A stretch of DNA of 64,000 bases, taken from assembly GCA_944393005.1 (NCBI GenBank), contig CALXYO010000001.1:186001-250000 (forward strand). Reading direction: 5' to 3'. A program made the translations under genes and the position numbers. Below are positions 1 through 64,000 of this stretch, piece after piece (within the stretch, counting starts at the first letter, position 1; each line of letters starts with the position of its first letter). Origin of the DNA: an uncultured Spirochaetales bacterium. Its GTDB lineage: Bacteria; Spirochaetota; Spirochaetia; Sphaerochaetales; Sphaerochaetaceae. The notes under the pieces are model-generated. The model saw nothing but the letters and a program-made list of their open reading frames with translations, was not told where the DNA came from and made no database searches.

Positions 1-1
1 T

Positions 2-142
2 ACGCTTTTCCCTCTTTACGGTCTTGCCTATTCACAGGCGGCGGCGGAATCCGTCATGGCTCTTCTTGCCGTCATGACGCTGACAAGGCTTGTGAGAAAG
101 ATCAGCGAAGGAAAGCTGGTCGACAGCGCAGGGCGCAGCTGA
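2..142 (+). CDS. MATE-family efflux transporter, C-terminal fragment
   Basis: Only the last 46 codons lie in the window. The reading frame is open from base 2 to the TGA at 140-142. It encodes a hydrophobic final helix (around LFPLYGLAYSQAAAESVMAL) followed by a basic tail, as at the end of MATE/NorM/DinF multidrug and sodium antiporters. The call rests on this short piece and on the general look of the helix. The 3' end overlaps the 3' end of the convergent pdxA-like gene by 41 bp. Confidence 0.5.
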   Translation, partial: TLFPLYGLAYSQAAAESVMALLAVMTLTRLVRKISEGKLVDSAGRS

Positions 143-1067
143 GAGTCTCCTTCATGCCTGTCTCATCGGCAATGCCGCATCCGGCGATATCGAAGGCGGT
201 GCCGTGATCCACGGAGATACGCAGGACAGGCATGCCGAGCGTGAGGCTTATCGTCCTGTCAAAATCATATGTCTTTGCCGCGATATGTCCCTGATCATGG
301 TAAAGGCTCAGAACAGCTGAATACTTTCCTTTCAGGCACTGGTGGAAAACGCTGTCCGCGCTCACGGGGCCCACGACATCAAGTCCCATCCTGCGGCATT
401 CTTCCACTGCCCTTTCTATTTCCTTTTCCTCATCACCGAAAAGGCCTCCGTCAGAGCTGTGAGGGTTCAGTCCGGCAACTGCGAAAGTTCCCCTTACGCC
501 AAGTCTTTCCAGCTCTTTCACGCAGCGGGGTATGTAATCCATCAGACGGGAGTATGTGACCATATCGCAGGCCCTGCGCAGAGACACATGACGGGAGAGG
601 AAGAATATCCTCATGTTCTCGACCTGGAACATTGTAAGAGGATCGTCCGTGCCGGTAAGGAATGCGAATATTTCAGTGTGTCCTATGTACGGGACTCCTG
701 CCATTTTAAGGGAAACCTTGTTTATCGGTGCAGTGCAGACACACTCAGTCTTTCCGTCCATTGCGTCCTTCACGGCCTTCTCTATGTATTCATATGCCGC
801 CCTGCCGCATAAGGCAGACTCCTCTCCCATCTTGAAATCTGATGGGGAAAGATTATGAAGATCCTTGACATTCACTTTGCCTGGAACAGCAGATCTGACA
901 TCATCTACGGCATTGAAAACAAAGTCAGAACCGAGTGCCCTGTTTGTCTTTTCCAGTATCCGCGTATCACCGTAAATGATGAAATCATCAGTGTTGAAAG
1001 ACTTAAGTGCCTTGAGAATGATCTCAGGTCCGATTCCCGCAGGATCTCCGAGTGTGAGTGCAATCAT
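102..1067 (-). CDS. pdxA: 4-hydroxythreonine-4-phosphate dehydrogenase family (PdxA or PdxA2)
   Basis: The 321-residue product has the full length of the PdxA family. It opens with the typical TLGDPAGIGPEI and keeps the metal-binding histidines (GHTE near residue 130, YHDQGH near 256-261, DHGTAFD near the end). PdxA oxidises 4-phosphohydroxy-L-threonine in vitamin B6 synthesis. PdxA2 paralogues oxidise 4-phospho-erythronate/threonate in sugar-acid catabolism. No pdxJ or four-carbon-acid kinase lies nearby, so the sequence alone does not separate the two. An AAGGAG Shine-Dalgarno supports the ATG at 1067. A terminator just upstream separates it from the GH20 operon, so it probably has its own promoter. 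Confidence 0.85.
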   Translation of the reverse strand: MIALTLGDPAGIGPEIILKALKSFNTDDFIIYGDTRILEKTNRALGSDFVFNAVDDVRSAVPGKVNVKDLHNLSPSDFKMGEESALCGRAAYEYIEKAVKDAMDGKTECVCTAPINKVSLKMAGVPYIGHTEIFAFLTGTDDPLTMFQVENMRIFFLSRHVSLRRACDMVTYSRLMDYIPRCVKELERLGVRGTFAVAGLNPHSSDGGLFGDEEKEIERAVEECRRMGLDVVGPVSADSVFHQCLKGKYSAVLSLYHDQGHIAAKTYDFDRTISLTLGMPVLRISVDHGTAFDIAGCGIADETGMKETLSCALRCRPAFLR

Positions 1068-1103
1068 AGGTGTGCTCCTTATCTACAGGAGAAAGCATAC
1101 AAT

Positions 1104-1145
1104 GAAAAAAGGCGGTCAGGAAGTACATGCACACCTCCGGACCGC
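1104..1145 (-). terminator. Rho-independent terminator of the GH20/ABC operon
   Basis: Read on the minus strand, GCGGTC (1145-1140) pairs with GACCGC (1117-1112). The stem continues through a GGA/TCC segment, and six T residues follow directly. It lies 16 bp after the stop of the distal GH20 gene and before the pdxA-like gene. Confidence 0.75.
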
Positions 1146-1160
1146 AAGGGGAAACCAGAT

Positions 1161-3149
1161 TCAGAATGTAGGTAATGTGGTATAGCCGCAGGTATCATAC
1201 GTTTCAAATGAACTGTCGGCTTCATACCCCTTCTCAACAGACTCTCTCTGCCCTGCCAGCCAGGAGCGGAGATAATCAAGACGTGAGATTATATTTGCAA
1301 AATATGTGAGAGGGATCTCAATTTCACTGTCTCTGGCAATGAGTCGCCACAAAGCAGTGAAGGAAAGTTCCAGCCTGACAAAGCGTTTTATGAGAACTCT
1401 GACCTCATCTTCCAGCCTCACGTAATCCTCGACGCCCAGAGTGCCGCTGCTGACCTTGCAGATTATTTTCCTTGAAAGATCCAGCTTGTCAGCCATAAGA
1501 AGGAATGCATCATGCACATAAGTGAAGGCACTCTTTGTCTTTTCATCATGCAGTTTTGCAATAAGCGCTTCACTTTCATGTACTGCAGTCCTTATTCCTT
1601 CCAGTGTTGTCTCCGGTATCGAGAAGTAAGGGCGGAGAGGATGCTTTGCATGCGGCTCAAGCACACTTGAGACTCCGGCAGGCAGCCGGAGATTGTAAGC
1701 TTCAAGACCTTCAGGAGGAATCTTCCCCCTGACAGCCTTTCCGAATACAGGTTCATCGAACAGGGCCATCACGCATTCACTCCTGTTTTTGGACCAGATC
1801 GGAGGAAGATAATATATTGATGCATACAGATGCATCAGGGATGAATACACATCCTCCCCCATCACCATGTTGCAAAGCTGGTCGGCCGTCTGCCTGTCAG
1901 CACGGCTTCCCATCCAGGACACAAGACCAGCAAAAACATAGCTGTATGATGCGAAAAGAGATACAGCGTATCCTCCATGATCGTTCCAGTCGGTCAGCAG
2001 CATGCCCTGTGCACCATTTTTGATACCGGTCAGAACCAGACCTTCAATATTCATCAGCGCACCGTCCAGACGCGGGAAAAGAGAATTCCACTGCCCTGTT
2101 CCGGGACAGACCCAGAACGGCTTGCCGCTGTGGGCAAAGATTTCAGGAGTCTCGTATTTCTCTTTCGGATCGTAAATCCAGTCAAGGTACACAACATCAT
2201 CGGGCATTGAGGAAATCAGTTCAGGATGTTTTACCACGATATCGCCGAAAACCATTATCTTCTTTGAATGCCGTGCGGCAAGAGAATGGAGGCGCAGCAG
2301 ATGATCCCTGTACACCTCACCGACAGAAGAAGAGCTGCACAGATCACGGCTCTTTCCGCTTCCAAGATCGTAAGTCTCATCCGAACAGACGTTGAAATAC
2401 ACGTCATCAAAAAGCGGCATGTACTCATCATACAGTTCTCCGAGAAGCTCATACGTTCCCGGCACGGCAGGAGAAAGCGTCCAGAACATGTCGCTTTCCC
2501 TGAGATGTGAAAACTCCTTTCTGGTAAGTATCCTCTCTGCATGTCCGAATGACTGCAGATTGCCCTGAAGACTTATTCCCTTGCTTCTGCAGTACTCTTT
2601 TATCTCCAGAATATCCTCTCTGGTATAAGGATCGCTTCCCTCCCATATCTGTCTGTGACATTCAAAGGCGAATGTATGCTCAATATAAAGCTGGAACACA
2701 TTGTATCTTGCAAGAGCAAGGACATCGATTATTCTTTTCAGCTCACAAAGCCTATATGTCTTGCCACGGGACACATCAAGCATGAGCCCCCTGTACGGCA
2801 ATGCAGGATAATCTTTTATACGGCAGCAGGATACATCTTTCTGCCCCAGCAGCAGAGACATAGTGAGAACACCATAACACAGACCGTTATAGTCACAGGC
2901 ATTCATCACAATACCGTCTGGATGGACGTCAAGTGCATATGACTCCTTCTGAGATACTGGCGCACATTCATGAATGCAGCCGCAGTAAGCATGGTATGAA
3001 TCATCTTCACTGACTGTGACAGTGAAAGAAGGAGTAAGAAACCTCAGGAAAACAGGATCAATTTTCCTTGAGATCACAATTGTCTTTTCATTCAGTTCAA
3101 GAGTCCCTTCACACTCTTTGTATTCCCTTACATATTTTCTTATATCCAC
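1161..3149 (-). CDS. GH20-type beta-N-acetylhexosaminidase, distal paralogue
   Basis: About 662 residues with no signal peptide, so probably cytoplasmic. An alpha/beta pre-domain (to about residue 110) is followed by a GH20 barrel opening with RGLMLDVSRGK. The conserved acid pair sits in CSDETYDLGSG, giving the Asp-Glu used in substrate-assisted N-acetylhexosamine cleavage. It is a clear paralogue of the upstream gene. I chose the GTG at 3149 because AGGGGG lies 6 bases before it and the gene then begins 17 bp after the upstream stop. In-frame ATGs at 3176 and 3218 would overlap the upstream gene and have poor ribosome sites. The substrate is inferred: imported chito- or N-glycan-like oligosaccharides. 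Exact specificity cannot be read. Confidence 0.8.
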   Translation of the reverse strand: MDIRKYVREYKECEGTLELNEKTIVISRKIDPVFLRFLTPSFTVTVSEDDSYHAYCGCIHECAPVSQKESYALDVHPDGIVMNACDYNGLCYGVLTMSLLLGQKDVSCCRIKDYPALPYRGLMLDVSRGKTYRLCELKRIIDVLALARYNVFQLYIEHTFAFECHRQIWEGSDPYTREDILEIKEYCRSKGISLQGNLQSFGHAERILTRKEFSHLRESDMFWTLSPAVPGTYELLGELYDEYMPLFDDVYFNVCSDETYDLGSGKSRDLCSSSSVGEVYRDHLLRLHSLAARHSKKIMVFGDIVVKHPELISSMPDDVVYLDWIYDPKEKYETPEIFAHSGKPFWVCPGTGQWNSLFPRLDGALMNIEGLVLTGIKNGAQGMLLTDWNDHGGYAVSLFASYSYVFAGLVSWMGSRADRQTADQLCNMVMGEDVYSSLMHLYASIYYLPPIWSKNRSECVMALFDEPVFGKAVRGKIPPEGLEAYNLRLPAGVSSVLEPHAKHPLRPYFSIPETTLEGIRTAVHESEALIAKLHDEKTKSAFTYVHDAFLLMADKLDLSRKIICKVSSGTLGVEDYVRLEDEVRVLIKRFVRLELSFTALWRLIARDSEIEIPLTYFANIISRLDYLRSWLAGQRESVEKGYEADSSFETYDTCGYTTLPTF

Positions 3150-3166
3150 AATATTCCCCCTCGTTT

Positions 3167-5116
3167 TCACTGCCATGGATAGGCTCTGTCCCACATGTTC
3201 CTGAAATCGCTGGTCCATAATACTTCGTAATCATCACCGTCGTGGTAATCGCTCATGCTGACAGGAAGACCTGCAATGAGCTTTTCCCGCTCCCGCGCAA
3301 GAAAAACAGCAGCTTTCGAAAGCTGGACGGCAGCCTTCTCGAATATGAAAAGTGTCGCTTCCATTCCATCCTCTTTCGCACGGAGTCTCCAGAGACGGAC
3401 GAATTCAAGCATTATGTCCGTAAATCTTCTGAACAGTCTCTTGATATCAATGATGAAGCCGAGGAGCTTCTCCTCATTCACCGTTCCATTTTCGAACTCA
3501 CCGGTTATCCTGTATGAAAGAATTCCCTTGTCTCCGGTATACTCTGTCATAAGTGCGGCGAGACGGAGCTCATCAAGGAAAGTCTGTCCGGTGAGTAATG
3601 GCCAGTATGATGAAGAATTCCCAGCTTTCATAAGAGACTCATATGCCTTGCCGCCAAGGTCTTTCAGCGTCCTGAATGCCTCAGGAGTCACCTTCGGGTA
3701 TTTATCGTTTCCCCTCATGGAAAGTCCGGTGAACATATCGTCAAAAAAGGCATATATGCTCATGCTCTTGAAGCCGGTCTGGATGTTTTGAGCCTCATTT
3801 GAGTCCATAAGATACCTGAAAGCCTCACTCACATGTTCATCAGGAAAGAAATACCTGCATGCCTGAATCCAGAACTGCGTGCTGTCGTCTTTTCTGTGAA
3901 TATTGAATGCACACTCAGCAGCATACATATAGGAAAAAAGACTGAGTCCGTGCATCTGGTAATGTCCGTAGTCTCCCCAGTCGGTCACAAGATACCCCTG
4001 AGCCGATGCATCAAAAGCGTCGCGGGAGTAGTTCCTTATGTTTTTCATGCTGTTGTATACACGCGGGAAGATGGAGTTCCAGCTGCTCACACCCGGTGCA
4101 GCCCAGTAGTTTTTCACAACCCCCGGGTAAGATCTGATGCTGTCATAGGAATCCGAAGGATTGTAATTCCAGTCAATGACTGTCACGTAGTCCGGAAGCT
4201 GAGAAGCATATTCAGGGTATTTGAGGACTGCATCTCCCCATATCTGGATCTTCTCAGCTCCATGCCTGCGGGCAAGCGAGATCACTTTGTCAAGATAGGA
4301 GAAGAACACCTCAGCCTTCCCCTCATCTGCAACTGCCTGCCGGCTTCTTCCGCTGCCGAGGTCGTATGCCTCATCCATGTTTATGTTCAATGTCTTTGAT
4401 GAATACCATGGCAGGACTTCTTCAAATTCCCTGTCAAGGAAAGTCAGCACGTCGTCATCCACAGCACAGAAAGAGAAAAGCGTGTCGTTTTCAGACATAT
4501 GGGAAAATTGCGGGAAACGCAGTATGCCGTGCATATGACTGAATGTCTGTATATTGGGCTGCAGTTCAATGAACCTCGCCTTTGCGTACTCATCGATCTG
4601 TCTTATCTCATCCTCAGTATATGCCCCGTACAGGGAACCGGCTTCAGGGTATGATGAAAGCCTGTGCTTGTCCTCCATATAAAGCTGCAGTACGTTCATA
4701 GATAAAGATGAAATGAAATCTATCAGTTCCATGATATACGGGAGATCTGCCATCTTGCCGCGTGAGACATCAAGCATGAGTCCCCGGCTCCTGAAGGCAG
4801 GCTTCATCTCAAAACTGCCCTCATACAGCTCATCTGAGAAAACAAGCTGTGCGAGTATGTTCAGTGCATAGTGGATGCCCTTAGGCTGCTGTGAGCGGAC
4901 AACAACACCGTCAGCCCCACTCTCAACGGAGAAACTCTCATCATCACAGACTGATGCATCCAGCAGCAGATAAAGAGGCGTCCCCTCATCTGAAAGCGGA
5001 AGCCTTGAGAGAGTATGCACAAGTGCTGATTTCAGTTCATCTTCACATATAAGGCGGAATGTCCGTACGCTGATATGTGATTTACGTTCTTTCCATTTGA
5101 TTTCAGGAATGCTCAT
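3167..5116 (-). CDS. GH20-type beta-N-acetylhexosaminidase, proximal paralogue
   Basis: 649 residues, no signal peptide. It has the same architecture as its downstream neighbour: an N-terminal pre-domain, a barrel beginning FRSRGLMLDVSRGK, and the catalytic Asp-Glu in NINMDEAYDLGSG. The C-terminal helical region is also shared. The start has AAGGTG 8 bases upstream. The gene follows the solute-binding protein gene, separated by a perfect stem-loop. Two linked, diverged GH20 genes behind one importer suggest enzymes with different linkage preferences acting in turn on the same imported oligosaccharide. That division of labour is inference. Confidence 0.82.
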   Translation of the reverse strand: MSIPEIKWKERKSHISVRTFRLICEDELKSALVHTLSRLPLSDEGTPLYLLLDASVCDDESFSVESGADGVVVRSQQPKGIHYALNILAQLVFSDELYEGSFEMKPAFRSRGLMLDVSRGKMADLPYIMELIDFISSLSMNVLQLYMEDKHRLSSYPEAGSLYGAYTEDEIRQIDEYAKARFIELQPNIQTFSHMHGILRFPQFSHMSENDTLFSFCAVDDDVLTFLDREFEEVLPWYSSKTLNINMDEAYDLGSGRSRQAVADEGKAEVFFSYLDKVISLARRHGAEKIQIWGDAVLKYPEYASQLPDYVTVIDWNYNPSDSYDSIRSYPGVVKNYWAAPGVSSWNSIFPRVYNSMKNIRNYSRDAFDASAQGYLVTDWGDYGHYQMHGLSLFSYMYAAECAFNIHRKDDSTQFWIQACRYFFPDEHVSEAFRYLMDSNEAQNIQTGFKSMSIYAFFDDMFTGLSMRGNDKYPKVTPEAFRTLKDLGGKAYESLMKAGNSSSYWPLLTGQTFLDELRLAALMTEYTGDKGILSYRITGEFENGTVNEEKLLGFIIDIKRLFRRFTDIMLEFVRLWRLRAKEDGMEATLFIFEKAAVQLSKAAVFLAREREKLIAGLPVSMSDYHDGDDYEVLWTSDFRNMWDRAYPWQ

Positions 5117-5134
5117 TTTCCAATCACCTTATTT

Positions 5135-5157
5135 GCAGCCGGATTAACTCCGGCTGC
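5135..5157 (-). other. Intercistronic stem-loop between binding protein and GH20 genes
   Basis: A perfect 9-bp inverted repeat (GCAGCCGGA / TCCGGCTGC) with a 5-base loop lies between the binding-protein stop and the Shine-Dalgarno of the proximal GH20 gene. No T-run follows on the minus strand, so it is not a standard terminator. Such hairpins after a binding-protein gene often block 3' decay and keep that message more abundant than the downstream part. That role here is inferred. Confidence 0.6.
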
Positions 5158-5177
5158 ATGGTAAACATTTTTAATTA

Positions 5178-6914
5178 TCAAAGCGGTCTGATATCTCCGC
5201 TCAGCAGTTTGATTACAGTAAAGCTGTCATCACCTGGCGAGTTGAGATAGATACCTTCATCGCCTGTCCACTGGGTCCTCAGACCATCTGAGGAAAGATT
5301 CTGAGACCACTTTGTGTAAAGCGGCAGATAAGGAACAGTCTTGTTCAGTGTCACAACAAGCTTCTCAATGCTTTCCTTCTGGGCTTCCTCATCCCAGCCT
5401 TCTGTGGATTCATAGATAAGCTCCTCAAGATCAAGAGTTCCGTAATCCTCGGTTTCCTGAATCATTGAATAGCCAAGTCCGTGAGATGCATTCACATTGC
5501 TCATCAGGAGCGGTGTCTCGAAAGCGAACATCGGATGAGGCTGTGCAGTTCCGAAGAATGAAAGTGCCAGCTGGAAATTGCCTTCGTTGATATTCGTCTG
5601 TCTCTGTGACTCCTCAATGCCTATGAATGTTGTCTTTATACCGAAATTGGTGAGCTGCTGTGCAATCTCGCTGGCAGCAGCGGAGGCATCGGACCATGAT
5701 GCGGGGCACTGCACCTGAAGTGTGAACTGTTTTCCATCGGGAAGATACCACTGCCCGTCTTCTTTATAGAGGCCTTCACCCTCAAGAAGTGCGGCAGCCT
5801 TGTCATAATCGACATCATAGTTATCGAGAAGTGATGTGTCGACCCATGTCTCTGTCATTGAATCGCCAAGTCCGCTCACATATTTAGCTCCGCGTGTGAC
5901 GCCGGGAAGAGCAAGCTGCCCAACCCTTTCCCTGTCGATGACATAGGAAATCGCCTGACGCACAGCAGTGCTGTCAAGAGGCTCGAGTGCACAGTTGAAA
6001 TACATGGCAATTCCGTCCATTCCCTGGATCTGGATTGTCTTGTATCCCAGTGCCTTGAATGTCTCTATTGAAGATGACGGGAACTGGTGTGTCAGATAGT
6101 CTACCTGCTTGTTGAGCACAAGCGGGGTGAGATCGGGAACATCGCCGTTATAAATTATGAGCTTGTCGAACTGAACCACATCCGCAAGGAATGAATTCGG
6201 ATTTTTCGGCATCTCGACATATGACTGGCTTACAAGATCCGGGTCAAGATAATAAGGTCCTGTCGCATTGACAAAATCCGGGCGGAATGTGTTGAACTGT
6301 GATACCAGCTCATTGTATTCTGCCGAGTCAGTGCCGAGACCCGCAGAGAAGATTTCATCAGCCCTGTCGGCAAAGCTTCCATATGTAAGATAGTCCACTA
6401 TGGGCTTTCTCAGGATATACCTGTGAAGCATTGTGGTCGGGTTGGAGATGGAGAATTCTATGGTGTAATCGTCAACAATGTTCATTCCACTGATGTAATT
6501 CCATACAGGATTTCCCACAAGACGGTAAATCATGAATGTGGTCCACACATCTTTTGATGTGAAGTCTTCACCGCTCAACCATTTCGCATCATCGCGCAGA
6601 TGCACGGTATATACAGTTCCGTCATCGGAAATTTCCCAGCTTTCTGCAAGCATCGGATTGTATTCACCTGTCGATGCATCATATGTTGCAAGCGGAAGCT
6701 GATGGACTTCTCTCCAGAACTTAAGTTCGATTGCATTGGAGACGAACATGTTGAAATGTCCTGTAGGCACAGTTGAATAAGGCCAGCCTCCCGCAAACAC
6801 GGTTTCCGCGGCAGCGTCACTCACTCCGACCGGGGCCGATTCAGAAGATCCGCCGGCAAAAACAGAACTTACAGCCAGAAGAGCGACCAGAAGAGACAAA
6901 AACACTTTTTTCAT
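5178..6914 (-). CDS. ABC transporter solute-binding protein, family 5 (peptide/oligosaccharide type)
   Basis: 578 residues, as in the SBP_bac_5 family (OppA/DppA and the oligosaccharide-binding relatives). A cleavable signal peptide (MKKVFLSLLVALLAVSSVFA) precedes GGSSES. There is no lipobox Cys, so the mature protein is probably periplasmic and soluble. Core family features include the early AESWEISDDGTVYTVHLRDD segment and the RQAISYVIDRE segment. AAGGAG lies upstream of the ATG. It sits behind both ATPase genes and both permease genes, with two GH20 genes after it, so the ligand is more likely an amino-sugar oligosaccharide than a peptide (inference). In thermophiles the same protein family carries cello- and chito-oligosaccharides. 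Confidence 0.85.
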   Translation of the reverse strand: MKKVFLSLLVALLAVSSVFAGGSSESAPVGVSDAAAETVFAGGWPYSTVPTGHFNMFVSNAIELKFWREVHQLPLATYDASTGEYNPMLAESWEISDDGTVYTVHLRDDAKWLSGEDFTSKDVWTTFMIYRLVGNPVWNYISGMNIVDDYTIEFSISNPTTMLHRYILRKPIVDYLTYGSFADRADEIFSAGLGTDSAEYNELVSQFNTFRPDFVNATGPYYLDPDLVSQSYVEMPKNPNSFLADVVQFDKLIIYNGDVPDLTPLVLNKQVDYLTHQFPSSSIETFKALGYKTIQIQGMDGIAMYFNCALEPLDSTAVRQAISYVIDRERVGQLALPGVTRGAKYVSGLGDSMTETWVDTSLLDNYDVDYDKAAALLEGEGLYKEDGQWYLPDGKQFTLQVQCPASWSDASAAASEIAQQLTNFGIKTTFIGIEESQRQTNINEGNFQLALSFFGTAQPHPMFAFETPLLMSNVNASHGLGYSMIQETEDYGTLDLEELIYESTEGWDEEAQKESIEKLVVTLNKTVPYLPLYTKWSQNLSSDGLRTQWTGDEGIYLNSPGDDSFTVIKLLSGDIRPL

Positions 6915-6918
6915 TTCT

Positions 6919-7110
6919 CTACTCCTTTTCTTTATTTTTGGTTTTCACATATACAATCATTCCGCTCACGGAAAGCAGAATACCGATACCTATGTTAATG
7001 ATTGACAGGATATACCCGTCTTCCCCTCTGCTGCTGTATGCCAGTGTCATTACAGACAGAGCGATCATCACAATGCCGAATGCAGCTACGAACACTGAAA
7101 ATTTCCTCAT
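6919..7110 (-). CDS. 63-residue two-helix membrane protein in the ABC operon
   Basis: I do not recognise a family. The product begins MRKFSVFVAAFG and has two hydrophobic helices (about residues 4-25 and 33-55) joined by a short polar loop (YSSRGEDG), then ends in a Lys/Glu-rich tail. The start at 7110 shares ATGA with the stop of the upstream ATPase gene and has GGGAG 7 bases before it. It is therefore translationally coupled and very likely real. It ends 4 bp before the binding-protein start. A role as a small accessory subunit of the importer is a guess from position only. Confidence 0.65.
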   Translation of the reverse strand: MRKFSVFVAAFGIVMIALSVMTLAYSSRGEDGYILSIINIGIGILLSVSGMIVYVKTKNKEKE

Positions 7111-8090
7111 TTCTGATCTCCCTGACACAGCAGACAGCTCACCAGACGGGAATCATCCAGCCTGTGCATTTCAGGATTCCGGACATCGCACAGTCCCTTC
7201 ACAGCCAGAGGACAGCGGGGATGAAGCGGACAGCCTGAGGGAATCTGGCTGAATGACGGGATATCGACACCGAGAAGCTCAAACCTGTCCTCTGCCTTCT
7301 CCTCAAGGATTCCGGTGTTTCCCCTGGCAGCAGTAAGTATTGCCTTTGTATAAGGATGTGCCGGTGATGAAACGATCTTCTGTGTGTCGCCTTCCTCAAC
7401 TACCTGTCCCAGGTACATGATCATCATCTTCTTGCCGGATGCAAAATATTTGCCCAGTGCCAGATCATGAGTGATGAAGAAATATGCGACATCCATCTTT
7501 TCCTGTATTTCCTTCAGTGTGGTAAGAAGACTGATGCGCAGCGATGTGTCTATCATGCTGGTTGCCTCATCCACAACTATGAATGAAGGATCAAGTGCGA
7601 GAATGCGGGCAATGGATACTCTCTGTCTCTGTCCGCCTGAGAGGAATGCCGGATATTTGTCGACAAAATCATCAACCGGTGTGAGCCCCACTACCTCAAG
7701 AAGCCGGGAAACTTCACTGTACAGTCTGCCCGTATCTTTTATTCCCTTATGCCTTCTGAGAGGATTCGCTATCATGTCAAAGACCATCATGGACGGATTG
7801 AGAGACTCATAGGGATTCTGGTGTATCATCTGCACCTTCTGTCTGAAATGCTTCCACTCTTCCCCTTTCAGTGTGGAAACCTCCTTTCCTTCGAACAGAT
7901 AGCTGCCACCGCTGTAGTCACTCAGCCCTGCAAGTATTTTTCCAAGCGTAGTCTTTCCGCAACCTGATTCACCGACTACACAGTATGTCTCACCGCTTTC
8001 TATTTTCAGATCGATTCCGCGGAGAACCGTCGTTTCCGTTTTTCCGTTTCTGAAGCTTTTGACAATGTCCTTAAGTTCCACAAGCGCCAT
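7107..8090 (-). CDS. Peptide-type ABC transporter ATPase (DppF/OppF-like)
   Basis: 327 residues. It shows Walker A GESGCGKTT, the signature LSGGQRQR, and Walker B with DEATS. The C-terminal oligopeptide/dipeptide extension carries the cysteine motif (CPLHPRCPLA) that holds an Fe-S cluster in this family. It works at the cytoplasmic face as the partner of the next ATPase. The start overlaps the upstream stop as TAATG and the end overlaps the small membrane-protein start as ATGA, so the genes are tightly coupled. Confidence 0.9.
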   Translation of the reverse strand: MALVELKDIVKSFRNGKTETTVLRGIDLKIESGETYCVVGESGCGKTTLGKILAGLSDYSGGSYLFEGKEVSTLKGEEWKHFRQKVQMIHQNPYESLNPSMMVFDMIANPLRRHKGIKDTGRLYSEVSRLLEVVGLTPVDDFVDKYPAFLSGGQRQRVSIARILALDPSFIVVDEATSMIDTSLRISLLTTLKEIQEKMDVAYFFITHDLALGKYFASGKKMMIMYLGQVVEEGDTQKIVSSPAHPYTKAILTAARGNTGILEEKAEDRFELLGVDIPSFSQIPSGCPLHPRCPLAVKGLCDVRNPEMHRLDDSRLVSCLLCQGDQK

Positions 8091-9079
8091 TACTCATCAC
8101 CTCCTGCAGGATGGAAGCAGGAAAAACTTCTGTCTTCCAGATAAGTTGTACAGGGTCTGCACCGTGAGCATTTTTCATCCTCATATGCACAGCGGGGGTG
8201 AAAGAGACAGCCGGAAGGCCTGTCAATAAGATCCGGAGTGTTTCCCGGTATCGAGAAAAGATTGTCAGATGAAGTCGTGAGACGCGGAATGGCTTTCAGC
8301 AGTCCGTCGCTGTAGGGATGAAGAGGATGAGTGAAGAAAGCCCTGACCGGGGCCGTCTCAACAACCTCTCCCGCATACATGGTCACTACTTTGTCCGCAA
8401 GTTCTGACACAATTGACAGGTCATGCGTGATGAATATGAGGGAAAAATTGAAACGTCTTCTCATATCATTGAGCAGACGGAGTATTTTCTCCTGGGTGAT
8501 CAGATCAAGAGCTGTTGTAGGCTCATCGAGAATCAGTATACGCGGATTCAGGATCATGGTAAGTGCAAGAAGAGTCCTCTGCTTCATTCCTCCTGAAAGC
8601 TCATGCGGATATGAATAGAGAACTTTATCAGGATCAAGCATGACCATCTCAAGAAGTTCCCTTGAACGCTCAAGGATTTCCCTGTCGCTCTTCCCGCTTT
8701 CGTGAGCCTTCACCGTATCCAGAAACTGGGTATAGATCCTGCGGACAGGATTGAAAGAACTCTGTGATGCCTGGAACATCATGACTATGTCTTTCCACAG
8801 CAGGATCCTCCTTTCCTTCCTGCTGAGTGAATACATGTCGGCAATGCTCCCATCACCCTTCCTGTAAAGCACATGTCCGCCATCAATGCGTGCTGCAAGA
8901 GGAAGAATGCCGACAACTGAAGTTGCAATTGTAGTCTTTCCGCAGCCCGACTCTCCGATAAGTGCAACGGACTGACCTTGCCCGACTTCAAATGAGGCAT
9001 TGCTCACTGCCTGCAGATATCCGCGTTTGGTTTTATATGAAATGGAGACATCCTCGAATTTCAGAATCCAGTTTTCCAT
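8090..9079 (-). CDS. Peptide-type ABC transporter ATPase (DppD/OppD-like)
   Basis: 329 residues. It shows Walker A GESGCGKTT, signature LSGGMKQR, Walker B ILILDEPTTALD, and a C-terminal Cys motif (CLFHPRCAYEDEKCSRC). It pairs with the DppF-like subunit as the nucleotide-binding heterodimer. GGGAGGAGAGA just before the ATG is a strong ribosome site. The gene lies 11 bp after the DppC-like permease. Confidence 0.9.
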   Translation of the reverse strand: MENWILKFEDVSISYKTKRGYLQAVSNASFEVGQGQSVALIGESGCGKTTIATSVVGILPLAARIDGGHVLYRKGDGSIADMYSLSRKERRILLWKDIVMMFQASQSSFNPVRRIYTQFLDTVKAHESGKSDREILERSRELLEMVMLDPDKVLYSYPHELSGGMKQRTLLALTMILNPRILILDEPTTALDLITQEKILRLLNDMRRRFNFSLIFITHDLSIVSELADKVVTMYAGEVVETAPVRAFFTHPLHPYSDGLLKAIPRLTTSSDNLFSIPGNTPDLIDRPSGCLFHPRCAYEDEKCSRCRPCTTYLEDRSFSCFHPAGGDE

Positions 9080-9090
9080 TCTCTCCTCCC

Positions 9091-9978
9091 TTATTTCCTG
9101 AGTGAAGGATCAAATACATCTTCAAGAGCCTTGCCGATCCATACCAGCGAAAGGATAAGAAGACAGATCATGATTGTCGGTGCCAGAAGATACATGATCG
9201 TTCTCGGGTTGTAGATCACGCCCTGTGTCCATGCGAGGTTGATCATGACACCCCAGTTCTGCTCAAGAGGAAGCAGACCGAGGAATACAAGACCGACCTG
9301 AGAGTAAATCGTGCTTCTCATGAGCAGAGTGAAGTTTACTGCAAGAAAGCCCATCATGTTAGGAAGGATTTCCTTTATTACTATATGAGGAAGTGAAAGA
9401 TCCTGCATGAAAGCCACTTCGATATAATCCCTCTCCTTTATCGACAGGACCTGGGAGCGCACCGTTCTGAATATTCCAGCCCAGGAGAGAACAGCAAGCA
9501 CAATTGACAGCGTCGCGTTGTTCAATGTGAAAAAGCCGGAGAACACTACCAGAAGAGGGAATCGTGGAATCGAAAGCCACACATCTGCAAGGAAAAGCAT
9601 GATCTCATCGAATTTTCCGCCAATTACAGCAGAAAAAGCACCGAGTATCACACCGATGAGCATGCCTAAGAGTGCAGTCACGAATGAAAGGAAAAGAAGT
9701 TCCCTTCCTCCGTTTGCGATCTGTGCCCATATGTCACGGCCAAGATGATCAGTTCCCAGGATATGCTCGCGGGACGGTCCCTGCAGGATCATTGAGGGAT
9801 CTGACTCAACATCCACAGGAAAGACAAACGGGGAAATCAGTGAGAGGATTATGATCGCAAGCAGTATGAGAAATCCGATGAAACCGACTTTGTCATGCAC
9901 AATCGCATACTCAGCCTGCTTCAATGCCTTATGAATCCTGCCTGATGAGGAGAGTGTCTTATAAGTCTTTTCAGCCAT
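9091..9978 (-). CDS. Peptide-type ABC transporter permease (DppC/OppC-like)
   Basis: 295 residues from the ATG at 9978 (MAEKTYKTL). It has an N-terminal OppC-type segment with the first helix near residues 35-55, the extracytoplasmic LGTDHLGRD motif typical of DppC-type subunits, and about six helices with the cytoplasmic EAA-like loop. The 9978 start overlaps the upstream permease by 8 bp and has GGGAGGAAGAAAGG before it. An earlier ATG at 10041 would overlap by 71 bp and is less likely. Confidence 0.88.
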   Translation of the reverse strand: MAEKTYKTLSSSGRIHKALKQAEYAIVHDKVGFIGFLILLAIIILSLISPFVFPVDVESDPSMILQGPSREHILGTDHLGRDIWAQIANGGRELLFLSFVTALLGMLIGVILGAFSAVIGGKFDEIMLFLADVWLSIPRFPLLVVFSGFFTLNNATLSIVLAVLSWAGIFRTVRSQVLSIKERDYIEVAFMQDLSLPHIVIKEILPNMMGFLAVNFTLLMRSTIYSQVGLVFLGLLPLEQNWGVMINLAWTQGVIYNPRTIMYLLAPTIMICLLILSLVWIGKALEDVFDPSLRK

Positions 9979-11023
9979 TTGCCTTTCTTCCTCCCTGAAG
10001 CTTGATTCTCGGATCAAGCACGACATACAGCACTTCGGCAAGGAAATTGCAAAGAACTATTGCAGAAGTCATTATGAGGAAAATACCCTGCATCAGAGGA
10101 TAATCCCTTCCGTTTGTGGCATTAAGCAGTTCCAGTCCTATACCCTGATAGACAAACAGCTGTTCGATTATCAGGGATCCACCGATTATGAAACCCAGTC
10201 TCATTGCGAATTCCGTCACGATCGGCAGCATCGCGTTACGTCCTATGTAATTGGTGAGTATGGTCGATGACTTCAGCCCCCTCACCTTCGCTATCGTGAC
10301 ATAGTCGGTATTGAGAGTGCTTGTCGTGCTGCCCTTCATGAGCAGTATCCAGATACCGAGCTGTGAGAACATGTATGTGAGGATGGGAAGAAGACCATGA
10401 AGAAGGACATCCTTTATGAAAACCATATTCCAGCCGGGTGTGACGAACATGGAATAGTTTCCCCTCAGCGAGGTGATCGGAATTATCGTATGACCGGTTC
10501 CGAAGGTGAAAACACCGAAAATAAGCAGGAGGAAAATGGCAATGAGAAAGTCCGGAATCGCACTGAGAAACGAGGCAAAGCCAGATACAAGCGGCTCATA
10601 CCACTTGTCTCTCTTGAACGCCATAAGTGTTCCCAGCACTATACCTATTATAAAAGAAGACAGAAGCCCCAGTCCGACAGTAAACAAGGTCCATGGCAGT
10701 CTTGCAGCTATGATTGACATAACATCGACACCCGGGGAAAGGAGCGACTGTCCGAAATCAAGATGAACAACATCCTTCAGGAAGGATATGTACTGAGTGA
10801 GGATCGGCTCATCAAGCTCCATTGAGAAAAGAGACTGAGCCCTCAGTGTGGCCTCTTCGTATCCGATACCGTAAATGATCATCTGCTCTTCTATGTAACG
10901 GTCTACCGGATTGGACGGCATAAGCCTTATCAGAACGAAAATCAATGTAGTGACAACCCATATCGTGAAGATCATCTTGAAGATTTTCTTAAGCAGATAC
11001 CTGAGTGTGGAATTCATGACCAT
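9971..11023 (-). CDS. Peptide-type ABC transporter permease (DppB/OppB-like)
   Basis: 350 residues with the DppB/OppB layout: an N-terminal helix (KMIFTIWVVTTLIFVLIRLM), then RLMPSNPVD, a periplasmic domain and five further helices. It forms the translocation channel with the DppC-like subunit. Two ATGs (11023 and 11017) are close. The first has GGAGGT 11 bases upstream. The second makes an ATGA overlap with the ROK gene stop. Either way the gene is coupled to the regulator. Confidence 0.88.
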   Translation of the reverse strand: MVMNSTLRYLLKKIFKMIFTIWVVTTLIFVLIRLMPSNPVDRYIEEQMIIYGIGYEEATLRAQSLFSMELDEPILTQYISFLKDVVHLDFGQSLLSPGVDVMSIIAARLPWTLFTVGLGLLSSFIIGIVLGTLMAFKRDKWYEPLVSGFASFLSAIPDFLIAIFLLLIFGVFTFGTGHTIIPITSLRGNYSMFVTPGWNMVFIKDVLLHGLLPILTYMFSQLGIWILLMKGSTTSTLNTDYVTIAKVRGLKSSTILTNYIGRNAMLPIVTEFAMRLGFIIGGSLIIEQLFVYQGIGLELLNATNGRDYPLMQGIFLIMTSAIVLCNFLAEVLYVVLDPRIKLQGGRKANG

Positions 11024-12063
11024 CGCTTCTCAATACCTCCGACAATTTCCCTGACATAGGAATCCGCACCGATGAGGGCGGCACCGCATGCAGGCGCTGA
11101 GAAATGGGGCTCGCATTTGAGTTCAGCCGTACAGGGAAGAGATGAAAGGACCCTCTCAAGCTGTCTCATATCATCATTACTGACAGCGGAAAAAGCATTT
11201 CCGCATATGATCAGCTTCACGGGATTCAGCAGATACGCAGTCATCTTCATATGGTTCAAAAGTTTTTCAACAACAGGAACCAGATTGTCCCTGACACCGA
11301 ATTTTGATTCTTTGAGAAAAGAATCCTTTTCATAGTATTCACCGGCACACCCGTCAGAACCCCGGAAAAGCTTTCCCTCAATGATCAGTCCCAATCCTAT
11401 TCCGAAAGGCTGGTCATTAAGTACGTACGTGACTGTCGTTACATTTTCATATTTATCTTTATTCTTTGTGTAGTAATAAATAGCGGCACAGTTGGCATCA
11501 TTTTCCACTATGATCTCATACTCAGGATACCTCTGCCTTATTTCTTCTACGAAATTCGCGATATCCCAATGCTCTTCAGCCCCGCTCTCAGTATGCCTCA
11601 CACCCGACTCAAGATGTCCGTCATTATGTATTATGCCTTTGACGGCAATGGCGATCTTCTTTATCTGGGGATATGCTGACAGCTTTTCATCAATCCCTTT
11701 ATAAAGTGTCTCGATAAGCTTGTCCGCTTCAAAGCATATCCTGCTTTCCTCAAGCTCCTCCCCGTCCAGTCCGTATACAAACAGCTCAACGGCATTGTCA
11801 ATCAGATAAATACCGAGAAAACATGCCGCCTCATTGTTCAGGCTTATTGCGAGTCCGGGCTTGCCTGCTTTCCTGCCACTGCTGGCTGCCTTGCCGCTGT
11901 CCTTGATGAAATTGAATGTTCTCAGATCATTTATCAGATACGAGACAGTGGAAGCCTGAAGACTGCATATTTCCTTCAGCTCTGCCTGCGTTGTCACCTT
12001 GCGTGTACGCAGTACATCAATAATTCTCAAGAGATTGTTGTGTCTCTCATTCTGCTTGTTCAA
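11014..12063 (-). CDS. ROK-family transcriptional regulator
   Basis: 349 residues. An N-terminal winged helix-turn-helix (about 10-60, LLRIIDVLRTRKVTTQAELK) is joined to a ROK sugar-kinase-like domain (from about 80) that senses a sugar ligand. The canonical ROK ATP and zinc motifs are weak, so it is a regulator rather than a kinase. It starts at a TTG with AAAGG just upstream. As first gene of the operon it probably autoregulates and responds to an amino sugar released by the GH20 enzymes (inference). A 17-bp dyad lies 33 bp upstream. Confidence 0.85.
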   Translation of the reverse strand: MNKQNERHNNLLRIIDVLRTRKVTTQAELKEICSLQASTVSYLINDLRTFNFIKDSGKAASSGRKAGKPGLAISLNNEAACFLGIYLIDNAVELFVYGLDGEELEESRICFEADKLIETLYKGIDEKLSAYPQIKKIAIAVKGIIHNDGHLESGVRHTESGAEEHWDIANFVEEIRQRYPEYEIIVENDANCAAIYYYTKNKDKYENVTTVTYVLNDQPFGIGLGLIIEGKLFRGSDGCAGEYYEKDSFLKESKFGVRDNLVPVVEKLLNHMKMTAYLLNPVKLIICGNAFSAVSNDDMRQLERVLSSLPCTAELKCEPHFSAPACGAALIGADSYVREIVGGIEKRWS

Positions 12064-12095
12064 TTTACCTTTCCTTTTTTTAATTCATTCAAACT

Positions 12096-12112
12096 ATGAA
12101 TTAATTATTCAT
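12096..12112. promoter_or_regulatory. Candidate operator of the ROK regulator
   Basis: A 17-bp palindrome, ATGAAT-TAATT-ATTCAT, lies in the AT-rich stretch upstream of the ROK gene. AT-rich dyads are typical of NagC/Mlc-type ROK operators. I see no second copy in the window. The stretch from 12113 to 12233 is AT-rich with no gene. Confidence 0.4.
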
Positions 12113-12233
12113 CTGATATTTTCACATGTCAATAAAATTTTTCCATATAAGCTGAAAAGCAGAAGAAAAATTCTCACAATTTATTACCAAATAATTATAT
12201 TAAAAACAATTATCAGTTTTACGAAATTTTTTC

Positions 12234-12263
12234 TTGACAGTTTCTGAAATCCCCTAATAAGAT
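12234..12263 (+). promoter_or_regulatory. Promoter of the orphan RNA
   Basis: A perfect -35 TTGACA (12234-12239) is followed after 18 bases by TAAGAT (12258-12263). It points away from the ROK operon and toward a region without ORFs. The predicted start is near 12270. Confidence 0.6.
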
Positions 12264-12269
12264 GTAAGC

Positions 12270-12504
12270 ACAGGGAGGCAATAGAGAAAAGAACTCTAGC
12301 AGCTCATATAAGGAAAAGCATCATAAGCCCATGATGGTGAGTAAACCGGAAAGGATAGCTTGGTGCTGACAGACATGAGCAGGCTGCCAGAATGAGAACC
12401 CATCTCTATTATAAAGAACAAGCCTCCAGGACAGATGAGAGCCCGGACAATTGTTCATGAAACAAAGTGAACGATAATGAATAAGTCCGGGCTGTATTTT
12501 TATT
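12270..12504 (+). ncRNA. Structured non-coding RNA of unknown family
   Basis: A stretch of about 235 bases has its own promoter and a strong terminator, and no ORF. The fold is regular. GGAGGC (12274-12279) plus AATAGAGA (12280-12287) pair with TCTCTATT (12403-12410) and GCCTCC (12422-12427), leaving an 11-base one-sided bulge. Inside, GCTCAT (12302-12307) pairs with ATGAGC (12375-12380), extended by AGC/GCT. CATCAT (12319-12324) and ATGATG (12331-12336) form a small hairpin. AGCATCA (12317-12323) can pair instead with TGGTGCT (12361-12367), so two conformers are possible. The long rod with closing ends recalls 6S RNA in outline only. I do not recognise tmRNA, RNase P, SRP RNA or a known riboswitch. 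Confidence 0.55.
12440..12504 (+). terminator. Terminator of the orphan RNA
   Basis: AGCCCGGAC (12440-12448) pairs perfectly with GTCCGGGCT (12485-12493). A nested 7-bp hairpin lies inside (12451-12457 with 12468-12474), and a T-rich tail (12496-12504) follows. It lies 48 bp from the convergent flavoenzyme gene. Confidence 0.75.
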
Positions 12505-12552
12505 TGTCTATCTATGGTTCACGTACAAAACCAAAGAATAGCTCGCATGTTG

Positions 12553-14493
12553 TCAGATATCAAGTGCTGCATGGTACCCCTGATAGATAGCTGCCGTGAT
12601 ATTCGCCACTCTGGAACAGTCTCCAATTTCACGAACCCAGGGAGCAGATGTACGCAATGCTTCGACACATGCTCTCTCTGATACTTGTCCTGCGGCACAT
12701 ATTACGCTCTTTCCTGAAACAAGTTTTTCTCTGCCTGAGCTATCCATGCATACTACGCCGTCATCTGTTACCTTTACAGCAGTATGATTCAGGAAAACCG
12801 ACGCATATTTGTTGACCATATCCATAAGAATGGGACGATGTCGGATATTGCAGTCCGGTGCCAGCTGATTCCTCATCTCAACGATGGCGACTTTATAGCC
12901 TTCCATACCGAGATGAACCGCGCACTCACAGCCTGCCAGTCCACCGCCAAGGACAACGACAGTATCAGCAACGCTGTTCTTTCGCAGATAGTAGTCATTG
13001 ACTATGATGACATTATCTCCGTCAATTCCATCAAGCGGAGGAATGACAGGCCTGCTTCCGACCGCTATGATCAGGGCCTCGGCCTTAAGATCCTCAATGA
13101 GCTCAGGCGTTGCCTCTGTATTCAGCCTCACCTCCACCCCTGCAAGACGGGCCTGCCGCTCCAGTGTCAGTCCAAGCCGGTACATTTCATACTTGAACGG
13201 AATTGCCTGCTCACTGACAAGGATTCCTCCAAGCACATCTTTTTTCTCCAGCAGCGTGACCTGATGTCCGCGTCTGGCTGCAATTATGGCTGCCTCAAGA
13301 CCGCCAACACCTCCTCCTGCAACAACAACCTTCTTCCTGCAGGGAGCTGGTGTAAGATGAATTCCTTCTATCTCACGTCCTATAAGAGGATTGACAGCAC
13401 AGCGTCTCGTACCGGTTGCGGGACGTTCGGCCATGCAGGTGAAGCAACGCAGACAATGTACAATCTCATCCTCACGCCCGGCAATAACCTTATTGGGCAG
13501 TTCATGATCAGCGAGCAAAGCTCTGGCCATTTCCACAACATCTGCCTTGCCTGAGGAAATAATCTCTTCCATCTGAGCCGGATCATTCAGGGCACCTATA
13601 GTAGCGACAGGTCTGGAAACATGTTTTTTTATCTCGGCTGCCAGCCAGACATTATCACCATGGGGTGCGAACATCGGCAAATGAGTCCGGAAGAAGCCGA
13701 ACTGATAGCTGCCTGCCGACACATGTATAAGATCAGCAAGATCCTCAAGCCCCTGTGCAATTGCAATACCACCATCAATATCGTATCCGCCTTCAAAAAA
13801 CTCAGCTCCGCTCATACGCAGCTCAATCGGGAAACCGTCCCCTACCGCATCTCTGACCGACTGCAGCACGCGACGCGCAAAACGGAGCCTGTTATCCAAG
13901 GATCCCCCGTATTCGTCATTACGGTGATTGAAAGCAGGAGAGAGGAACTGGTTGATCAGCCAGCCGTGACCGGCATGAACCATGACCATCTGGAAACCTG
14001 CACGTTTCGCCAGAGCCGCACTCTCGCCGTAGGAACGTATGATATCATCAATCTGCTGGGCAGTGAGCGCTTTGACATGAATGCCGTCAGGACGTACCCA
14101 GTCGCTGGGTCCATATTGCGTCAATCCATGTTTTCTGTCCTTATCGATGAGATAGGTACCAGCATATTGTCCGCTGTGGCTCAGTTCGACGCTGGGCACA
14201 GCTCCATGCCTTGAAATTGAATCAGCTACGAATGTCCAGCTTGCCAGACAGCCAGGAGTCTTCAAATCAAGATGAAACATATGGGAGGCATCTGTCTGTG
14301 GATGTACGACAAGCTCGCTGGCGGTTACCGCCGCAGCCCCGCCCATTGCCCTCAGCTCATAAAAGCCTGGCGTTCTGGGACCGACACAGCAGTCAGATGT
14401 GATATCGGTTCCACCCATGGGGGCAGAGAACATCCTGTTACGGAATGTGATGTTGCCAAGCCTGATCGGCTCGCACAAATGCGGATATTTCAT
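12553..14493 (-). CDS. Fe-S flavoenzyme, old yellow enzyme/2,4-dienoyl-CoA reductase type (FldZ/BaiCD-like)
   Basis: 646 residues in three parts. An N-terminal TIM-barrel ene-reductase domain carries the HAGHGWLINQFLSP and EYGGSLDNR signatures. A cysteine cluster near residues 340-360 (CLRCFTC, then RRCAVNP) supplies a 4Fe-4S ligand set. C-terminal FAD and NAD(P) domains follow, with GGGVGGLEAA and GGGLAGCE. Such enzymes reduce an activated C=C bond with NAD(P)H, for example cinnamates or bile-acid enones, and often serve as anaerobic electron sinks. GAGGGT lies 9 bases before the ATG. A terminator separates it from the esterase gene, so it is transcribed separately, but it continues the same catabolic cluster. 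The true substrate is unknown. Confidence 0.85.
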   Translation of the reverse strand: MKYPHLCEPIRLGNITFRNRMFSAPMGGTDITSDCCVGPRTPGFYELRAMGGAAAVTASELVVHPQTDASHMFHLDLKTPGCLASWTFVADSISRHGAVPSVELSHSGQYAGTYLIDKDRKHGLTQYGPSDWVRPDGIHVKALTAQQIDDIIRSYGESAALAKRAGFQMVMVHAGHGWLINQFLSPAFNHRNDEYGGSLDNRLRFARRVLQSVRDAVGDGFPIELRMSGAEFFEGGYDIDGGIAIAQGLEDLADLIHVSAGSYQFGFFRTHLPMFAPHGDNVWLAAEIKKHVSRPVATIGALNDPAQMEEIISSGKADVVEMARALLADHELPNKVIAGREDEIVHCLRCFTCMAERPATGTRRCAVNPLIGREIEGIHLTPAPCRKKVVVAGGGVGGLEAAIIAARRGHQVTLLEKKDVLGGILVSEQAIPFKYEMYRLGLTLERQARLAGVEVRLNTEATPELIEDLKAEALIIAVGSRPVIPPLDGIDGDNVIIVNDYYLRKNSVADTVVVLGGGLAGCECAVHLGMEGYKVAIVEMRNQLAPDCNIRHRPILMDMVNKYASVFLNHTAVKVTDDGVVCMDSSGREKLVSGKSVICAAGQVSERACVEALRTSAPWVREIGDCSRVANITAAIYQGYHAALDI

Positions 14494-14562
14494 AATCGTT
14501 TTACCCTCAATGACATTTCAATGAATAGTTTTCATATGATCTGAATATGATTCGCCACAACA

Positions 14563-14596
14563 GAAAAGCTCCATACTGCATTGGGCAGTGTGGAGC
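14563..14596 (-). terminator. Terminator after the esterase operon
   Basis: A 12-bp stem with one T:G pair (14568-14579 with 14585-14596) and a 5-base loop. On the minus strand it is followed by TTTTCTG. It lies 21 bp downstream of the esterase stop. Confidence 0.7.
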
Positions 14597-14616
14597 ATGA
14601 TTTCAGCTGGCAAAGC

Positions 14617-16338
14617 TCAGACAGCATCAGATCCCATGTACAGCAGTTTCCCATTCACTTTGGAGAACTTCGACATGAACTGATCCCAGGAAGCCCAGCT
14701 CTCACCGGGGTAATTGGCATGACTCATATCACGCACAGTGCCCACAGTCAGCATCGGAACTTTCCTGCTGTTGAGATAGACGTAATAGCTGATTTCACCG
14801 CAGGTGTACTTCAGCGGCTTCTCATCCAGAGCATATATTTTCATCAGATTCCTGAGAAATGAAGCGATGTCATGAGCCGCATGATACTCAAGCTCTCCAT
14901 GCTCAAGGTCTGCACACAGCCAGTCTTTCTCTCCGAAAAGAAAGAAAAAAGGTACAGCCGGATCTATTTTCTCAGGCAGACAAAGCTCTTCATCTGGACT
15001 TACAAGAGCCGACCATGGAGCCACTGCCGCGAAAACATCCGGAGTCTTCTGGGCAAGTGTCGAGGTCATCATTCCTCCGCTTGACTGACCACAGGCGTAT
15101 ATGCGGCTTTCATCAATGCAGCAGCGGGACTTCACGTCATCGATAATTGCAAGGATGAACTTCACATCGTCAATCTTCTGACCTTTGTAGGATCCTTCCC
15201 ACAAGAGAAGATTTCTCAGAGCTCCCGGTTTCTGCTGCGAGACACATGCCTCGGGGAACACGACAATAAAATCTCTCTCTTCTGCCACGCGGCTCATATC
15301 TGAAAGACTGATGAAGCTTTCTGCACTGCCTCCTCGCCCATGCATGCAGACTACAAGAGGAGCGCTCTTGCCGCTCTCTGCCACACGTTTTGGCACATAT
15401 TCATACCACAGACGTGTCCAGCCATCCATTTCCATCGTGTGACGTGTGAAGCCATAGGCGGCAGGATCAATACGGCGGCGCAGCTGCTTGGTGCCGAAAC
15501 CGCGGTGCCGGCAAGCCTGATTCAGATAATTCCAGACTGCGTCCAGGAACGGAGATTCCAGTCGTCCTTCATACCCATTTGTAACACGGACCTGTGCTAT
15601 GTTCTCCTCATTTGTCTGACTTTTGAGGCAGACACTTGAGGGAAAATGGATCTCATCAGCCCACTGGCTGGAAAAACACTCGTCTGTGCATGCGTTGTTA
15701 GTCATCCAGTAGCTGAATGCAGCTTCATTGGCTCCCTTTTTCATTTTCCAGGCCATCCACACAGGTACCGCAACCTTCGCTGCGGAAATCACAAGTTCTG
15801 TCTTGCCTGTGTTCTGTGCCCCTGCGCTTGTTGTTCCGTTGAAAGTCACCTTGTCATCAAGATCTCCGAACGTAGCCAGTCCGGACCACTCACTCGACAT
15901 CTTCATGACGGCCTGCTGTGCAACGGTTGCCCCTCTGTCAACACCGAAAGCATATATATTGTCCTGCATGGTAACATAGCCGCGACGTCCATTGATCTGC
16001 ACATATACCCGGTTCATGTAGTCGGCATCATCTCCGTCAGGACTCCAGCCTCCGGGGCCGCTAACCAGCACATGAAGGAACACATGATGTCTGTCGGCAA
16101 AATCAAGCCACGGACTGTGCTCAAGATAGTCAGTAGCACTTTCAGTGTCCGGTGCTGCGACCACCACGCAGGGCTGGTTGTAAACAAGCCCCTCAGTGAT
16201 ATATGTATAGAAAGTACGGATCTTGCCGTTTACTTCCACAGACTCCTCGAAAAGTCCATTGACCAGACACCTGCGAGGCTCATTATGGTCCACACCCAGG
16301 ACACTCATGTCCCGTGGGAAAGTTTTTACTTCAAGCAT
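14617..16338 (-). CDS. PHB-depolymerase/feruloyl-esterase-like hydrolase with unusual N-terminal half
   Basis: 573 residues. The C-terminal half (from about 310) is an alpha/beta hydrolase of the PHB depolymerase/LpqC/feruloyl-esterase type. It has an HGRGG oxyanion segment, the nucleophile Ser in GQSSGG, and a late Asp and His region. The N-terminal half (about 1-280) also looks like a degenerate hydrolase-type domain (FADRHHVFLHVL, then GPGGWSPDG) without a clear catalytic serine. There is no signal peptide, so it is cytoplasmic. AGGAG lies 9-10 bases before the ATG. It sits 28 bp after the SLC13 transporter gene, implying that it hydrolyses an imported ester. That is inference from context. 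Confidence 0.75.
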   Translation of the reverse strand: MLEVKTFPRDMSVLGVDHNEPRRCLVNGLFEESVEVNGKIRTFYTYITEGLVYNQPCVVVAAPDTESATDYLEHSPWLDFADRHHVFLHVLVSGPGGWSPDGDDADYMNRVYVQINGRRGYVTMQDNIYAFGVDRGATVAQQAVMKMSSEWSGLATFGDLDDKVTFNGTTSAGAQNTGKTELVISAAKVAVPVWMAWKMKKGANEAAFSYWMTNNACTDECFSSQWADEIHFPSSVCLKSQTNEENIAQVRVTNGYEGRLESPFLDAVWNYLNQACRHRGFGTKQLRRRIDPAAYGFTRHTMEMDGWTRLWYEYVPKRVAESGKSAPLVVCMHGRGGSAESFISLSDMSRVAEERDFIVVFPEACVSQQKPGALRNLLLWEGSYKGQKIDDVKFILAIIDDVKSRCCIDESRIYACGQSSGGMMTSTLAQKTPDVFAAVAPWSALVSPDEELCLPEKIDPAVPFFFLFGEKDWLCADLEHGELEYHAAHDIASFLRNLMKIYALDEKPLKYTCGEISYYVYLNSRKVPMLTVGTVRDMSHANYPGESWASWDQFMSKFSKVNGKLLYMGSDAV

Positions 16339-16366
16339 AGCTGTTCACTCCTGTTCAATTACCGCA

Positions 16367-17656
16367 TTACGGATACATCGGGAAAACAGTCATTATCCAC
16401 GAGACATTGACAACACACAGCAGGATGGCAGGGATGACAGACTGCCTGATGATAGACTTCAGATCATAGCCACCGTTGGCCATGCACATCGGGATGGCAG
16501 GTGTGGCCATAGGAGTCATGAATGAGCTGAGGCAGGCTGACTGAACCAGAAGAACGATTCCCACAGGATTAGCACCCATTGCCTTGCATGCGAGGATTGC
16601 AATCGGGATGAAGATTATGATGACGGTTCTGTTCATCATGACCTGAGTGAGCAGGAACGGAACGAGGAAGAAGACGAAACCGATCAGATACGGGTTGGAC
16701 AGTCTGTTGGCGAAGCTGGCAAGTATGCCTCCGACAACCTCTCCTGCTCCGGTCTGACTGAGAGCTCCACCCATCGCAAGGGATCCGACAAAGAGGAATG
16801 CCATAGGCAGATTGACTGCTGCGACAGCTTCCTTCTCTGACAGAACTCCGAACAGGACCATTGCAACAGCACCGGTCATACAGATCACCCAGGTCTGGAT
16901 TCCGAGCTGCGGCTGGAAAAGCAGGGCAAGGGTTGTGACGATGAATATGATGTAACCTGCACGTTCCTTGAAAGGAGACAGTGGCTCACGCTTGTCAGCG
17001 CGGCTCTCAATGGCTTTTCCCTTAAGGGGAGACTCTGCCGGGCTGAATTTTGTAGAGAAGAACACACAGTAGATGAACATCACGATCATGGACGGAAGAC
17101 GGGCTTTCATGCAGTCGGTCAGTGCCACCGCATATGTTGTGTAATCGTTTGCTTCAAGATAGCCGTTCATCTCGGCAAATACCGTTGCTCCGGCACCAAG
17201 TGGCAGAATTGATACAGTTGAAATACAGGCGATGGCAATCGGGAACAGCACCTTGGACGGACTTATGTTCATCTCCTCACAGGTTGCGATAAGCATCGGT
17301 GCCATAATACCATAGACGATAACAGAGCTCTGGATGAACTGTGACAGCAGCATCGTGATCAGGATATAGCCGAACATGACGCGTGTCAGGGATCCCTTCG
17401 CAATACGGTTGACACTGGCAGCGACCTTGCGTACGAACTGTGTCCGGTTGAAGCCTGCTGCAACAACGAACATCGACATCATCATAAGGCCATTGGAATT
17501 GCCGAAATACCCTGCGGCTGTGGCAGGATCCAGACAGCCTGTGAGCACAAAGGCCAGCATGCTGACCAGAGCAGTCAGTCCCATCGGCCACTTGCCGATG
17601 ATGTAACTGACCATTGTGAGGACACAGATAATCAGACAGATTACTAAGTGACTCAT
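16367..17656 (-). CDS. SLC13/DASS-like organic anion transporter
   Basis: 429 residues from the ATG at 17656, chosen because AAGGAG lies just upstream; an in-frame start 30 bp earlier lacks a site. About ten to twelve hydrophobic segments arranged as two repeats are present. They include re-entrant-like motifs (SSVIVYGIMAPM in the first half and LTQVMMNRTVIIIF in the second) of the divalent-anion/citrate superfamily. It probably carries a carboxylate across the inner membrane with Na+ or H+. It is the first gene before the esterase. One copy of the 39-bp LysR-linked repeat lies 112 bp upstream, which suggests induction by the LysR protein. Confidence 0.78.
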   Translation of the reverse strand: MSHLVICLIICVLTMVSYIIGKWPMGLTALVSMLAFVLTGCLDPATAAGYFGNSNGLMMMSMFVVAAGFNRTQFVRKVAASVNRIAKGSLTRVMFGYILITMLLSQFIQSSVIVYGIMAPMLIATCEEMNISPSKVLFPIAIACISTVSILPLGAGATVFAEMNGYLEANDYTTYAVALTDCMKARLPSMIVMFIYCVFFSTKFSPAESPLKGKAIESRADKREPLSPFKERAGYIIFIVTTLALLFQPQLGIQTWVICMTGAVAMVLFGVLSEKEAVAAVNLPMAFLFVGSLAMGGALSQTGAGEVVGGILASFANRLSNPYLIGFVFFLVPFLLTQVMMNRTVIIIFIPIAILACKAMGANPVGIVLLVQSACLSSFMTPMATPAIPMCMANGGYDLKSIIRQSVIPAILLCVVNVSWIMTVFPMYP

Positions 17657-17767
17657 TTTTCCTCTCCTTTTTGTATTCTGTTTCAAAGTAACAGGAGTCC
17701 GCTGTAATTTCGCAGTGACCCTCCCGTCTGTTCACAATTTCATTATGGACTGCATTCAATCAGCAGA

Positions 17768-17806
17768 CAAATTTATAATCCTAATGTTTGTATAAATAAA
17801 ATTTAT
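17768..17806. promoter_or_regulatory. LysR-linked 39-bp repeat, copy 1
   Basis: This matches 34 of 39 bases of a copy at 19424-19462 next to the lysR gene. The core is a dyad, ATTTAT-N15-ATAAAT, as expected for LysR recognition. It lies upstream of the SLC13 gene and downstream of the dehydratase gene. Confidence 0.6.
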
Positions 17807-17814
17807 CGAAATGC

Positions 17815-17844
17815 TGTCTGCAGGAGCCATTTCTCCAGCAGACA
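17815..17844 (-). terminator. Candidate terminator of the dehydratase gene
   Basis: An inverted repeat TGTCTGC-A-GGAG / CTCC-A-GCAGACA with a 6-base loop lies 12 bp beyond the dehydratase stop. The sequence after it on the minus strand is only weakly T-rich (GCATTTCG), so efficiency is uncertain. Confidence 0.4.
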
Positions 17845-17855
17845 TACACGTTTAT

Positions 17856-19358
17856 TTATACAAAGCGGCATACATGATCGACAGCAATGTCGGAAAAACC
17901 GTAAGCTTCCGCTTTGGTGAGTTTGCCATTGCTGATTGCGACAATCTCATCCAGAAGTTCTTTCCCCATTTCCTCACTGGTCTTCTCTCCCCTGATAATC
18001 GGGGAAAGGTCGTAGTCCATATTGTCTTCCATGTGCTTGTATGTGTATTCGTTCGCGGTGACCTTCATGACAGGTACAATGGCATTGCCGGTCGGTGTGC
18101 CGCGTCCTGTGGTGAATATGACAACCTGACAGCCGCCAGCCACCATAGACGTGACAGAAGAGATGTCATATCCGGCGGTGTCCATGACAATTGCACCGTG
18201 CCTTGCCGGACGTGCGGCCTGCTCCAGGACCTCGACAATCGGCCTTTTGCCACCTTTGCGGATACAGCCAAGACTCTTCTCGTCCAGCGTGGAAAGTCCT
18301 CCTGCCTTATTGCCCGGGGTCGGCTGACCTGCACGGCAGTCCTGTCCGGCTTTCATGAGATGTTCTTCATATGCCCGGCATACTTCGATGATCTCATTGT
18401 GGATTTCCGCGTTCGCTGCCCTCCTTGCAAGAACATGTTCACCTCCGATCCACTCAATTGACTCACTGATCATACTGGTTGCACCGTAGTCCACCAGAAG
18501 ATCGCTTAACTCTCCGACAGCAGGATTGGCCGCAATGCCGGAAGTGGCATCAGAACCTCCGCACTCAATGCCCAGGAACAGCTCGGAAATATCGAAAAGT
18601 TCCTTCTGCTGCAAAGCTGCCTGTGCAGTCATCTCACGTGCTGCCCTCACTGCTTTCTCGATAGTCTTGACGGTTCCGCCTTCCTCCTGTATTCCAAAGG
18701 ATACGACAGGCTTGCCCGTCATCTTCTGAATCTTCTCCTTCAGCTGCCTGTGACCGACAGTCTCACAGCCCAGACCGATGATGACAACACCATAGACATT
18801 CGGATTGCAGGCGAAACCGGTGAGGACCTTCTGGCTCATGTCGGTGTTGGCTGCCACATCCGAGCATCCGGTGTTGAAAATGATGTTCACTGCGCCACTG
18901 ACCTGTGAGGCGACAATGCGTGCAGACTCGCTGCCACATGCACAGCCGGGTAAAATCAGCACATGATTCCTGATACCCGGACGGCCCTCAGTCCTCCTGT
19001 AGCCCCAGAATTTGATGCCCTCCTTTGTTCTACTGAACTCAGGAACAGGTTGACCATCCTCCGGTACCAGCTCGCTGTCATAGTCGCGGGGCACACTGTG
19101 TATGTTCTCATGGTTGACGAGATGTCCACGGGCTATTGGCCTGCTGGTCTGTCCGATCATCTCGCCATATTTGGTGACAACTCCGCCTTCAGGTAAATCG
19201 ACAAGGGCAACTTTATGGCAGGACGGTATATCTTCACCGGCTATGAGTGTGACTGTTCTGTCTCCATCCTGATAGACAATCTCATCCCCTGCCGCCACAT
19301 CGGTTACGCAGGTGACCACATTGTCCTTGCTGTCCATCATAAGCGCATTAACTTGCAT
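17856..19358 (-). CDS. UxaA/GarD-family hydratase-dehydratase (altronate/galactarate type)
   Basis: 500 residues. An N-terminal SAF domain (about 1-90) is joined to the large altronate/galactarate dehydratase domain beginning near KFWGYRRTEGRPGIRNHVLI. Conserved features are the GCACG segment, HRQLKEKI, GIECGGSDATSG and the C-terminal MVAGGCQVVIFTTGRGTPTG. Family members remove water from sugar acids (altronate, galactarate), and split relatives are sulfolactate sulfo-lyases, using a metal. The substrate here is not decidable. GGAGGAG lies before the ATG. The gene is divergent from lysR with a 39-bp repeat copy between them, which marks it as the primary target of that regulator. Confidence 0.85.
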   Translation of the reverse strand: MQVNALMMDSKDNVVTCVTDVAAGDEIVYQDGDRTVTLIAGEDIPSCHKVALVDLPEGGVVTKYGEMIGQTSRPIARGHLVNHENIHSVPRDYDSELVPEDGQPVPEFSRTKEGIKFWGYRRTEGRPGIRNHVLILPGCACGSESARIVASQVSGAVNIIFNTGCSDVAANTDMSQKVLTGFACNPNVYGVVIIGLGCETVGHRQLKEKIQKMTGKPVVSFGIQEEGGTVKTIEKAVRAAREMTAQAALQQKELFDISELFLGIECGGSDATSGIAANPAVGELSDLLVDYGATSMISESIEWIGGEHVLARRAANAEIHNEIIEVCRAYEEHLMKAGQDCRAGQPTPGNKAGGLSTLDEKSLGCIRKGGKRPIVEVLEQAARPARHGAIVMDTAGYDISSVTSMVAGGCQVVIFTTGRGTPTGNAIVPVMKVTANEYTYKHMEDNMDYDLSPIIRGEKTSEEMGKELLDEIVAISNGKLTKAEAYGFSDIAVDHVCRFV

Positions 19359-19423
19359 AGTATCTCCTCCACCAGCTTTAAATCTGGGTTCTACTTTACT
19401 TTGTGCTGTTTTCAGGCTATAGT

Positions 19424-19462
19424 CAAATTTATATTCTTAATGTTTATATAAATCATATTTAT
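19424..19462. promoter_or_regulatory. LysR-linked 39-bp repeat, copy 2 (divergent promoter region)
   Basis: Second copy of the repeat found at 17768-17806, differing at five positions. It has the same ATTTAT-N15-ATAAAT core. It lies between the dehydratase start (66 bp away) and the lysR start (16 bp away), the usual place for autoregulation and activation of the divergent gene. Confidence 0.65.
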
Positions 19463-19478
19463 ATTCAGGAGAAAAAGA

Positions 19479-20429
19479 ATGTCGCCAGAGATGAAGTACA
19501 TTTTCACAGTCTATCAGGAAGGCAGCTTCTCAAAAGCAGCGGAGAAGCTCTTCATCACCCAGCCGGCACTGAGCATAGCCGTGAAAAAAGTGGAAGATGA
19601 AATCGGCATGCCTCTGTTTGACAGAAGGCGCAAACCGCTTAAGCTGACGGAGGCGGGAGAAGTCTATATTGATACGATAAAGAAAACCCAGCTGCTGGAA
19701 ATGGAAAGAGACCAGAAACTGGACGACATCAAAAATCTCTCGACAGGTCTTGTCAGGGTTGGAGGCACTCATTTCCTTAACGCATATATTCTTCCTCAGT
19801 ATTTTGCCGAATACAGCAGAAAGTATCCCGGTATCACTCTGACAATCTATGAGCGGAGCTCCTTTGAGATGGAAAACATGCTGTCATCCAAAGACATAGA
19901 TCTGACTTTCAGCTGCAATCCGGAAGAAATAAGAAAGTTTCCGAACATCAGAATGTTCGAAGATCACGTAATATTTGCAGTGCCTGTAAATGACAGCTTC
20001 AATGACAGGTACAGGGAAAAGGCCCTCAATGCCGCAGACATCATCGCAGGCCGCCATCTCAAGCCTGATACACCGAAACTTTCCATAAAGGAAATCGGAG
20101 ACCAGGAGATCATACTCCTGAGAAAGGGAAACAATCTATATGAGAGAGTTCTGCAGATGTACAGAGATGAACACATTGAACCCAATGTCAGGCTGGACCT
20201 CAATCAGCTGGTCACAGCATATCACCTGGCAGAAGCTGGAATGGCATCTGTTTTCACGAGCGACAGGCTGGTGAAGAAGTGGGACGACCGTCTTCTCTTC
20301 TACCCTCTTGCTTCTCCTCTGTCGTCACGTACCTTTCACATCCTGCTTGCCAGCAATGCCTATGTACCGATTGCAGTGCAGAAGATGGTGGATCTGCTCC
20401 AGAAGCCCGTTCTGAATGATGCAATGTGA
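19479..20429 (+). CDS. LysR-family transcriptional regulator
   Basis: 316 residues. The N-terminal helix-turn-helix is typical (GSFSKAAEKLFITQPALSIA, about 12-31), followed by a linker helix and a periplasmic-binding-like effector domain from about residue 88 (TGLVRVGGTHFLNAYILPQY). AGGAGA lies 6 bases before the ATG. It is divergent from the UxaA-type gene. The two 39-bp repeats suggest that it controls both the dehydratase and the SLC13-esterase unit, probably sensing a carboxylate. Confidence 0.88.
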   Translation: MSPEMKYIFTVYQEGSFSKAAEKLFITQPALSIAVKKVEDEIGMPLFDRRRKPLKLTEAGEVYIDTIKKTQLLEMERDQKLDDIKNLSTGLVRVGGTHFLNAYILPQYFAEYSRKYPGITLTIYERSSFEMENMLSSKDIDLTFSCNPEEIRKFPNIRMFEDHVIFAVPVNDSFNDRYREKALNAADIIAGRHLKPDTPKLSIKEIGDQEIILLRKGNNLYERVLQMYRDEHIEPNVRLDLNQLVTAYHLAEAGMASVFTSDRLVKKWDDRLLFYPLASPLSSRTFHILLASNAYVPIAVQKMVDLLQKPVLNDAM

Positions 20430-20510
20430 AATGTGTCAAGATCTTCTTAAATTCAGACACAAACCAGTCATTATCAGTCAAAGTGTCTTTTTCTAAACCT
20501 GTTTCATGAA

Positions 20511-20516
20511 TATAAT
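20511..20516 (+). promoter_or_regulatory. -10 element placed for a leaderless start
   Basis: A perfect TATAAT ends 7 bases before the ATG at 20524. There is no Shine-Dalgarno and no good -35. The expected transcript start falls on or next to the ATG. Confidence 0.5.
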
Positions 20517-20523
20517 CACTGGC

Positions 20524-21075
20524 ATGAATATCCGTTTTGCGACAAAGGAAGACGCACCTGCCATCCTTGACATCTACAATCAGTATATCGAAACTCCCAT
20601 CACATTTGAAACGGAGCTTCCATCTCTTGAGGAATTCACAAGCCGTATCGAGACTTATTCCTCATTCTATCCTTATCTTGTTGCTGAAAATGAGGAAGGA
20701 AAGATCACAGGCTATGCATATGCCCACAGGATTTTCGAACGCTCAAGCTACCGCTTCGATGTGGAAACCACAATATATGTCTCTCAGGAGGCGCATCACA
20801 ACGGAACGGCGAAAATGCTTTATGAAAGGCTTTTCTTCTATCTTGAGAAAATGAATGTGGTCAATGCATATGCGCTTGTGACGGGCCCGAACAGGCAGTC
20901 AATCCATTTTCACAGGAAATGCGGCTTCAAGGACTTTGCGACATTCAGTGAAAGCGGAATAAAGGATGGAAAGTGGATTGATGTCATCTGGTTCATCAAG
21001 GTGCTGAACGGGAAAAGCAGCAATCCACCTGAACTGAAAGGCATAAAAGAAGTCCTGGCTGAGCAGGACTTCTGA
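20524..21075 (+). CDS. GNAT acetyltransferase, phosphinothricin acetyltransferase-like
   Basis: About 183 residues, full length for the Pat/YncA group. It begins MNIRFATKEDAPAILDIYNQY. The acetyl-CoA loop region is around the segment with QEAHHNGTAKML, and the C-terminal part has FHRKCGFKDF. It acetylates an amine using acetyl-CoA; the substrate is unknown. The start at 20524 fits the family better than the in-frame ATG at 20506, which lies ahead of the -10 element. The gene end overlaps the guaB terminator hairpin. Confidence 0.8.
   Translation: MNIRFATKEDAPAILDIYNQYIETPITFETELPSLEEFTSRIETYSSFYPYLVAENEEGKITGYAYAHRIFERSSYRFDVETTIYVSQEAHHNGTAKMLYERLFFYLEKMNVVNAYALVTGPNRQSIHFHRKCGFKDFATFSESGIKDGKWIDVIWFIKVLNGKSSNPPELKGIKEVLAEQDF
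21044..21073 (-). terminator. guaB terminator embedded in the GNAT coding end
   Basis: A perfect 10-bp stem, AGAAGTCCTG (21048-21057) with CAGGACTTCT (21064-21073), has a 6-base loop. It is followed on the minus strand by TTTTAT. It lies within the last codons of the convergent GNAT gene, so coding and termination sequence are shared. Confidence 0.7.
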
Positions 21076-21078
21076 ATT

Positions 21079-22590
21079 TCATTTGATTTCGAATTTCTGA
21101 TGGTCCTTGAGGACGACATCGTGGGCACCGCCCTCGACTATTGAAGTCGGGCTGACTATTGTCAGCTTGGCCTTAGCCTTGAACTCATCAAGATTGAGTG
21201 CTCCGCAGTTGCACATCGTTGACTTGATCTTCAGTATGGTCAGTGCGACATTCTCCTTCAGGCTTCCGGCATAAGGAACGTAGGAGTCGACACCTTCAAC
21301 GAAGCTGAGCTTCTTGTCACCGCCAAGATCATAGCGCTGCCAGTTGCGTGCACGTGCTGAACCTTCTCCCCAGTATTCCTTCATATAATTGCCGTTTATT
21401 GACACAAGATTTGACGGAGATTCATCAAAACGTGCGAAATAACGGCCGAGCATAAGGAAATCCGCACCCATGGCAAGCGCAAGCGTCATATGATAGTCGT
21501 AGACAATTCCGCCATCCGAGCAGACAGGAATGTAGACACCTGTCCTCTGGAAATACTCATCACGGGCCCTTACGACATCGATAAGCGCACTTGCCTGACC
21601 GCGTCCGATTCCCTTTGTCTCTCTCGTGATGCAGATCGAGCCGCCGCCGATACCGACTTTCACGAAATCGGCTCCGCACTCGGCAAGGAAGTTGAAGCCA
21701 TCGGCATCAACAACATTTCCGGCACCGACCTTCACACTGTCCCCGTATTTCTCCCTGATCCATGAGAGTGTTCTCTGCTGCCACTCTGAGAAACCTTCGG
21801 AAGAATCTATGCAGAGGACATCCGCACCTGCATTTACAAGAGCAGGTACCCTTTCCTCATAATCTCTGGTGTTTATACCGGCACCTATGATGTATCTCTT
21901 GTACTGATCAAGCAGTTCGTTGGGATTTTCCTTGTGGATTGAATAGTCCTTCCTGAAGACGAAGGCCACAAGATGTCCGTCTTCAGTGACGACAGGAAGC
22001 TGGTTCAGCTTATGCTCCCATATGATGTCATTTGCCTGTGAAAGAGTTATTCCTTCCTTTCCCATTATGAGCTTGCTGAACGGAGTCATGAATGACTCAA
22101 CCTTCTCGTCTCCGTTCATCCTTGAGATTCTGTAATCCCTGCTGGTCACGACACCGAGAAGCTTTCCGTCGCTCTCACCGTTGTCAGTAACGGCAATGGT
22201 AGAATGTCCTGTCCTCTTAGTAAGGGAAAGAACATCATTCAGCGTGGCATCCGGCTTGATGTTGGAATCTGAAACAACGAAACCGGCCTTATAGCTTTTT
22301 ACACGTGCGACCATCCTTGCCTCGTCTTCCACGCTCTGTGAGCCGTAGATGAAGGCAAGGCCTCCTTCACGGGCCAGTGCCTGTCCCATCTTCTCGCCGG
22401 AAACGGCCTGCATGATGGCACTCACCATCGGGATATTGAGTGTGAGCGGACACTCCTCCTGCCCCTTTCTGTATTTCACGAGCGGGGTTTTCAGTGAGAC
22501 GTTCTGTGGAATGCACCGGGATGAAGAATAACCGGGGATAAGCAGGTATTCTGAAAAAGTCCTGCTCAGCTCTTCGTAATAATAAGCCAT
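21079..22590 (-). CDS. guaB: Inosine-5'-monophosphate dehydrogenase
   Basis: 503 residues. It oxidises IMP to XMP with NAD+, the committed step to GMP. A TIM barrel is interrupted by two CBS domains (about 105-225). The catalytic Cys lies in GGGSICITR and the Arg-Tyr pair of the flap in NWQRY. The flap ([16 protein letters not shown]) differs from the common RGMGS form but keeps the essential dyad. AAGGAG lies 8 bases before the ATG at 22590, so the longer 22638 start is rejected. It is a single gene with its own terminator. Confidence 0.93.
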
Positions 22591-22633
22591 GTGTAAAACT
22601 CCTTGACCAATTATTGAGATTACGGACCTTTTG

Positions 22634-22661
22634 TGCAACAGATATGCAACAGTTTATGCAA
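22634..22661. promoter_or_regulatory. Phased TGCAA repeats upstream of guaB
   Basis: Three TGCAA units (22634, 22645, 22657) are spaced 11 and 12 bp apart, i.e. on one face of the helix. The first contains a candidate -35 TTGCAC, with AATAAT 17 bases on as -10 on the minus strand. This would suit a repressor or activator of guaB. Confidence 0.4.
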
Positions 22662-22719
22662 AAAAATATTTTTCTGCACACATGAGTGCAAAACATATGA
22701 CATGCACGCCGCAAACATG

Positions 22720-22751
22720 AAAAACAAGGGCAGGATACTGCCGCCCTGCCC
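22720..22751 (-). terminator. Terminator of the NhaC-MalY operon
   Basis: On the minus strand GGGCAGG pairs with CCTGCCC around a 10-base loop, followed by TTGTTTTTC. It begins about 20 bp after the NhaC stop. Confidence 0.75.
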
Positions 22752-22771
22752 CTGCCATGACACCTGATCCG

Positions 22772-24202
22772 TTACTTTGATTTCTTCCAGATCAGATGGT
22801 ATTTAACTTCTTCGTCCTTGTGGAAGAATCCGATTCCAAGGAAGTTGAAGATGATTGCGACAACAGGACATATCATTGCAAGGAATGTGTATGGAACAGC
22901 TTGAATTATAGGGAAGCCTCCAAGCACGACACCATATCCTATCGTCCATGCATTCCAGAAGATAAGCGGTGCCACTACAACACCGGTGTCTGCAAGCATT
23001 CTGGCAAGAACTGCCCTGTTTATATCCATCTCATCGCAGATATCCTTGAATGCGACAGCAGGAATTGCGATTGACGGATACTGACCGCCGGCCATTGACA
23101 TCAGGATCGAGGAAATACCGGCACCGAGAATGATCGATTTCGGTGATCTGAGCTTCTTCGACAGTCCGCCGACCAGTACGGTGAGCACACCGGATTTGTT
23201 GAAAAGGCCGCTGAGCATTCCGATTATTATGATTGTGCCGACAAGCGAGAGCATGCTGCTGAATCCGCCTCTGTTGACAAGAGTATCGACAGCCTCGACA
23301 CCGCTGTCAACACTGAAGCCTGACATTATGTATCCAAGGCATTCGATGAACCCGCGTCCCTGGAAGATCATTGCCCATATGATACCCAGAGCGATGCCGA
23401 CACCGAATGTGATGAAAGCGGGAACCTGCTTAACGGAAAGGACAAGCACAACGATAATCGGGATGATGTGGAACACGCTTATGCTGAAAGTAGATGCCAT
23501 TCCGCCAGAAAGCTCGTTGACAGCAGTCACATCGATATTTCCTGAGGCATTGAATCCAAGGATTGTGTAGACGACAAGACAGATTATGAAGCTGGGAATC
23601 ATTGTATACAGCATGGATTTGACATGCGTGAACAGAGGAACCTCACAAGCCGATGCGCCCAGAAGCGTACAGTCAGAAAGCGGGCTGCACTTGTCACCGA
23701 CGAAAGCACCCGAGATGACTGCACCTGCTGCCATTGGGAGAGGGATACCCATTCCGGCTGCCATGCCGCACAGGACAACACCTATCGTACTGATTGAACC
23801 CCAGCTGGTACCTGTGCAGACCGACATGAATGCAGGAAGAATGAAGCAGACAGGAAGATAGAACTGAGGCGAGACTATTTTCATGCCGTAATAAAGCATT
23901 GTCGGAATAGTACCGGATGCCATCCAGATGGCGACCATGCATCCGACAAGAAGCATGACCATAGTGGCACCTGCTACCTGATGGACACCTTCCGCCATTG
24001 CAGCGTCGATGTCTGCCCACTTCACCCCCATCAGCAGGCAGAATATTGCCATGACGAAAAGAGCCACAAGCGATGCTATGGAAACATCCGCTCCGAAAAT
24101 AATGAGTACAATGAGAACCGCAAGAGGCACAAAGAAGCCAAGAAGCGCTTTTCTGAAAGTCATCTCGCGTACAGGTTTTTCATTTACGGTCTTTTCTCCC
24201 AT
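22772..24202 (-). CDS. NhaC-family Na+/H+ antiporter or Na+-coupled solute transporter
   Basis: 476 residues from the ATG at 24202, which has AAGGAGG at ideal spacing. An ATG 6 bp earlier abuts the Shine-Dalgarno. About eleven membrane helices are present. The family signature SGAFVGDKCSPLSDCTLLGA is present, along with the TGTSWGSISTIGV segment. NhaC relatives exchange Na+/H+ or couple Na+ to uptake of organic solutes. Being last in an operon with two C-S lyase-like enzymes, it may carry an amino acid or thio-amino acid rather than serve pH control (inference). Confidence 0.85.
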   Translation of the reverse strand: MGEKTVNEKPVREMTFRKALLGFFVPLAVLIVLIIFGADVSIASLVALFVMAIFCLLMGVKWADIDAAMAEGVHQVAGATMVMLLVGCMVAIWMASGTIPTMLYYGMKIVSPQFYLPVCFILPAFMSVCTGTSWGSISTIGVVLCGMAAGMGIPLPMAAGAVISGAFVGDKCSPLSDCTLLGASACEVPLFTHVKSMLYTMIPSFIICLVVYTILGFNASGNIDVTAVNELSGGMASTFSISVFHIIPIIVVLVLSVKQVPAFITFGVGIALGIIWAMIFQGRGFIECLGYIMSGFSVDSGVEAVDTLVNRGGFSSMLSLVGTIIIIGMLSGLFNKSGVLTVLVGGLSKKLRSPKSIILGAGISSILMSMAGGQYPSIAIPAVAFKDICDEMDINRAVLARMLADTGVVVAPLIFWNAWTIGYGVVLGGFPIIQAVPYTFLAMICPVVAIIFNFLGIGFFHKDEEVKYHLIWKKSK

Positions 24203-24214
24203 ATCCATTCCTCC

Positions 24215-25390
24215 TTATCTGTTCTGAAAAGTCTTTCTGATCCGGCCAAGCGCATCTTTCAGGACTTTGTTTGTGACTGCGAAATTGATTCTGATATACC
24301 CTTCTCCTTCAGGACCGAAGTTATCGAGGCCGTCATCAAGATGTATATGCGCATTCTCGAGGAAGAACCTGTCGAGATGCTTTGTCCCGATTCCCGCATT
24401 ATGACAGTCGACATAGAGAAGGAAGCTTCCCTCCGGTCTGTAAGCCGTAAGAGGAAGAGTGCCGTCATTGATGGCCGCAAGTGCTTCTTCCATGTTCTTC
24501 CTGAGGTATTCATGCAGGGCATCCATCCACTCATCCGCCTCACCTTTCAGGATCGAGGTGACAGCAGCAATGGCAAAGCTGTTTGTCGCATAACCGAAGG
24601 AATATGCCTGGATCTGTCTCATCCATGGAGTTCTCAGTTCCTCGTTTGCAATTGAAATCATCGCATGCGGAAGACTCATTATATTGTATCCCTTGCTGAG
24701 ACTCATGATCTGTATGCCGATCTCCTGAGCCTTGTCGCCAAGAGCCAGAAGCGGTATGAAACGGTTGCCGTCATATGTGATGAGGCCATGGACTTCATCG
24801 GAAACAATCCTGACGCCATTGCTGTAGCAGATATCAACAAGTCTTTTCAGCTCAGCTTCAGTGAACACACGCCCGGTAGGATTATGCGGATTGACAATGA
24901 GATACACTGAAGGATGATACTTCTTTATCTTCGCTTCAAAGTCATCGAAATCAATTTCGAAATGGCCATTCACCGGCTTCATCTCATTCGATATGAGATT
25001 GCAGTCTGCTCCGTCAATAGCCCATCTTATCGGGTTGAATACAGGAGTCTGCACAATCACATTATCACCGGGCTTTGCATAAATGCCGAGTGCCATACGC
25101 ACAGCTCCGATTGTGCTGGGAACACTTGACAGCCATTCCCTCTTCACATCAAGAGAATACTTTCTCCTGTAGAAATCCTCATATGCCCTGTAATACTCAT
25201 CAGAGCGCTGCCTGTAGTTATAGCAGTTCTCCTGTGCGACAGGCACAAGCGCTTCTCTTATGCATGGCGCGCATGTGTAATCAAGATCCGCAGTTCCCAT
25301 GCCTATGAGATCATCAGGCATACCGGGGAGATCCCATCGGAAAGAACCGTTCTTCCGATGATCCAGTGTAGTGTCGAAATCGTATATCAT
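24215..25390 (-). CDS. MalY/PatB-family PLP enzyme (cystathionine beta-lyase type), second copy
   Basis: 391 residues, fold-type I aminotransferase class I/II. It has GMGTADLDY near the start, the NPHNPTGRVF motif, the SDEVH Asp, and the PLP lysine in SLSKGYN. MalY/PatB enzymes cleave C-S bonds of cystathionine or cysteine conjugates, giving pyruvate, ammonia and a thiol. The start at 25390 shares ATGA with the upstream stop and has GGAGG 6 bases before it. It is paralogous to the preceding gene and co-transcribed with the NhaC transporter. Confidence 0.85.
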   Translation of the reverse strand: MIYDFDTTLDHRKNGSFRWDLPGMPDDLIGMGTADLDYTCAPCIREALVPVAQENCYNYRQRSDEYYRAYEDFYRRKYSLDVKREWLSSVPSTIGAVRMALGIYAKPGDNVIVQTPVFNPIRWAIDGADCNLISNEMKPVNGHFEIDFDDFEAKIKKYHPSVYLIVNPHNPTGRVFTEAELKRLVDICYSNGVRIVSDEVHGLITYDGNRFIPLLALGDKAQEIGIQIMSLSKGYNIMSLPHAMISIANEELRTPWMRQIQAYSFGYATNSFAIAAVTSILKGEADEWMDALHEYLRKNMEEALAAINDGTLPLTAYRPEGSFLLYVDCHNAGIGTKHLDRFFLENAHIHLDDGLDNFGPEGEGYIRINFAVTNKVLKDALGRIRKTFQNR

Positions 25391-26583
25391 AAACATCCTC
25401 CTTCTGAGTGCTTATTCCAGAAATGCCTGAGCCGGGAGGCTCCTTCCCTGAGGTTTTTCTCACTTGTGGCAAGATTGATCCTTATGAACCCGTTGCCGCC
25501 CTTACCGAGTTCTGCTCCATTCTCGACAATCATGTGCTCTTCACATTCAATGAGATACGAAAGCTGCCTGGGTGGTATTCCCAGAGCTCTCATGTCACAC
25601 CATGCGAAATATGTTGAATCGGATGGAACGACAGCTGCACCCGGCATGTTCTCATGGAAGTACTTGCTGAGATAGTCATGATTCTTCTTAATCTGTGCAT
25701 TGAGTTCGTCCAGCCATGCACCGCATTTGCGGTAAGCTGCAATCGTAGCAGTCATTCCCAGTATATTCTTTCCATATGCAAGCTGAAGGCGCTGCAGTGA
25801 GTCAGTATAAAGCTTCATAAGCTCAGGATTCTCCGCTACTATGAATGAATGCCTGAGTCCGGTTGAATTGTAGCTTTTGCTGGTTGAGTACATCGTAATT
25901 GTTCTCTCCGATACCTGCCTGTCAAGCGATGCTATCGGAGTATAGGCAGTTGCGGGAAAAAGAAGACCGGAATAGACATCATCCGACATGATCACCACAT
26001 CGTGTCTGATGCAGAGCTCAGCCATCCTCTCAAGCTCATCACGCTTCCATGCATGCCCTATTGGATTATGAGGATTGCAGAGCCAGAAAATGCGTGACCC
26101 GCTTGCAAGGCATGCCTCAAGATTCTGATAATCAACCGAGTATTTTCCATTTGAATATACAAGAGGACATTCTATCGCAACCCTGTCATTGAGTCTGATA
26201 AGACTTCTGAAGCACATATGGACAGGAGTCAGGATGGTGATCCGGTCGCCCGGTTTCGTAAGAGTTTCGATTATGTTCCATGCGGATGTGTATATACCGA
26301 CATTCTGCGCAACTGAGGTACGTGCATCTATGTCCCATCCGGCAACAGAAAGCAGATGATCATGAATCGCATCATAAAACTCATCCCTCACCATCGGATA
26401 GCCGAGATGTCCCTTCTCAATAACTTCCGAGAGAGCATCCAGCATGGGCCCCGGGCACATGTAATCCATGTCGGCAGTACCGAATCCGAGCAAATCCGGA
26501 TAATGGGTACGCTCCTCTTCCCATTCCCACTTAAGTCTGGCAAGTCCTTCTGCAGCCGCAAGATGAAGATGACTATCTCTCAT
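25387..26583 (-). CDS. MalY/PatB-family PLP enzyme, first copy
   Basis: 398 residues. It shares the fold and motifs of its neighbour: GFGTADMDY, NPHNPIGHAW, SDDVYSGLL, and a PLP lysine in YSTSKSYNSTG. The lysine context (TSKSYN) differs from the other copy, so the pair may have distinct substrates. GAGGT lies 5 bases before the ATG at 26583; an in-frame TTG at 26589 is less likely. A strong promoter lies directly upstream, and the gene heads the MalY-MalY-NhaC operon. Confidence 0.83.
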   Translation of the reverse strand: MRDSHLHLAAAEGLARLKWEWEEERTHYPDLLGFGTADMDYMCPGPMLDALSEVIEKGHLGYPMVRDEFYDAIHDHLLSVAGWDIDARTSVAQNVGIYTSAWNIIETLTKPGDRITILTPVHMCFRSLIRLNDRVAIECPLVYSNGKYSVDYQNLEACLASGSRIFWLCNPHNPIGHAWKRDELERMAELCIRHDVVIMSDDVYSGLLFPATAYTPIASLDRQVSERTITMYSTSKSYNSTGLRHSFIVAENPELMKLYTDSLQRLQLAYGKNILGMTATIAAYRKCGAWLDELNAQIKKNHDYLSKYFHENMPGAAVVPSDSTYFAWCDMRALGIPPRQLSYLIECEEHMIVENGAELGKGGNGFIRINLATSEKNLREGASRLRHFWNKHSEGGCL

Positions 26584-26603
26584 TTTCAACCTCGTTTTTT
26601 TTC

Positions 26604-26631
26604 AGTATAAACTGTGATTTTGTATTGTCAA
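26604..26631 (-). promoter_or_regulatory. Promoter of the MalY-MalY-NhaC operon
   Basis: On the minus strand TTGACA (26631-26626), a 16-base spacer and TATACT (26609-26604). This is one of the best sigma-70-type matches in the window. It lies about 21 bp before the first start codon, in the region shared with the divergent regulator. Confidence 0.65.
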
Positions 26632-26714
26632 TATAAAATATTTCAGTCATTTTATGCTTATTTTTTCAGTCTTTCTGCTATTAAAATGATATAATCTTCA
26701 ACAAGGAAAACTAT

Positions 26715-27377
26715 ATGAGACTGACGAAAACCGATAAGGAGATACTGGCCTCCTATTCATACATGATTGAGCGATTATCTGAATATCTTGGTGCTGCATA
26801 TGAAATTAGCCTGCACTCTCTCGAAGATGAGAATCATTCTGTTATAAAGATAATGAATGGTTATCATTCAGGGCGCACAGTCGGCGCCCCGCTTACGGAT
26901 CTGGCGATGAACATGCTGAAGAGAATAAACAATCAGGGTATTTCAGCAGCTTCATCGTACACTTCGTACAATGCAATCTCAGGATCAGGGGAAAAGCTCA
27001 GATCTTCAACAATACCTGTTCTGGGTGACGGAGAGAGAGTCATAGGAATGGTGTGCATAAATTTCTATATGGATACCCCGCTTTCCGAAATTATCCAGAA
27101 CATGGTGGGAAACAGCAATGAAGTATCACATAAGGAATATTTTGCACCGAGCATGGGCGATGCAATTACAAAAGCCGTCTATGAGGCAAGATCCTCGGTG
27201 ATGAACAATCCTGATATTCCTTCAGTGAACAAAAACAAGGAGATCATAAGAATTCTGAACAGCAAAGGACTGTTCAACATAAAGGACTCCGTGAATTCTG
27301 TTGCAAAAGCACTGGATATATCGCGCAATACTGTTTACCTGCATCTGAGGGGAATTTCAGAAGATGGCGAAGACTGA
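26715..27377 (+). CDS. YheO/DauR-type transcriptional regulator
   Basis: 220 residues. An N-terminal YheO-like PAS domain (about 15-125, including AAYEISLHSLED and GMVCINFYMD) is followed by a C-terminal DauR-like helix-turn-helix (about 165-215, SVAKALDISRNTVYLHLRGI). Regulators of this type control amino-acid catabolism genes such as D-arginine use and tryptophanase-like enzymes. It is divergent from the MalY-MalY-NhaC operon and is its likely regulator. AAGGAAAAC lies before the ATG, with TATAAT about 20 bases further up. Confidence 0.82.
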   Translation: MRLTKTDKEILASYSYMIERLSEYLGAAYEISLHSLEDENHSVIKIMNGYHSGRTVGAPLTDLAMNMLKRINNQGISAASSYTSYNAISGSGEKLRSSTIPVLGDGERVIGMVCINFYMDTPLSEIIQNMVGNSNEVSHKEYFAPSMGDAITKAVYEARSSVMNNPDIPSVNKNKEIIRILNSKGLFNIKDSVNSVAKALDISRNTVYLHLRGISEDGED

Positions 27378-27611
27378 CAGGCCCTCTTTGCCTTCTCTGC
27401 AGCATCAGTCTCATGGACAGGCTTCTCATCATCATTGCTACACTGGAGGGGATGAACAGTTTTCTGAAAGTCTGATATGACATCAATCATTTCATTCTAC
27501 TGATATTTCAAACACAGGAACAATAATCCTGTGTCCAGATTTATGTCGGGAAATCTAATCAATAAATATTAATTATACCATATTAGGTATATAATATTCT
27601 TATTTATATTT
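27378..27611. other. Intergenic region, no convincing gene
   Basis: Between the YheO-type gene and the amylase terminator. The minus-strand frame at 27380-27486 could encode a short MATE-like N-terminal peptide (FRKLFIPSSVAMMM) but is not continued. It is either chance or a small relic. The last 100 bases are AT-rich. Confidence 0.4.
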
Positions 27612-27650
27612 ATAAAAAACAGAGACAGACTGATGAATCTGTCTCTGTCA
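27612..27650 (-). terminator. Terminator of the GH13 gene
   Basis: An 11-bp perfect stem, ACAGAGACAGA (27619-27629) with TCTGTCTCTGT (27638-27648), and an 8-base loop. A TTTTTTATAAA tail follows on the minus strand. It lies 16 bp from the amylase stop. Confidence 0.85.
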
Positions 27651-27663
27651 TATGCATTGGAAC

Positions 27664-29499
27664 TTATTTCTCAAGAATGAAGAACTGGGATGTATTATCA
27701 CCAAGGCTGAATGTCCAGTCACTGCCGCAGTCAGCATCATTATATGGCGAAGACACAACCTTATAGCCGTCAAGAAGGAATGATGAAAGTTTTACATCCC
27801 TTGATTTACCTTTGTTAAGGACCAGAAGCCAGGCCTTGTTCCCTGCACGGCGGAAAATTGCCAGAGCATCATCATCAAGAGGAAGGAAATAAACGGATGC
27901 AAACGCAAGATCCTTGTCCTTCCTGATCTCTCCCATGAGCCGGTGAACGGAAAGCGTATCCTTATTCCATTTCTCTTCATTCCACCACATCGGATAACGG
28001 CTGCCTTCAACACTGCCCATCTCGCCGTCCAGACCGACTTCATCTCCATAATATATGTTCGGCATGCCAGGCAGGAGGCAGAGCGCCATCACAACACCCT
28101 CATATCTTTTCTGATTGTATATCGCAAGATGGTTATGAAGGCGCGGAGTGTCATGTGAATCATATAGGTTCATCCTGAAATAGCGAGAAAGATCATAACC
28201 GGCGTCCATGCTTGTCTGAAGCGCAGCGGCAAGCTCATATGCATTATATGGGACATCTACTTCAGGACTGTGACCCCATGCCTCGGTCAGATAGCGGTCC
28301 CGCTCTCCAAGCCAGGAACGGAGAGGACGTCCGCTGCCGTAGTAATTCATGGTTGCATCCCACATATCGCCTTCAAGATACTCGCTCGCATCATTCCAGT
28401 CTTCACCGACAAGGTAAATATCCTTGTTCACAGCCTTGAGGTACTGATGCACTTCCCTCCAGACTTCCTTGCACAGCTGGTCAGTCTTGTTACGTCCCAG
28501 TTCTGGTGCGACATCAAGCCTCCACCCATCCTGATTGAATGGAGGTCGCAGGAACTTCTGCATTACAGAGTCCTCTTTTCTGTACAGCCTGTCGCGGAGC
28601 TTCTGGCTGTTGAAATTAAGCTGCGGCATTGTATCGATGCCGGCCCAGGTTGCAAACCTGCCGTCTTTGTCTATGTAGTAGTAACCGGCTTCCTCGCTTT
28701 CAGGGTCCGCTGCTGCTTTCTTGAACCACTCGTTTTCAGTCGAGGTGTGGTTTATCGAAATATCGACAACAACACGGATACCCTTCTCATGCGCTTTCTC
28801 AATAAGGCTTACAAGAGCCTCATCACCACCGAGTTTCTCATCTACATGGAAATAGTCAGTGGCATCAAAGCGGTGGACAGTATACGATCTGCCGATCGGA
28901 TTGAGATAAATGCAGGAAACACCGAGAGATGCAAGATAATCAAGCTTGTCCTCCACCCCTTTGAGATCACCGTTATAGAAGTCCACACAGCGGGCCTTCT
29001 CGTAATTCTCAGGCTTCTCATCAAAACTGTGGCTGGTGACATATGTACCATTATAGAAATAATCGCCGTCCCTGACGTCGTTTGAGGGATCGCCGTTGCA
29101 GAACCTGTCAGGGAATATCTGGTAGCAGTAGCTTGATGCAATCCACTTCGGGCTTTCCAGAGAAGGTGTTATGGTGAAATGATTCTTCGCCTCAGGCGGA
29201 AAGATGCTCACACCTCTCTTTGAATAGTAGTAGAAACGTCCGCCTGTACGGAAAATGAAGTAATAGCGCAGGCTTTCAGGTTTATATGCGGCCTGCAGGG
29301 AAAAATAATACCTGCCCTTCTCATGTCTGGAAGCGCCGGTGCGCCAGTTGACACCATTATGGTTTGATGCACAGTAACATGCATCCACGCTGAGCTCAGG
29401 CGAGAAAAGAATTGAGACCTCCATATTCTCCCCGTCAGCAGGGAAAAGAGGTTTCACGAACTCTTCTGAAACCTGTGAATAAACAAGTCCTTCAAACAT
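27664..29499 (-). CDS. GH13 alpha-glucan hydrolase (cyclomaltodextrinase/neopullulanase-like)
   Basis: 611 residues, no signal peptide. An N-terminal beta-sandwich (about 1-115) precedes the barrel. GH13 regions are visible: VVVDISINHTS, the nucleophile Asp in DGWRLDVAPE, the acid Glu in YLVGEDWND, and the transition-state Asp in LYDSHDTPRL. The N-terminal domain and VFPDRF-like segment (YQIFPDRFCNGD) fit the cytoplasmic maltodextrin-degrading subfamilies GH13_20/21. It would split imported or stored alpha-1,4-glucans. AGGAGTC precedes the ATG. It has its own terminator and no visible sugar transporter partner. Confidence 0.87.
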   Translation of the reverse strand: MFEGLVYSQVSEEFVKPLFPADGENMEVSILFSPELSVDACYCASNHNGVNWRTGASRHEKGRYYFSLQAAYKPESLRYYFIFRTGGRFYYYSKRGVSIFPPEAKNHFTITPSLESPKWIASSYCYQIFPDRFCNGDPSNDVRDGDYFYNGTYVTSHSFDEKPENYEKARCVDFYNGDLKGVEDKLDYLASLGVSCIYLNPIGRSYTVHRFDATDYFHVDEKLGGDEALVSLIEKAHEKGIRVVVDISINHTSTENEWFKKAAADPESEEAGYYYIDKDGRFATWAGIDTMPQLNFNSQKLRDRLYRKEDSVMQKFLRPPFNQDGWRLDVAPELGRNKTDQLCKEVWREVHQYLKAVNKDIYLVGEDWNDASEYLEGDMWDATMNYYGSGRPLRSWLGERDRYLTEAWGHSPEVDVPYNAYELAAALQTSMDAGYDLSRYFRMNLYDSHDTPRLHNHLAIYNQKRYEGVVMALCLLPGMPNIYYGDEVGLDGEMGSVEGSRYPMWWNEEKWNKDTLSVHRLMGEIRKDKDLAFASVYFLPLDDDALAIFRRAGNKAWLLVLNKGKSRDVKLSSFLLDGYKVVSSPYNDADCGSDWTFSLGDNTSQFFILEK

Positions 29500-29546
29500 A
29501 CTATGACTCCTGATGCAATGTTACCAGCTTATAAAAAAGAAGGCTT

Positions 29547-29590
29547 CTTTCTTTCTGACAAAAGATTCAATGCTTTTGCCAGAAAGAAAG
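29547..29590 (-). terminator. Second hairpin of a tandem terminator after adk
   Basis: CTTTCTTTCTG (29547-29557) pairs with CAGAAAGAAAG (29580-29590), and inside it CAAAAG with CTTTTG. On the minus strand a CTTCTTTTTT tail follows. It lies immediately behind the first adk terminator and partly uses its T-tract. Confidence 0.55.
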
Positions 29591-29611
29591 CAGTGCCGCA
29601 CCGGGCACTGC
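29580..29611 (-). terminator. Primary terminator of adk
   Basis: GCAGTGCC (29590-29597) pairs perfectly with GGCACTGC (29604-29611) over a 6-base loop. The minus strand continues TTTCTTTCT. It begins 8 bp after the adk stop. Confidence 0.75.
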
Positions 29612-29618
29612 CTCATTC

Positions 29619-30245
29619 TCACCTGAGAGCATCAACCATGCTCTTGAGAACCTCTTCAGGACTTGCTGATGCATCGATGTCGACAAGAAGTCCCTTATCC
29701 CTGTAGTAGCTGATGAGAGGAGCTGTGGATGCTTCATATACCTCTAGACGGTTTCTGATAGCCTCTTCCTTGTCATCATCTCTCTGGATGAGCGGCTCGC
29801 CGGTCTCATCATCAATTCCCTCCACCTTGGGAGGATTGTAGATGATATGATATGTCCTGCCTGTGGACTTGCAGACTCTTCTGCCTGAAAGACGTTTGAT
29901 GATGTCTTCCTTGTCAAGAACGAAGTTCACGACCTTGTCCAGGCCGGAAATAGATTCAAGGGCATCGGCCTGTGCGATGGTGCGCGGGAAACCGTCAAGG
30001 ATGAAGCCGTTTGAGGCATCATCTGATGCGAGTCTGTCCTTCACCATTGCAATCGTGACTTCATCGGGAACGAGATCACCGGCTGCGAGAATCGCCTTCA
30101 CCTTCTTTCCGAGTTCTGTCTCCCTTTTGATGTTGTCCCTGAAAAGATCACCTGTCGAAATATGGGGAATTGAATAAACATCCTTTGCTTTTGCAGCTAT
30201 TGTGCCCTTTCCTGCTCCCGGAGGGCCTAAAAATACTAGTTTCAT
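29619..30245 (-). CDS. adk: Adenylate kinase
   Basis: 208 residues. It converts ATP + AMP to 2 ADP in the cytoplasm. The P-loop is GPPGAGKGT, the AMP-binding segment STGDLFRD and the adenylate-kinase signature FILDGFPRT. The LID domain (about 120-160) is of the long form but lacks the four zinc cysteines found in Gram-positive versions (RRVCKSTGRTYH). AGAGGT lies before the ATG. It is a single gene with tandem terminators. Confidence 0.95.
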   Translation of the reverse strand: MKLVFLGPPGAGKGTIAAKAKDVYSIPHISTGDLFRDNIKRETELGKKVKAILAAGDLVPDEVTIAMVKDRLASDDASNGFILDGFPRTIAQADALESISGLDKVVNFVLDKEDIIKRLSGRRVCKSTGRTYHIIYNPPKVEGIDDETGEPLIQRDDDKEEAIRNRLEVYEASTAPLISYYRDKGLLVDIDASASPEEVLKSMVDALR

Positions 30246-30313
30246 GAAAGAACCTCTTTAAAAATCTTTTGTTGAAGAATACACAATACTTTCTTTTTTT
30301 GGTAGTAGTGGTT

Positions 30314-30319
30314 TATGCT
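30314..30319 (+). promoter_or_regulatory. -10-like element placed for a leaderless start
   Basis: TATGCT ends 6 bases before the ATG of the phosphoribosyltransferase gene. No Shine-Dalgarno is present. The upstream -35 position is a T-run. Confidence 0.35.
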
Positions 30320-30325
30320 TCAGCT

Positions 30326-31366
30326 ATGAGTAAGACAATAAGTTTGCATGCACATGACCTTGACGGATACCTGACACAGAGTGACAACGCCGCTCTTGAT
30401 GAACTCAAAGTACTGTATGATTCATATCTTGAGGACTGCCGCAAAGCAGAGGAAGGCGGAGACACATCCTCACTTGTGAGGAAAATGAAGACCATCTCAA
30501 AGAAGATGAAGGAAATAACAGGTGCTGAAAACAGGATTCACGTATATTCATTTGAATCTCCGAAAGAACAGCATGCGGAGGCAAGCCGTCTCATTGCACA
30601 CCTCAGGGATCCAGAGACAACTCATGAAGAATTCGTGTATTACATACAGAGAGCCTATGAACTGCTTTTCACCAGCGTGTTCACGAACAGGGCGCTTTCA
30701 TCAAAGCGGCAGATAATCCAGAAGACCCCGGTGACAGACCCCTGCTGCAATTATGCGGTGCACAGCATTCCCGACATTGATCCGCTCGTGCATGATTCTG
30801 TCATGTGCGTCATGCTGCGCGGTGCACTGCTTCCCAGCATGATCATCTCAAAGGCAATAGAGGAATACTCTTCCGATTCATATATCACACCGTTCGCTCT
30901 TTTCAGGATAAAAAGGGATGAAAGCTGCAGCGAGAAGGAAATGCGCTATGTGCTTGATCTGGACAAGTCCTTCTTCTCATTAAAACAGCTTGACGGAAAG
31001 GACCTCATCTTCGCAGATCCCATGAATGCAACAGGAGGAAGCCTCGTGACAATAATGAAGTACCTTGAAGAGGAAGGTGTCCGGCCGAAGAGTGTCAAAT
31101 TCATCAATGTCATAGCCGCCCTCAAAGGCTGTCTCAGGATTGCCCGTGCACTTGACAATGCTGAAATATACACACTGTGGCTGGATCCGGTGCTCAATGA
31201 CAAGGCGTATATAATGCCCGGACTCGGCGATGCGGGTGACAGACTTAACGGCAGGGACGGCGAGAAGCAGAGAAACATAATCCAGCTTATTGCCGATTAC
31301 GGACATAATATTGTGAATCTCTACAGGAACCAGGTGAGAGAAATTGAAGAAACTGTCCTGCCTTAG
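30326..31366 (+). CDS. Uracil phosphoribosyltransferase-like protein with N-terminal extension
   Basis: 346 residues from ATG 30326. The C-terminal two-thirds (from about 130) is UPRT-like. It has a PRPP loop, DPMNATGGSLVTIM, and the terminal uracil-site motif YIMPGLGDAGDRLNG. UPRT salvages uracil to UMP. Normal UPRTs are about 210 residues. Here about 120 helical, Lys/Glu-rich residues precede the domain and match nothing I know. An in-frame earlier start at 30269 would add a hydrophobic stretch and has no ribosome site. The gene overlaps the downstream lipoprotein start by 23 bp, so they are co-transcribed. Confidence 0.75.
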   Translation: MSKTISLHAHDLDGYLTQSDNAALDELKVLYDSYLEDCRKAEEGGDTSSLVRKMKTISKKMKEITGAENRIHVYSFESPKEQHAEASRLIAHLRDPETTHEEFVYYIQRAYELLFTSVFTNRALSSKRQIIQKTPVTDPCCNYAVHSIPDIDPLVHDSVMCVMLRGALLPSMIISKAIEEYSSDSYITPFALFRIKRDESCSEKEMRYVLDLDKSFFSLKQLDGKDLIFADPMNATGGSLVTIMKYLEEEGVRPKSVKFINVIAALKGCLRIARALDNAEIYTLWLDPVLNDKAYIMPGLGDAGDRLNGRDGEKQRNIIQLIADYGHNIVNLYRNQVREIEETVLP

Positions 31367-31994
31367 CCTGCTTTTCATGCTGCTCGTCACCACAGCATGC
31401 ACCTCGCTTGACAATGCCAGTGTGGAATCTCTCCTGTCTGCAAAACAGACAAGGGAAGAGAGTTTTGCAAGCACACAGGAAGCCTATCTTCTCTACCCGG
31501 AAGATGAGCGCGTTCTTTACAATTATGCCTACATGCTGCTTTATTATGGACAGTATGAGGATGCGGTGAGGATATGTGATGAAGCTCTGGCATTATCACC
31601 CCGCTCGCTGCGATTTCTCTATCTGAAGGCTGCGGCACTGAAGGCCGAGGGACGTCATCAGAGTTTCATCTCCACCCTTGAGAATATTCTCTCATTTGAC
31701 ACGGCGAACACTGATGTCATGCTTGTGCTTGCCGATTATTATGATACTTTCTTCAGAAAGGACAAAGCCGTGCATTATGCATCCGAGGTGCTGGAATACG
31801 ATCCTGAAAACAGCACTGCAATAGGAATAATGGCACACTACAGTGACTATTTCCGCTCAATTGCAGGAGCGGAAGCGGAAGAAAAAGCCGCAGAGGGAAA
31901 CTATGGTGAAAAAGGAAAGCTTCCAGAGAGAAACATCTCCTCTGCCCTTGAACTTTTCTCATCCCATTACGGGAAAAATGGAATCCTTATTTGA
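31344..31994 (+). CDS. TPR-containing lipoprotein
   Basis: 216 residues. The N-terminal signal peptide ends in a lipobox (LLVTTAC), so a lipid-anchored envelope protein is expected. Residues about 45-150 contain TPR-like repeats (ERVLYNYAYMLLYYGQYEDAVRICDEALALSP is one such unit, in part). The C-terminus is polar. The start is a TTG within the preceding gene, with GGTGAG 5 bases upstream. It converges with rnhA, overlapping it by 8 bp. The function is unknown; a scaffold role would be typical of TPR lipoproteins. Confidence 0.75.
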   Translation: MKKLSCLSLLFMLLVTTACTSLDNASVESLLSAKQTREESFASTQEAYLLYPEDERVLYNYAYMLLYYGQYEDAVRICDEALALSPRSLRFLYLKAAALKAEGRHQSFISTLENILSFDTANTDVMLVLADYYDTFFRKDKAVHYASEVLEYDPENSTAIGIMAHYSDYFRSIAGAEAEEKAAEGNYGEKGKLPERNISSALELFSSHYGKNGILI

Positions 31995-32424
31995 ATTTCT
32001 TCCATTCCTCGACCGCAAGCTTGTCGCAGCGGTTGTTGTACTCATTTGAGGCATGTCCCTTGACCCATATGAAGGTGACCTGATGCACTGAAAGAAGATC
32101 CAGCAGCCTGATCCAGAGGTCCTTGTTCGGCACTGCCTGATTACGAGCCTTCACCCAGTTTTTCGACTTCCATGAATAAAGCCAGCCCTTAGTGACTGAA
32201 TCGACAAGATACTTGCTGTCACTGTAAAGATTCACCGCGCAAGGACGCCTGAGCGCAGCAAGAGCCATGATCGCAGCGGTCAGCTCCATGCGGTTATTTG
32301 TCGTCACGGCCTCGCCGCCGGAAAGTTCTTTCTCGGTTTCACCCTTCTTCAGGATGGCCGCCCAGCCTCCGGGACCGGGATTGCCCGAACATGCCCCGTC
32401 CGTGTAGATGTCAACAGTATCCAT
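31987..32424 (-). CDS. rnhA: Ribonuclease HI
   Basis: 145 residues. It removes the RNA strand of RNA-DNA hybrids in the cytoplasm. The metal-binding acidic residues are visible: the first Asp in YTDGACSGNPGPGG, a Glu in NRMELTA, an Asp in YSDSKYLVD, and a late Asp in NNRCDKLA, with HAS as the handle region. The start overlaps the upstream parvulin stop by one base, so the two genes are coupled. Confidence 0.93.
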   Translation of the reverse strand: MDTVDIYTDGACSGNPGPGGWAAILKKGETEKELSGGEAVTTNNRMELTAAIMALAALRRPCAVNLYSDSKYLVDSVTKGWLYSWKSKNWVKARNQAVPNKDLWIRLLDLLSVHQVTFIWVKGHASNEYNNRCDKLAVEEWKKFK

Positions 32425-32702
32425 CAGTCCTTAACACCTGTTTTCTTTATGATGTGGTAGCCGAATTTCGTTCTCACGGGACGGCTGATGCCGCCGCTTG
32501 GAAGCCGAAAGGCCTCCCTCTCGAATTCCTTCACCATCTGTCCTTCACCGAAGAAGCCCAGATCGCCTCCCTTTGAACGGCTGGGACAGGTTGAATAACG
32601 ATGGGCCAGAGCGGAAAACGATGCTCCGCTTTTAAGCTCCGCATAGATTCTGTCGGCCAGTACCTTGTCTTTTACAAGAATGTGTGATGCTCTTACCTGC
32701 AT
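32424..32702 (-). CDS. Parvulin-type peptidyl-prolyl isomerase (PpiC-like)
   Basis: 92 residues, a lone PpiC domain with no signal peptide: RASHILVKD, FSALAHRYSTCPS, GGDLGFFGEGQMV, and a terminal FGYHIIKK. It resembles the cytoplasmic E. coli PpiC. There is no ribosome-binding site; TATATT (on the minus strand, 32715-32710) lies 7 bases before the ATG, suggesting a leaderless mRNA. rnhA follows with a one-base overlap. Confidence 0.88.
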   Translation of the reverse strand: MQVRASHILVKDKVLADRIYAELKSGASFSALAHRYSTCPSRSKGGDLGFFGEGQMVKEFEREAFRLPSGGISRPVRTKFGYHIIKKTGVKD

Positions 32703-32709
32703 GGAGATG

Positions 32710-32715
32710 AATATA
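32710..32715 (-). promoter_or_regulatory. -10 element placed for a leaderless ppiC start
   Basis: TATATT ends 7 bases before the ATG at 32702, with no Shine-Dalgarno between. No good -35 is visible. Confidence 0.4.
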
Positions 32716-32766
32716 GCTGAAAAGCGTCTTTTATGCTAGATTTGTCCTGATGATGAGGTACATGGT

Positions 32767-33438
32767 TTGAAAGCGGTCGCGAAATTCCTGCATGGTGTAT
32801 ACAGAACCGGCGTGAAGATTTTCCTGTCAATCGGCTACGACTTCTGCACATGGAATGAAGATGAGCTTCCCTGCGGGCCAAAGCTGTTCGTCTCGAATCA
32901 TTTCTCATCTTCCGATGCCCATTTCGTCACCACACTCATGAAAGACCCGCTTCATATGGTGATCGGCCCAGGTTTCAATGTCCCCATCCTCCGTCACTAT
33001 CTGAAATGGACAGAACAGGTCAGCGCAAATACAAAGGAAAGCCGCTCCCAGGTTGTCGCCAGATGCGTGAAGTACATAAATGAAGGAGACAGCGTATATA
33101 TCTTTCCGGAAGGAATGCTGAACACAGGTGACAGTCTGCTTGAATTCCACAAGGGAGCTGCAAGAATCTATCTTGAGACAGGCGTGCCTGTAATTCCTGT
33201 GGGACTTATCGCACCGATGAGGCGGATGAAGAAGAAAAACAGCAGTTTCGTCGGACATACGATGACAGTGGTTTCCAGGAATTACTATGCGAACATAGGA
33301 CGGGCGATGACATTTGAAAACGAAATGAGACTTGCAGAGACGGACAGGGCAAAGGCGGAGGAAATCATAACGGAAAAGATAAAACAAGAGGTGCAGTTCC
33401 TCATCGATGATATAAAGCAGAACAAATTCTGGAGTTGA
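32767..33438 (+). CDS. plsC: 1-acyl-sn-glycerol-3-phosphate acyltransferase
   Basis: 223 residues. The HX4D catalytic box is NHFSSSD, the glycerophosphate-binding motif is FPEG, and VPVIPVGL follows. It acylates lysophosphatidic acid to phosphatidic acid at the inner membrane. It starts at a TTG (32767) with GAGGT 7 bases upstream; the nearby ATG at 32762 runs into a stop at once. The HlyIII-like membrane protein follows 4 bp later. Confidence 0.87.
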   Translation: MKAVAKFLHGVYRTGVKIFLSIGYDFCTWNEDELPCGPKLFVSNHFSSSDAHFVTTLMKDPLHMVIGPGFNVPILRHYLKWTEQVSANTKESRSQVVARCVKYINEGDSVYIFPEGMLNTGDSLLEFHKGAARIYLETGVPVIPVGLIAPMRRMKKKNSSFVGHTMTVVSRNYYANIGRAMTFENEMRLAETDRAKAEEIITEKIKQEVQFLIDDIKQNKFWS

Positions 33439-33442
33439 AAGT

Positions 33443-34207
33443 ATGGAAAAAAAGGAAGTTTTCAGTCAGTTCAATGAAAAAGTCAGTGAAATAACACAGC
33501 ATTATGAAGAAATCGAGGAAATGAAGTTCGATGCGAAGCTGAAAAACGGAATACGCTTCGCATTCACGTTCGACAGCGACAAGTTCAGCAGGAAAACGGG
33601 AGAAGCAGGCAGGAAGAAACATCATCCTGTCAGTGTGTTCAATGCCGTTGTCGACATTCTCTCAGCCTGTACGGCCATTACACTCATGATTCTCTGGTTT
33701 GTGCACTCGGCAGCTTTCCCGACTGCGGAAAGAATCTGCATCACCCTCGCCTTCATCTTTTTCCCCATATTCTTCATCACAAGCTCGGTATACCATTTCC
33801 TTGATGACGAGCTTACAAGGGCTGTGAAAGTCATGTTCATAGTGAGGATGGGCATTCTTATAGGATCATCGGCACTTCTCTGCACCGTTTTCTGCCTGTA
33901 CAGAGGATTTCTGTACACAATCATATACCTTGTCCTAACCGCATTGTCGCTCATGCTGCTGTCTTTCGGCACAAGAAACGGCTTCAGGGCCTCCAGCCTG
34001 ATTCTGGCGGTATCATACCTGAGCATACTTTTCTTCAGCAGGGCACCGGGTGCACTTGCAGCTGCCATAACGGGAGCCTTCGCTTCCCTCCTGCCGGCAT
34101 TCATCCCGTCATCGGGCAGCAGAAGACTGCTGAATGCAAGGACAATAGGAATATTCTATCTTGTAACGCTCATCTCGTTTTTCCAGTCTCTGAGCATCTC
34201 CTGGTAG
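33443..34207 (+). CDS. Divergent HlyIII/PAQR-like membrane protein
   Basis: 254 residues. A polar N-terminal region (1-60) is followed by about seven membrane helices. The SxxxH motif of the hemolysin-III/PAQR family is present in TSSVYHFLDD, and the segment HHPVSVFNAVVDILSA resembles the family's first helix. The C-terminal HxxxH that completes the metal site is missing (the last helix reads TIGIFYLVTLISFFQSL). It is therefore a degenerate or functionally altered member. Its 3' end overlaps the convergent CYTH gene by 52 bp. Confidence 0.6.
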   Translation: MEKKEVFSQFNEKVSEITQHYEEIEEMKFDAKLKNGIRFAFTFDSDKFSRKTGEAGRKKHHPVSVFNAVVDILSACTAITLMILWFVHSAAFPTAERICITLAFIFFPIFFITSSVYHFLDDELTRAVKVMFIVRMGILIGSSALLCTVFCLYRGFLYTIIYLVLTALSLMLLSFGTRNGFRASSLILAVSYLSILFFSRAPGALAAAITGAFASLLPAFIPSSGSRRLLNARTIGIFYLVTLISFFQSLSISW

Positions 34208-34710
34208 GATTTTGCCTCAACGGCACTCCTGTCCAGCCCCACAGCAGCGAGGATTTCATAAAGCCTGCCGTAGTTTTCCCTGTTGTTCTCAAAGCCCGCT
34301 TTGTCGGAGATTATCTCCATTTCAAGAAACCAGCCCAGATGCCTCACATCAAGCAGCTCGATATGAACGGGACCGTACATCCATGACCATCCACTCTTGT
34401 ACTTGTGTATGAAGACCTCATAGCCAAGCAGGGCTGCCATGTCTTCCATGACACGCTGGTCATCTGTGTTGTCATGACGGAACTCAAGCTCCTCGTTGCA
34501 CTCAAGTCCGCCTTCCCTGTGATTCCGCTTTGCGGAAATCAGGAGGAAGTCATTCTCCCTCCTGATCCTGAAACGTGGAGTCACATCACCTGGGAAGGCA
34601 TAGTATGTGTCCTCTTTTATGACTGGAAGCCCTGTCTGTGAAGTGTATGCATCTATCTTTTCCTTCAGGCCTTCATCTGCATGCGCCTTTATCTCGACTT
34701 CGTATGCCAT
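34156..34710 (-). CDS. CYTH-domain protein (class IV adenylyl cyclase/triphosphatase-like)
   Basis: 184 residues. The N-terminal ExExK signature (YEVEIKA) and alternating charged strands (RFRIRREN, ELEFRHD, HIELLDV, LEMEIIS) define the CYTH tunnel fold. Members make cAMP or hydrolyse triphosphates, including thiamine triphosphate, with a divalent metal. The length fits the CyaB/ThTPase-like group. It lies 4 bp downstream of a membrane protein gene, with which it is probably co-transcribed. Confidence 0.82.
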   Translation of the reverse strand: MAYEVEIKAHADEGLKEKIDAYTSQTGLPVIKEDTYYAFPGDVTPRFRIRRENDFLLISAKRNHREGGLECNEELEFRHDNTDDQRVMEDMAALLGYEVFIHKYKSGWSWMYGPVHIELLDVRHLGWFLEMEIISDKAGFENNRENYGRLYEILAAVGLDRSAVEAKSYQEMLRDWKNEMSVTR

Positions 34711-34714
34711 AGCC

Positions 34715-35488
34715 CTACTTCCACGGGAATATCATGTTCTTGAAGGATCTGGGACCGACCTTCTCCTCTTCGTCAAAGAGAATGTCCGTCCAGGGAAGAT
34801 GTTTCCTGTCCGCATCAGGATTCTCCTCAAGGTAATCATACTTCATCATCAGAAGGCGTACAGCATCATGAGAAGCAAGATTCATGCCCGCAGCACCCGG
34901 AATGAGGCCGACGGTGAAGAGCGTCAGAGCCACACACACGATATTGTAAAGCAGGAAGAAAATGCTGAAACCCATGTTGTCGCCTATTATGATGAAGCAT
35001 TTCTTCAGTGTCTTGAGCGGTCTGTCACCCGGAAGATATGAGGAGAGAGCGAAGTAATAAGGCAGAGCCATGACACTGAAGATCACAAGCCAGATGAGAA
35101 TCACGGAAATAACAGCACCGATTATGCCGAAATTCCCCATGTAGAAAGGTATTATGAAGAGCGTGAGAAGAGCGAGCACCACATAGATGAGGAACATCAG
35201 CAGAGAATGCCTGAAATAACGGCTGAAGCCAGACTTCAGATCATTCCATGTATCTCTTCTGTAATCAGAATAGCCGTATGCCACATTGCTCACGGCACCG
35301 GAAAAGACCGCAGTGACGAAAAGAAGTGCCAGTATGGCAAGGAAGAACGGCAGAGGGCCGTACTCGACAAGCGCGAAAGACGAGACAAAAAGAAAGAATA
35401 TTGCTATGTAGACAATATTCAGAAGAACCATGCCGATGAGATTATCCCAGCCGTCAAAAAAAGCCTTTTTTACGAAAAATCCTTTCAT
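34715..35488 (-). CDS. Multi-helix membrane protein, DUF624/YesL-like at most
   Basis: 257 residues from the ATG at 35488 (MKGFFVKKAFFDGWDN). Six hydrophobic helices are arranged in three pairs, with a cytoplasmic polar loop (YSDYRRDTWNDLKSGFSRYF) that recalls YesL/DUF624 proteins. The C-terminus is acidic (DILFDEEEKVGPR). I do not assign a function. Upstream in-frame ATGs (35530, 35551) have no ribosome site. TACATT lies 7 bases before 35488, so the message may be leaderless. Confidence 0.6.
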   Translation of the reverse strand: MKGFFVKKAFFDGWDNLIGMVLLNIVYIAIFFLFVSSFALVEYGPLPFFLAILALLFVTAVFSGAVSNVAYGYSDYRRDTWNDLKSGFSRYFRHSLLMFLIYVVLALLTLFIIPFYMGNFGIIGAVISVILIWLVIFSVMALPYYFALSSYLPGDRPLKTLKKCFIIIGDNMGFSIFFLLYNIVCVALTLFTVGLIPGAAGMNLASHDAVRLLMMKYDYLEENPDADRKHLPWTDILFDEEEKVGPRSFKNMIFPWK

Positions 35489-35495
35489 ATATATG

Positions 35496-35501
35496 AATGT
35501 A
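35496..35501 (-). promoter_or_regulatory. -10-like element placed for a leaderless start
   Basis: TACATT on the minus strand ends 7 bases before the ATG at 35488, with no Shine-Dalgarno between. Confidence 0.35.
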
Positions 35502-35658
35502 CAAAACCCGGCTTCATTGTTCAAGGTCATGTTCACGGAATATTCTTTCATGTTTTTCTAAAATTTTTGCATAAATATTTAAAAACCACTTGTATATTTT
35601 CCTTTTATATGCATAATCATGAATACATTCTAAAAAAACAATGGAGAAAAAAAATAAA

Positions 35659-36894
35659 ATGGCTAAAGAGAAAATCATTCTTGCATATTCCGGTGGTCTG
35701 GATACCTCAGTCATCCTCAAGTGGCTTGCAAACAAGGGTTTTGATGTCATTGCATATGTCGCGGACGTTGGACAGAAGGAAGACTTCAAGGCTGTTGAAG
35801 AAAAGGCTTACGCAACAGGTGCAAGCAAGGTTTACATAGAAGATCTGAAAAAGGAGCTCGTGACAGACTATATCTTCCCCTGCCTCAAGGCAAACACGAT
35901 CTATGAAGGCACATACATGCTGGGAACATCCATCGCCCGCCCCATCATCGCAAAGCGCCATATCGAAATCGCAAAGAAGGAAGGCACAAAGTATGTTGCA
36001 CATGGTGCGACCGGTAAAGGCAACGACCAGGTCAGATTCGAGTTCGGCTACTACATGAACATGAGCGATGTCAAGATCATCTCACCATGGAAGGATCCCG
36101 AGTGGCTCAGTCAGTTTGAAGGCAGAAGCGACATGCTTGCATATGCAGAGAAGTACAACATCCCTGTAAAGGCAAGCCTCAAGAAGCCTTACAGCGAGGA
36201 TGAGAACCTCATCCACATCTCTCATGAGGCCGGAATCCTTGAGGACCCATCAAAAAGATGCCCTGAGGACGTATACTCCCTCACGGTTTCCCCTCATGAA
36301 GCACCGGAGGAAGAGACTGTCCTTGAAATTGAATTCGTTGCAGGTATCCCTGTGAAGGTGACCAATGCCGGCACAGGTGAATCTGTCACAGACCCTCTTG
36401 AGATGATTCTCTATCTCAACAAGATGGGACACGACAATGCAATCGGACGTGTCGACATGGTTGAGAACAGATTCATCGGAATCAAGTCCCGCGGTGTGTA
36501 TGAGACTCCGGGCTGTGAGATTCTCTGGAAGGCACACCACAACCTTGAAGGACTGTGCATGGACAAAGAGGCAATGCACCTGAGAGACATGCTCTCACCG
36601 AAGTATGCCGAGCTGATCTACAACGGCTACTGGGGTGCACCGGAATTCAACATGCTCACCGCCCTCTTCGATGAAAGCCAGAAGTATGTCACTGGAAAGG
36701 CAACCGTAGCCCTTTACAAAGGCAATGTCATCAACGCAGGCATCACTTCTCCTCTTTCCCTCTACAACGAGGATCTGGGTTCGATGGACAAGGCCGGCGG
36801 TTATCATCCGGTTGACTGCAAGGGTTTCATCAACATCAATGCAATCCGCCTCATGGCCAATGCGGAAAGAGAGGCAAAGGCAAAGACTCTCTGA
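35659..36894 (+). CDS. argG: Argininosuccinate synthase
   Basis: 411 residues. It joins citrulline and aspartate with ATP to form argininosuccinate in arginine synthesis. The ATP-PPase loop is [11 protein letters not shown]. Other family blocks are [13 protein letters not shown], the citrulline/aspartate-binding segment around [12 protein letters not shown], and [11 protein letters not shown]. The start at 35659 ([13 protein letters not shown]) matches the family; an in-frame ATG at 35641 adds six Lys/Asn-rich residues. No close Shine-Dalgarno is seen (GGAG lies 13 bases before 35659). No other arginine gene is nearby. A terminator follows. Confidence 0.95.
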
Positions 36895-36936
36895 TCAGAA
36901 TTCAGATAAAACTAAAGCTGAAATAAGTTTATGCAA

Positions 36937-36966
36937 AGACGCTGCCCATAACCGGCAGCGTCTCTT
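36937..36966 (+). terminator. argG terminator
   Basis: AGACGCTGCC (36937-36946) pairs perfectly with GGCAGCGTCT (36954-36963) over a 7-base loop. CTTCATTATTC follows. Confidence 0.7.
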
Positions 36967-37020
36967 CATTATTCACTCCTGTGAGTGTCTTTCATTCTCT
37001 GTAATTACCGAACACAAAGT

Positions 37021-37684
37021 AATCAGACATTGTCTCCGTCGCCGAGAAGTCCACGATATCATAGACATCGCTGCTGCATACGGCGACCTCGTACAGGTTC
37101 AGGCTGCCCTCGCACCGAAACTCACGGGAAAAGTCACTGTTGAAGATCCTGATTCCAAAGAAGAAAAAAGTGGATGGCATCATATACAGAGGTGATTTCA
37201 CGGCATCCGTACTTGTGACACAGGTTGATGGTATCGCAGTTTCTGTAGACTATGTCCTCAACGGTGAAGATGCTCAGGATGACGGTATCTTCGGTGCCGC
37301 TGCCGATATCAATATCGGAGAGCTGCTGGGAACAGAGACTTCTCAGCCGGTGTTTCCGTTGCAGACAGATACAATTTCGAGAAAGGCAATGATTTCGCAG
37401 TCACGGTATACGGCGGCATTGATCTCATCGAAGTCGCTGTTGAATACGCATACACAAAGGATGAAGCTCACTCACTGTATGCAGGTGTCGGCCTGAATCT
37501 CATCGAGAATCTCGGAATCGGTCTCTACACAGGTGCTGATGATGTCACTGATTATGAGAACACATATTATGTCGGAACGGATCTTTCCTACACATGCTCC
37601 AACATCACTTTCGGCCTCGGCCTTGAGTATGCTGAAGCAGCAGCCGGATTCAACATCGTTCCTTACGTATCAGTCGCATGGTAA
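37021..37684 (+). pseudogene. Broken beta-barrel outer-membrane protein gene
   Basis: Coding sense survives in pieces in different frames. They are a segment around IVSVAEKSTIS (about 37030), AAAYGDLVQVQAALAPKLTG (about 37070-37160), YRGDFTASVLVTQVDG and GIFGAAADINIGELLG (about 37180-37330), and then FSAGVSVADRYNF through to the terminal PYVSVAW before TAA (37335-37684). At least two frameshifts lie between them, near the A-run at 37165 and near 37335, and a third is likely near 37060. The alternating strands and final aromatic residue are typical of a spirochaete outer-membrane barrel. No signal peptide or start remains, so the 5' part is deleted. Confidence 0.75.
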
Positions 37685-37729
37685 GTATGATTACGTCATC
37701 ATAATTCCTGTTGATTAATAATCTTTTCT

Positions 37730-37770
37730 GTGGCAGCGGACGGTTTCTCCCCACTGCCGCTTTTCTTATT
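37730..37770 (+). terminator. Terminator behind the outer-membrane-protein pseudogene
   Basis: GTGGCAG (37730-37736) pairs with CTGCCGC (37754-37760), with one T:G pair. TTTTCTTATT follows. It was probably the terminator of the intact gene. Confidence 0.6.
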
Positions 37771-37795
37771 CCGAACTCTCTGATGAAAAATGATA

Positions 37796-37801
37796 TATAA
37801 T
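37796..37801 (+). promoter_or_regulatory. -10 element placed for a leaderless start
   Basis: A perfect TATAAT ends 6 bases before the ATG at 37808. No Shine-Dalgarno lies between. Confidence 0.5.
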
Positions 37802-37807
37802 GAAATC

Positions 37808-38365
37808 ATGCAGGCATTCAGTGAAGATATCATGACGGAAAGGCTGAGTCTCAGCCGTATCCGGGAAAGCGACAGGACACACATCGCCCCCATACTGCAG
37901 AATGCAGATGTGATGTATGCATGGGGACATGCCTTCAGCGACGATGAGGTTGACAGATGGATTGCAAATCAGATCAGACGCTACAGGGAAGAAGACGGAC
38001 TGGGTCTTCTTGCCGTGAGACTGAGGAAAGACGGAAGCTTCATCGGACAGTGCGGTCTGACTTATCAGATGGTGGGAGACAAAAAGGTCGTTGAGGCAGG
38101 CTATGTCTTTTCAGACAAATCATGGCACAAAGGCTACGCAAGCGAAGCTGCACAGGCTGTTGTGGACTACGGCTTCAGAAAACTGTCTCTGCCTGAGATA
38201 TGGGCAATTATAAAAGAAGACAACTTTGCCAGCATGAAAGTGGCTGAAAGACTCGGCATGAAGCCTTGTGACAGGATTGACAAAGTGTACAAAGGAAGGA
38301 CCATGCCTCATATATGTTACAGAATTACAAAGGAAAAATGGGAAAAACCCGATGCTGAATCATGA
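37808..38365 (+). CDS. GNAT acetyltransferase, RimJ/RimL-like
   Basis: 185 residues beginning MQAFSEDIMTERLSLSRIRE, with the TERLxLR-type opening of the RimJ/RimL/Acetyltransf_3 group. The acetyl-CoA region is around SWHKGYASEAAQAVVDYGF, followed by DNFASMKVAERLGM. Relatives acetylate ribosomal proteins or small amines; the substrate is unknown. The start at 37808 is favoured over 37790, which lies before the -10 element. It converges with a DUF5655-like gene, overlapping by 6 bp. Confidence 0.82.
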   Translation: MQAFSEDIMTERLSLSRIRESDRTHIAPILQNADVMYAWGHAFSDDEVDRWIANQIRRYREEDGLGLLAVRLRKDGSFIGQCGLTYQMVGDKKVVEAGYVFSDKSWHKGYASEAAQAVVDYGFRKLSLPEIWAIIKEDNFASMKVAERLGMKPCDRIDKVYKGRTMPHICYRITKEKWEKPDAES

Positions 38366-38728
38366 AACTGCATCAGCGGCCTCATTGATCCATACCATGA
38401 GCTCATCATCGATATCACACAGATTCCTTACAAGTACATGATGGGTGAAGCGTCCCGGAGAGGGATTGCTGCACACACATCTTTCATTACCATTCATGTA
38501 CGGAAGGGAAAATGTCACAGTGATGAAAACATCTCCCCTTTCCGCTTTCCTTTTCACAGGAAGGAATGACACGCATGCAAACATTCTGGAAAGGAAAAAC
38601 GATATCTGTGTTTTTGAAACCTTCACCCGTGATTCAGGTACATCATGCATCAGTCTTTTCCTGAAAGATTCATACAGCATGAAGGCCTCTGCCCTGCCAG
38701 CAAAGAACAGCTTCTCTTCTTCATTCAT
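38360..38728 (-). CDS. DUF5655-like small protein
   Basis: 122 residues. The layout matches small DUF5655-type proteins that often accompany DNA-binding or stress genes. A central strand region (KVSKTQISFFLSRMFACVSF) precedes a His-rich GRFTHHVLV segment and a terminal DIDDELMVWINEAADA helix. No catalytic motif is evident and the function is unknown. There is no Shine-Dalgarno; an extended -10 (TGT-TACAAT) lies 6 bases before the ATG. Confidence 0.65.
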   Translation of the reverse strand: MNEEEKLFFAGRAEAFMLYESFRKRLMHDVPESRVKVSKTQISFFLSRMFACVSFLPVKRKAERGDVFITVTFSLPYMNGNERCVCSNPSPGRFTHHVLVRNLCDIDDELMVWINEAADAVS

Positions 38729-38734
38729 GATATT

Positions 38735-38743
38735 ATTGTAACA
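38735..38743 (-). promoter_or_regulatory. Extended -10 element placed for a leaderless start
   Basis: On the minus strand TGT precedes TACAAT, an extended -10. It ends 6 bases before the ATG at 38728. Confidence 0.5.
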
Positions 38744-38765
38744 TTTTTGATGTTATTTATGTACA

Positions 38766-38839
38766 GTAAAATTTAACTACAAATATTTCATTAAAACCAC
38801 AAATTTTACTTGCGAGTGCTATATGCACGGATTTAGAAT
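38766..38839 (+). promoter_or_regulatory. gntP promoter with two candidate operator dyads
   Basis: TTGCGA (38810-38815), an 18-base spacer and TAGAAT (38834-38839) form the promoter. A dyad GTGC-TATAT-GCAC fills 38816-38828, between -35 and -10, where a repressor would block polymerase. Further up, GTAAAATTT (38766-38774) and AAATTTTAC (38801-38809) form a second inverted repeat. Confidence 0.45.
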
Positions 38840-38878
38840 TATGTCAACAGAACAAACACTCTTCTAAGGAGGCAAAAA

Positions 38879-40252
38879 ATGTCAGGAATTGGTTTGATCA
38901 TTTCCTTCATCATCGCAATTATCGTGATGATTGTCGCAATCAGCAAGTTCAAGGTTCATCCGTTCATCGCGCTGATGGGCATTTCCCTTATTCTTGCCAT
39001 CGTCGTCGGTATCCCGCTTGCAAACATACCTAACATGATCGGAGCAGGCTTCTCGGGAACATTCAGCAGTATCGGTATCGTCATCATTCTCGGTGCCCTC
39101 ATCGGCACTATCCTCGAGAAGACCGGCGGTGCTCTAAAGCTTGCTGAAATGGTCGTACGCCTTGTCGGAAAGAAGCACCCAGACCTTGCAGTGGAGCTCA
39201 TGGGCTGGGTTGTTTCAATCCCTGTATTCTGTGATTCCGGCTTCGTTATCCTCGATCCGATCAGAGGTGCACTGCAGAAAAGAACAGGCTATTCATCAGT
39301 TGCACTCACCGTTGCTCTTTCAGCAGGTCTTTACACATCACACGTATTCATCCCGCCAACACCTGGTCCGATCGCAGCCGCAAGCTCACTGGGAGTCGGC
39401 GACCATCTTCTCATGGTAATGGGTATCGGCGCCCTTGTTTCGATTCCGTGTCTCATCGCAGCATACTTCTATGCAAACTATATCGGAAAGAGAGTCAAGA
39501 CAGTTGAAGACAAGAATGACGTAAGTGCAGAAGAATACGAAAAGCTCCTCAAGAGCTTCGGCAAGCTTCCAAACGGCTTCATGGCTCTTGCCCCGATCAT
39601 CATCCCGATCATCTGCATGGCCCTCGGTTCAATTTCATCAATGGCCGGATGGACAGGAGCCGCCGCAACATTCTTCACATTCATCGGTACACCTATCATC
39701 GCACTTGCGGTCGGTACTGTTTTCGGTGTCATCCTGCTTGCACAGAGAAAGCAGATGAAAGATTTCTACAGCATCTGTGACGAGACGCTCAAGACTGTAG
39801 GCCCAATCCTCTTCATCACAGCAGCCGGCGGCGTTCTGGGAAAGGTAATCTCAGAAGCTGGATTCGTGGAATACATGCAGCAGAATGCAGCAATCCTCTC
39901 CATAATCGGAATCTTCTTCCCGTTCATCGTATCAGCAATCCTCAAAACAGCTCAGGGATCATCAACAGTTGCCCTTACGACAACTGCAGGCATCATGGGC
40001 TCAATTGCTGATCCGGGTTCAATGATGACACTCCTCGGCCTTACAACTCCGCTCGCAGGCACACTCACAGTAATGGCTATCGCAGCCGGCGCAATGACTG
40101 TATCCCATGCAAACGACTCCTACTTCTGGGTTGTGACAAAATTCGGTCACATCGACATGCAGGACGGATACAAGACACAGTCTGCAGTAACTGGCATCAT
40201 GGGTGTTGTCGGAATGATTTTTGTGTTCATTCTCTCACTCTTCATGATCTGA
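38879..40252 (+). CDS. GntP-family gluconate/glycerate:H+ symporter
   Basis: 457 residues with about twelve helices. Family features are FKVHPFIALMG, VFCDSGFVIL, the SAGLYTSHVFIPPTPGPIAA segment, and the C-terminal TVSHANDSYFWVV. GntP proteins import sugar acids with protons. AAGGAGG lies at good spacing before the ATG. The partner gene 10 bp downstream is glycerate kinase, so glycerate is the most economical substrate; gluconate and related hydroxy acids remain possible. Confidence 0.9.
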   Translation: MSGIGLIISFIIAIIVMIVAISKFKVHPFIALMGISLILAIVVGIPLANIPNMIGAGFSGTFSSIGIVIILGALIGTILEKTGGALKLAEMVVRLVGKKHPDLAVELMGWVVSIPVFCDSGFVILDPIRGALQKRTGYSSVALTVALSAGLYTSHVFIPPTPGPIAAASSLGVGDHLLMVMGIGALVSIPCLIAAYFYANYIGKRVKTVEDKNDVSAEEYEKLLKSFGKLPNGFMALAPIIIPIICMALGSISSMAGWTGAAATFFTFIGTPIIALAVGTVFGVILLAQRKQMKDFYSICDETLKTVGPILFITAAGGVLGKVISEAGFVEYMQQNAAILSIIGIFFPFIVSAILKTAQGSSTVALTTTAGIMGSIADPGSMMTLLGLTTPLAGTLTVMAIAAGAMTVSHANDSYFWVVTKFGHIDMQDGYKTQSAVTGIMGVVGMIFVFILSLFMI

Positions 40253-40262
40253 GTCAGGGCCT

Positions 40263-41396
40263 ATGAAAAAAGTTGTTTTGATTCCTGATTCGTTCAAGGG
40301 AACGATGTCCAGCAGCCAGATAATAGAGACAATGAAGGAACGAATCCTTCACTATCATCCGGACTGCCAGGTGGTCAGTGTTCCTGTTGCTGACGGAGGG
40401 GAAGGAAGCGTTGACTCCTTCCTCACCGCCTTGGGCGGAGAAAAGATAAGAATAAAGACAAGAGGCTCCTGGGGCGAGGAAATCGACAGCTTCTACGGAA
40501 TGCTGCCTGATGGCACCGCAGTCATCGAAATGGCTGCAAGTGCCGGCCTCCCACAGGTCGGGGACAGGAAGGATCCGTCAAAAACCACGACTTTCGGTGT
40601 CGGAGAACTTATTCTGGATGCCGCAAGAAAGGGAGCTAAGCGTCTTGTCATCGGACTTGGAGGCAGCTCCACAAACGATGCGGGCTGCGGAGCCGCAGCC
40701 GCATGCGGTGTCACCTTCCTCAACAAGGAAGGAAAGAGATTCACCCCGGTAGGCGGAACGCTTGACGAAATCACGCATATCGACGTGTCCACGATGGATC
40801 CTGCAGTCAGGGCACTTCCCATCACGGCAATGTGTGATATAGACAACCCGTTCTACGGTCCCAGCGGGGCAGCAGCCGTTTACGGCCCACAGAAAGGTGC
40901 GGATGAGGCCATGGTCGCATCACTTGATGCAAAAATGGTGTATCTTGCCGGCCTTATAAAGAAGGAGCTGGGAGATGATCTCCAATCTCTTCCTGGAAGC
41001 GGAGCCGCAGGCGGAATGGGCGGCGGCATGAAGGCTTTCTTCTCAGCCCGCCTCCAGATGGGAATCGAGACGGTTCTTGAAGTCACAGGATTCGACTCTC
41101 TTGCATCAGGTGCCGACATGATCTTTACAGGCGAAGGAAAGATCGACGGCCAGTCGCTGAGAGGAAAAGTCGTCATCGGTGTTGCAAGAAAGGCAAAGAA
41201 GCTCGGTGTTCCCGTAATCGCACTCGTCGGTGATATCGCGGATGGTATCGAAGCGGCGTACGATGAAGGTGTCACAGGCATCTTCTCCATAAACAGGGTG
41301 GCTGTTCCCTATAAGGAAGCACGCCTGAGAGCCCAAAGCGACCTTTCGCTTACAATGGACAACATACTGCGCTTCATGAAAAGCATGAAGCTCTGA
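40263..41396 (+). CDS. Glycerate kinase (GlxK/GarK type)
   Basis: 377 residues of the glycerate kinase I family. It has PDSFKGTMSSSQ near the start, VADGGEGSVDSFL, GLGGSSTNDAGCG, and the late TGEGKIDGQSLRGK. It phosphorylates D-glycerate to 2-phosphoglycerate, feeding glycolysis. It is co-transcribed with the GntP transporter. The same step ends galactarate/glucarate degradation, which links it loosely to the UxaA-type cluster 20 kb away (inference). Confidence 0.93.
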   Translation: MKKVVLIPDSFKGTMSSSQIIETMKERILHYHPDCQVVSVPVADGGEGSVDSFLTALGGEKIRIKTRGSWGEEIDSFYGMLPDGTAVIEMAASAGLPQVGDRKDPSKTTTFGVGELILDAARKGAKRLVIGLGGSSTNDAGCGAAAACGVTFLNKEGKRFTPVGGTLDEITHIDVSTMDPAVRALPITAMCDIDNPFYGPSGAAAVYGPQKGADEAMVASLDAKMVYLAGLIKKELGDDLQSLPGSGAAGGMGGGMKAFFSARLQMGIETVLEVTGFDSLASGADMIFTGEGKIDGQSLRGKVVIGVARKAKKLGVPVIALVGDIADGIEAAYDEGVTGIFSINRVAVPYKEARLRAQSDLSLTMDNILRFMKSMKL

Positions 41397-41400
41397 TTCA

Positions 41401-41439
41401 ATGGCCGCATCAGATTGTCCGGTGCGGCCTGTTTTTTTC
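41401..41439 (+). terminator. Terminator of the gntP-glycerate kinase operon
   Basis: GGCCGCA (41403-41409) pairs with TGCGGCC (41423-41429), then TGTTTTTTT. Confidence 0.85.
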
Positions 41440-41454
41440 ACACTCTTCCCTCTC

Positions 41455-41484
41455 TTGATCAAATTTCCCTTTTGTGTATATAGT
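41455..41484 (+). promoter_or_regulatory. Promoter of rpsB-tsf-frr
   Basis: TTGATC (41455-41460), an 18-base spacer, and TATAGT (41479-41484). The predicted start is near 41491, giving a leader of about 100 bases. Confidence 0.6.
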
Positions 41485-41490
41485 AAAGCC

Positions 41491-41577
41491 ACTGTGTTCG
41501 TAGAACATGGAATTTCCGGCCGGTTCATCCGGTACGAGACGTAGAGTAAGGGGTCATTCCTGAAAATGGGGATGACA
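41491..41577 (+). promoter_or_regulatory. Structured rpsB leader
   Basis: The leader holds several hairpins: GTTC/GAAC near 41495-41508, CCGG/CCGG near 41522-41532, and GTCAT(T)CC with GG(G)GATGAC near 41553-41576, just before the Shine-Dalgarno. S2 represses its own operon through the leader in several bacteria. That role is possible here but I do not recognise a conserved core. Confidence 0.35.
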
Positions 41578-41593
41578 AATCAGGAGAATTACT

Positions 41594-42451
41594 ATGGCAG
41601 TAGTAACAATGAAAAGCCTGTTGGAATCAGGCGTACACTTTGGACATCAAACAAAGAGATGGAATCCAAAGATGGCTCGTTTCATCTTCACAGAGAGAAA
41701 CGGTATTCACATCATCGACCTTCAGAAGACTTCAGCCTGCATCGTAGAGGCTTATGAAGCTGTAAGAGCACAGGTCAAGAACAACAAACAGATTTTATTT
41801 GTCGGCACAAAGAAGCAGGCACAGCAGACAATCGAGGCTGAAGCAAAAAGATGCGGCATGCCTTATGTCAACAACCGCTGGCTCGGCGGTATGCTCACAA
41901 ACTTCTCAACAATCAAGAAGAGCATTGCAAAGCTCAAGAAGATCGAGAAGATGGAAGCTGACGGAACATTTGAATCCCTCACAAAGAAAGAAGTCGCACT
42001 CCTCACAAAGGAGAAAGCAAAGCTTGAGAAGAACCTCGGCGGCATCAAGGATATGAAGGAGCTCCCGGGTGCACTCTTCATCATCGACACAAAGAAGGAA
42101 GCACTTGCAGTAGCAGAGGCCAAAAGACTCGGCATCCCTGTGATCGCTGTCGTTGACACAAACTGCGATCCTACAAACATCACATACCCTATTCCGGGCA
42201 ACGATGATGCAATCAGGGCTATCCAGCTTTTCGTCGAGATTTTCGCAAACGCTGTAATCGATGCAGACAACGAAGCCGGCATCCAGATCATCGAGTCACT
42301 TGATGATGAGGAAGAAGCAGTCAACAGCGCTCCTGTCGAGAACAAGGACGAGGAGATCAGCGAGGAAGACTACGCAAACTACAGCGGAGAGGAAGCAGCA
42401 CCTGCTGAGGAAGAAGCAGGCGAAGAAGAGGAAGACCTCTATACAAAGTAA
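41594..42451 (+). CDS. rpsB: 30S ribosomal protein S2
   Basis: 285 residues. It has the standard S2 core ([55 protein letters not shown]) of about 230 residues. A strongly acidic C-terminal tail of about 50 residues follows, rich in Glu and ending [14 protein letters not shown] precedes the ATG. S2 sits on the 30S head-platform junction. It is first gene of the rpsB-tsf-frr unit. Confidence 0.96.
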
Positions 42452-42461
42452 GGAGAAGATT

Positions 42462-43304
42462 ATGGCTATCACAGCAGCAGATGTAAAAAAGCTCCGCGAT
42501 ATCACAGGAGCTGGTATGATGGACTGCAAGAAGGCTCTTGCAGAAGCTGACGGCGATATGGCACAGGCTGAAAAGATCCTCAAGGAAATGGGTCTTGCAG
42601 CAGTTGCAAAGAGACAGGACAGAGCAACTGAGAACGGTCGTGTATTCACAAAGGTCGCAAACGGCAAGGCTGTTCTTCTCGAGCTCAGCTGCGAGACTGA
42701 CTTCGTTGCAAAGAACGACCAGTTCAAGGCTCTCGGTGAAAAAATGTGCGACGTTGTTCTTGAGAAGGGTTATACAGAACCCAACGATGAGCTCAAGAGC
42801 ATGGTTGACGGACTCATTGCGACAATCAAGGAGAACATGAACCTCAAGAGACTCTGTGTAATTGATGTTCCTGCAAACGGTTATGCAGCAACATACGTAC
42901 ACGGTGAAGGTGCTGTCGCAGTTGTTGTCGTCTTCACAAGCGACAATGCAGCAGCTTTCGAGAACGAGACAGTCAGGGAATTTACGCACGACTGTGCCCT
43001 CCATGTCGCAGCATTCAAGCCACAGTTCCTCAACACAGCAAGTGTTTCAAAGGAATATGAAGCTGAACAGCTTTCAATCTTCAAGGCTCAGGTTGCATCA
43101 ATGGACAAGCCGGAGAAGGTTCTCGAAGGTATCGTACGCGGCAAGCTCAACAAGCTTTACAGCGAAGTCTGCTTCCTCAACCAGCCGTTCGTAAAGGACG
43201 ACTCAATGTCTGTTGAGAAGAAGATGGCAGAAGTCGGCAAGGCTGCCGGTGCAAAGCTCGAGATCAGCGCTTACAAGTTCTTCCAGGCCGGTGTAGACGC
43301 CTAA
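42462..43304 (+). CDS. tsf: Elongation factor Ts
   Basis: 280 residues from the ATG at 42462 (MAITAADVKKLRDITGAGMM), preceded by AAGGAGA. It exchanges GDP for GTP on EF-Tu. The N-terminal UBA-like domain with the MDCKKALAEADGD motif, and the core with LSCETDFVAKN, are intact. It lies 10 bp behind rpsB, as in most bacteria. Confidence 0.96.
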   Translation: MAITAADVKKLRDITGAGMMDCKKALAEADGDMAQAEKILKEMGLAAVAKRQDRATENGRVFTKVANGKAVLLELSCETDFVAKNDQFKALGEKMCDVVLEKGYTEPNDELKSMVDGLIATIKENMNLKRLCVIDVPANGYAATYVHGEGAVAVVVVFTSDNAAAFENETVREFTHDCALHVAAFKPQFLNTASVSKEYEAEQLSIFKAQVASMDKPEKVLEGIVRGKLNKLYSEVCFLNQPFVKDDSMSVEKKMAEVGKAAGAKLEISAYKFFQAGVDA

Positions 43305-43316
43305 GGAGCAGAAGCC

Positions 43317-43871
43317 ATGCAGGACGTACTCAACAACTGCGAAAGCAGAATGAACAAGTGCATTTCTTCTCTTGAGGGCGAATACCTCTCAATGCGCACA
43401 GGCAAGGCTTCCACTGCCCTCTTTGACAAAATCAAGGTGGACTACTACGGAAGCGAGACACCGCTCAATCAGGTTGCCTCGATCTCAAGCCCGGAAGCAA
43501 GACTCATTGTCATCCAGCCATGGGACAAGAGTGTTCTTCCTGCTATCGAGAAGGCAATTCAGAAGAGCGAGCTCGGACTCAATCCGAACAATGACGGCAA
43601 ACTCATCCGTGTAAGCTTCCCACCTCTGACACAGGAGAGAAGAAAGGAGCTTGCGAAGAGCGCAAAGGCAAGTGCTGAAGGTGCCAGAGTTGCCATCAGG
43701 AATGTACGCCGCGACGCAATGGAGGAACTCAAGAAACTCCAGAAGAACGGCGACATCAGCGAAGATCAGCAGAAGGACGGAGAGAACAAAATCCAGAAAA
43801 TGACTGACAAGGCCATTGATCAGGTGGCTAAGGTCGCTGAAGCCAAAGAAAAAGAAATAATGGAAATCTGA
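43317..43871 (+). CDS. frr: Ribosome recycling factor
   Basis: 184 residues, the full two-domain RRF: NNCESRMNKCISSLEGEY at the start, RTGKAST, VIQPWDKS, and PPLTQERRKEL. With EF-G it splits post-termination ribosomes. It lies 12 bp after tsf and is followed at once by a terminator. Confidence 0.95.
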   Translation: MQDVLNNCESRMNKCISSLEGEYLSMRTGKASTALFDKIKVDYYGSETPLNQVASISSPEARLIVIQPWDKSVLPAIEKAIQKSELGLNPNNDGKLIRVSFPPLTQERRKELAKSAKASAEGARVAIRNVRRDAMEELKKLQKNGDISEDQQKDGENKIQKMTDKAIDQVAKVAEAKEKEIMEI

Positions 43872-43874
43872 TTT

Positions 43875-43910
43875 GCAAAGCAGGGTTTTCACGCCCTGCT
43901 TGCATTTTTT
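43875..43910 (+). terminator. Terminator between frr and uppS
   Basis: GCAAAGCAGGG pairs with CCCTGCTTGC around a short loop, followed by ATTTTTT. It ends 18 bases before the uppS start. It either separates the translation genes from the envelope genes or works as a leaky attenuator. Confidence 0.75.
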
Positions 43911-43927
43911 GCGGGGACAAGTCATCA

Positions 43928-44617
43928 ATGAGAAACATACCACAGCATATAGGCTTTATAATGGACGGGAACGGACGATGGGCAAAAGCACGTTTCCTTC
44001 CGCGTACAGCAGGTCATCTTGCAGGGTTGAAAGCTCTCAAGAAAGTGATACTTGGCTGCATAAATGAAGGAGTCAGATATGCGACTCTGTACTGTTTCTC
44101 AACAGAGAACTGGCGTCGTCCCCAGGATGAAGTGAATTACCTCATGGGCCTTTTCAGCGAGAAAATCATGGGAGAATTCCCGTTTTACGAGAAAAACGGC
44201 ATCCGTATCCTCACCCTCGGAGACATTTCAGCGTTGCCTGAGGATGCAAGGAAATCTCTTGAAGAAGTCAGCGAGGCAACAAAGAACTTTGACAGGATCA
44301 GCGTGCAGCTTGCCATAAACTACGGCGGACAGGCTGAAATCTGTCAGGCAGTCAATGCAGCAATAAAGGAAGGAATCAGGGAGATCTCACCTGAAATAAT
44401 CAGGGCTCATTTCCAGAATCCTGATGTTCCTCCTGTTGATCTTATCGTCAGATCAGCCGGTGAATTCAGAATTTCCAACTTCCTTTTATTTGATAGTGCC
44501 TATGCTGAATTCGTATTTTGTGATAAACTCTGGCCAGACTGGGGCGAAAAGGACGTAAGTGACGTCATTGACACTTACAACACCAGAGTTCGCAGATTTG
44601 GAGGCGTTGTTCAGTGA
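43928..44617 (+). CDS. uppS: Isoprenyl (undecaprenyl) diphosphate synthase
   Basis: 229 residues, cis-prenyltransferase. It has HIGFIMDGNGRWAKAR (catalytic Asp, Gly-Asn-Gly-Arg), TLYCFSTENWRRP, and the C-terminal RSAGEFRISNFLLF, in which Gly-Glu-x-Arg-x-Ser is conserved. It makes the C55 lipid carrier for peptidoglycan. The ribosome site is weak (GGGGAC). It overlaps cdsA by 4 bases. Confidence 0.93.
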   Translation: MRNIPQHIGFIMDGNGRWAKARFLPRTAGHLAGLKALKKVILGCINEGVRYATLYCFSTENWRRPQDEVNYLMGLFSEKIMGEFPFYEKNGIRILTLGDISALPEDARKSLEEVSEATKNFDRISVQLAINYGGQAEICQAVNAAIKEGIREISPEIIRAHFQNPDVPPVDLIVRSAGEFRISNFLLFDSAYAEFVFCDKLWPDWGEKDVSDVIDTYNTRVRRFGGVVQ

Positions 44618-45462
44618 CATCTAACGGGCAGAGAGTATTAACAGGCTTCATAGCTGTACCATTGTTGCTCCTTATTATTCTTTTCATGCCGCATTACCAT
44701 CACGCAGTTTTCTGCATGCTGGTTCTTGCCGTATGCGTGATCGGTTCAAGTGAGATACACAATATTCTTGTCCATGACAAACCCGACATCAAGCTTCCGG
44801 TTCCGTACTGGCTTGGGGCGTTCCTCCCCATCGCAGCATATGTGGAATATGAATTTGCAGGAAACAATGCAATAATACTCTACACATGCATAGGAATACT
44901 CTCTCTTATTTTCCTGATTGAGACCATAACCGGCTATAAAGACAATTTCCGTCTTACCCGCGACCGGATTTCATATTCGGTAATCCAGTTCCTCTACCCC
45001 AACCTGTTCGGAATCTTCCTCATAAGGTTGTGCTTCCTGCAGAATGCCACAATGTGGCTTCTCACATTCTTCCTGCTTGTCTTCTCATCCGACACATTCG
45101 CATATTTCTTCGGAATGCTGTTTGGCAAGAACAACAAGGGAATTGTGAAGGTAAGCCCGAACAAGAGCGTTGCCGGTTTCATTGCGGGGGCTCTGATTCC
45201 CGCCCTCTTCGCAGCCCTGCTGTGTGCTTTCATTGACAGCTATACTCTTTCATGGTGGGAAGGCGCTGTCGTAGGTCTGCTTACCGCATGTGCGGGAATC
45301 TGCGGCGATCTCATAGAATCCGCATTCAAGCGCTCAAGCGGACTGAAGGATTCAGGGAATGCGATTCCGGGCAGAGGCGGCATGCTTGATTCAATCGACT
45401 CGATTGCAATCGCGGCTCCGGTCTACATGGCTGTGCTTCATTTATTCCAGGTGACCATCTGA
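44614..45462 (+). CDS. cdsA: Phosphatidate cytidylyltransferase
   Basis: 282 residues with about seven helices. The C-terminal CDP-alcohol signature region is present (LIESAFKRSSGLKDSGNAIPGRGG, in part, with the conserved Lys-Asp and Pro-Gly-Arg-Gly-Gly). It makes CDP-diacylglycerol from phosphatidate and CTP in the membrane. It starts at a GTG that shares GTGA with the uppS stop. It is part of the uppS-cdsA-dxr-rseP unit. Confidence 0.92.
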   Translation: MTSNGQRVLTGFIAVPLLLLIILFMPHYHHAVFCMLVLAVCVIGSSEIHNILVHDKPDIKLPVPYWLGAFLPIAAYVEYEFAGNNAIILYTCIGILSLIFLIETITGYKDNFRLTRDRISYSVIQFLYPNLFGIFLIRLCFLQNATMWLLTFFLLVFSSDTFAYFFGMLFGKNNKGIVKVSPNKSVAGFIAGALIPALFAALLCAFIDSYTLSWWEGAVVGLLTACAGICGDLIESAFKRSSGLKDSGNAIPGRGGMLDSIDSIAIAAPVYMAVLHLFQVTI

Positions 45463-45463
45463 A

Positions 45464-46546
45464 ATGAGAAGAGTTCTTATTCTCGGAGCGACAGGATCCA
45501 TCGGAACAACAGCCCTGAACGCAGTAAGAGAAGGAAAGCTGGATGTGAAGATCACGGGTCTTGCAGCACGCCATAATGAAGACAGGCTCAAGGCTCTGTC
45601 AGAGGAATTTGACTGCCCTTATATAATCAATGACGATTCTGGCAAGCTTGACGATTTCATCTCTTCATCAGATTCTGACATTGCCCTGAACGGTATCGCA
45701 GGCAGTCCCGGACTTGAAGCAAGCCTGCGGTGCATAAAACATTCAGTTGATCTTGCTCTTGCAAACAAGGAATCAGTGGTTATGGGAGGATCCTTCCTCT
45801 TTGAAAGTGCTCAGAAGAACGGTTCAAAAATAATTCCGGTGGACAGCGAACACAGTGCAATATACAACCTGCTGAAAGGCCATGAGGATGAGGTGGAAAA
45901 GCTTGTCATCACAGCATCAGGAGGACCATTCCTGAACCGCAGAGATCTTGAGAATGTCACTGTTGAAGAAGCATGCAGTCACCCTACCTGGAAAATGGGC
46001 AGGAAGATATCGATTGACAGCAGCACTCTTGCAAACAAGGGTCTTGAGGTCATTGAAGCCGGCTTCCTCTTCAATATGCCTGCAGAGAAAATTGAAGTCA
46101 CCATCCACCGCCAGTCAGTCGTCCACTCAATGATCAGGCTCGAAAACGGTGCAGTCTATGCACAGCTTTCCCCTCCGGACATGACTCTTCCTATCATAAG
46201 TGCGCTCAATGACGGGCATCAGGAGCTTCACAATGTGGTAAAGCCTCTTTCATTTGAGAATCTTACCCTGACTTTTTCATCCTGGGACAGGAATCAGTTC
46301 CCGCTGCTTGCTCTGGCGTATAACGTTCTTTCAAGCAAAGCTGCCTACCCCATTGCCTTCAATGCTGCAGATGAAGTGGCAGTTGCGGCGTTTATCGAAG
46401 GCAGGATCAGGTACACACAGATTGCAGAGATTGTGGAAAGAGTGCTTGACCACGACTGGACAGCGAGTGCTCATTCATTTGAGGAAATAAAACATTACGA
46501 CAGTCTTGCGAGAGAGAGGGCAGCCTCGTGTCTGGCATCCTTCTGA
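45464..46546 (+). CDS. dxr: 1-deoxy-D-xylulose-5-phosphate reductoisomerase
   Basis: 360 residues, slightly short for the family (usually near 390) but with all main blocks. They are the NADPH loop LGATGSIGTTAL, LANKESVVMGG, the metal/substrate site VDSEHSAI, SASGGPF-like TASGGPFLNR, and HPTWKMGRKISIDSSTLANK in two pieces. It makes methylerythritol phosphate in the non-mevalonate isoprenoid route, upstream of UppS chemically. It starts 1 bp after cdsA. Confidence 0.95.
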   Translation: MRRVLILGATGSIGTTALNAVREGKLDVKITGLAARHNEDRLKALSEEFDCPYIINDDSGKLDDFISSSDSDIALNGIAGSPGLEASLRCIKHSVDLALANKESVVMGGSFLFESAQKNGSKIIPVDSEHSAIYNLLKGHEDEVEKLVITASGGPFLNRRDLENVTVEEACSHPTWKMGRKISIDSSTLANKGLEVIEAGFLFNMPAEKIEVTIHRQSVVHSMIRLENGAVYAQLSPPDMTLPIISALNDGHQELHNVVKPLSFENLTLTFSSWDRNQFPLLALAYNVLSSKAAYPIAFNAADEVAVAAFIEGRIRYTQIAEIVERVLDHDWTASAHSFEEIKHYDSLARERAASCLASF

Positions 46547-47862
46547 CGATTCTGAAATACGCGGTAGGCCTTATCGGAATAGGTTTCGTCATACTTGTCC
46601 ATGAACTTGGACACTTCTTCGCGGCAAAGGCTATTGGAGTACAGGTTGAGACTCTCGGCATAGGCATGGGACCTGCACTGTTCACAATCCATGGCAAGAA
46701 CACAGATTACAGATTCTCCCTAATACCTTTCGGCGGATACTGTCAGATGGAAGGTTCCATTGACCTTATAAAAGCACTGAGGGATGACGAGAAATCTTTC
46801 AGCAAGGCTGAATACGGATCATACTTCACCACAACACCCCTGACAAGAATAATCATCTTCATTGCCGGCCCTCTGATCAATTTCCTTCTTGCGGTCCTGC
46901 TTTTCTTCATTGTCTCCATGATTCCCGCATGGCAGGCCGTGCATGACCCGAAAATTGTAATAGTGTCAGATTACCCTTCACTCTTCGGCTCTGACATCAC
47001 ACAGTCTGAACTCAGAACAGGTGATTATATAATCGCCATTGACGGAAAGGCTGTCAGCACTTTTGAAGAAGCTGAAAAGATTATTTCAGCTGCTGACAAG
47101 GCAGTGCTTCCGATGACCATAAAGAGAGACGGCAGAGTCATTGATGTAAATGCATACGGCGTTCTGGACAGCGGTACATACCGGTACGGCATCGCCTTGT
47201 ATCAGGAGCCTGTGATAGGAAGGGTTGAAGGAACACAGCTTTTCCAAAGCGGTGATGTGATATCATCAGTGAACGGGATTCCTGTCTCAAATGCATATGA
47301 CCTTTATCAGATTTCAGACAGCGATATGAACATAAAGCTCATCCGGGATGGAAAGGAAACAGATGTTTTCCTTCCCTCCTCATCCTCATTCCCGTTTGCA
47401 TGGCAGAGCCGTCTGGTCCCGCTTGAAAGAGACGGGTTCTTCAAAAGCATTGCTTCATCACTGATGAAAGCGGCAGACGCCATAAAAGACACAGTAGGCA
47501 GTCTGCTAAATCTTGTAAATCTTAACCGGGAAGAAGTGAGGAATGAAATCACAGGACCGGCAAGAGCAGCCCTGACGATCGGAACAATCACAACCCTTGG
47601 CATCCAGACCGGTTTCCTGACAGGACTCAGGGCCTTCATATATCTGCTGAGTCTTGTCTCAGTATCACTGTGCGTGGCAAACCTGATACCGATTCCGACC
47701 TTCGACGGCGGGCAGATCCTTATAAATATCTACCAGATGATAACAGGAAATGAAATGAAGCCGAAAAGCTATGTAATATTCCATATCATCGGTCTTGTGT
47801 TCACAGTTGTCATTCTTGTGGCAATGTACAGCCTTGACATACTGCACTATCTGAACACTTAA
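46528..47862 (+). CDS. rseP: Site-2 intramembrane protease RseP
   Basis: 444 residues. The zinc site HELGH lies in the first helix (VILVHELGHFFAAKAIG). Two PDZ-like regions follow (about 145-215 and 225-290, GDVISSVNGIPVSN). The second catalytic segment is FDGGQILINIYQ, whose Asp completes the metal site. It performs regulated intramembrane proteolysis, classically of anti-sigma factors. It starts at a GTG within the dxr end (19-bp overlap). It converges on dnaB with a 4-bp overlap. Confidence 0.93.
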   Translation: MSGILLTILKYAVGLIGIGFVILVHELGHFFAAKAIGVQVETLGIGMGPALFTIHGKNTDYRFSLIPFGGYCQMEGSIDLIKALRDDEKSFSKAEYGSYFTTTPLTRIIIFIAGPLINFLLAVLLFFIVSMIPAWQAVHDPKIVIVSDYPSLFGSDITQSELRTGDYIIAIDGKAVSTFEEAEKIISAADKAVLPMTIKRDGRVIDVNAYGVLDSGTYRYGIALYQEPVIGRVEGTQLFQSGDVISSVNGIPVSNAYDLYQISDSDMNIKLIRDGKETDVFLPSSSSFPFAWQSRLVPLERDGFFKSIASSLMKAADAIKDTVGSLLNLVNLNREEVRNEITGPARAALTIGTITTLGIQTGFLTGLRAFIYLLSLVSVSLCVANLIPIPTFDGGQILINIYQMITGNEMKPKSYVIFHIIGLVFTVVILVAMYSLDILHYLNT

Positions 47863-49250
47863 ACAGACCAGGCACCGTCAGCAAGAGATTCAAAGCTTGC
47901 AGTACTCGGCTTGAAACCGACGAAGAACTCACCAGTCTCACCGTTTCTCTGCTTTGCAACGATCACCTTTGTCGGCTGGAGCGTATTCTCGCCTTTCTGG
48001 TCCTTCACAAGCTTGTCAGCATCAACCTTGCGGCTTCTGTGCAGGAACATCACCATATCGGCATCCTGCTCAATTGCACCTGAATCCCTGAGGTTATTGA
48101 GCTGAGGCTCATTTTTGTCCCCTTCTGCATCACGTGTGACCTGACAGAGAACAACAACAGGAATCTCAAGCTCACGTGCAAGACTCTTAAGAGCCTTTGA
48201 GATTTCTGTAACCTGCTCAAACTTCTTGCTGGCAGCGGGCATTTCAGCATCAATAAGACCGATATAGTCAATGAATATGGCCTGAATGTTCTGCTCTCTT
48301 CTGAGTCTTCTTGCAGTTGTCCTTATTTCAGAAAGCTTCATGTTCGGAGTATCGAGTATGAAGAGCTTTGTCTCAAAAAGTCTCTGAGCTGCACTCATCA
48401 CATGATTGAACTTCGGATCTCTCTGATTGGCAAAGCTTGCGTTCCTGAGCATCTTCAGGGGTACTTTGGAAACACCTGAAATAAGACGCTGAGACACCTG
48501 GATACCGCTCATTTCAAGGCTGAAGAAAGCAACTGAATAGTTTCTGGGTGCACAGATCATATTCTGCACAATGCTTGTCGCAAAGGCCGTCTTACCGATA
48601 GAAGGACGTGCGGCGATGATTATGAAGTCAGTTGGATGAAAGCCTCCGTCCGTAAGGGAATCAAGTTTGTCAAAACCGGTTTCAAGGTTTCCCGAAGGCT
48701 TTCCTTCCATTCTCTCTCTGAGGTTGACAAGAGCCTGCGATACGAACTGTCCTATGGAATAGTCCTTATTCGCATCTCCGGTTCCCTGGGCAAGCCGGGA
48801 AAGCTTTCCCTCACTTTCATCAAGCAGCTTTATGATTTCCTGACTCTCATCATAACCGGCGATGGAGAACTCATTGGCAAGCTGTATGTACTGCCGTCTC
48901 AGCGCAAGAGCATGGATTATCTGGCTGTGCACTCCGACTGAAGATGTTGTCGACACATTCTCCGTCAGCGATGATATATAAGCAACACCGCCGCACTGCT
49001 CCAGCTGGTCACGCGATTTGAGAAAATCGATAATGGAGATCAGATCAAGTGTCTTGAGTGGATTTGAATCAGAATATGCGATGAAGGCAGAGAAAAGCGC
49101 ACGGTGACCTGTATGATAGAAATCTGACGGACTAACCGATTCCATCGCAACTTCAAGAGAATTCGCATTCAGAAGAATTGCACCAAGAACAGCACGTTCA
49201 GCATCTTCATTATGCGGCAGTGTACGCCCTCTTTCCGTGAATTCATCCAT
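47859..49250 (-). CDS. dnaB: Replicative DNA helicase DnaB
   Basis: 463 residues from the ATG at 49250, which has AAGGGAG 7 bases upstream; a longer frame from 49295 is rejected. The N-terminal DnaB domain starts LPHNEDAERAVLGAILL. The RecA-like motor has Walker A ARPSIGKTAFA, Walker B IFIDYIGLI, and the late LRDSGAIEQDADMVMFLHR. It unwinds DNA at the fork as a hexamer. It is the last gene of the rpsF operon, as in many bacteria. Confidence 0.95.
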   Translation of the reverse strand: MDEFTERGRTLPHNEDAERAVLGAILLNANSLEVAMESVSPSDFYHTGHRALFSAFIAYSDSNPLKTLDLISIIDFLKSRDQLEQCGGVAYISSLTENVSTTSSVGVHSQIIHALALRRQYIQLANEFSIAGYDESQEIIKLLDESEGKLSRLAQGTGDANKDYSIGQFVSQALVNLRERMEGKPSGNLETGFDKLDSLTDGGFHPTDFIIIAARPSIGKTAFATSIVQNMICAPRNYSVAFFSLEMSGIQVSQRLISGVSKVPLKMLRNASFANQRDPKFNHVMSAAQRLFETKLFILDTPNMKLSEIRTTARRLRREQNIQAIFIDYIGLIDAEMPAASKKFEQVTEISKALKSLARELEIPVVVLCQVTRDAEGDKNEPQLNNLRDSGAIEQDADMVMFLHRSRKVDADKLVKDQKGENTLQPTKVIVAKQRNGETGEFFVGFKPSTASFESLADGAWSV

Positions 49251-49328
49251 ATGCAGACTCCCTTGAATAAAAAATACCCATACAGTATAGCACAAAGCTT
49301 CTGTATGGGCATCAGCAAATATAAGAAA

Positions 49329-49949
49329 TTAGTTCTCTTCGCTTGTCTGTGCTTTTTCTGCAGGAGCAGCTTCCTCTGCAGCTGTCTCTTCAGCAACTGC
49401 AGCTTCTGCTGCTGCCTTTTCAGCAGCTTCAGCCTCTGCCTTGGCCTTTGCCTCAGCCTCAGCTTTCTCCTTGGCTTCCTTGGCCTTTCTTTCCTTGACC
49501 ATGGCTTCGGATTCAACAACAAGCTTTACATGTGAAACTTCATTTTCATAGAGGTGTACAACAACTGAATATGTGCCAACCATCTTGATGGCATGTGTTG
49601 CAACTTCAATCTTCTTTCTCTCAACTTCAATACCCTGCTTGCTGAGAGCTTCCTGAACCATCGCAGCTGTGATTGATCCGAAGAGCTTGCCGGATTCACC
49701 TGCTGTGACAACGAGGTTGACTACTGTGGCATCGAGCTTCTCCTTGAGTGATGCGCTGAGTGCTCTCTTTTCAGCCTTTCTCTTCTCGATCTGTGCAGCG
49801 CGGGAAGCGAAAATTGCAGCATTGGTCTTGTTGTAAAGAACTGCAGCTCCGGTAGGAAGGAGGTAGTTACGTGCATAACCATCCTTTACTACTACTACGT
49901 CACCCTCTTCTCCGAGGTTGACTACGTCCTGATTAAGAATAATCTTCAT
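49329..49949 (-). CDS. rplI: 50S ribosomal protein L9 with Ala/Glu/Lys-rich tail
   Basis: 206 residues; the usual length is about 150. The L9 N-domain ([19 protein letters not shown], then DGYARNYLLPTGAA) and C-domain (LFGSITAAMVQEAL) are normal. Residues from about 155 are low-complexity: a charged helical Lys/Glu/Ala stretch, then Glu/Ala repeats ending QTSEEN. The start overlaps the upstream membrane gene by 17 bp. Confidence 0.95.
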   Translation of the reverse strand: MKIILNQDVVNLGEEGDVVVVKDGYARNYLLPTGAAVLYNKTNAAIFASRAAQIEKRKAEKRALSASLKEKLDATVVNLVVTAGESGKLFGSITAAMVQEALSKQGIEVERKKIEVATHAIKMVGTYSVVVHLYENEVSHVKLVVESEAMVKERKAKEAKEKAEAEAKAKAEAEAAEKAAAEAAVAEETAAEEAAPAEKAQTSEEN

Positions 49950-50910
49950 CTGAAAACTCCTTACGTTTTCTTAAATTGACCCAGTTCTCAAGAACACCTG
50001 CAAGAGATAATCCGAGAACCAGAATGAGGTTCACCACCTGAAAGATGACGAGGATGAGCAGAAGCCAGCTTGCAAGCTTGAAACTTGTCATGCCCGGTTT
50101 TCTTATCCTTATATTGTAGTCAGCTATGGCAAATCCCTGAACGAAGTAAAACAGCATGCTTACAACTGCAAGTCCCAGAACAGGAATGGAAACCCACTGA
50201 GGAACCGCAACGAAGTAGAAAAGCAGCACAAGAGCCCAGAGCGAAAGAAAGATATAGATGAAGAACTCAGGGATCCTGAAATTCATCACCCTCTTCTCAA
50301 ACTCCACGGATTCAGGGTGAGACGCCGCTTCGTAAATGTACACGATACCGAAATGGTTCATGAACAGAAACGGAAGCAGAAGGCTCAGTATGGTAAGCAT
50401 CACAAGGTAGGCAAGAACACCGGTGTCAATGCCTGCTGCCGAAAAGAACGGAGTCAGCATTGCACTGATCATTTCCGTGTAATCTGCACTTATGATACTT
50501 CCAAGATCGCTGAAAACAGCGAAGAAGATGCCATAGACTGCAAAGAGGACAACTGCCGGAATGAAAGAGCAAGCCATCCGCAGGAAAATACTCTCTGCAT
50601 CATCTTTGTTCACCCATACCACAGCGCAAAGTACGAGTGAAAGCGGAATGAACATATTTACCATAATGAAGACCCACGTTAGGCTCTGGTTGAGAATATC
50701 AAGGTTGTACAGGATATTCCTGCCCAGAACCAGCACCAGAGCTGCAACGCAGGCGGTGTCCGTGATTTTCTTCGGGTAGCGCTTATCCAACATCAGCAAG
50801 GGCAAGGTGAAGAACAGCGAGCCGATCGGCAATTCATGCAGAATGAATGCAATCACCACATTTGCCATGACCCGGAGTACATCACCTTTCTCAAGCTTTC
50901 CGTTGTTCAT
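49933..50910 (-). CDS. Membrane protein of the rpsR-rplI gap (DUF2232/YybS-like)
   Basis: 325 residues with about eight hydrophobic segments and short loops. The layout and the position between rpsR and rplI match DUF2232/YybS-like proteins found there in many bacteria. YybS-type proteins have been linked to membrane transport of small metabolites, but no function can be read here. It overlaps rpsR by 4 bp and rplI by 17 bp, so it is a fixed part of the operon. Confidence 0.7.
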
Positions 50911-51188
50911 TTTTTCTCAAACGGGAGATATGCAAGCACACGGGCCTTCTTGATCTCTGCATTGAGAGCTCTCTGGTGCTTTGCACATGTTCCTGTGATT
51001 CTTGCTGGAAGGATCTTGCCGCGCTCTGTGATATAGCGGCGGAGCATATCAGGGTTCTTGTAATCAGCCTTCTGTGCACCCGGCTGACAGAACTTGCATA
51101 CCTTCTTCTTGAAACCTGTCTTTCTCATGCCAGGCTTTCTTCCGGCAGAATCCTTGTCATTTACAAAAGCTTCGTTATCATCACGCAT
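50907..51188 (-). CDS. rpsR: 30S ribosomal protein S18
   Basis: 93 residues. The S18 core is present: [38 protein letters not shown], then the basic end. The CxxC near residues 32-35 is of the zinc-ribbon (C+) type, but further cysteines are incomplete. An N-terminal 25-residue extension is charged. AGGAGA precedes the ATG. S18 binds S6 on the platform. Confidence 0.95.
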
Positions 51189-51208
51189 TTTTTAATTCTC
51201 CTAAAAAA

Positions 51209-51790
51209 TTAAAATGGTACATCATCATCGCCGTAACTTTCCGGACCGAGACCGTAGTCATTTGAGACTGTCTCCTGCTGCGGTGTGCGGGAAAAATTAC
51301 CTGAAAAACGATTCTGATTCGAAGGAGCTGCATCACCCATTTTCATACCGCCCTGCTGAGGACCGTTTGCATACTGGGGTGCCTGTGCATATGAAGCCTG
51401 TCTGCTGCTTCCTCCTTCGTAATATGCACTGTTATTGCCGCCTCCTGCATTGTCACTGCGGGAGCCCAGAAAATTCAACTGGCCGACAACAATTTCAACT
51501 TTTGATCTTGACTGTCCGTCCTGTTCCCAGCGGTTCTGCCTGAGTTCTCCCGAGATTGAGACCTGGCGGCCTTTTTCAAGATACTGGTTAACAGACTCGG
51601 CGGCACGTCCGAAATAGACACAATCGAAGAAATTTGCCTCTTCTTCCCAGGAATTGCCGTCAGCAGACCTCTTTCTTCTGTTAACTGCGATGGAGAAGCG
51701 CACAACAGCACCGCCCCCGCCCTGTGAATAGCGAATTTCAGCTTGTCTTGTCAAACGCCCGATAAGGCAGACATTGTTTAAATCAGCCAC
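51209..51790 (-). CDS. ssb: Single-stranded DNA-binding protein
   Basis: 193 residues. An N-terminal OB fold (1-110, ADLNNVCLIGRLTRQAEIRY) is followed by a Gly/Gln/Asn-rich linker. The acidic C-terminal tip DDDVPF recruits repair and replication proteins. It lies between rpsF and rpsR, the usual place. Confidence 0.96.
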   Translation of the reverse strand: MADLNNVCLIGRLTRQAEIRYSQGGGGAVVRFSIAVNRRKRSADGNSWEEEANFFDCVYFGRAAESVNQYLEKGRQVSISGELRQNRWEQDGQSRSKVEIVVGQLNFLGSRSDNAGGGNNSAYYEGGSSRQASYAQAPQYANGPQQGGMKMGDAAPSNQNRFSGNFSRTPQQETVSNDYGLGPESYGDDDVPF

Positions 51791-51827
51791 TTTGAAATCC
51801 TCCTGTCAAACAAATAACACCGATTAC

Positions 51828-52109
51828 TTATTTCTCCGGATTGACGAACAAGAACTTAAGTACGAGTGTGCTTAACTGGAATGCATGGCTGAGACGTGCA
51901 ATGGAAGCCGGATCAGCAGAGAGCTCGAAATAAACATAGTGGCCCTTGTCCTGCTTGTTGATCTGGTAAGCAAGAGTCTTGATTCCAAGGTCATCCTGCT
52001 TTGTGATCTCTGCACCTGCCTTAGCTAAAGAGTCGGTAACGAATGCCAACCCTTCCTTCATCTTCTCGTCATTTGCGTCGAAGATAACTGTGAACTCATA
52101 ATTTCTCAT
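51828..52109 (-). CDS. rpsF: 30S ribosomal protein S6
   Basis: 93 residues with the S6 fold: MRNYEFTVIFDANDEKM, DDLGIKTLAYQINKQDKGHY, and YFELSADPASIARL. AAGGAGGA lies before the ATG. It heads the rpsF-ssb-rpsR-DUF2232-rplI-dnaB operon and follows a structured leader. Confidence 0.95.
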   Translation of the reverse strand: MRNYEFTVIFDANDEKMKEGLAFVTDSLAKAGAEITKQDDLGIKTLAYQINKQDKGHYVYFELSADPASIARLSHAFQLSTLVLKFLFVNPEK

Positions 52110-52135
52110 AGTTCCTCCTTGTGGACTTATATATG

Positions 52136-52164
52136 ATCCGCCTCAACGAAGCGGATAAAGAGGC
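52136..52164 (-). promoter_or_regulatory. Candidate S6:S18-binding leader hairpin of rpsF
   Basis: On the minus strand GCCTC (52164-52160) pairs with GAGGC (52144-52140), leaving CCG exposed in the loop. This resembles the known S6:S18 leader motif, whose loop or bulge CCG mimics the 16S site. An alternative hairpin, ATCCGC (52156-52151) with GCGGAT (52141-52136), would hide that CCG. The two folds exclude each other. Confidence 0.45.
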
Positions 52165-52170
52165 TTATGT

Positions 52171-52200
52171 AAAATATCATAGAAAATGAATTTAGGTCAA
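52171..52200 (-). promoter_or_regulatory. Promoter of the rpsF operon
   Basis: TTGACC (52200-52195), an 18-base spacer, and TATTTT (52176-52171) on the minus strand. Transcription would begin just before the leader hairpin. Confidence 0.5.
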
Positions 52201-52238
52201 TAAACCCAGAAAATAAAATTAAAAACTGGTAAACACGG

Positions 52239-52262
52239 TCCGGCCCTGCTCAAGAGGCCGGA
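52239..52262 (-). terminator. Candidate terminator of pyk
   Basis: TCCGGCC (52239-52245) and GGCCGGA (52256-52262) form a GC-rich stem 15 bp after the pyk stop. T residues follow only at a distance (GTGTTTACCAGTTTTT), so it may be weak. Confidence 0.5.
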
Positions 52263-52276
52263 TTGATATTGCCTTT

Positions 52277-53695
52277 TCAGAGCTTGGTGATCTGCATGCA
52301 GTCTGATGAATAGGACCCGCCTGTCGTTGAACCGGTGATGAGAACCACAAGGTCATCCTTCTTCACTATATTGGTCTTCAGTGCGGTCTCTATGGCAAGA
52401 GCCTTCATGAAATCCATATCCTCAATCAGCTTTGCCATGACCGGATGAATGCCGTAGCCCAGGTTGAGCTGGCGGGCAGCCTTCTCGTCCGTCACGCATG
52501 CGATCACAGGACAAGAAGGACGGTAATAGCTTGTCACAAGAGCAGTACGTCCTGAGACCGTCATACAGACGATTGCCTTGAGGTCAAGGAAGAAAGAAGC
52601 TTCTACAGCAGCACTTGCAATCGTGTTCATGATATCGGAGTTTAGCTTGAGCTGTGACTTGAAGAACCTGTTCTTGTAGTCAATCTCGTTCTCCGTATAG
52701 GATGCGATCTCAGACATTGTCTTCACGGCAAGCACCGGATACTTTCCGGCAGCAGTCTCGCCTGAAAGCATGAGACAGGTTGTGCCGTCATAGATGGCAT
52801 TGGCAACATCTGAAACCTCGGCACGTGTTGGACGCGGATGCTCGCTCATGGATTCAAGCATCTGTGTCGCGGTAACTACGATCTTTCCTTTGTTATAGCA
52901 TGTCTTTATGATCTTCTTCTGAATTGATGGAAGCTGTCTGAAAGGAATCTCGACACCCATGTCCCCGCGTGCGACCATTATTCCGTCCACGATCTCGAGG
53001 ATCTCCTCAAGATTTCTCACACCCGATGCATTTTCGATCTTGGCGATGATCTGTATCTTCTCTCCTCCGTTGACGTTCAGGAGCTTTCTGAGTTTTCTTG
53101 CGTCATCGGCGCTTCGCATGAAACTTGCAGCGATGAAATCGACATCATTCTCGATTCCGAAGAGGATATCGTCACGGTCCCTCTTTGATATATATGGCTG
53201 GTCAATATTGACGCCTGGAATGTTTATGGACTTATGGTTTGATATCTTTCCCGGGTTATCGACACGGCAGATTATGTTCGTTCCATCCACCGCGGTGACG
53301 GTAAGTGAGACAAGACCGTCATCAATGAGGATCACGTTGCCCTTCTCCACATCCTCTGCAAGATACGGATAAGTCACGCCGACCCCGCTTTCGTTTCCCA
53401 CAGTCTCACTGTCACTGTAAAGGGTGAAAGACTGCCCTTCCTCAAGCACAACAGAGCTGTTTTCAAAAGTGCCGATCCTTATCTCGGGACCTTTGGTATC
53501 AAGAATCAGAGGGATATGTACACCGAGTTTCTCCCTGACTCTCTTGACCCTGTCGAGTCTTTCCTTGTGTTCTTCATGCGAGCCGTGTGAAAAATTGAAA
53601 CGCGCAGCATCCATACCGTTGCTGATAAGCTTCTCTATCATCTCATCGCTGTCTACGGCAGGCCCCATCGTGCATATGATCTTTGTTTTTCTCAT
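52277..53695 (-). CDS. pyk: Pyruvate kinase
   Basis: 472 residues. It converts phosphoenolpyruvate and ADP to pyruvate and ATP. Family blocks are RKTKIICTMGPAVDS, NFSHGSHEEH, the active-site IIAKIENASGVRNLEEI, MVARGDMGVEIP, and ATQMLESM. The B domain (about 70-165) and C-terminal regulatory domain are complete; the end is slightly short of E. coli PykF with no extra PEP-utiliser domain. Confidence 0.95.
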   Translation of the reverse strand: MRKTKIICTMGPAVDSDEMIEKLISNGMDAARFNFSHGSHEEHKERLDRVKRVREKLGVHIPLILDTKGPEIRIGTFENSSVVLEEGQSFTLYSDSETVGNESGVGVTYPYLAEDVEKGNVILIDDGLVSLTVTAVDGTNIICRVDNPGKISNHKSINIPGVNIDQPYISKRDRDDILFGIENDVDFIAASFMRSADDARKLRKLLNVNGGEKIQIIAKIENASGVRNLEEILEIVDGIMVARGDMGVEIPFRQLPSIQKKIIKTCYNKGKIVVTATQMLESMSEHPRPTRAEVSDVANAIYDGTTCLMLSGETAAGKYPVLAVKTMSEIASYTENEIDYKNRFFKSQLKLNSDIMNTIASAAVEASFFLDLKAIVCMTVSGRTALVTSYYRPSCPVIACVTDEKAARQLNLGYGIHPVMAKLIEDMDFMKALAIETALKTNIVKKDDLVVLITGSTTGGSYSSDCMQITKL

Positions 53696-53761
53696 ATATG
53701 TTCCTCATTCAAAATTCAAGAAGAATATTAACGAAAGATGAAAATAAGGGAAACAGGAAAA

Positions 53762-54227
53762 TCAAAAATCTGGCAAACCTAGCAAATTTCTGAACTCGCT
53801 GTTCTTAAGTGGAGGTGAACAGCAAAAGCCATGGATGACAGCCTTATCAAAACGGCAGACTGATGTAGCGCGCAATATTGGCATAGCCGGACCCGAAGTC
53901 ATCAAGATAGAAGCTTAGTCTGCGGTGCATTACCTGCTCCACCACATGCCTTACCTTGGAGAAGTTCTCTATTATGCTGGTTTCCGTTATCTCTGTTTTT
54001 ATGTATTCAGGCGGCAATTCACAGGAATTGATGAGACCCATCATATCATCCACAAGGTTCGTGGAACAGAACCGCCGGACCGAGATGCAGATCCATCCCA
54101 GAGAAAAAGGCATATACCCATGCAAAGAATCATTATGGCTGAAAAATATATCCGGCAGCAGATATGTGACGACATCAGATATGGGGGTACATGTATGAGC
54201 CAGTTTCACATCAATTTCTAGAAACAT
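53762..54227 (-). pseudogene. Decayed EAL-domain (c-di-GMP phosphodiesterase) gene
   Basis: A recognisable EAL-domain core remains: SCELPPEYIKTEITETSII, then FYLDDFGSGYANIARY and SLPF. The frame then hits TGA at about 53847. Shifting one base recovers SLPFDKAVIHGFC, which matches the LPFDxxKID block, and the shifted frame runs to 53762. The N-terminal half of the EAL domain, including the EAL motif itself, is missing. The 5' part (LAHTCTPISDVVTYLLPD) does not look like a normal EAL start. The gene is broken at both ends and cannot make an active enzyme. Confidence 0.7.
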
Positions 54228-54241
54228 TCAGAAGATTTCTG

Positions 54242-54247
54242 TATTAT
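54242..54247 (+). promoter_or_regulatory. -10 element placed for a leaderless start
   Basis: TATTAT ends 6 bases before the ATG at 54254. No Shine-Dalgarno is present. Confidence 0.45.
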
Positions 54248-54253
54248 TTTCAC

Positions 54254-54868
54254 ATGTTTGACGCGCATGCCCATATCGGTGAATACAGACATGATGCACT
54301 GATCTGCACATCACAGGCTGATGAATATCCGATAGCAGAAAGCTATCCGCTTCACAGCTACGGAACACTTTCACCGGATGAGAATGTTCCATTCCTTATA
54401 GAAGAAAGGCTCAGGGAAGATCCGTCTGCGTTCATTGGAGAGTTCGGACCCGACAGCCGTTTTGAATACAGCATCACCGTCATAAAAGTCCTGCTGGAGC
54501 TCGCAAGGGATTACTCCCGCCCCTTTACGCTGCATGTGGTGAGACGGCATGATGAAATGCTGCATCTTCTCAGGGAAATAAAGACGGGAGTGCCTTTCAT
54601 CGTGCATGGTTTCACCTCCTCTGCCCAGATTGCGGATGAGTACATCAGGCTCGGAGGTTTCATATCTCTTGGAAAAAGAAGCCTCAGGTCAAGAGATTTC
54701 ACCTCACTTTTAAGAAAAAACTTCCTGCTTGAAAGTGATCTCCCATGCTCCTCTGAGGCTGACAGGGTTCTTGAGGAAGTATATACTTCAGCTGCGCTGC
54801 AGCTTGGAACAAGCATTGCAGTACTTGAGGAAATGATAGATGAGAGAAGAACAGTTTTTACGTCTTGA
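54254..54868 (+). CDS. TatD-like metal-dependent hydrolase
   Basis: 204 residues from ATG 54254 (MFDAHAHIGEY), shorter than typical TatD (about 260). Metal ligands are visible: the HAH pair at the start, Glu in FIGEFGPDSR, His in FTLHVVR and FIVHGF, and the late Asp in LLESDLP. TatD-type enzymes act as DNases or amidohydrolase-type esterases. The long in-frame extension upstream (from 54191) has no support. It overlaps the tcdA-like gene by 29 bp and is co-transcribed with it. Confidence 0.75.
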   Translation: MFDAHAHIGEYRHDALICTSQADEYPIAESYPLHSYGTLSPDENVPFLIEERLREDPSAFIGEFGPDSRFEYSITVIKVLLELARDYSRPFTLHVVRRHDEMLHLLREIKTGVPFIVHGFTSSAQIADEYIRLGGFISLGKRSLRSRDFTSLLRKNFLLESDLPCSSEADRVLEEVYTSAALQLGTSIAVLEEMIDERRTVFTS

Positions 54869-55577
54869 ACTGCTGATCGGAAAGGAAAACGTGGAAAAGC
54901 TCCACAGAAAGAGGATCACGCTCGTAGGAGCCGGTGCCGTCGGAGGCTATGCGTTTGAAAGCCTTGTGCGATCCGGTATCGGTTTCATCCGCATTGTTGA
55001 TTTCGACACCTTCTGTCTTTCGAATCTCAACCGTCAGATTCTTGCCACATACGACACCATCGGAATGCCGAAGGTCGATGCGGCAAAAGCCAGGGCACTT
55101 TCGATCAATCCTGACATGATCATAGAAAGCGTGAATGCATTTGCAGACGATTCAAATTATGAGGAAATAGTGAAAGATGCGGATCTTGTAATCGACTGCA
55201 TAGACAGTGTCGACTCGAAAGTCGGTCTGATGATGATATGTGAAGAAAAGGACATTCCTGTCATTTCCTCAATGGGAGCGGCTCTGAGACGCGACATCTC
55301 CCGTATCAGAGTCACGACACTTGATAAAACCTGTGTCTGTCCTCTAGCAAAGGCAGTGAGGACAAAGGCCAGAAAGCTTGACCTGAACCTTAAAAGAGTG
55401 AAAGTCGTCTTCTCCGATGAGGAAGTCGTGTTCAGCTACTCAGGAAGCAGCGGGCTTGGAAGTCTTGCGCCCGTCACAGCGGTCTTCGGCCAGAATATCG
55501 CAAACGAGGCGCTGAAGACTCTTATAGGAGAAGACGAGTTTTACGCCCTACACCAATCTGGCACAGGTGAAGAATGA
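54840..55577 (+). CDS. tcdA: tRNA threonylcarbamoyladenosine dehydratase (TcdA/CsdL, ThiF family)
   Basis: 245 residues. It has the E1-like nucleotide loop VGAGAVGGYAFESL, the arginine of NLNRQI, DAIDS-like CIDSVDSK, and the C-terminal VCPLAKAVRTKARK segment typical of TcdA. TcdA cyclises the t6A base of tRNAs reading ANN codons, using ATP. The ATG has GAGG 9 bases upstream inside the TatD gene. It converges on the CBM9-like gene with a 30-bp overlap. Confidence 0.88.
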   Translation: MREEQFLRLELLIGKENVEKLHRKRITLVGAGAVGGYAFESLVRSGIGFIRIVDFDTFCLSNLNRQILATYDTIGMPKVDAAKARALSINPDMIIESVNAFADDSNYEEIVKDADLVIDCIDSVDSKVGLMMICEEKDIPVISSMGAALRRDISRIRVTTLDKTCVCPLAKAVRTKARKLDLNLKRVKVVFSDEEVVFSYSGSSGLGSLAPVTAVFGQNIANEALKTLIGEDEFYALHQSGTGEE

Positions 55578-56114
55578 CGGACAGTGGAAATCAGGGGAAG
55601 GAAGAGAAATGGGGAACAGTGAAATGAAATGAGGCTTTTTGAGACCGTCTCCGCATTTATATATATTGAGGCATATCTCATCATCCGTGCTTTCAATTAT
55701 TCCAAGCTTCCTGAGATCTATTGAGGCACTGAGTATCCAGTGGCTTGACTTGTTGCTGTTCTCAAGAATGCTGACGCTGTCCGTAACGGCTGAGCGTTCA
55801 TCGTCACTGTAGAAGATTCTGTCCTTCCTGCCCTCTCCATGACATGCAAGGAAAGCTCCCGATGCGCTGAATTCAAAATTCGAGTATTCGCGGGAATTTC
55901 TGTTCTTTATGAATATTTCAACACAGCTGTCTGTCCATACCGGACCGTTGGATTCCCATACCATGCGCCTGAGTTCTTTTTCCCTCACATCGAACAGTGC
56001 ATGAAGAATACAGCCTTCATGTGACAGTGACACGTTCACGGCAGCATCCGTCTCACAGGAGCCCCACAGATAATTTCCAAGATGGTATTCAGTCTTTTCC
56101 TTTGTGATTCTCAT
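55548..56114 (-). CDS. CBM9-like carbohydrate-binding-fold protein
   Basis: 188 residues from ATG 56114. It resembles the stand-alone family-9-like modules found beside polysaccharide genes: W-x(n)-DSCVEIFIKN, EYSNFEFSASGAFLACHGEGR and a C-terminal beta strand set ending near PDFHCPSFF. There is no signal peptide and no catalytic residue is evident, so it may be a cytoplasmic binding protein. TATAAT lies 7 bases before the ATG with no Shine-Dalgarno, again as for a leaderless mRNA. Confidence 0.7.
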   Translation of the reverse strand: MRITKEKTEYHLGNYLWGSCETDAAVNVSLSHEGCILHALFDVREKELRRMVWESNGPVWTDSCVEIFIKNRNSREYSNFEFSASGAFLACHGEGRKDRIFYSDDERSAVTDSVSILENSNKSSHWILSASIDLRKLGIIESTDDEICLNIYKCGDGLKKPHFISLFPISLPSPDFHCPSFFTCARLV

Positions 56115-56121
56115 GACGGCA

Positions 56122-56127
56122 ATTATA
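56122..56127 (-). promoter_or_regulatory. -10 element placed for a leaderless start
   Basis: A perfect TATAAT (minus strand) ends 7 bases before the ATG at 56114. Confidence 0.5.
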
Positions 56128-56138
56128 CACACAAAAGC

Positions 56139-56166
56139 AAAAAAAATACAGGAGCCGGAGCTCCTG
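56139..56166 (-). terminator. Terminator of the bL38 gene
   Basis: CAGGAGC (56149-56155) pairs with GCTCCTG (56160-56166) over a 4-base loop. A run of eight T follows within a few bases on the minus strand. Confidence 0.7.
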
Positions 56167-56195
56167 CATTTTTCAGATCAACACGAAGTCAAGAC

Positions 56196-56285
56196 TTACT
56201 TCTTCTTATGTCTGTTAGCTCTAAGTCTCTTCTTTCTCTTGTGTGTTGCAATCTTATGTTTCTTTCTTTTCTTACCGCAAGGCAC
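56196..56285 (-). CDS. 29-residue basic ribosomal protein, bL38/AURKAIP1-COX24 type
   Basis: A GTG-started 29-codon gene, with AAGGAG 7 bases upstream. It encodes a very basic peptide that begins MPCGKKRKKHKIATHKRKKR and ends RHKKK. It matches the short AURKAIP1/COX24-domain proteins of Bacteroidota and other phyla (pattern SGKKRKxHKMATHKRKKR). Those are small ribosomal-subunit proteins related to mitochondrial mS38; the bacterial one has been called bL38. It has its own promoter and terminator, so it is a monocistronic gene. Homology is by eye; the family call is strong for so short a peptide because of the ATHKRKKRLR core. Confidence 0.8.
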   Translation of the reverse strand: MPCGKKRKKHKIATHKRKKRLRANRHKKK

Positions 56286-56335
56286 AGTATTGCTCCTTAT
56301 CTCCAATTGGATTTTTTTTGTAATTACAGCCTGAC

Positions 56336-56365
56336 ATTATTGCGCCCTTAGGTGTTTTTGGTCAA
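56336..56365 (-). promoter_or_regulatory. Promoter of the bL38 gene
   Basis: TTGACC (56365-56360), an 18-base spacer and AATAAT (56341-56336) on the minus strand. The leader is about 45 bases. Confidence 0.6.
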
Positions 56366-56377
56366 TAGACCTGAAGT

Positions 56378-57646
56378 CTAAAAGAGAATTTTTCCGCCAA
56401 CTATCTTATGAATGACCGGTTTGTCGCTTTCCAGATAGGCATACCGCTCCAGCCTCTCAGCAACAGAAAGGTCCTGAACAGTACTTGACACAGAGGAATC
56501 ATCAAGCACCACGACATCCGCCTCATAGCCTTCCTCAAAACTGCCGGTCCTGCCGAAAAATGATCCGCCAAGCTTTGTCGCGATATAGAAAGCTTCATTG
56601 AAGCTCAATGCCCTGAACGAGGGATCCACAAGGCGGCAATACAGCTTGCTGACTTTCACCGCATCAGTTATGGCACGGAAGATGGAAAGACTCACGCCTC
56701 CTGCGACATCAGAACCGAGCCCGATTCTGTAACCGTTGTCGAGGAAGTAGCGTGCAGGCATGATGCCGGATGTAAGATTGGTGTTTGAATCCGGACAGTG
56801 CGCGATATATATGTTCTCGTTTTTCAGAATCTCCTCTTCCCTTCCCAGTGAATGCACGCAGTGCGCCATCACGGTCTTCTGTTTCCCCATGAATCCCAGC
56901 ATCCTGTATGCATCCGCATAGCTTTCAGACTGAGGACACAGCTCCTTCACCCAGTCAACTTCGCTGAGGTTTTCAGACAGGTGACTCTGCACTGGAAGAT
57001 TCTCATCCTCAGCTATCCTGGCAAGAGCGGAAGACAGCCTGTCACTGCAGCTTGGAATGAAACGCGGTGTTATGATGGGTTTCACATATGTGAACCTTTC
57101 ACTGACCTCATTCACATAAGACAGGGTCTCATTGATTGACTCATCAGTATCCTCGACAAGGATTGAAGGCGAATTCCTGTCCATATTAACCTTGCCGACA
57201 AAGCATGGCATTGACAGCTCGTCAAGCATACTGCACAGCAGGATGCTTGAGTCCTTGTGGATTGTTGCGAATATGCATGCTCTTGCTGTGGCGCTGCGGT
57301 AAAGGTCCTCCGCAAAGATGGAATATGCCTTCTGGGCATACTTTATGTCCTTGTACTTCGCCTCTTCAGGGAAGGTATGCTCATTCAGCCAGGAAAGGAG
57401 TTCCTCGTCCATCCACAATCCTCTGAACTGGTACTGGCTTGCATGGACATGAAGATCATATAAGGCAGGAATCACAAGCCTGCCGCTGCAATCAAGCAGT
57501 CTGAAGGAACTGAACTCCTCCGGAATTTCCCTGAAACAGCCTTTTATCTTACCATTCTCAATGACAAGACTGGAATCGGGTGCCGATACACTTCTGTCTT
57601 TTTCCGGTGTGTAGAAAATATCGCCATGAATTATACAGTTCTGCAT
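56378..57646 (-). CDS. guaD: Guanine deaminase-type amidohydrolase
   Basis: 422 residues. The N-terminal metal site is DLHVHASQYQFRG, the middle histidines are SHLSENLSEVDWV and AHCVHSLGREE, and the Asp/late site is GLGSDVAGG. These motifs and the length fit guanine deaminase rather than the AtzA/SsnA group. It converts guanine to xanthine in purine catabolism or salvage. AGGAGG lies 6 bases before the ATG. It is divergent from murD. Confidence 0.85.
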   Translation of the reverse strand: MQNCIIHGDIFYTPEKDRSVSAPDSSLVIENGKIKGCFREIPEEFSSFRLLDCSGRLVIPALYDLHVHASQYQFRGLWMDEELLSWLNEHTFPEEAKYKDIKYAQKAYSIFAEDLYRSATARACIFATIHKDSSILLCSMLDELSMPCFVGKVNMDRNSPSILVEDTDESINETLSYVNEVSERFTYVKPIITPRFIPSCSDRLSSALARIAEDENLPVQSHLSENLSEVDWVKELCPQSESYADAYRMLGFMGKQKTVMAHCVHSLGREEEILKNENIYIAHCPDSNTNLTSGIMPARYFLDNGYRIGLGSDVAGGVSLSIFRAITDAVKVSKLYCRLVDPSFRALSFNEAFYIATKLGGSFFGRTGSFEEGYEADVVVLDDSSVSSTVQDLSVAERLERYAYLESDKPVIHKIVGGKILF

Positions 57647-57869
57647 TAAAAACCTCCTCTGTGATGATATTCATGAGGCATGAAGAAAACTGTGATGCCG
57701 CAGAGAGCTGAAGACTTCTGACAAGGAAATCCTCAGCAGAAAACATTTTATCATGAAATATGAAAATTTGGAGAAAAAACTTGTATTTTGAAGTCAAATT
57801 CACCCATAGTGTGTTATTATATTATGCGTACAGGAAAATGATCCGAATAAGCAGAGGGAAATCCGGTCG

Positions 57870-59231
57870 ATGAAAGTTCTCATTCTTGGTCTTGGAATCA
57901 ACGGCGGAGGCCGTGCCGCAAGTCTTTATTTTGCCAGACGGGACGCCTATGAAGTGCGTGTTTCCGATGTATCTCCGCGCTCTTATTTCGGCAATGTTCC
58001 CAAAGAACTGGAAGACCTTGGAGTGAAATGTTTCTTTGAAGACAAGGATCCCAAGGAGAACATCAGATGGGCAGACCTTGTCATCAAGAATCCGGCTGTT
58101 CCGACATCCCTTCCCCAGCTGTCTCTTGCAAAAAGGATCGCCAATGATTTCTCATTCCTTTTCTCATCACCTGAGATAAAGAAAACAAAGCTGATTGCAG
58201 TCACCGGCACAAAGGGCAAGACCACAACCGTCTCTGCGATAAACCATGCCCTGAACGAACTGGGAAAGGATACTCTCATCTGCGGCAATATCGGCATCTC
58301 GGCTTTCACGGTCCTCGATGAGATTGAAAGAAGAAAGGCAGAGGGAAAAGCCCGCCCCGAGTACATTGTCATGGAACTTTCCAGCTGGCAGATTCATGAC
58401 ACTTACATTGCGCTCAACGGACATCTGCCGCATTTCAGGATGACAATATTCACAAGCAAATATGCAGATCATCAGAACAGCTACAGCAATCTGAGCGAGT
58501 ATTATGATGACAAGCTGAAGCTTTTCAACCCGGACTGCGATGCAATTCTGGTTAACAGCAGGAACAAGGATTTCATCCTCAATCACACATTCGGACTGAA
58601 AAAGCTTGTGAAGACATTCCCGGGCTATTACAACCCGTTCAAGGAAAAGAAGATGGAGCTCCAGTGTGCATACTGTGCCCTGAGACTGCTCGGCTTCAGC
58701 AGAAAAGACACAATACGTGTTCTCTCATCCTACAAAGGCATGCCTCACAGGATAGAACAGGTCGCCCTTTTTAATGACATAATGTTCATAAACGACTCCG
58801 CAGCGACAATTGCGGAAGCGGTGAATTTCTCAATGAAGAACATTTCCCCTCTGCCGGTCCATCTCATCTGCGGCGGTACCGACAAGAATCTCAAGGCGTC
58901 CGGGATGCTGGACGCTCTGAAAAGTGCTGTGAGCATCAGCCTGCTTGCAGGTTCCTTTACAGATCATCAGCTCATCCCCCTCCTTGATAAAAACAATATA
59001 AAGTACTCAGGACCATTCACTTCAATGAAGGACGCCTTCAACAATGCCGTCAGCAGAGCTGAAGAAAAAAGAGATGAGTTCAGACAGGTACAGTGCGTTC
59101 TTCTCTCTCCCGGAGCAGCGTCCTTTGAATACTTCAAGAATGAATTTGACAGGGGAACACAGTTCAAAGCACTGGTAAAGCTTTATACAGCCAGAAAAAG
59201 CGGAAAGAAGACTTTTCCGCTTGATGCCTAG
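57870..59231 (+). CDS. murD: UDP-N-acetylmuramoyl-L-alanine--D-glutamate ligase
   Basis: 453 residues. The N-terminal Rossmann-type domain has LGLGINGGGRA. The ATP loop is AVTGTKGKTTTVSA. The central domain carries MELSSWQIHD, and the C-terminal domain carries NDSAATIAEAV, ICGGTDKNL and the terminal SPGAASFEYF. It adds D-Glu to the peptidoglycan precursor in the cytoplasm. It is a stand-alone gene that ends in a 4-bp overlap with the convergent FemAB-type gene. Confidence 0.92.
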   Translation: MKVLILGLGINGGGRAASLYFARRDAYEVRVSDVSPRSYFGNVPKELEDLGVKCFFEDKDPKENIRWADLVIKNPAVPTSLPQLSLAKRIANDFSFLFSSPEIKKTKLIAVTGTKGKTTTVSAINHALNELGKDTLICGNIGISAFTVLDEIERRKAEGKARPEYIVMELSSWQIHDTYIALNGHLPHFRMTIFTSKYADHQNSYSNLSEYYDDKLKLFNPDCDAILVNSRNKDFILNHTFGLKKLVKTFPGYYNPFKEKKMELQCAYCALRLLGFSRKDTIRVLSSYKGMPHRIEQVALFNDIMFINDSAATIAEAVNFSMKNISPLPVHLICGGTDKNLKASGMLDALKSAVSISLLAGSFTDHQLIPLLDKNNIKYSGPFTSMKDAFNNAVSRAEEKRDEFRQVQCVLLSPGAASFEYFKNEFDRGTQFKALVKLYTARKSGKKTFPLDA

Positions 59232-60193
59232 ATACGGCTGCGTCTGGCAAGTTTATAGCGGATGGAATCAACAAGACGGAAGACATGTCCTGCAGGATTA
59301 TATACATAGTCCAGAGTCGGCATGCGATATGACCTTTCTCCTCCGAATGCGGTCTTGAACGTCGTGAGTGAAGCAATATGGCTGTTTTCCTCTCCTCTTC
59401 CTTCAATGCCGAAAAGATCATAAACCCTGACGCCGTCTTCCTTTGCACGCATTATGGCCTCTGCCTGAAGAACATAGCCGCATGAAATGTTGCCGGTATG
59501 CTTTATCGAGGAGCCGAACAGGTAGACCTCTTCATTCTTTCCTCTCAGGTTGACGATTCCGCCTGAAATCTCACCATCGCTGTAGGCTATGTAAAGGCGG
59601 GGCTCAACATCAAGGCCCTTGAGAGAGAATATCGAGCGGATGTAATCATAGCTTCGGGTCGAGAAATTATCCCTGAGCGCAGTATGCACATATGTATCAT
59701 ACCACTTAGAGAAAACCTCCTCATCCCCGTCCCACAGACGCACTACTATGCCCTCTTCTTTTTTAAGGTTCCGTTTCACGCGGTCCTTGAAGGAAAGGAC
59801 ATGAGACAGATCAATCCTCACCGTACCCAGAGGCTGGACAGAGAAGCGGCATTTCCTGAGTTTTTTGGTCTCAATCGAATCTGAACAGCTCCAGTCGAGA
59901 TCAAAACGCAGAATGATGCATGATGATGGCAGGTACTTTCTCACCGCAGAGGCGAAAGCTGTGAGATGCTTTTCACTGACACCATGAGTGAAACCCATAG
60001 GTATGTATGCGATTGAAAAGAATGAGAATTTTCTTACAAGGACAAGAACGTCACAGCAATAGCCATCCATTGTGAAATGGAAGGCCAGCGGATTCCAGGA
60101 GTTCTGTTTCTTGACTTCAGCCCAGAATCTGCTCTGGAATATGCTTCTGCATTCCAGAGCATCCAGGGCAAGCGGCTTAACCGACAGGTCCAT
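59228..60193 (-). CDS. FemAB/FemX-type peptidoglycan aminoacyl transferase
   Basis: 321 residues from ATG 60193. A two-part GNAT-like fold is visible: IFQSRFWAEVKKQNSWNP near the start, a central RVKRNLKKEEG, and the family-typical DLFGIEGRGEENSHIASLTTFKTAFGG in the second half (given here only in part: GRGEENSHIASLT). FemAB-type enzymes transfer amino acids from tRNA to lipid II to build cross-bridges, or use related acceptors. The start lies within the metG end (17-bp overlap), with CAGGAGCC about 12 bases upstream. It is co-transcribed with metG, so charging and cell-wall transfer are linked. Confidence 0.78.
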   Translation of the reverse strand: MDLSVKPLALDALECRSIFQSRFWAEVKKQNSWNPLAFHFTMDGYCCDVLVLVRKFSFFSIAYIPMGFTHGVSEKHLTAFASAVRKYLPSSCIILRFDLDWSCSDSIETKKLRKCRFSVQPLGTVRIDLSHVLSFKDRVKRNLKKEEGIVVRLWDGDEEVFSKWYDTYVHTALRDNFSTRSYDYIRSIFSLKGLDVEPRLYIAYSDGEISGGIVNLRGKNEEVYLFGSSIKHTGNISCGYVLQAEAIMRAKEDGVRVYDLFGIEGRGEENSHIASLTTFKTAFGGERSYRMPTLDYVYNPAGHVFRLVDSIRYKLARRSRI

Positions 60194-60716
60194 CAATGTA
60201 CTTGTGGCTCCTGATCTGGCGACCGTCAGCAAGGATCTCCTTGCCGTCAACCATCAGCACACCGCCTTTTGTATAAAGCGGCATTGCAAAGAAATGATCG
60301 GGCTTGATGTATGTGGTGACTTTCTCCACATCTGGCTGATCTGCCACCTTGAGAACAGTCCCTTCCGGAATGTCATCATCGGCAAAAAGAACCTCACAGG
60401 TTGTGTGTTCCGGTGCATCGGGATCACTTGCAGCAAGCAGCATGCCGCAGGATTTCACACCCCTGAAATTTGCCGGCTTGAGGTTTGCGACGACAATGAT
60501 CTTCTTTCCATCAAGCTCCTCAGCTTTGTAATAAGGCACAATGGATGAAACGATTGTGCGTCCTTCTTCCGTTCCATCATCAAGGTGCAGGATGTAAAGG
60601 AGATCACCGTTGGGATGTTTCTCCACTTCTGCGATTCTGGCAACCTTCAGTGTGACACGGCGCTCAAATTGATGTGCAATTGTCTCGTTTTCAATTACAT
60701 TATTATTGTTATTCAT
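60177..60716 (-). CDS. Possible internally initiated tRNA-binding domain of metG
   Basis: Within the Lys/Asn linker of metG, GAGG lies 8 bases before an in-frame ATG at 60716. Translation from there would give a 179-residue stand-alone tRNA-binding OB protein (MNNNNNVIENETIAHQF onward). This resembles YgjH or the separate Arc1p-like chaperones. The site is a real ribosome-site match in a place exactly at the domain border. Use of it is untested. Confidence 0.4.
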   Translation of the reverse strand: MNNNNNVIENETIAHQFERRVTLKVARIAEVEKHPNGDLLYILHLDDGTEEGRTIVSSIVPYYKAEELDGKKIIVVANLKPANFRGVKSCGMLLAASDPDAPEHTTCEVLFADDDIPEGTVLKVADQPDVEKVTTYIKPDHFFAMPLYTKGGVLMVDGKEILADGRQIRSHKYIDGPVG

Positions 60717-62408
60717 TTTCTTTTCCTCTTTCCTGTTTTCTTTCTTTTCCTTTCTGTCTTCCTGACTGCCTGCAAAGCGGTCCTTCAGGGAACTGACGAA
60801 GTCATCGTCAAGCTTTGAGAACAGCAGTGAAATGTCTCCGACATTCTCAAGCGAATCATCATATGATCCGAGATCCTGCCATGTCCATTTCCTGTCTCCG
60901 AAGAAGGAGAATATCTTTTCACTGGTCGAAGGCATGAACGGCTCGATCATGATGCCAAGATCCCTGATGAGGAAGCATAGAGTCCTGAGCAGAGATGCGG
61001 CCTTTTCCGGATTCTCCTTTCTCATCTTCCATGGTTCTCCGTCCTGAAAAGCCTTGTTTCCGGCATCCGAGAGTGCCAGAATGGCTCTCAGAGCGCTTCT
61101 CTCCTCAACATTGTTCATCAGATCAGTGATCTCAGCCTCACTCTTTCTGATAACCTCAAGCAGGCTTTCATCAGGAGAAGATGAGGACGGGACATTTCCG
61201 TCATAGAATTTCTTTATGAAACTCAGCGTTCTGTTGACGAGGTTGGAAAGATTTCCGATCAGCTCGCCGTTGACCTTGTCCTGGAAATCTGACCAGGAGA
61301 AATTGAAATCATTCTTCTCTGGCCTGTTGTAGAAGAGATAGAAACGCCATACATCGGCAGGTATTCCTGTACTCTGCACGTCATCGCCGAAGATGCCGGT
61401 ACCGTGACTCTTTGAGAACTTTCCGCCTTCATAGTTCAGATACTCGCTTGAAGACATCTGGTAAAGCATTGTCCACTTCTCTCCTGTGCACAGAAGGGTT
61501 GCCGGGAATATTACTGTATGGAACGGAATATTGTCCTTTCCGATGAACTGTATGAGCTGTGTATCCTCAGGACTCTTCCACCAGCGCTGCCAGTCGTCAA
61601 GGGCCTCAGCTGTCATTGAGATATATCCGATAGGAGCATCGAACCACACATAGAAAACCTTATCTTCATAACCCTTTACCGGAACAGGTATGCCCCACTT
61701 CAGGTCACGGGTGATACAGCGCTCTCTCAGTCCGTCACGGAACCATGAAGTCGTCACATTCACAGCATTCTTGGACCAGTTGTTGTTTCTGAAAGCATCC
61801 TCAGTCCATTTCTGAAGCAGAGGAAGAGCTTTCGGCAGATCTATATAAAGATGCTTTGTCTTTTTCAGTACAGGAGTCGTACCGCAGACCGAGCAGCGTG
61901 GATCAATAAGCTCAGTCGGATCAAGAAGAGTCTGGCATGCATCGCACTGGTCACCCCGCGCATCGGTGCTGCCGCAGTGCGGGCAGGTGCCGTTCACATA
62001 ACGGTCTGCAAGGAAACGTCCGCAGTGCGGGCAGAAAAGCTGCTCACTCTCCTCTTCCTTTATATAGCCGTTTTTATAAATCTCATTGAATATATCCTGA
62101 ACAATCTCAGTATGACGCTGCGTGCTGGTGCGTCCGAAATAATCGAATGATATATTGAACCATTCGTAAATTGCCTTGTGTATTTTATGATAATGATCAC
62201 ACAGCTCACGCGGTGTGACACCTTCCTGCAGGGCTCTTGTCTCGCTTGCAGTACCGTATTCATCCGTTCCGCAGACATAGAAGGTCTCAACACCGTAAGA
62301 ACGTGAGAAACGGGCAAAAACATCTGCAGAGAGAACCTGTATCAGATTTCCCAGATGAGGAATATTGTTCACATAGGGAAGAGCTGAAGTTATGAGTCTT
62401 TTTTTCAC
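60177..62408 (-). CDS. metG: Methionyl-tRNA synthetase with fused C-terminal tRNA-binding domain
   Basis: 743 residues starting at the GTG at 62408, which has AGGAG 7-8 bases upstream; the ATG at 62426 overlaps that site. The HIGH-type motif is PHLGN and the KMSKS-type is GGKFSKSHG. Two zinc knuckles are visible (FCPHCGRF/TCPHCGS and QCDACQT/RCSVCGT). The catalytic and anticodon domains run to about 550. After a Lys/Asn-rich linker, an EMAP/Arc1p-like OB domain occupies about 580-743. It charges tRNA-Met. An internal start at 60716 could also release that last domain alone. Confidence 0.95.
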   Translation of the reverse strand: MKKRLITSALPYVNNIPHLGNLIQVLSADVFARFSRSYGVETFYVCGTDEYGTASETRALQEGVTPRELCDHYHKIHKAIYEWFNISFDYFGRTSTQRHTEIVQDIFNEIYKNGYIKEEESEQLFCPHCGRFLADRYVNGTCPHCGSTDARGDQCDACQTLLDPTELIDPRCSVCGTTPVLKKTKHLYIDLPKALPLLQKWTEDAFRNNNWSKNAVNVTTSWFRDGLRERCITRDLKWGIPVPVKGYEDKVFYVWFDAPIGYISMTAEALDDWQRWWKSPEDTQLIQFIGKDNIPFHTVIFPATLLCTGEKWTMLYQMSSSEYLNYEGGKFSKSHGTGIFGDDVQSTGIPADVWRFYLFYNRPEKNDFNFSWSDFQDKVNGELIGNLSNLVNRTLSFIKKFYDGNVPSSSSPDESLLEVIRKSEAEITDLMNNVEERSALRAILALSDAGNKAFQDGEPWKMRKENPEKAASLLRTLCFLIRDLGIMIEPFMPSTSEKIFSFFGDRKWTWQDLGSYDDSLENVGDISLLFSKLDDDFVSSLKDRFAGSQEDRKEKKENRKEEKKMNNNNNVIENETIAHQFERRVTLKVARIAEVEKHPNGDLLYILHLDDGTEEGRTIVSSIVPYYKAEELDGKKIIVVANLKPANFRGVKSCGMLLAASDPDAPEHTTCEVLFADDDIPEGTVLKVADQPDVEKVTTYIKPDHFFAMPLYTKGGVLMVDGKEILADGRQIRSHKYIDGPVG

Positions 62409-62569
62409 TGTTTTACTCCTTTCCATGGATGGCAGAGTGAATTATAGCCGGTTCGTCCTTAATTTTCTACTATCGCAGAAGTCCGTTGTCAAAAGCCGTC
62501 AGAGTGCAAAAACACAGAATTCTGTGAATTGCATGATGCCTGTATGTAGGAAATATATTGCCGCTCTGC

Positions 62570-62575
62570 TATAAT
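62570..62575 (+). promoter_or_regulatory. -10 element of hflK-hflC
   Basis: TATAAT ends 21 bases before the hflK ATG at 62597. No Shine-Dalgarno lies in the short leader, and no good -35 is seen. Confidence 0.4.
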
Positions 62576-62596
62576 TTCCCTATCTTTTTGAACACT

Positions 62597-63583
62597 ATGA
62601 ACGACGAAGAAAAAATTGTAAAACCGGCTAAGGGAGGAGGATTCTCCTTAAGCCCGAAGATCATCATCGTGGTTTTGATCGCAGTCTTTCTGATCATAGC
62701 GGCGGGTTCTTCCTTCTTTGTTGTGGACCAGACCGAGCAAGCTGTTGTCCTCAGGCTCGGACGCTACAACAGGACGGTGGGACCGGGACTGCAGACAAAA
62801 CTTCCTTTCGGCCTCGAACAGAGCTACACAGTGCCGACACAGCTCGTGCAGACTCTGACTTTCGGCTACAGGTCAAATGACATGACAGGAACAGGACTTG
62901 CAGGTGCAAGTGCATATGAGGACGAGTCAGTCATGCTCACCGGAGACCTGAACATCGTGGATGTCGAATGGATCGTACAGTACAGGATCAATGATCCCAT
63001 GAAGTGGCTTTTCAACGTGGAAGACAAGGAAACCACCATACGCGACATTTCACAGTCCGTCATGAATGCGCTTGTAGGCGATCTGCCAATCCTGTCAGTG
63101 ATGACCAATCTGAGAACGCAGATTGAAATCGATGCGCAGGAAAACATGCAGCGTATCTTTGACGGCTATGATTTCGGCATTGAGGTCGTGACAGTGAAGC
63201 TGCAGAACATCGTCCCGCCTGAAGGTGAGGTTCAGGATGCCTTTGAAGACGTGAACAAGGCCATTCAGGACATGAACCGTTTCATAAATGAAGGAAAGGA
63301 ATATTACAATACTGCAATCCCCGAGGCGCAGGGCGAAGCCAGCAGGATAATCCTCCAGGCTGAAGGCTATGCCGCACAGAGAGTGAATGAGGCACAGGGT
63401 GATGTCGCAGCATTCAATGCAATGAGGGAAGCATATGAGGAAAACCAGGAAGTTACCGAAAAGAGAATCTACATTGAGACAATGAATGATATCTACTCAT
63501 CAGAAGAAGCCTCGCCTCTCACGCTCGTAGATTCTTCTCTTGAGAACTTTCTTCCTGTACAGAATGTAGGAGGTGCAATATGA
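62597..63583 (+). CDS. hflK: HflK, prohibitin/SPFH-type membrane protease regulator
   Basis: 328 residues from the ATG at 62597 (MNDEEKIVKPAKGGG). One membrane helix (about 20-45) is followed by an SPFH/band-7 domain (DQTEQAVVLRLGRYN to about 250) and coiled coil rich in Glu/Ala (EAQGEASRIILQAEGYAAQR). With HflC it forms a cage around FtsH. A longer in-frame start (62558) is not supported. It ends in ATGA with hflC. Confidence 0.92.
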   Translation: MNDEEKIVKPAKGGGFSLSPKIIIVVLIAVFLIIAAGSSFFVVDQTEQAVVLRLGRYNRTVGPGLQTKLPFGLEQSYTVPTQLVQTLTFGYRSNDMTGTGLAGASAYEDESVMLTGDLNIVDVEWIVQYRINDPMKWLFNVEDKETTIRDISQSVMNALVGDLPILSVMTNLRTQIEIDAQENMQRIFDGYDFGIEVVTVKLQNIVPPEGEVQDAFEDVNKAIQDMNRFINEGKEYYNTAIPEAQGEASRIILQAEGYAAQRVNEAQGDVAAFNAMREAYEENQEVTEKRIYIETMNDIYSSEEASPLTLVDSSLENFLPVQNVGGAI

Positions 63584-64000
63584 AAAAACTCATAACGGTT
63601 CTTGTAATTATCGCACTCCTCCTGGTTGTCTTCCTGCTGCTTGGTCCGTTCTATATCCTCAGCGAAGGGGAACAGGCCGTGGTCACACGTTTTGGAAAGA
63701 TTGTGGACACACAGACTGCCTCCGGCCTCAAATTCAAGATGCCTCTTGTGGACAATGTGGTCAAATACTCATCAAAGCTGCAGAGCTGGGACGGGGAAGC
63801 ACAGAGAATTCCCACAAGCGAAAACCAGTTCATCTGGGTTGACGCGACTGCCCGCTGGTATATAGCCGATCCGGCACTTTTCTATGAAACTGTCGGTACG
63901 GTCTCATCCGGACTCGGACGTCTGAACGACATCATAGATTCAACGATCAGGACCGTGATATCGGAGAACAGCCTCAATGAAGCTGTACGCTCCACAAACC
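63580..64000 (+). CDS. hflC: HflC, N-terminal part
   Basis: The first 140 codons lie in the window; the gene runs off the end. One N-terminal helix (LITVLVIIALLLVVFLLLG) precedes an SPFH domain beginning ILSEGEQAVVTRFGKIV. TAGGAGGT lies before the ATG, which overlaps the hflK stop as ATGA. It is the partner of HflK. Confidence 0.92.
   Translation, partial: MKKLITVLVIIALLLVVFLLLGPFYILSEGEQAVVTRFGKIVDTQTASGLKFKMPLVDNVVKYSSKLQSWDGEAQRIPTSENQFIWVDATARWYIADPALFYETVGTVSSGLGRLNDIIDSTIRTVISENSLNEAVRSTN

Follow-up and report, generated by a model that had tools for sequence, protein, structure and literature searches.

Several well-described bacterial RNAs share parts of their plan with the locus reported here. 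6S RNA is encoded by an independent gene and folds into a rod-like interrupted hairpin with a central bubble; the bacterial small SRP RNA is a stable structured RNA; Hfq-dependent trans-encoded sRNAs have their own promoter, an intrinsic terminator and an adjoining unpaired conserved stretch, and the position next to the terminator is a common place for an sRNA seed; CsrB/RsmZ-type RNAs are purine-rich and titrate CsrA through GGA motifs. The element described below lies in a 64,000-nucleotide stretch of DNA (the window) from an uncultured Spirochaetales bacterium. It resembles 6S RNA in gene independence, outline and length, SRP RNA in being structured and in superficial CCGGAAAGGA and AGCAGC strings, Hfq-dependent sRNAs in its promoter, terminator and neighboring unpaired stretch, and CsrB/RsmZ-type RNAs in its purine-rich composition with some GGA. 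We conclude that positions 12270 to 12504 are probably a free-standing gene for a trans-acting structured noncoding RNA, belonging to an undescribed family that occurs in a single gut-spirochaete clade.

The RNA locus has a promoter and an intrinsic terminator

A sequence-only reading of the window had proposed an orphan, strongly structured RNA at this locus, with its own promoter and terminator and antisense to neither neighboring gene. The fold, the homologues, the covariation and the absence from Rfam all support that proposal, and the strand of the flanking genes agrees with it. The locus is composed as follows.

11014 to 12063, minus strand: ROK-family regulator gene, divergent flank (Pfam PF00480)
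12234 to 12263, plus strand: sigma-70-type promoter TTGACA-N18-TAAGAT, with TTGAC(A) upstream of the RNA in 10/10 homologues
12270 to 12504, plus strand: predicted transcript of about 235 nt with rod-like body, linker and terminator (from the fold z-score, homologues and covariation)
12440 to 12500, plus strand: intrinsic terminator, AGCCCGGAC/GTCCGGGCT with a T-rich tail (from sequence and fold)
12553 to 14493, minus strand: Oxidored_FMN/BaiCD-like flavoenzyme gene, convergent flank (Pfam PF00724; NCBIfam BaiCD below cut-off)

The proposed promoter is present and scores 10/12, with TTGACA at 12234-12239, an 18-nt spacer and TAAGAT at 12258-12263; the -10 element is poorly conserved among the homologues. 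The promoter spacer (12234-12250 in the window, and the same place in homologues) carries a recurrent A-tract, e.g. TTGACAGTTTCTGAAAT, which forms an imperfect TTTC..GAAA palindrome in several species and is possibly a regulator site. At the other end, the 9-bp GC-rich terminator stem that had been described pairs AGCCCGGAC (12440-12448) with GTCCGGGCT (12485-12493) and is followed by GTATTTTTATTT. A simple terminator scan misses this terminator because its long loop holds a second hairpin. In most homologues the linker is likewise followed by a GC-rich stem and a T-rich tail. The putative transcript ends, 12270 and 12504, were placed from the promoter and the terminator.

Homologues are confined to one clade

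The host genus consists of Candidatus Aphodenecus and relatives (Spirochaetales), for which 16 species, represented by 16 genomes, were examined. When 41 genomes were searched at the nucleotide level, G012 and G009 had close copies of the RNA, while the copies in G007 and G004 were distant. A covariance model built from five sequences (R1) matched nine of the 16 genus genomes (E <= 4.2e-9), and a second built from nine (R2) gave a weak match in G014 (E 0.0069). This last match lies between pdxA and GNAT/guaB, is preceded by CTTGACAG and ends in GTACAGATGAGTGCCCGG; because it shares the neighborhood, the promoter element and the linker motif, we count it as the tenth member. Homologues are thus found in 10/16 species of the genus, nine of them strong and the tenth resting on synteny, promoter and motif. 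Each carrier genome has one convincing copy. Applied to 139 genomes of the family and 345 sampled from the phylum, R2 yielded nothing else that was convincing, and collections of plasmids, phages and viruses held no match to the RNA.

In a tree of guaB, a branch supported at 100/99 separates the ten carriers from the four non-carriers that have guaB. G010 and G013, which have no R1 or R2 match, also lack a guaB match and so are absent from the tree. The carriers therefore form one supported clade, and all ten of its species have kept the RNA, although the clade is narrow and three of these RNAs are nearly identical copies.

Rfam scans gave no match to the RNA at the gathering thresholds and a best relaxed match of E = 0.41, so no Rfam family fits it; RNase P and tmRNA gave no sign here in these scans, and we found no description of such an RNA in the literature searched. 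On good comparative evidence, the family is real, undescribed and narrowly distributed, while its kind, the independent structured bacterial RNA, is already known.

The RNA folds into a single covarying rod

The predicted fold has an energy of -72.8 kcal/mol, against -48.9 +/- 4.4 for dinucleotide shuffles (z = -5.5, 0/200 as good); the reverse strand is less stable (z = -3.5). The fold is closed, as had been read from the sequence, by a split pairing of 14 bp, in which 12274-12287 pairs with 12403-12410 and 12422-12427 around a one-sided 11-nt bulge (12411-12421). The consensus is a single long interrupted hairpin with helices P1 (GGAGGC/GCCTCC), P1b, P2 (CTC/GAG), P2b (GCAGCC/GGCTGC), P3 (GCATC/GATGC), P3b (NNGC/GCNN) and P4 (GG-loop-CC). 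In the window these elements, with the changes seen among homologues, are the following.

12274 to 12279, plus strand: P1 5′ arm GGAGGC, pairs with 12422-12427; double-sided change in 4/6 pairs
12280 to 12287, plus strand: P1b 5′ arm AATAGAGA, pairs with 12403-12410; double-sided change in 6/8 pairs
12294 to 12296, plus strand: P2 5′ arm CTC, pairs with GAG 12394-12396; double-sided change in 3/3 pairs, 100% paired
12299 to 12304, plus strand: P2b 5′ arm GCAGCT, pairs with GGCTGC 12382-12387; near-invariant, 94% paired, zero double changes
12317 to 12322, plus strand: P3 5′ arm AGCATC, pairs with GGTGCT 12362-12367; double-sided change in 2/6 pairs
12325 to 12328, plus strand: P3b 5′ arm AAGC, pairs with GCTT 12358-12361; double-sided change in 2/4 pairs
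12336 to 12347, plus strand: P4 apical hairpin GGT-GAGTAA-ACC; double-sided change in 2/3 pairs
12411 to 12421, plus strand: one-sided bulge between P1b and P1; length and sequence vary among species

The P4 loop reads mostly N(A/T/C)GTAA among species. P2b is near-invariant, and covariation therefore neither supports nor opposes it. The minimum free energy fold of the window's own genome (G000) prefers another register there (TAGC/GCTG with GCTCAT/ATGAGC), one that finds no support in the more distant species.

Covariation was assessed on nine homologues fitted to the covariance model. Across the 36-pair structure, 90.7% of cells were paired and 19/36 pairs had double-sided changes, compared with 80.9% and 8.1 pairs in the shuffled control; sliding the partner by 1-3 columns left 33-42% paired and 2-7 double-changed pairs. 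In a tree-aware null of 1000 simulations, 0/1000 reached the observed value on each of the three measures, and the null maximum was 14 double-changed pairs. Because a model-fitted alignment leans towards the structure, the count was repeated for the four outer helices on an alignment that MAFFT built from sequence alone, where 85.4% of cells were paired and 10 pairs were double-changed, with 0/500 shuffles as high. Related genomes thus hold the homologues with compensatory changes that the sequence-only reading had named as its check. The conserved, covarying secondary structure, as it appears in these alignments, is that expected of an independent structured noncoding RNA gene.

These results bear on the possibility that the structure arose by chance, or that the transcript doubles as an mRNA for a small ORF. 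Short ORFs can indeed be read in single species, but none is common to the homologues, and the covariation exceeds everything in the tree-aware null. We regard this explanation as highly improbable.

The covariation also bears on a claim that the RNA has two exclusive conformers, suggestive of a switch. The 7-bp pairing of 12317-12323 with 12361-12367, which had been called an alternative, does exist in the sequence, but it is the conserved, covarying helix P3. Its supposed competitor, a small hairpin (12319-12324/12331-12336), has zero double-changed pairs and a pairing level equal to that of shuffles. By eye, it can form only in G000-type sequences and in G004, whose version (CATCCG/CGGATG) the alignment does not line up. 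Since the small hairpin lacks covariation and P3 covaries, the shared structure is one rod rather than two states, and the two-state switch is not supported.

The RNA is independent of its neighboring genes

Most carriers have a pdxA-family gene divergent from the RNA gene, with guaB nearby. What follows the RNA differs: a GNAT gene directly downstream on the same strand in G007, G015, G008 and G014, a convergent guaB directly after it in G004, and another gene intervening before guaB in G001 and G011, while flavoenzyme or other genes have entered the locus in G000, G012 and G009. In the window, several genes, among them those for the BaiCD-like flavoenzyme (12553-14493) and an esterase-like protein, separate the RNA from guaB (21082-22428), and no pdxA neighbor lies upstream; in several relatives the GNAT gene alone occupies the RNA-guaB interval. 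From this arrangement, the region at about 12553-22428 looks like an insertion or rearrangement at the site.

The GNAT acetyltransferase genes raise the question of a cis-acting leader or riboswitch that controls the downstream gene by alternative folding, and such an element could end in a terminator, as this one does, and could use the two conformers of the earlier description. However, the other six species differ downstream, several with convergent genes, and the hairpin needed for the second conformer does not covary. When the truncated RNA was folded in silico, no antiterminator pairing appeared, and the linker and terminator arm were largely free of the body. As the RNA and its terminator are kept while the genes downstream differ, a gene of its own is favored over a leader, which we consider very unlikely. 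A leader of GNAT or pdxA was rejected on synteny, there being no constant co-directional downstream gene, and a riboswitch was rejected with no conserved, mutually exclusive conformers found.

The RNA is distinct from 6S RNA and SRP RNA

The rod-like outline had been likened to 6S RNA. The outline is real, but identity with 6S does not hold, since the true 6S gene of this genome lies elsewhere. The host family possesses 6S RNA, and within the genus RF00013 scores below its cut-off; the family's 6S block CTTGAAC..GTTCAAG is present in 15/16 genus genomes. In G000 this block lies inside a weak RF00013 match at C1:304436-304608, and an alignment there confirmed the 6S blocks CTTGGCTCAAA, GGAACAGAA and CCCCCTTGAAC..GTTCAAGAG, all absent from the window RNA, which is therefore not 6S. 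The true 6S at this place reaches 11.9 bits, where the gathering score is 46.4; the 6S of the genus is so divergent that automatic annotation would call it absent.

Some bacteria have two 6S genes, and a related idea is that the window RNA is another 6S-like molecule, one that would bind RNA polymerase. In its favor, the RNA is a rod about as long as 6S, has an internal loop at its center and comes from an independent gene that has a promoter and a terminator of its own. However, the window RNA has no RF00013 match at the gathering threshold or at relaxed E, R2 does not match the 6S genes of the host family, and the conserved blocks of the genus 6S gene are lacking. The part that varies least is not a central bubble but the unpaired 3′ linker, which lies outside the rod. 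We consider a second 6S quite unlikely. SRP RNA (RF00169) was rejected more simply: the covariance model finds no match here, the true copy lies elsewhere in 16/16 genomes (C10:105262-105359 in G000), and homologues of the window RNA do not conserve the CCGGAAAGGA string.

An invariant unpaired linker points to a conserved partner

Two unpaired elements are invariant among the ten sequences.

12371 to 12374, plus strand: AGAC of the central internal loop, unpaired and invariant in 10/10 sequences
12428 to 12439, plus strand: unpaired linker AGGACAGATGAG, of which ACAGATGAG is invariant in 10/10 (from the ten-homologue comparison and the predicted fold)

The linker ACAGAUGAG (10/10), which joins the closing stem to the terminator, is the most conserved feature of the RNA, and it is still predicted to be largely unpaired when the 3′ arm of the terminator is removed in silico.

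A short, unpaired and invariant stretch beside a terminator, in an RNA with its own promoter, could be the seed of a base-pairing sRNA that acts on several mRNAs, which forms one branch of the explanation we favor. Against this branch, Hfq was matched in 0/16 genus genomes, with control genomes positive, and the body is larger and more structured than is typical of Hfq-dependent sRNAs, a class we rejected for this RNA. Perfect 11-mer complements of the linker near start codons did not recur among the loci checked, a limited test that covered full-length perfect complements as opposed to shorter or G-U-containing ones. The linker also has no complementarity to a Shine-Dalgarno sequence. A base-pairing role is possible but doubtful.

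Titration of CsrA by GGA motifs, in the manner of CsrB, would account for the purine-rich sequence and its several GGA triplets, but CsrA is matched in 0/16 genus genomes, with control genomes positive, and GGA counts are near expectation, hence unenriched, in most species. We rejected this type and give it a negligible chance.

Discussion

The linker and AGAC are invariant, Hfq and CsrA were not detected in the genus, no complement recurs at the sites checked and no ORF is shared; we therefore favor a trans-acting RNA that contacts a conserved partner. We propose that the RNA would be made from its own promoter and end at the intrinsic terminator, and that its 5′ two thirds would fold into the interrupted P1-P4 hairpin, which may protect the molecule and display its unpaired elements. 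Two parts most likely do the work: the AGAC of the central loop, and the invariant linker, kept open with the closing stem on one side and the terminator on the other. With these the RNA may act in trans without Hfq or CsrA, through protein binding or short base pairing with RNA, and as the partner of the linker and central loop a protein is somewhat likelier than a set of mRNAs. We speculate, while considering it unlikely in this specific form, that the molecule is an abundant, clade-specific RNA of the housekeeping type that forms a stable ribonucleoprotein with a protein bound through the linker and central loop.

Retention of an RNA in every species of a clade, despite shuffling of the surrounding genes, usually signals a worthwhile function. 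The alignment, the consensus structure and the invariant linker are enough to build a new RNA family and to look for the transcript and its partner. A genus in which neither Hfq nor CsrA is detected raises the question of how its RNAs regulate, and if the ribonucleoprotein reading is true, this RNA would represent a new mode of RNA-based control in such bacteria.
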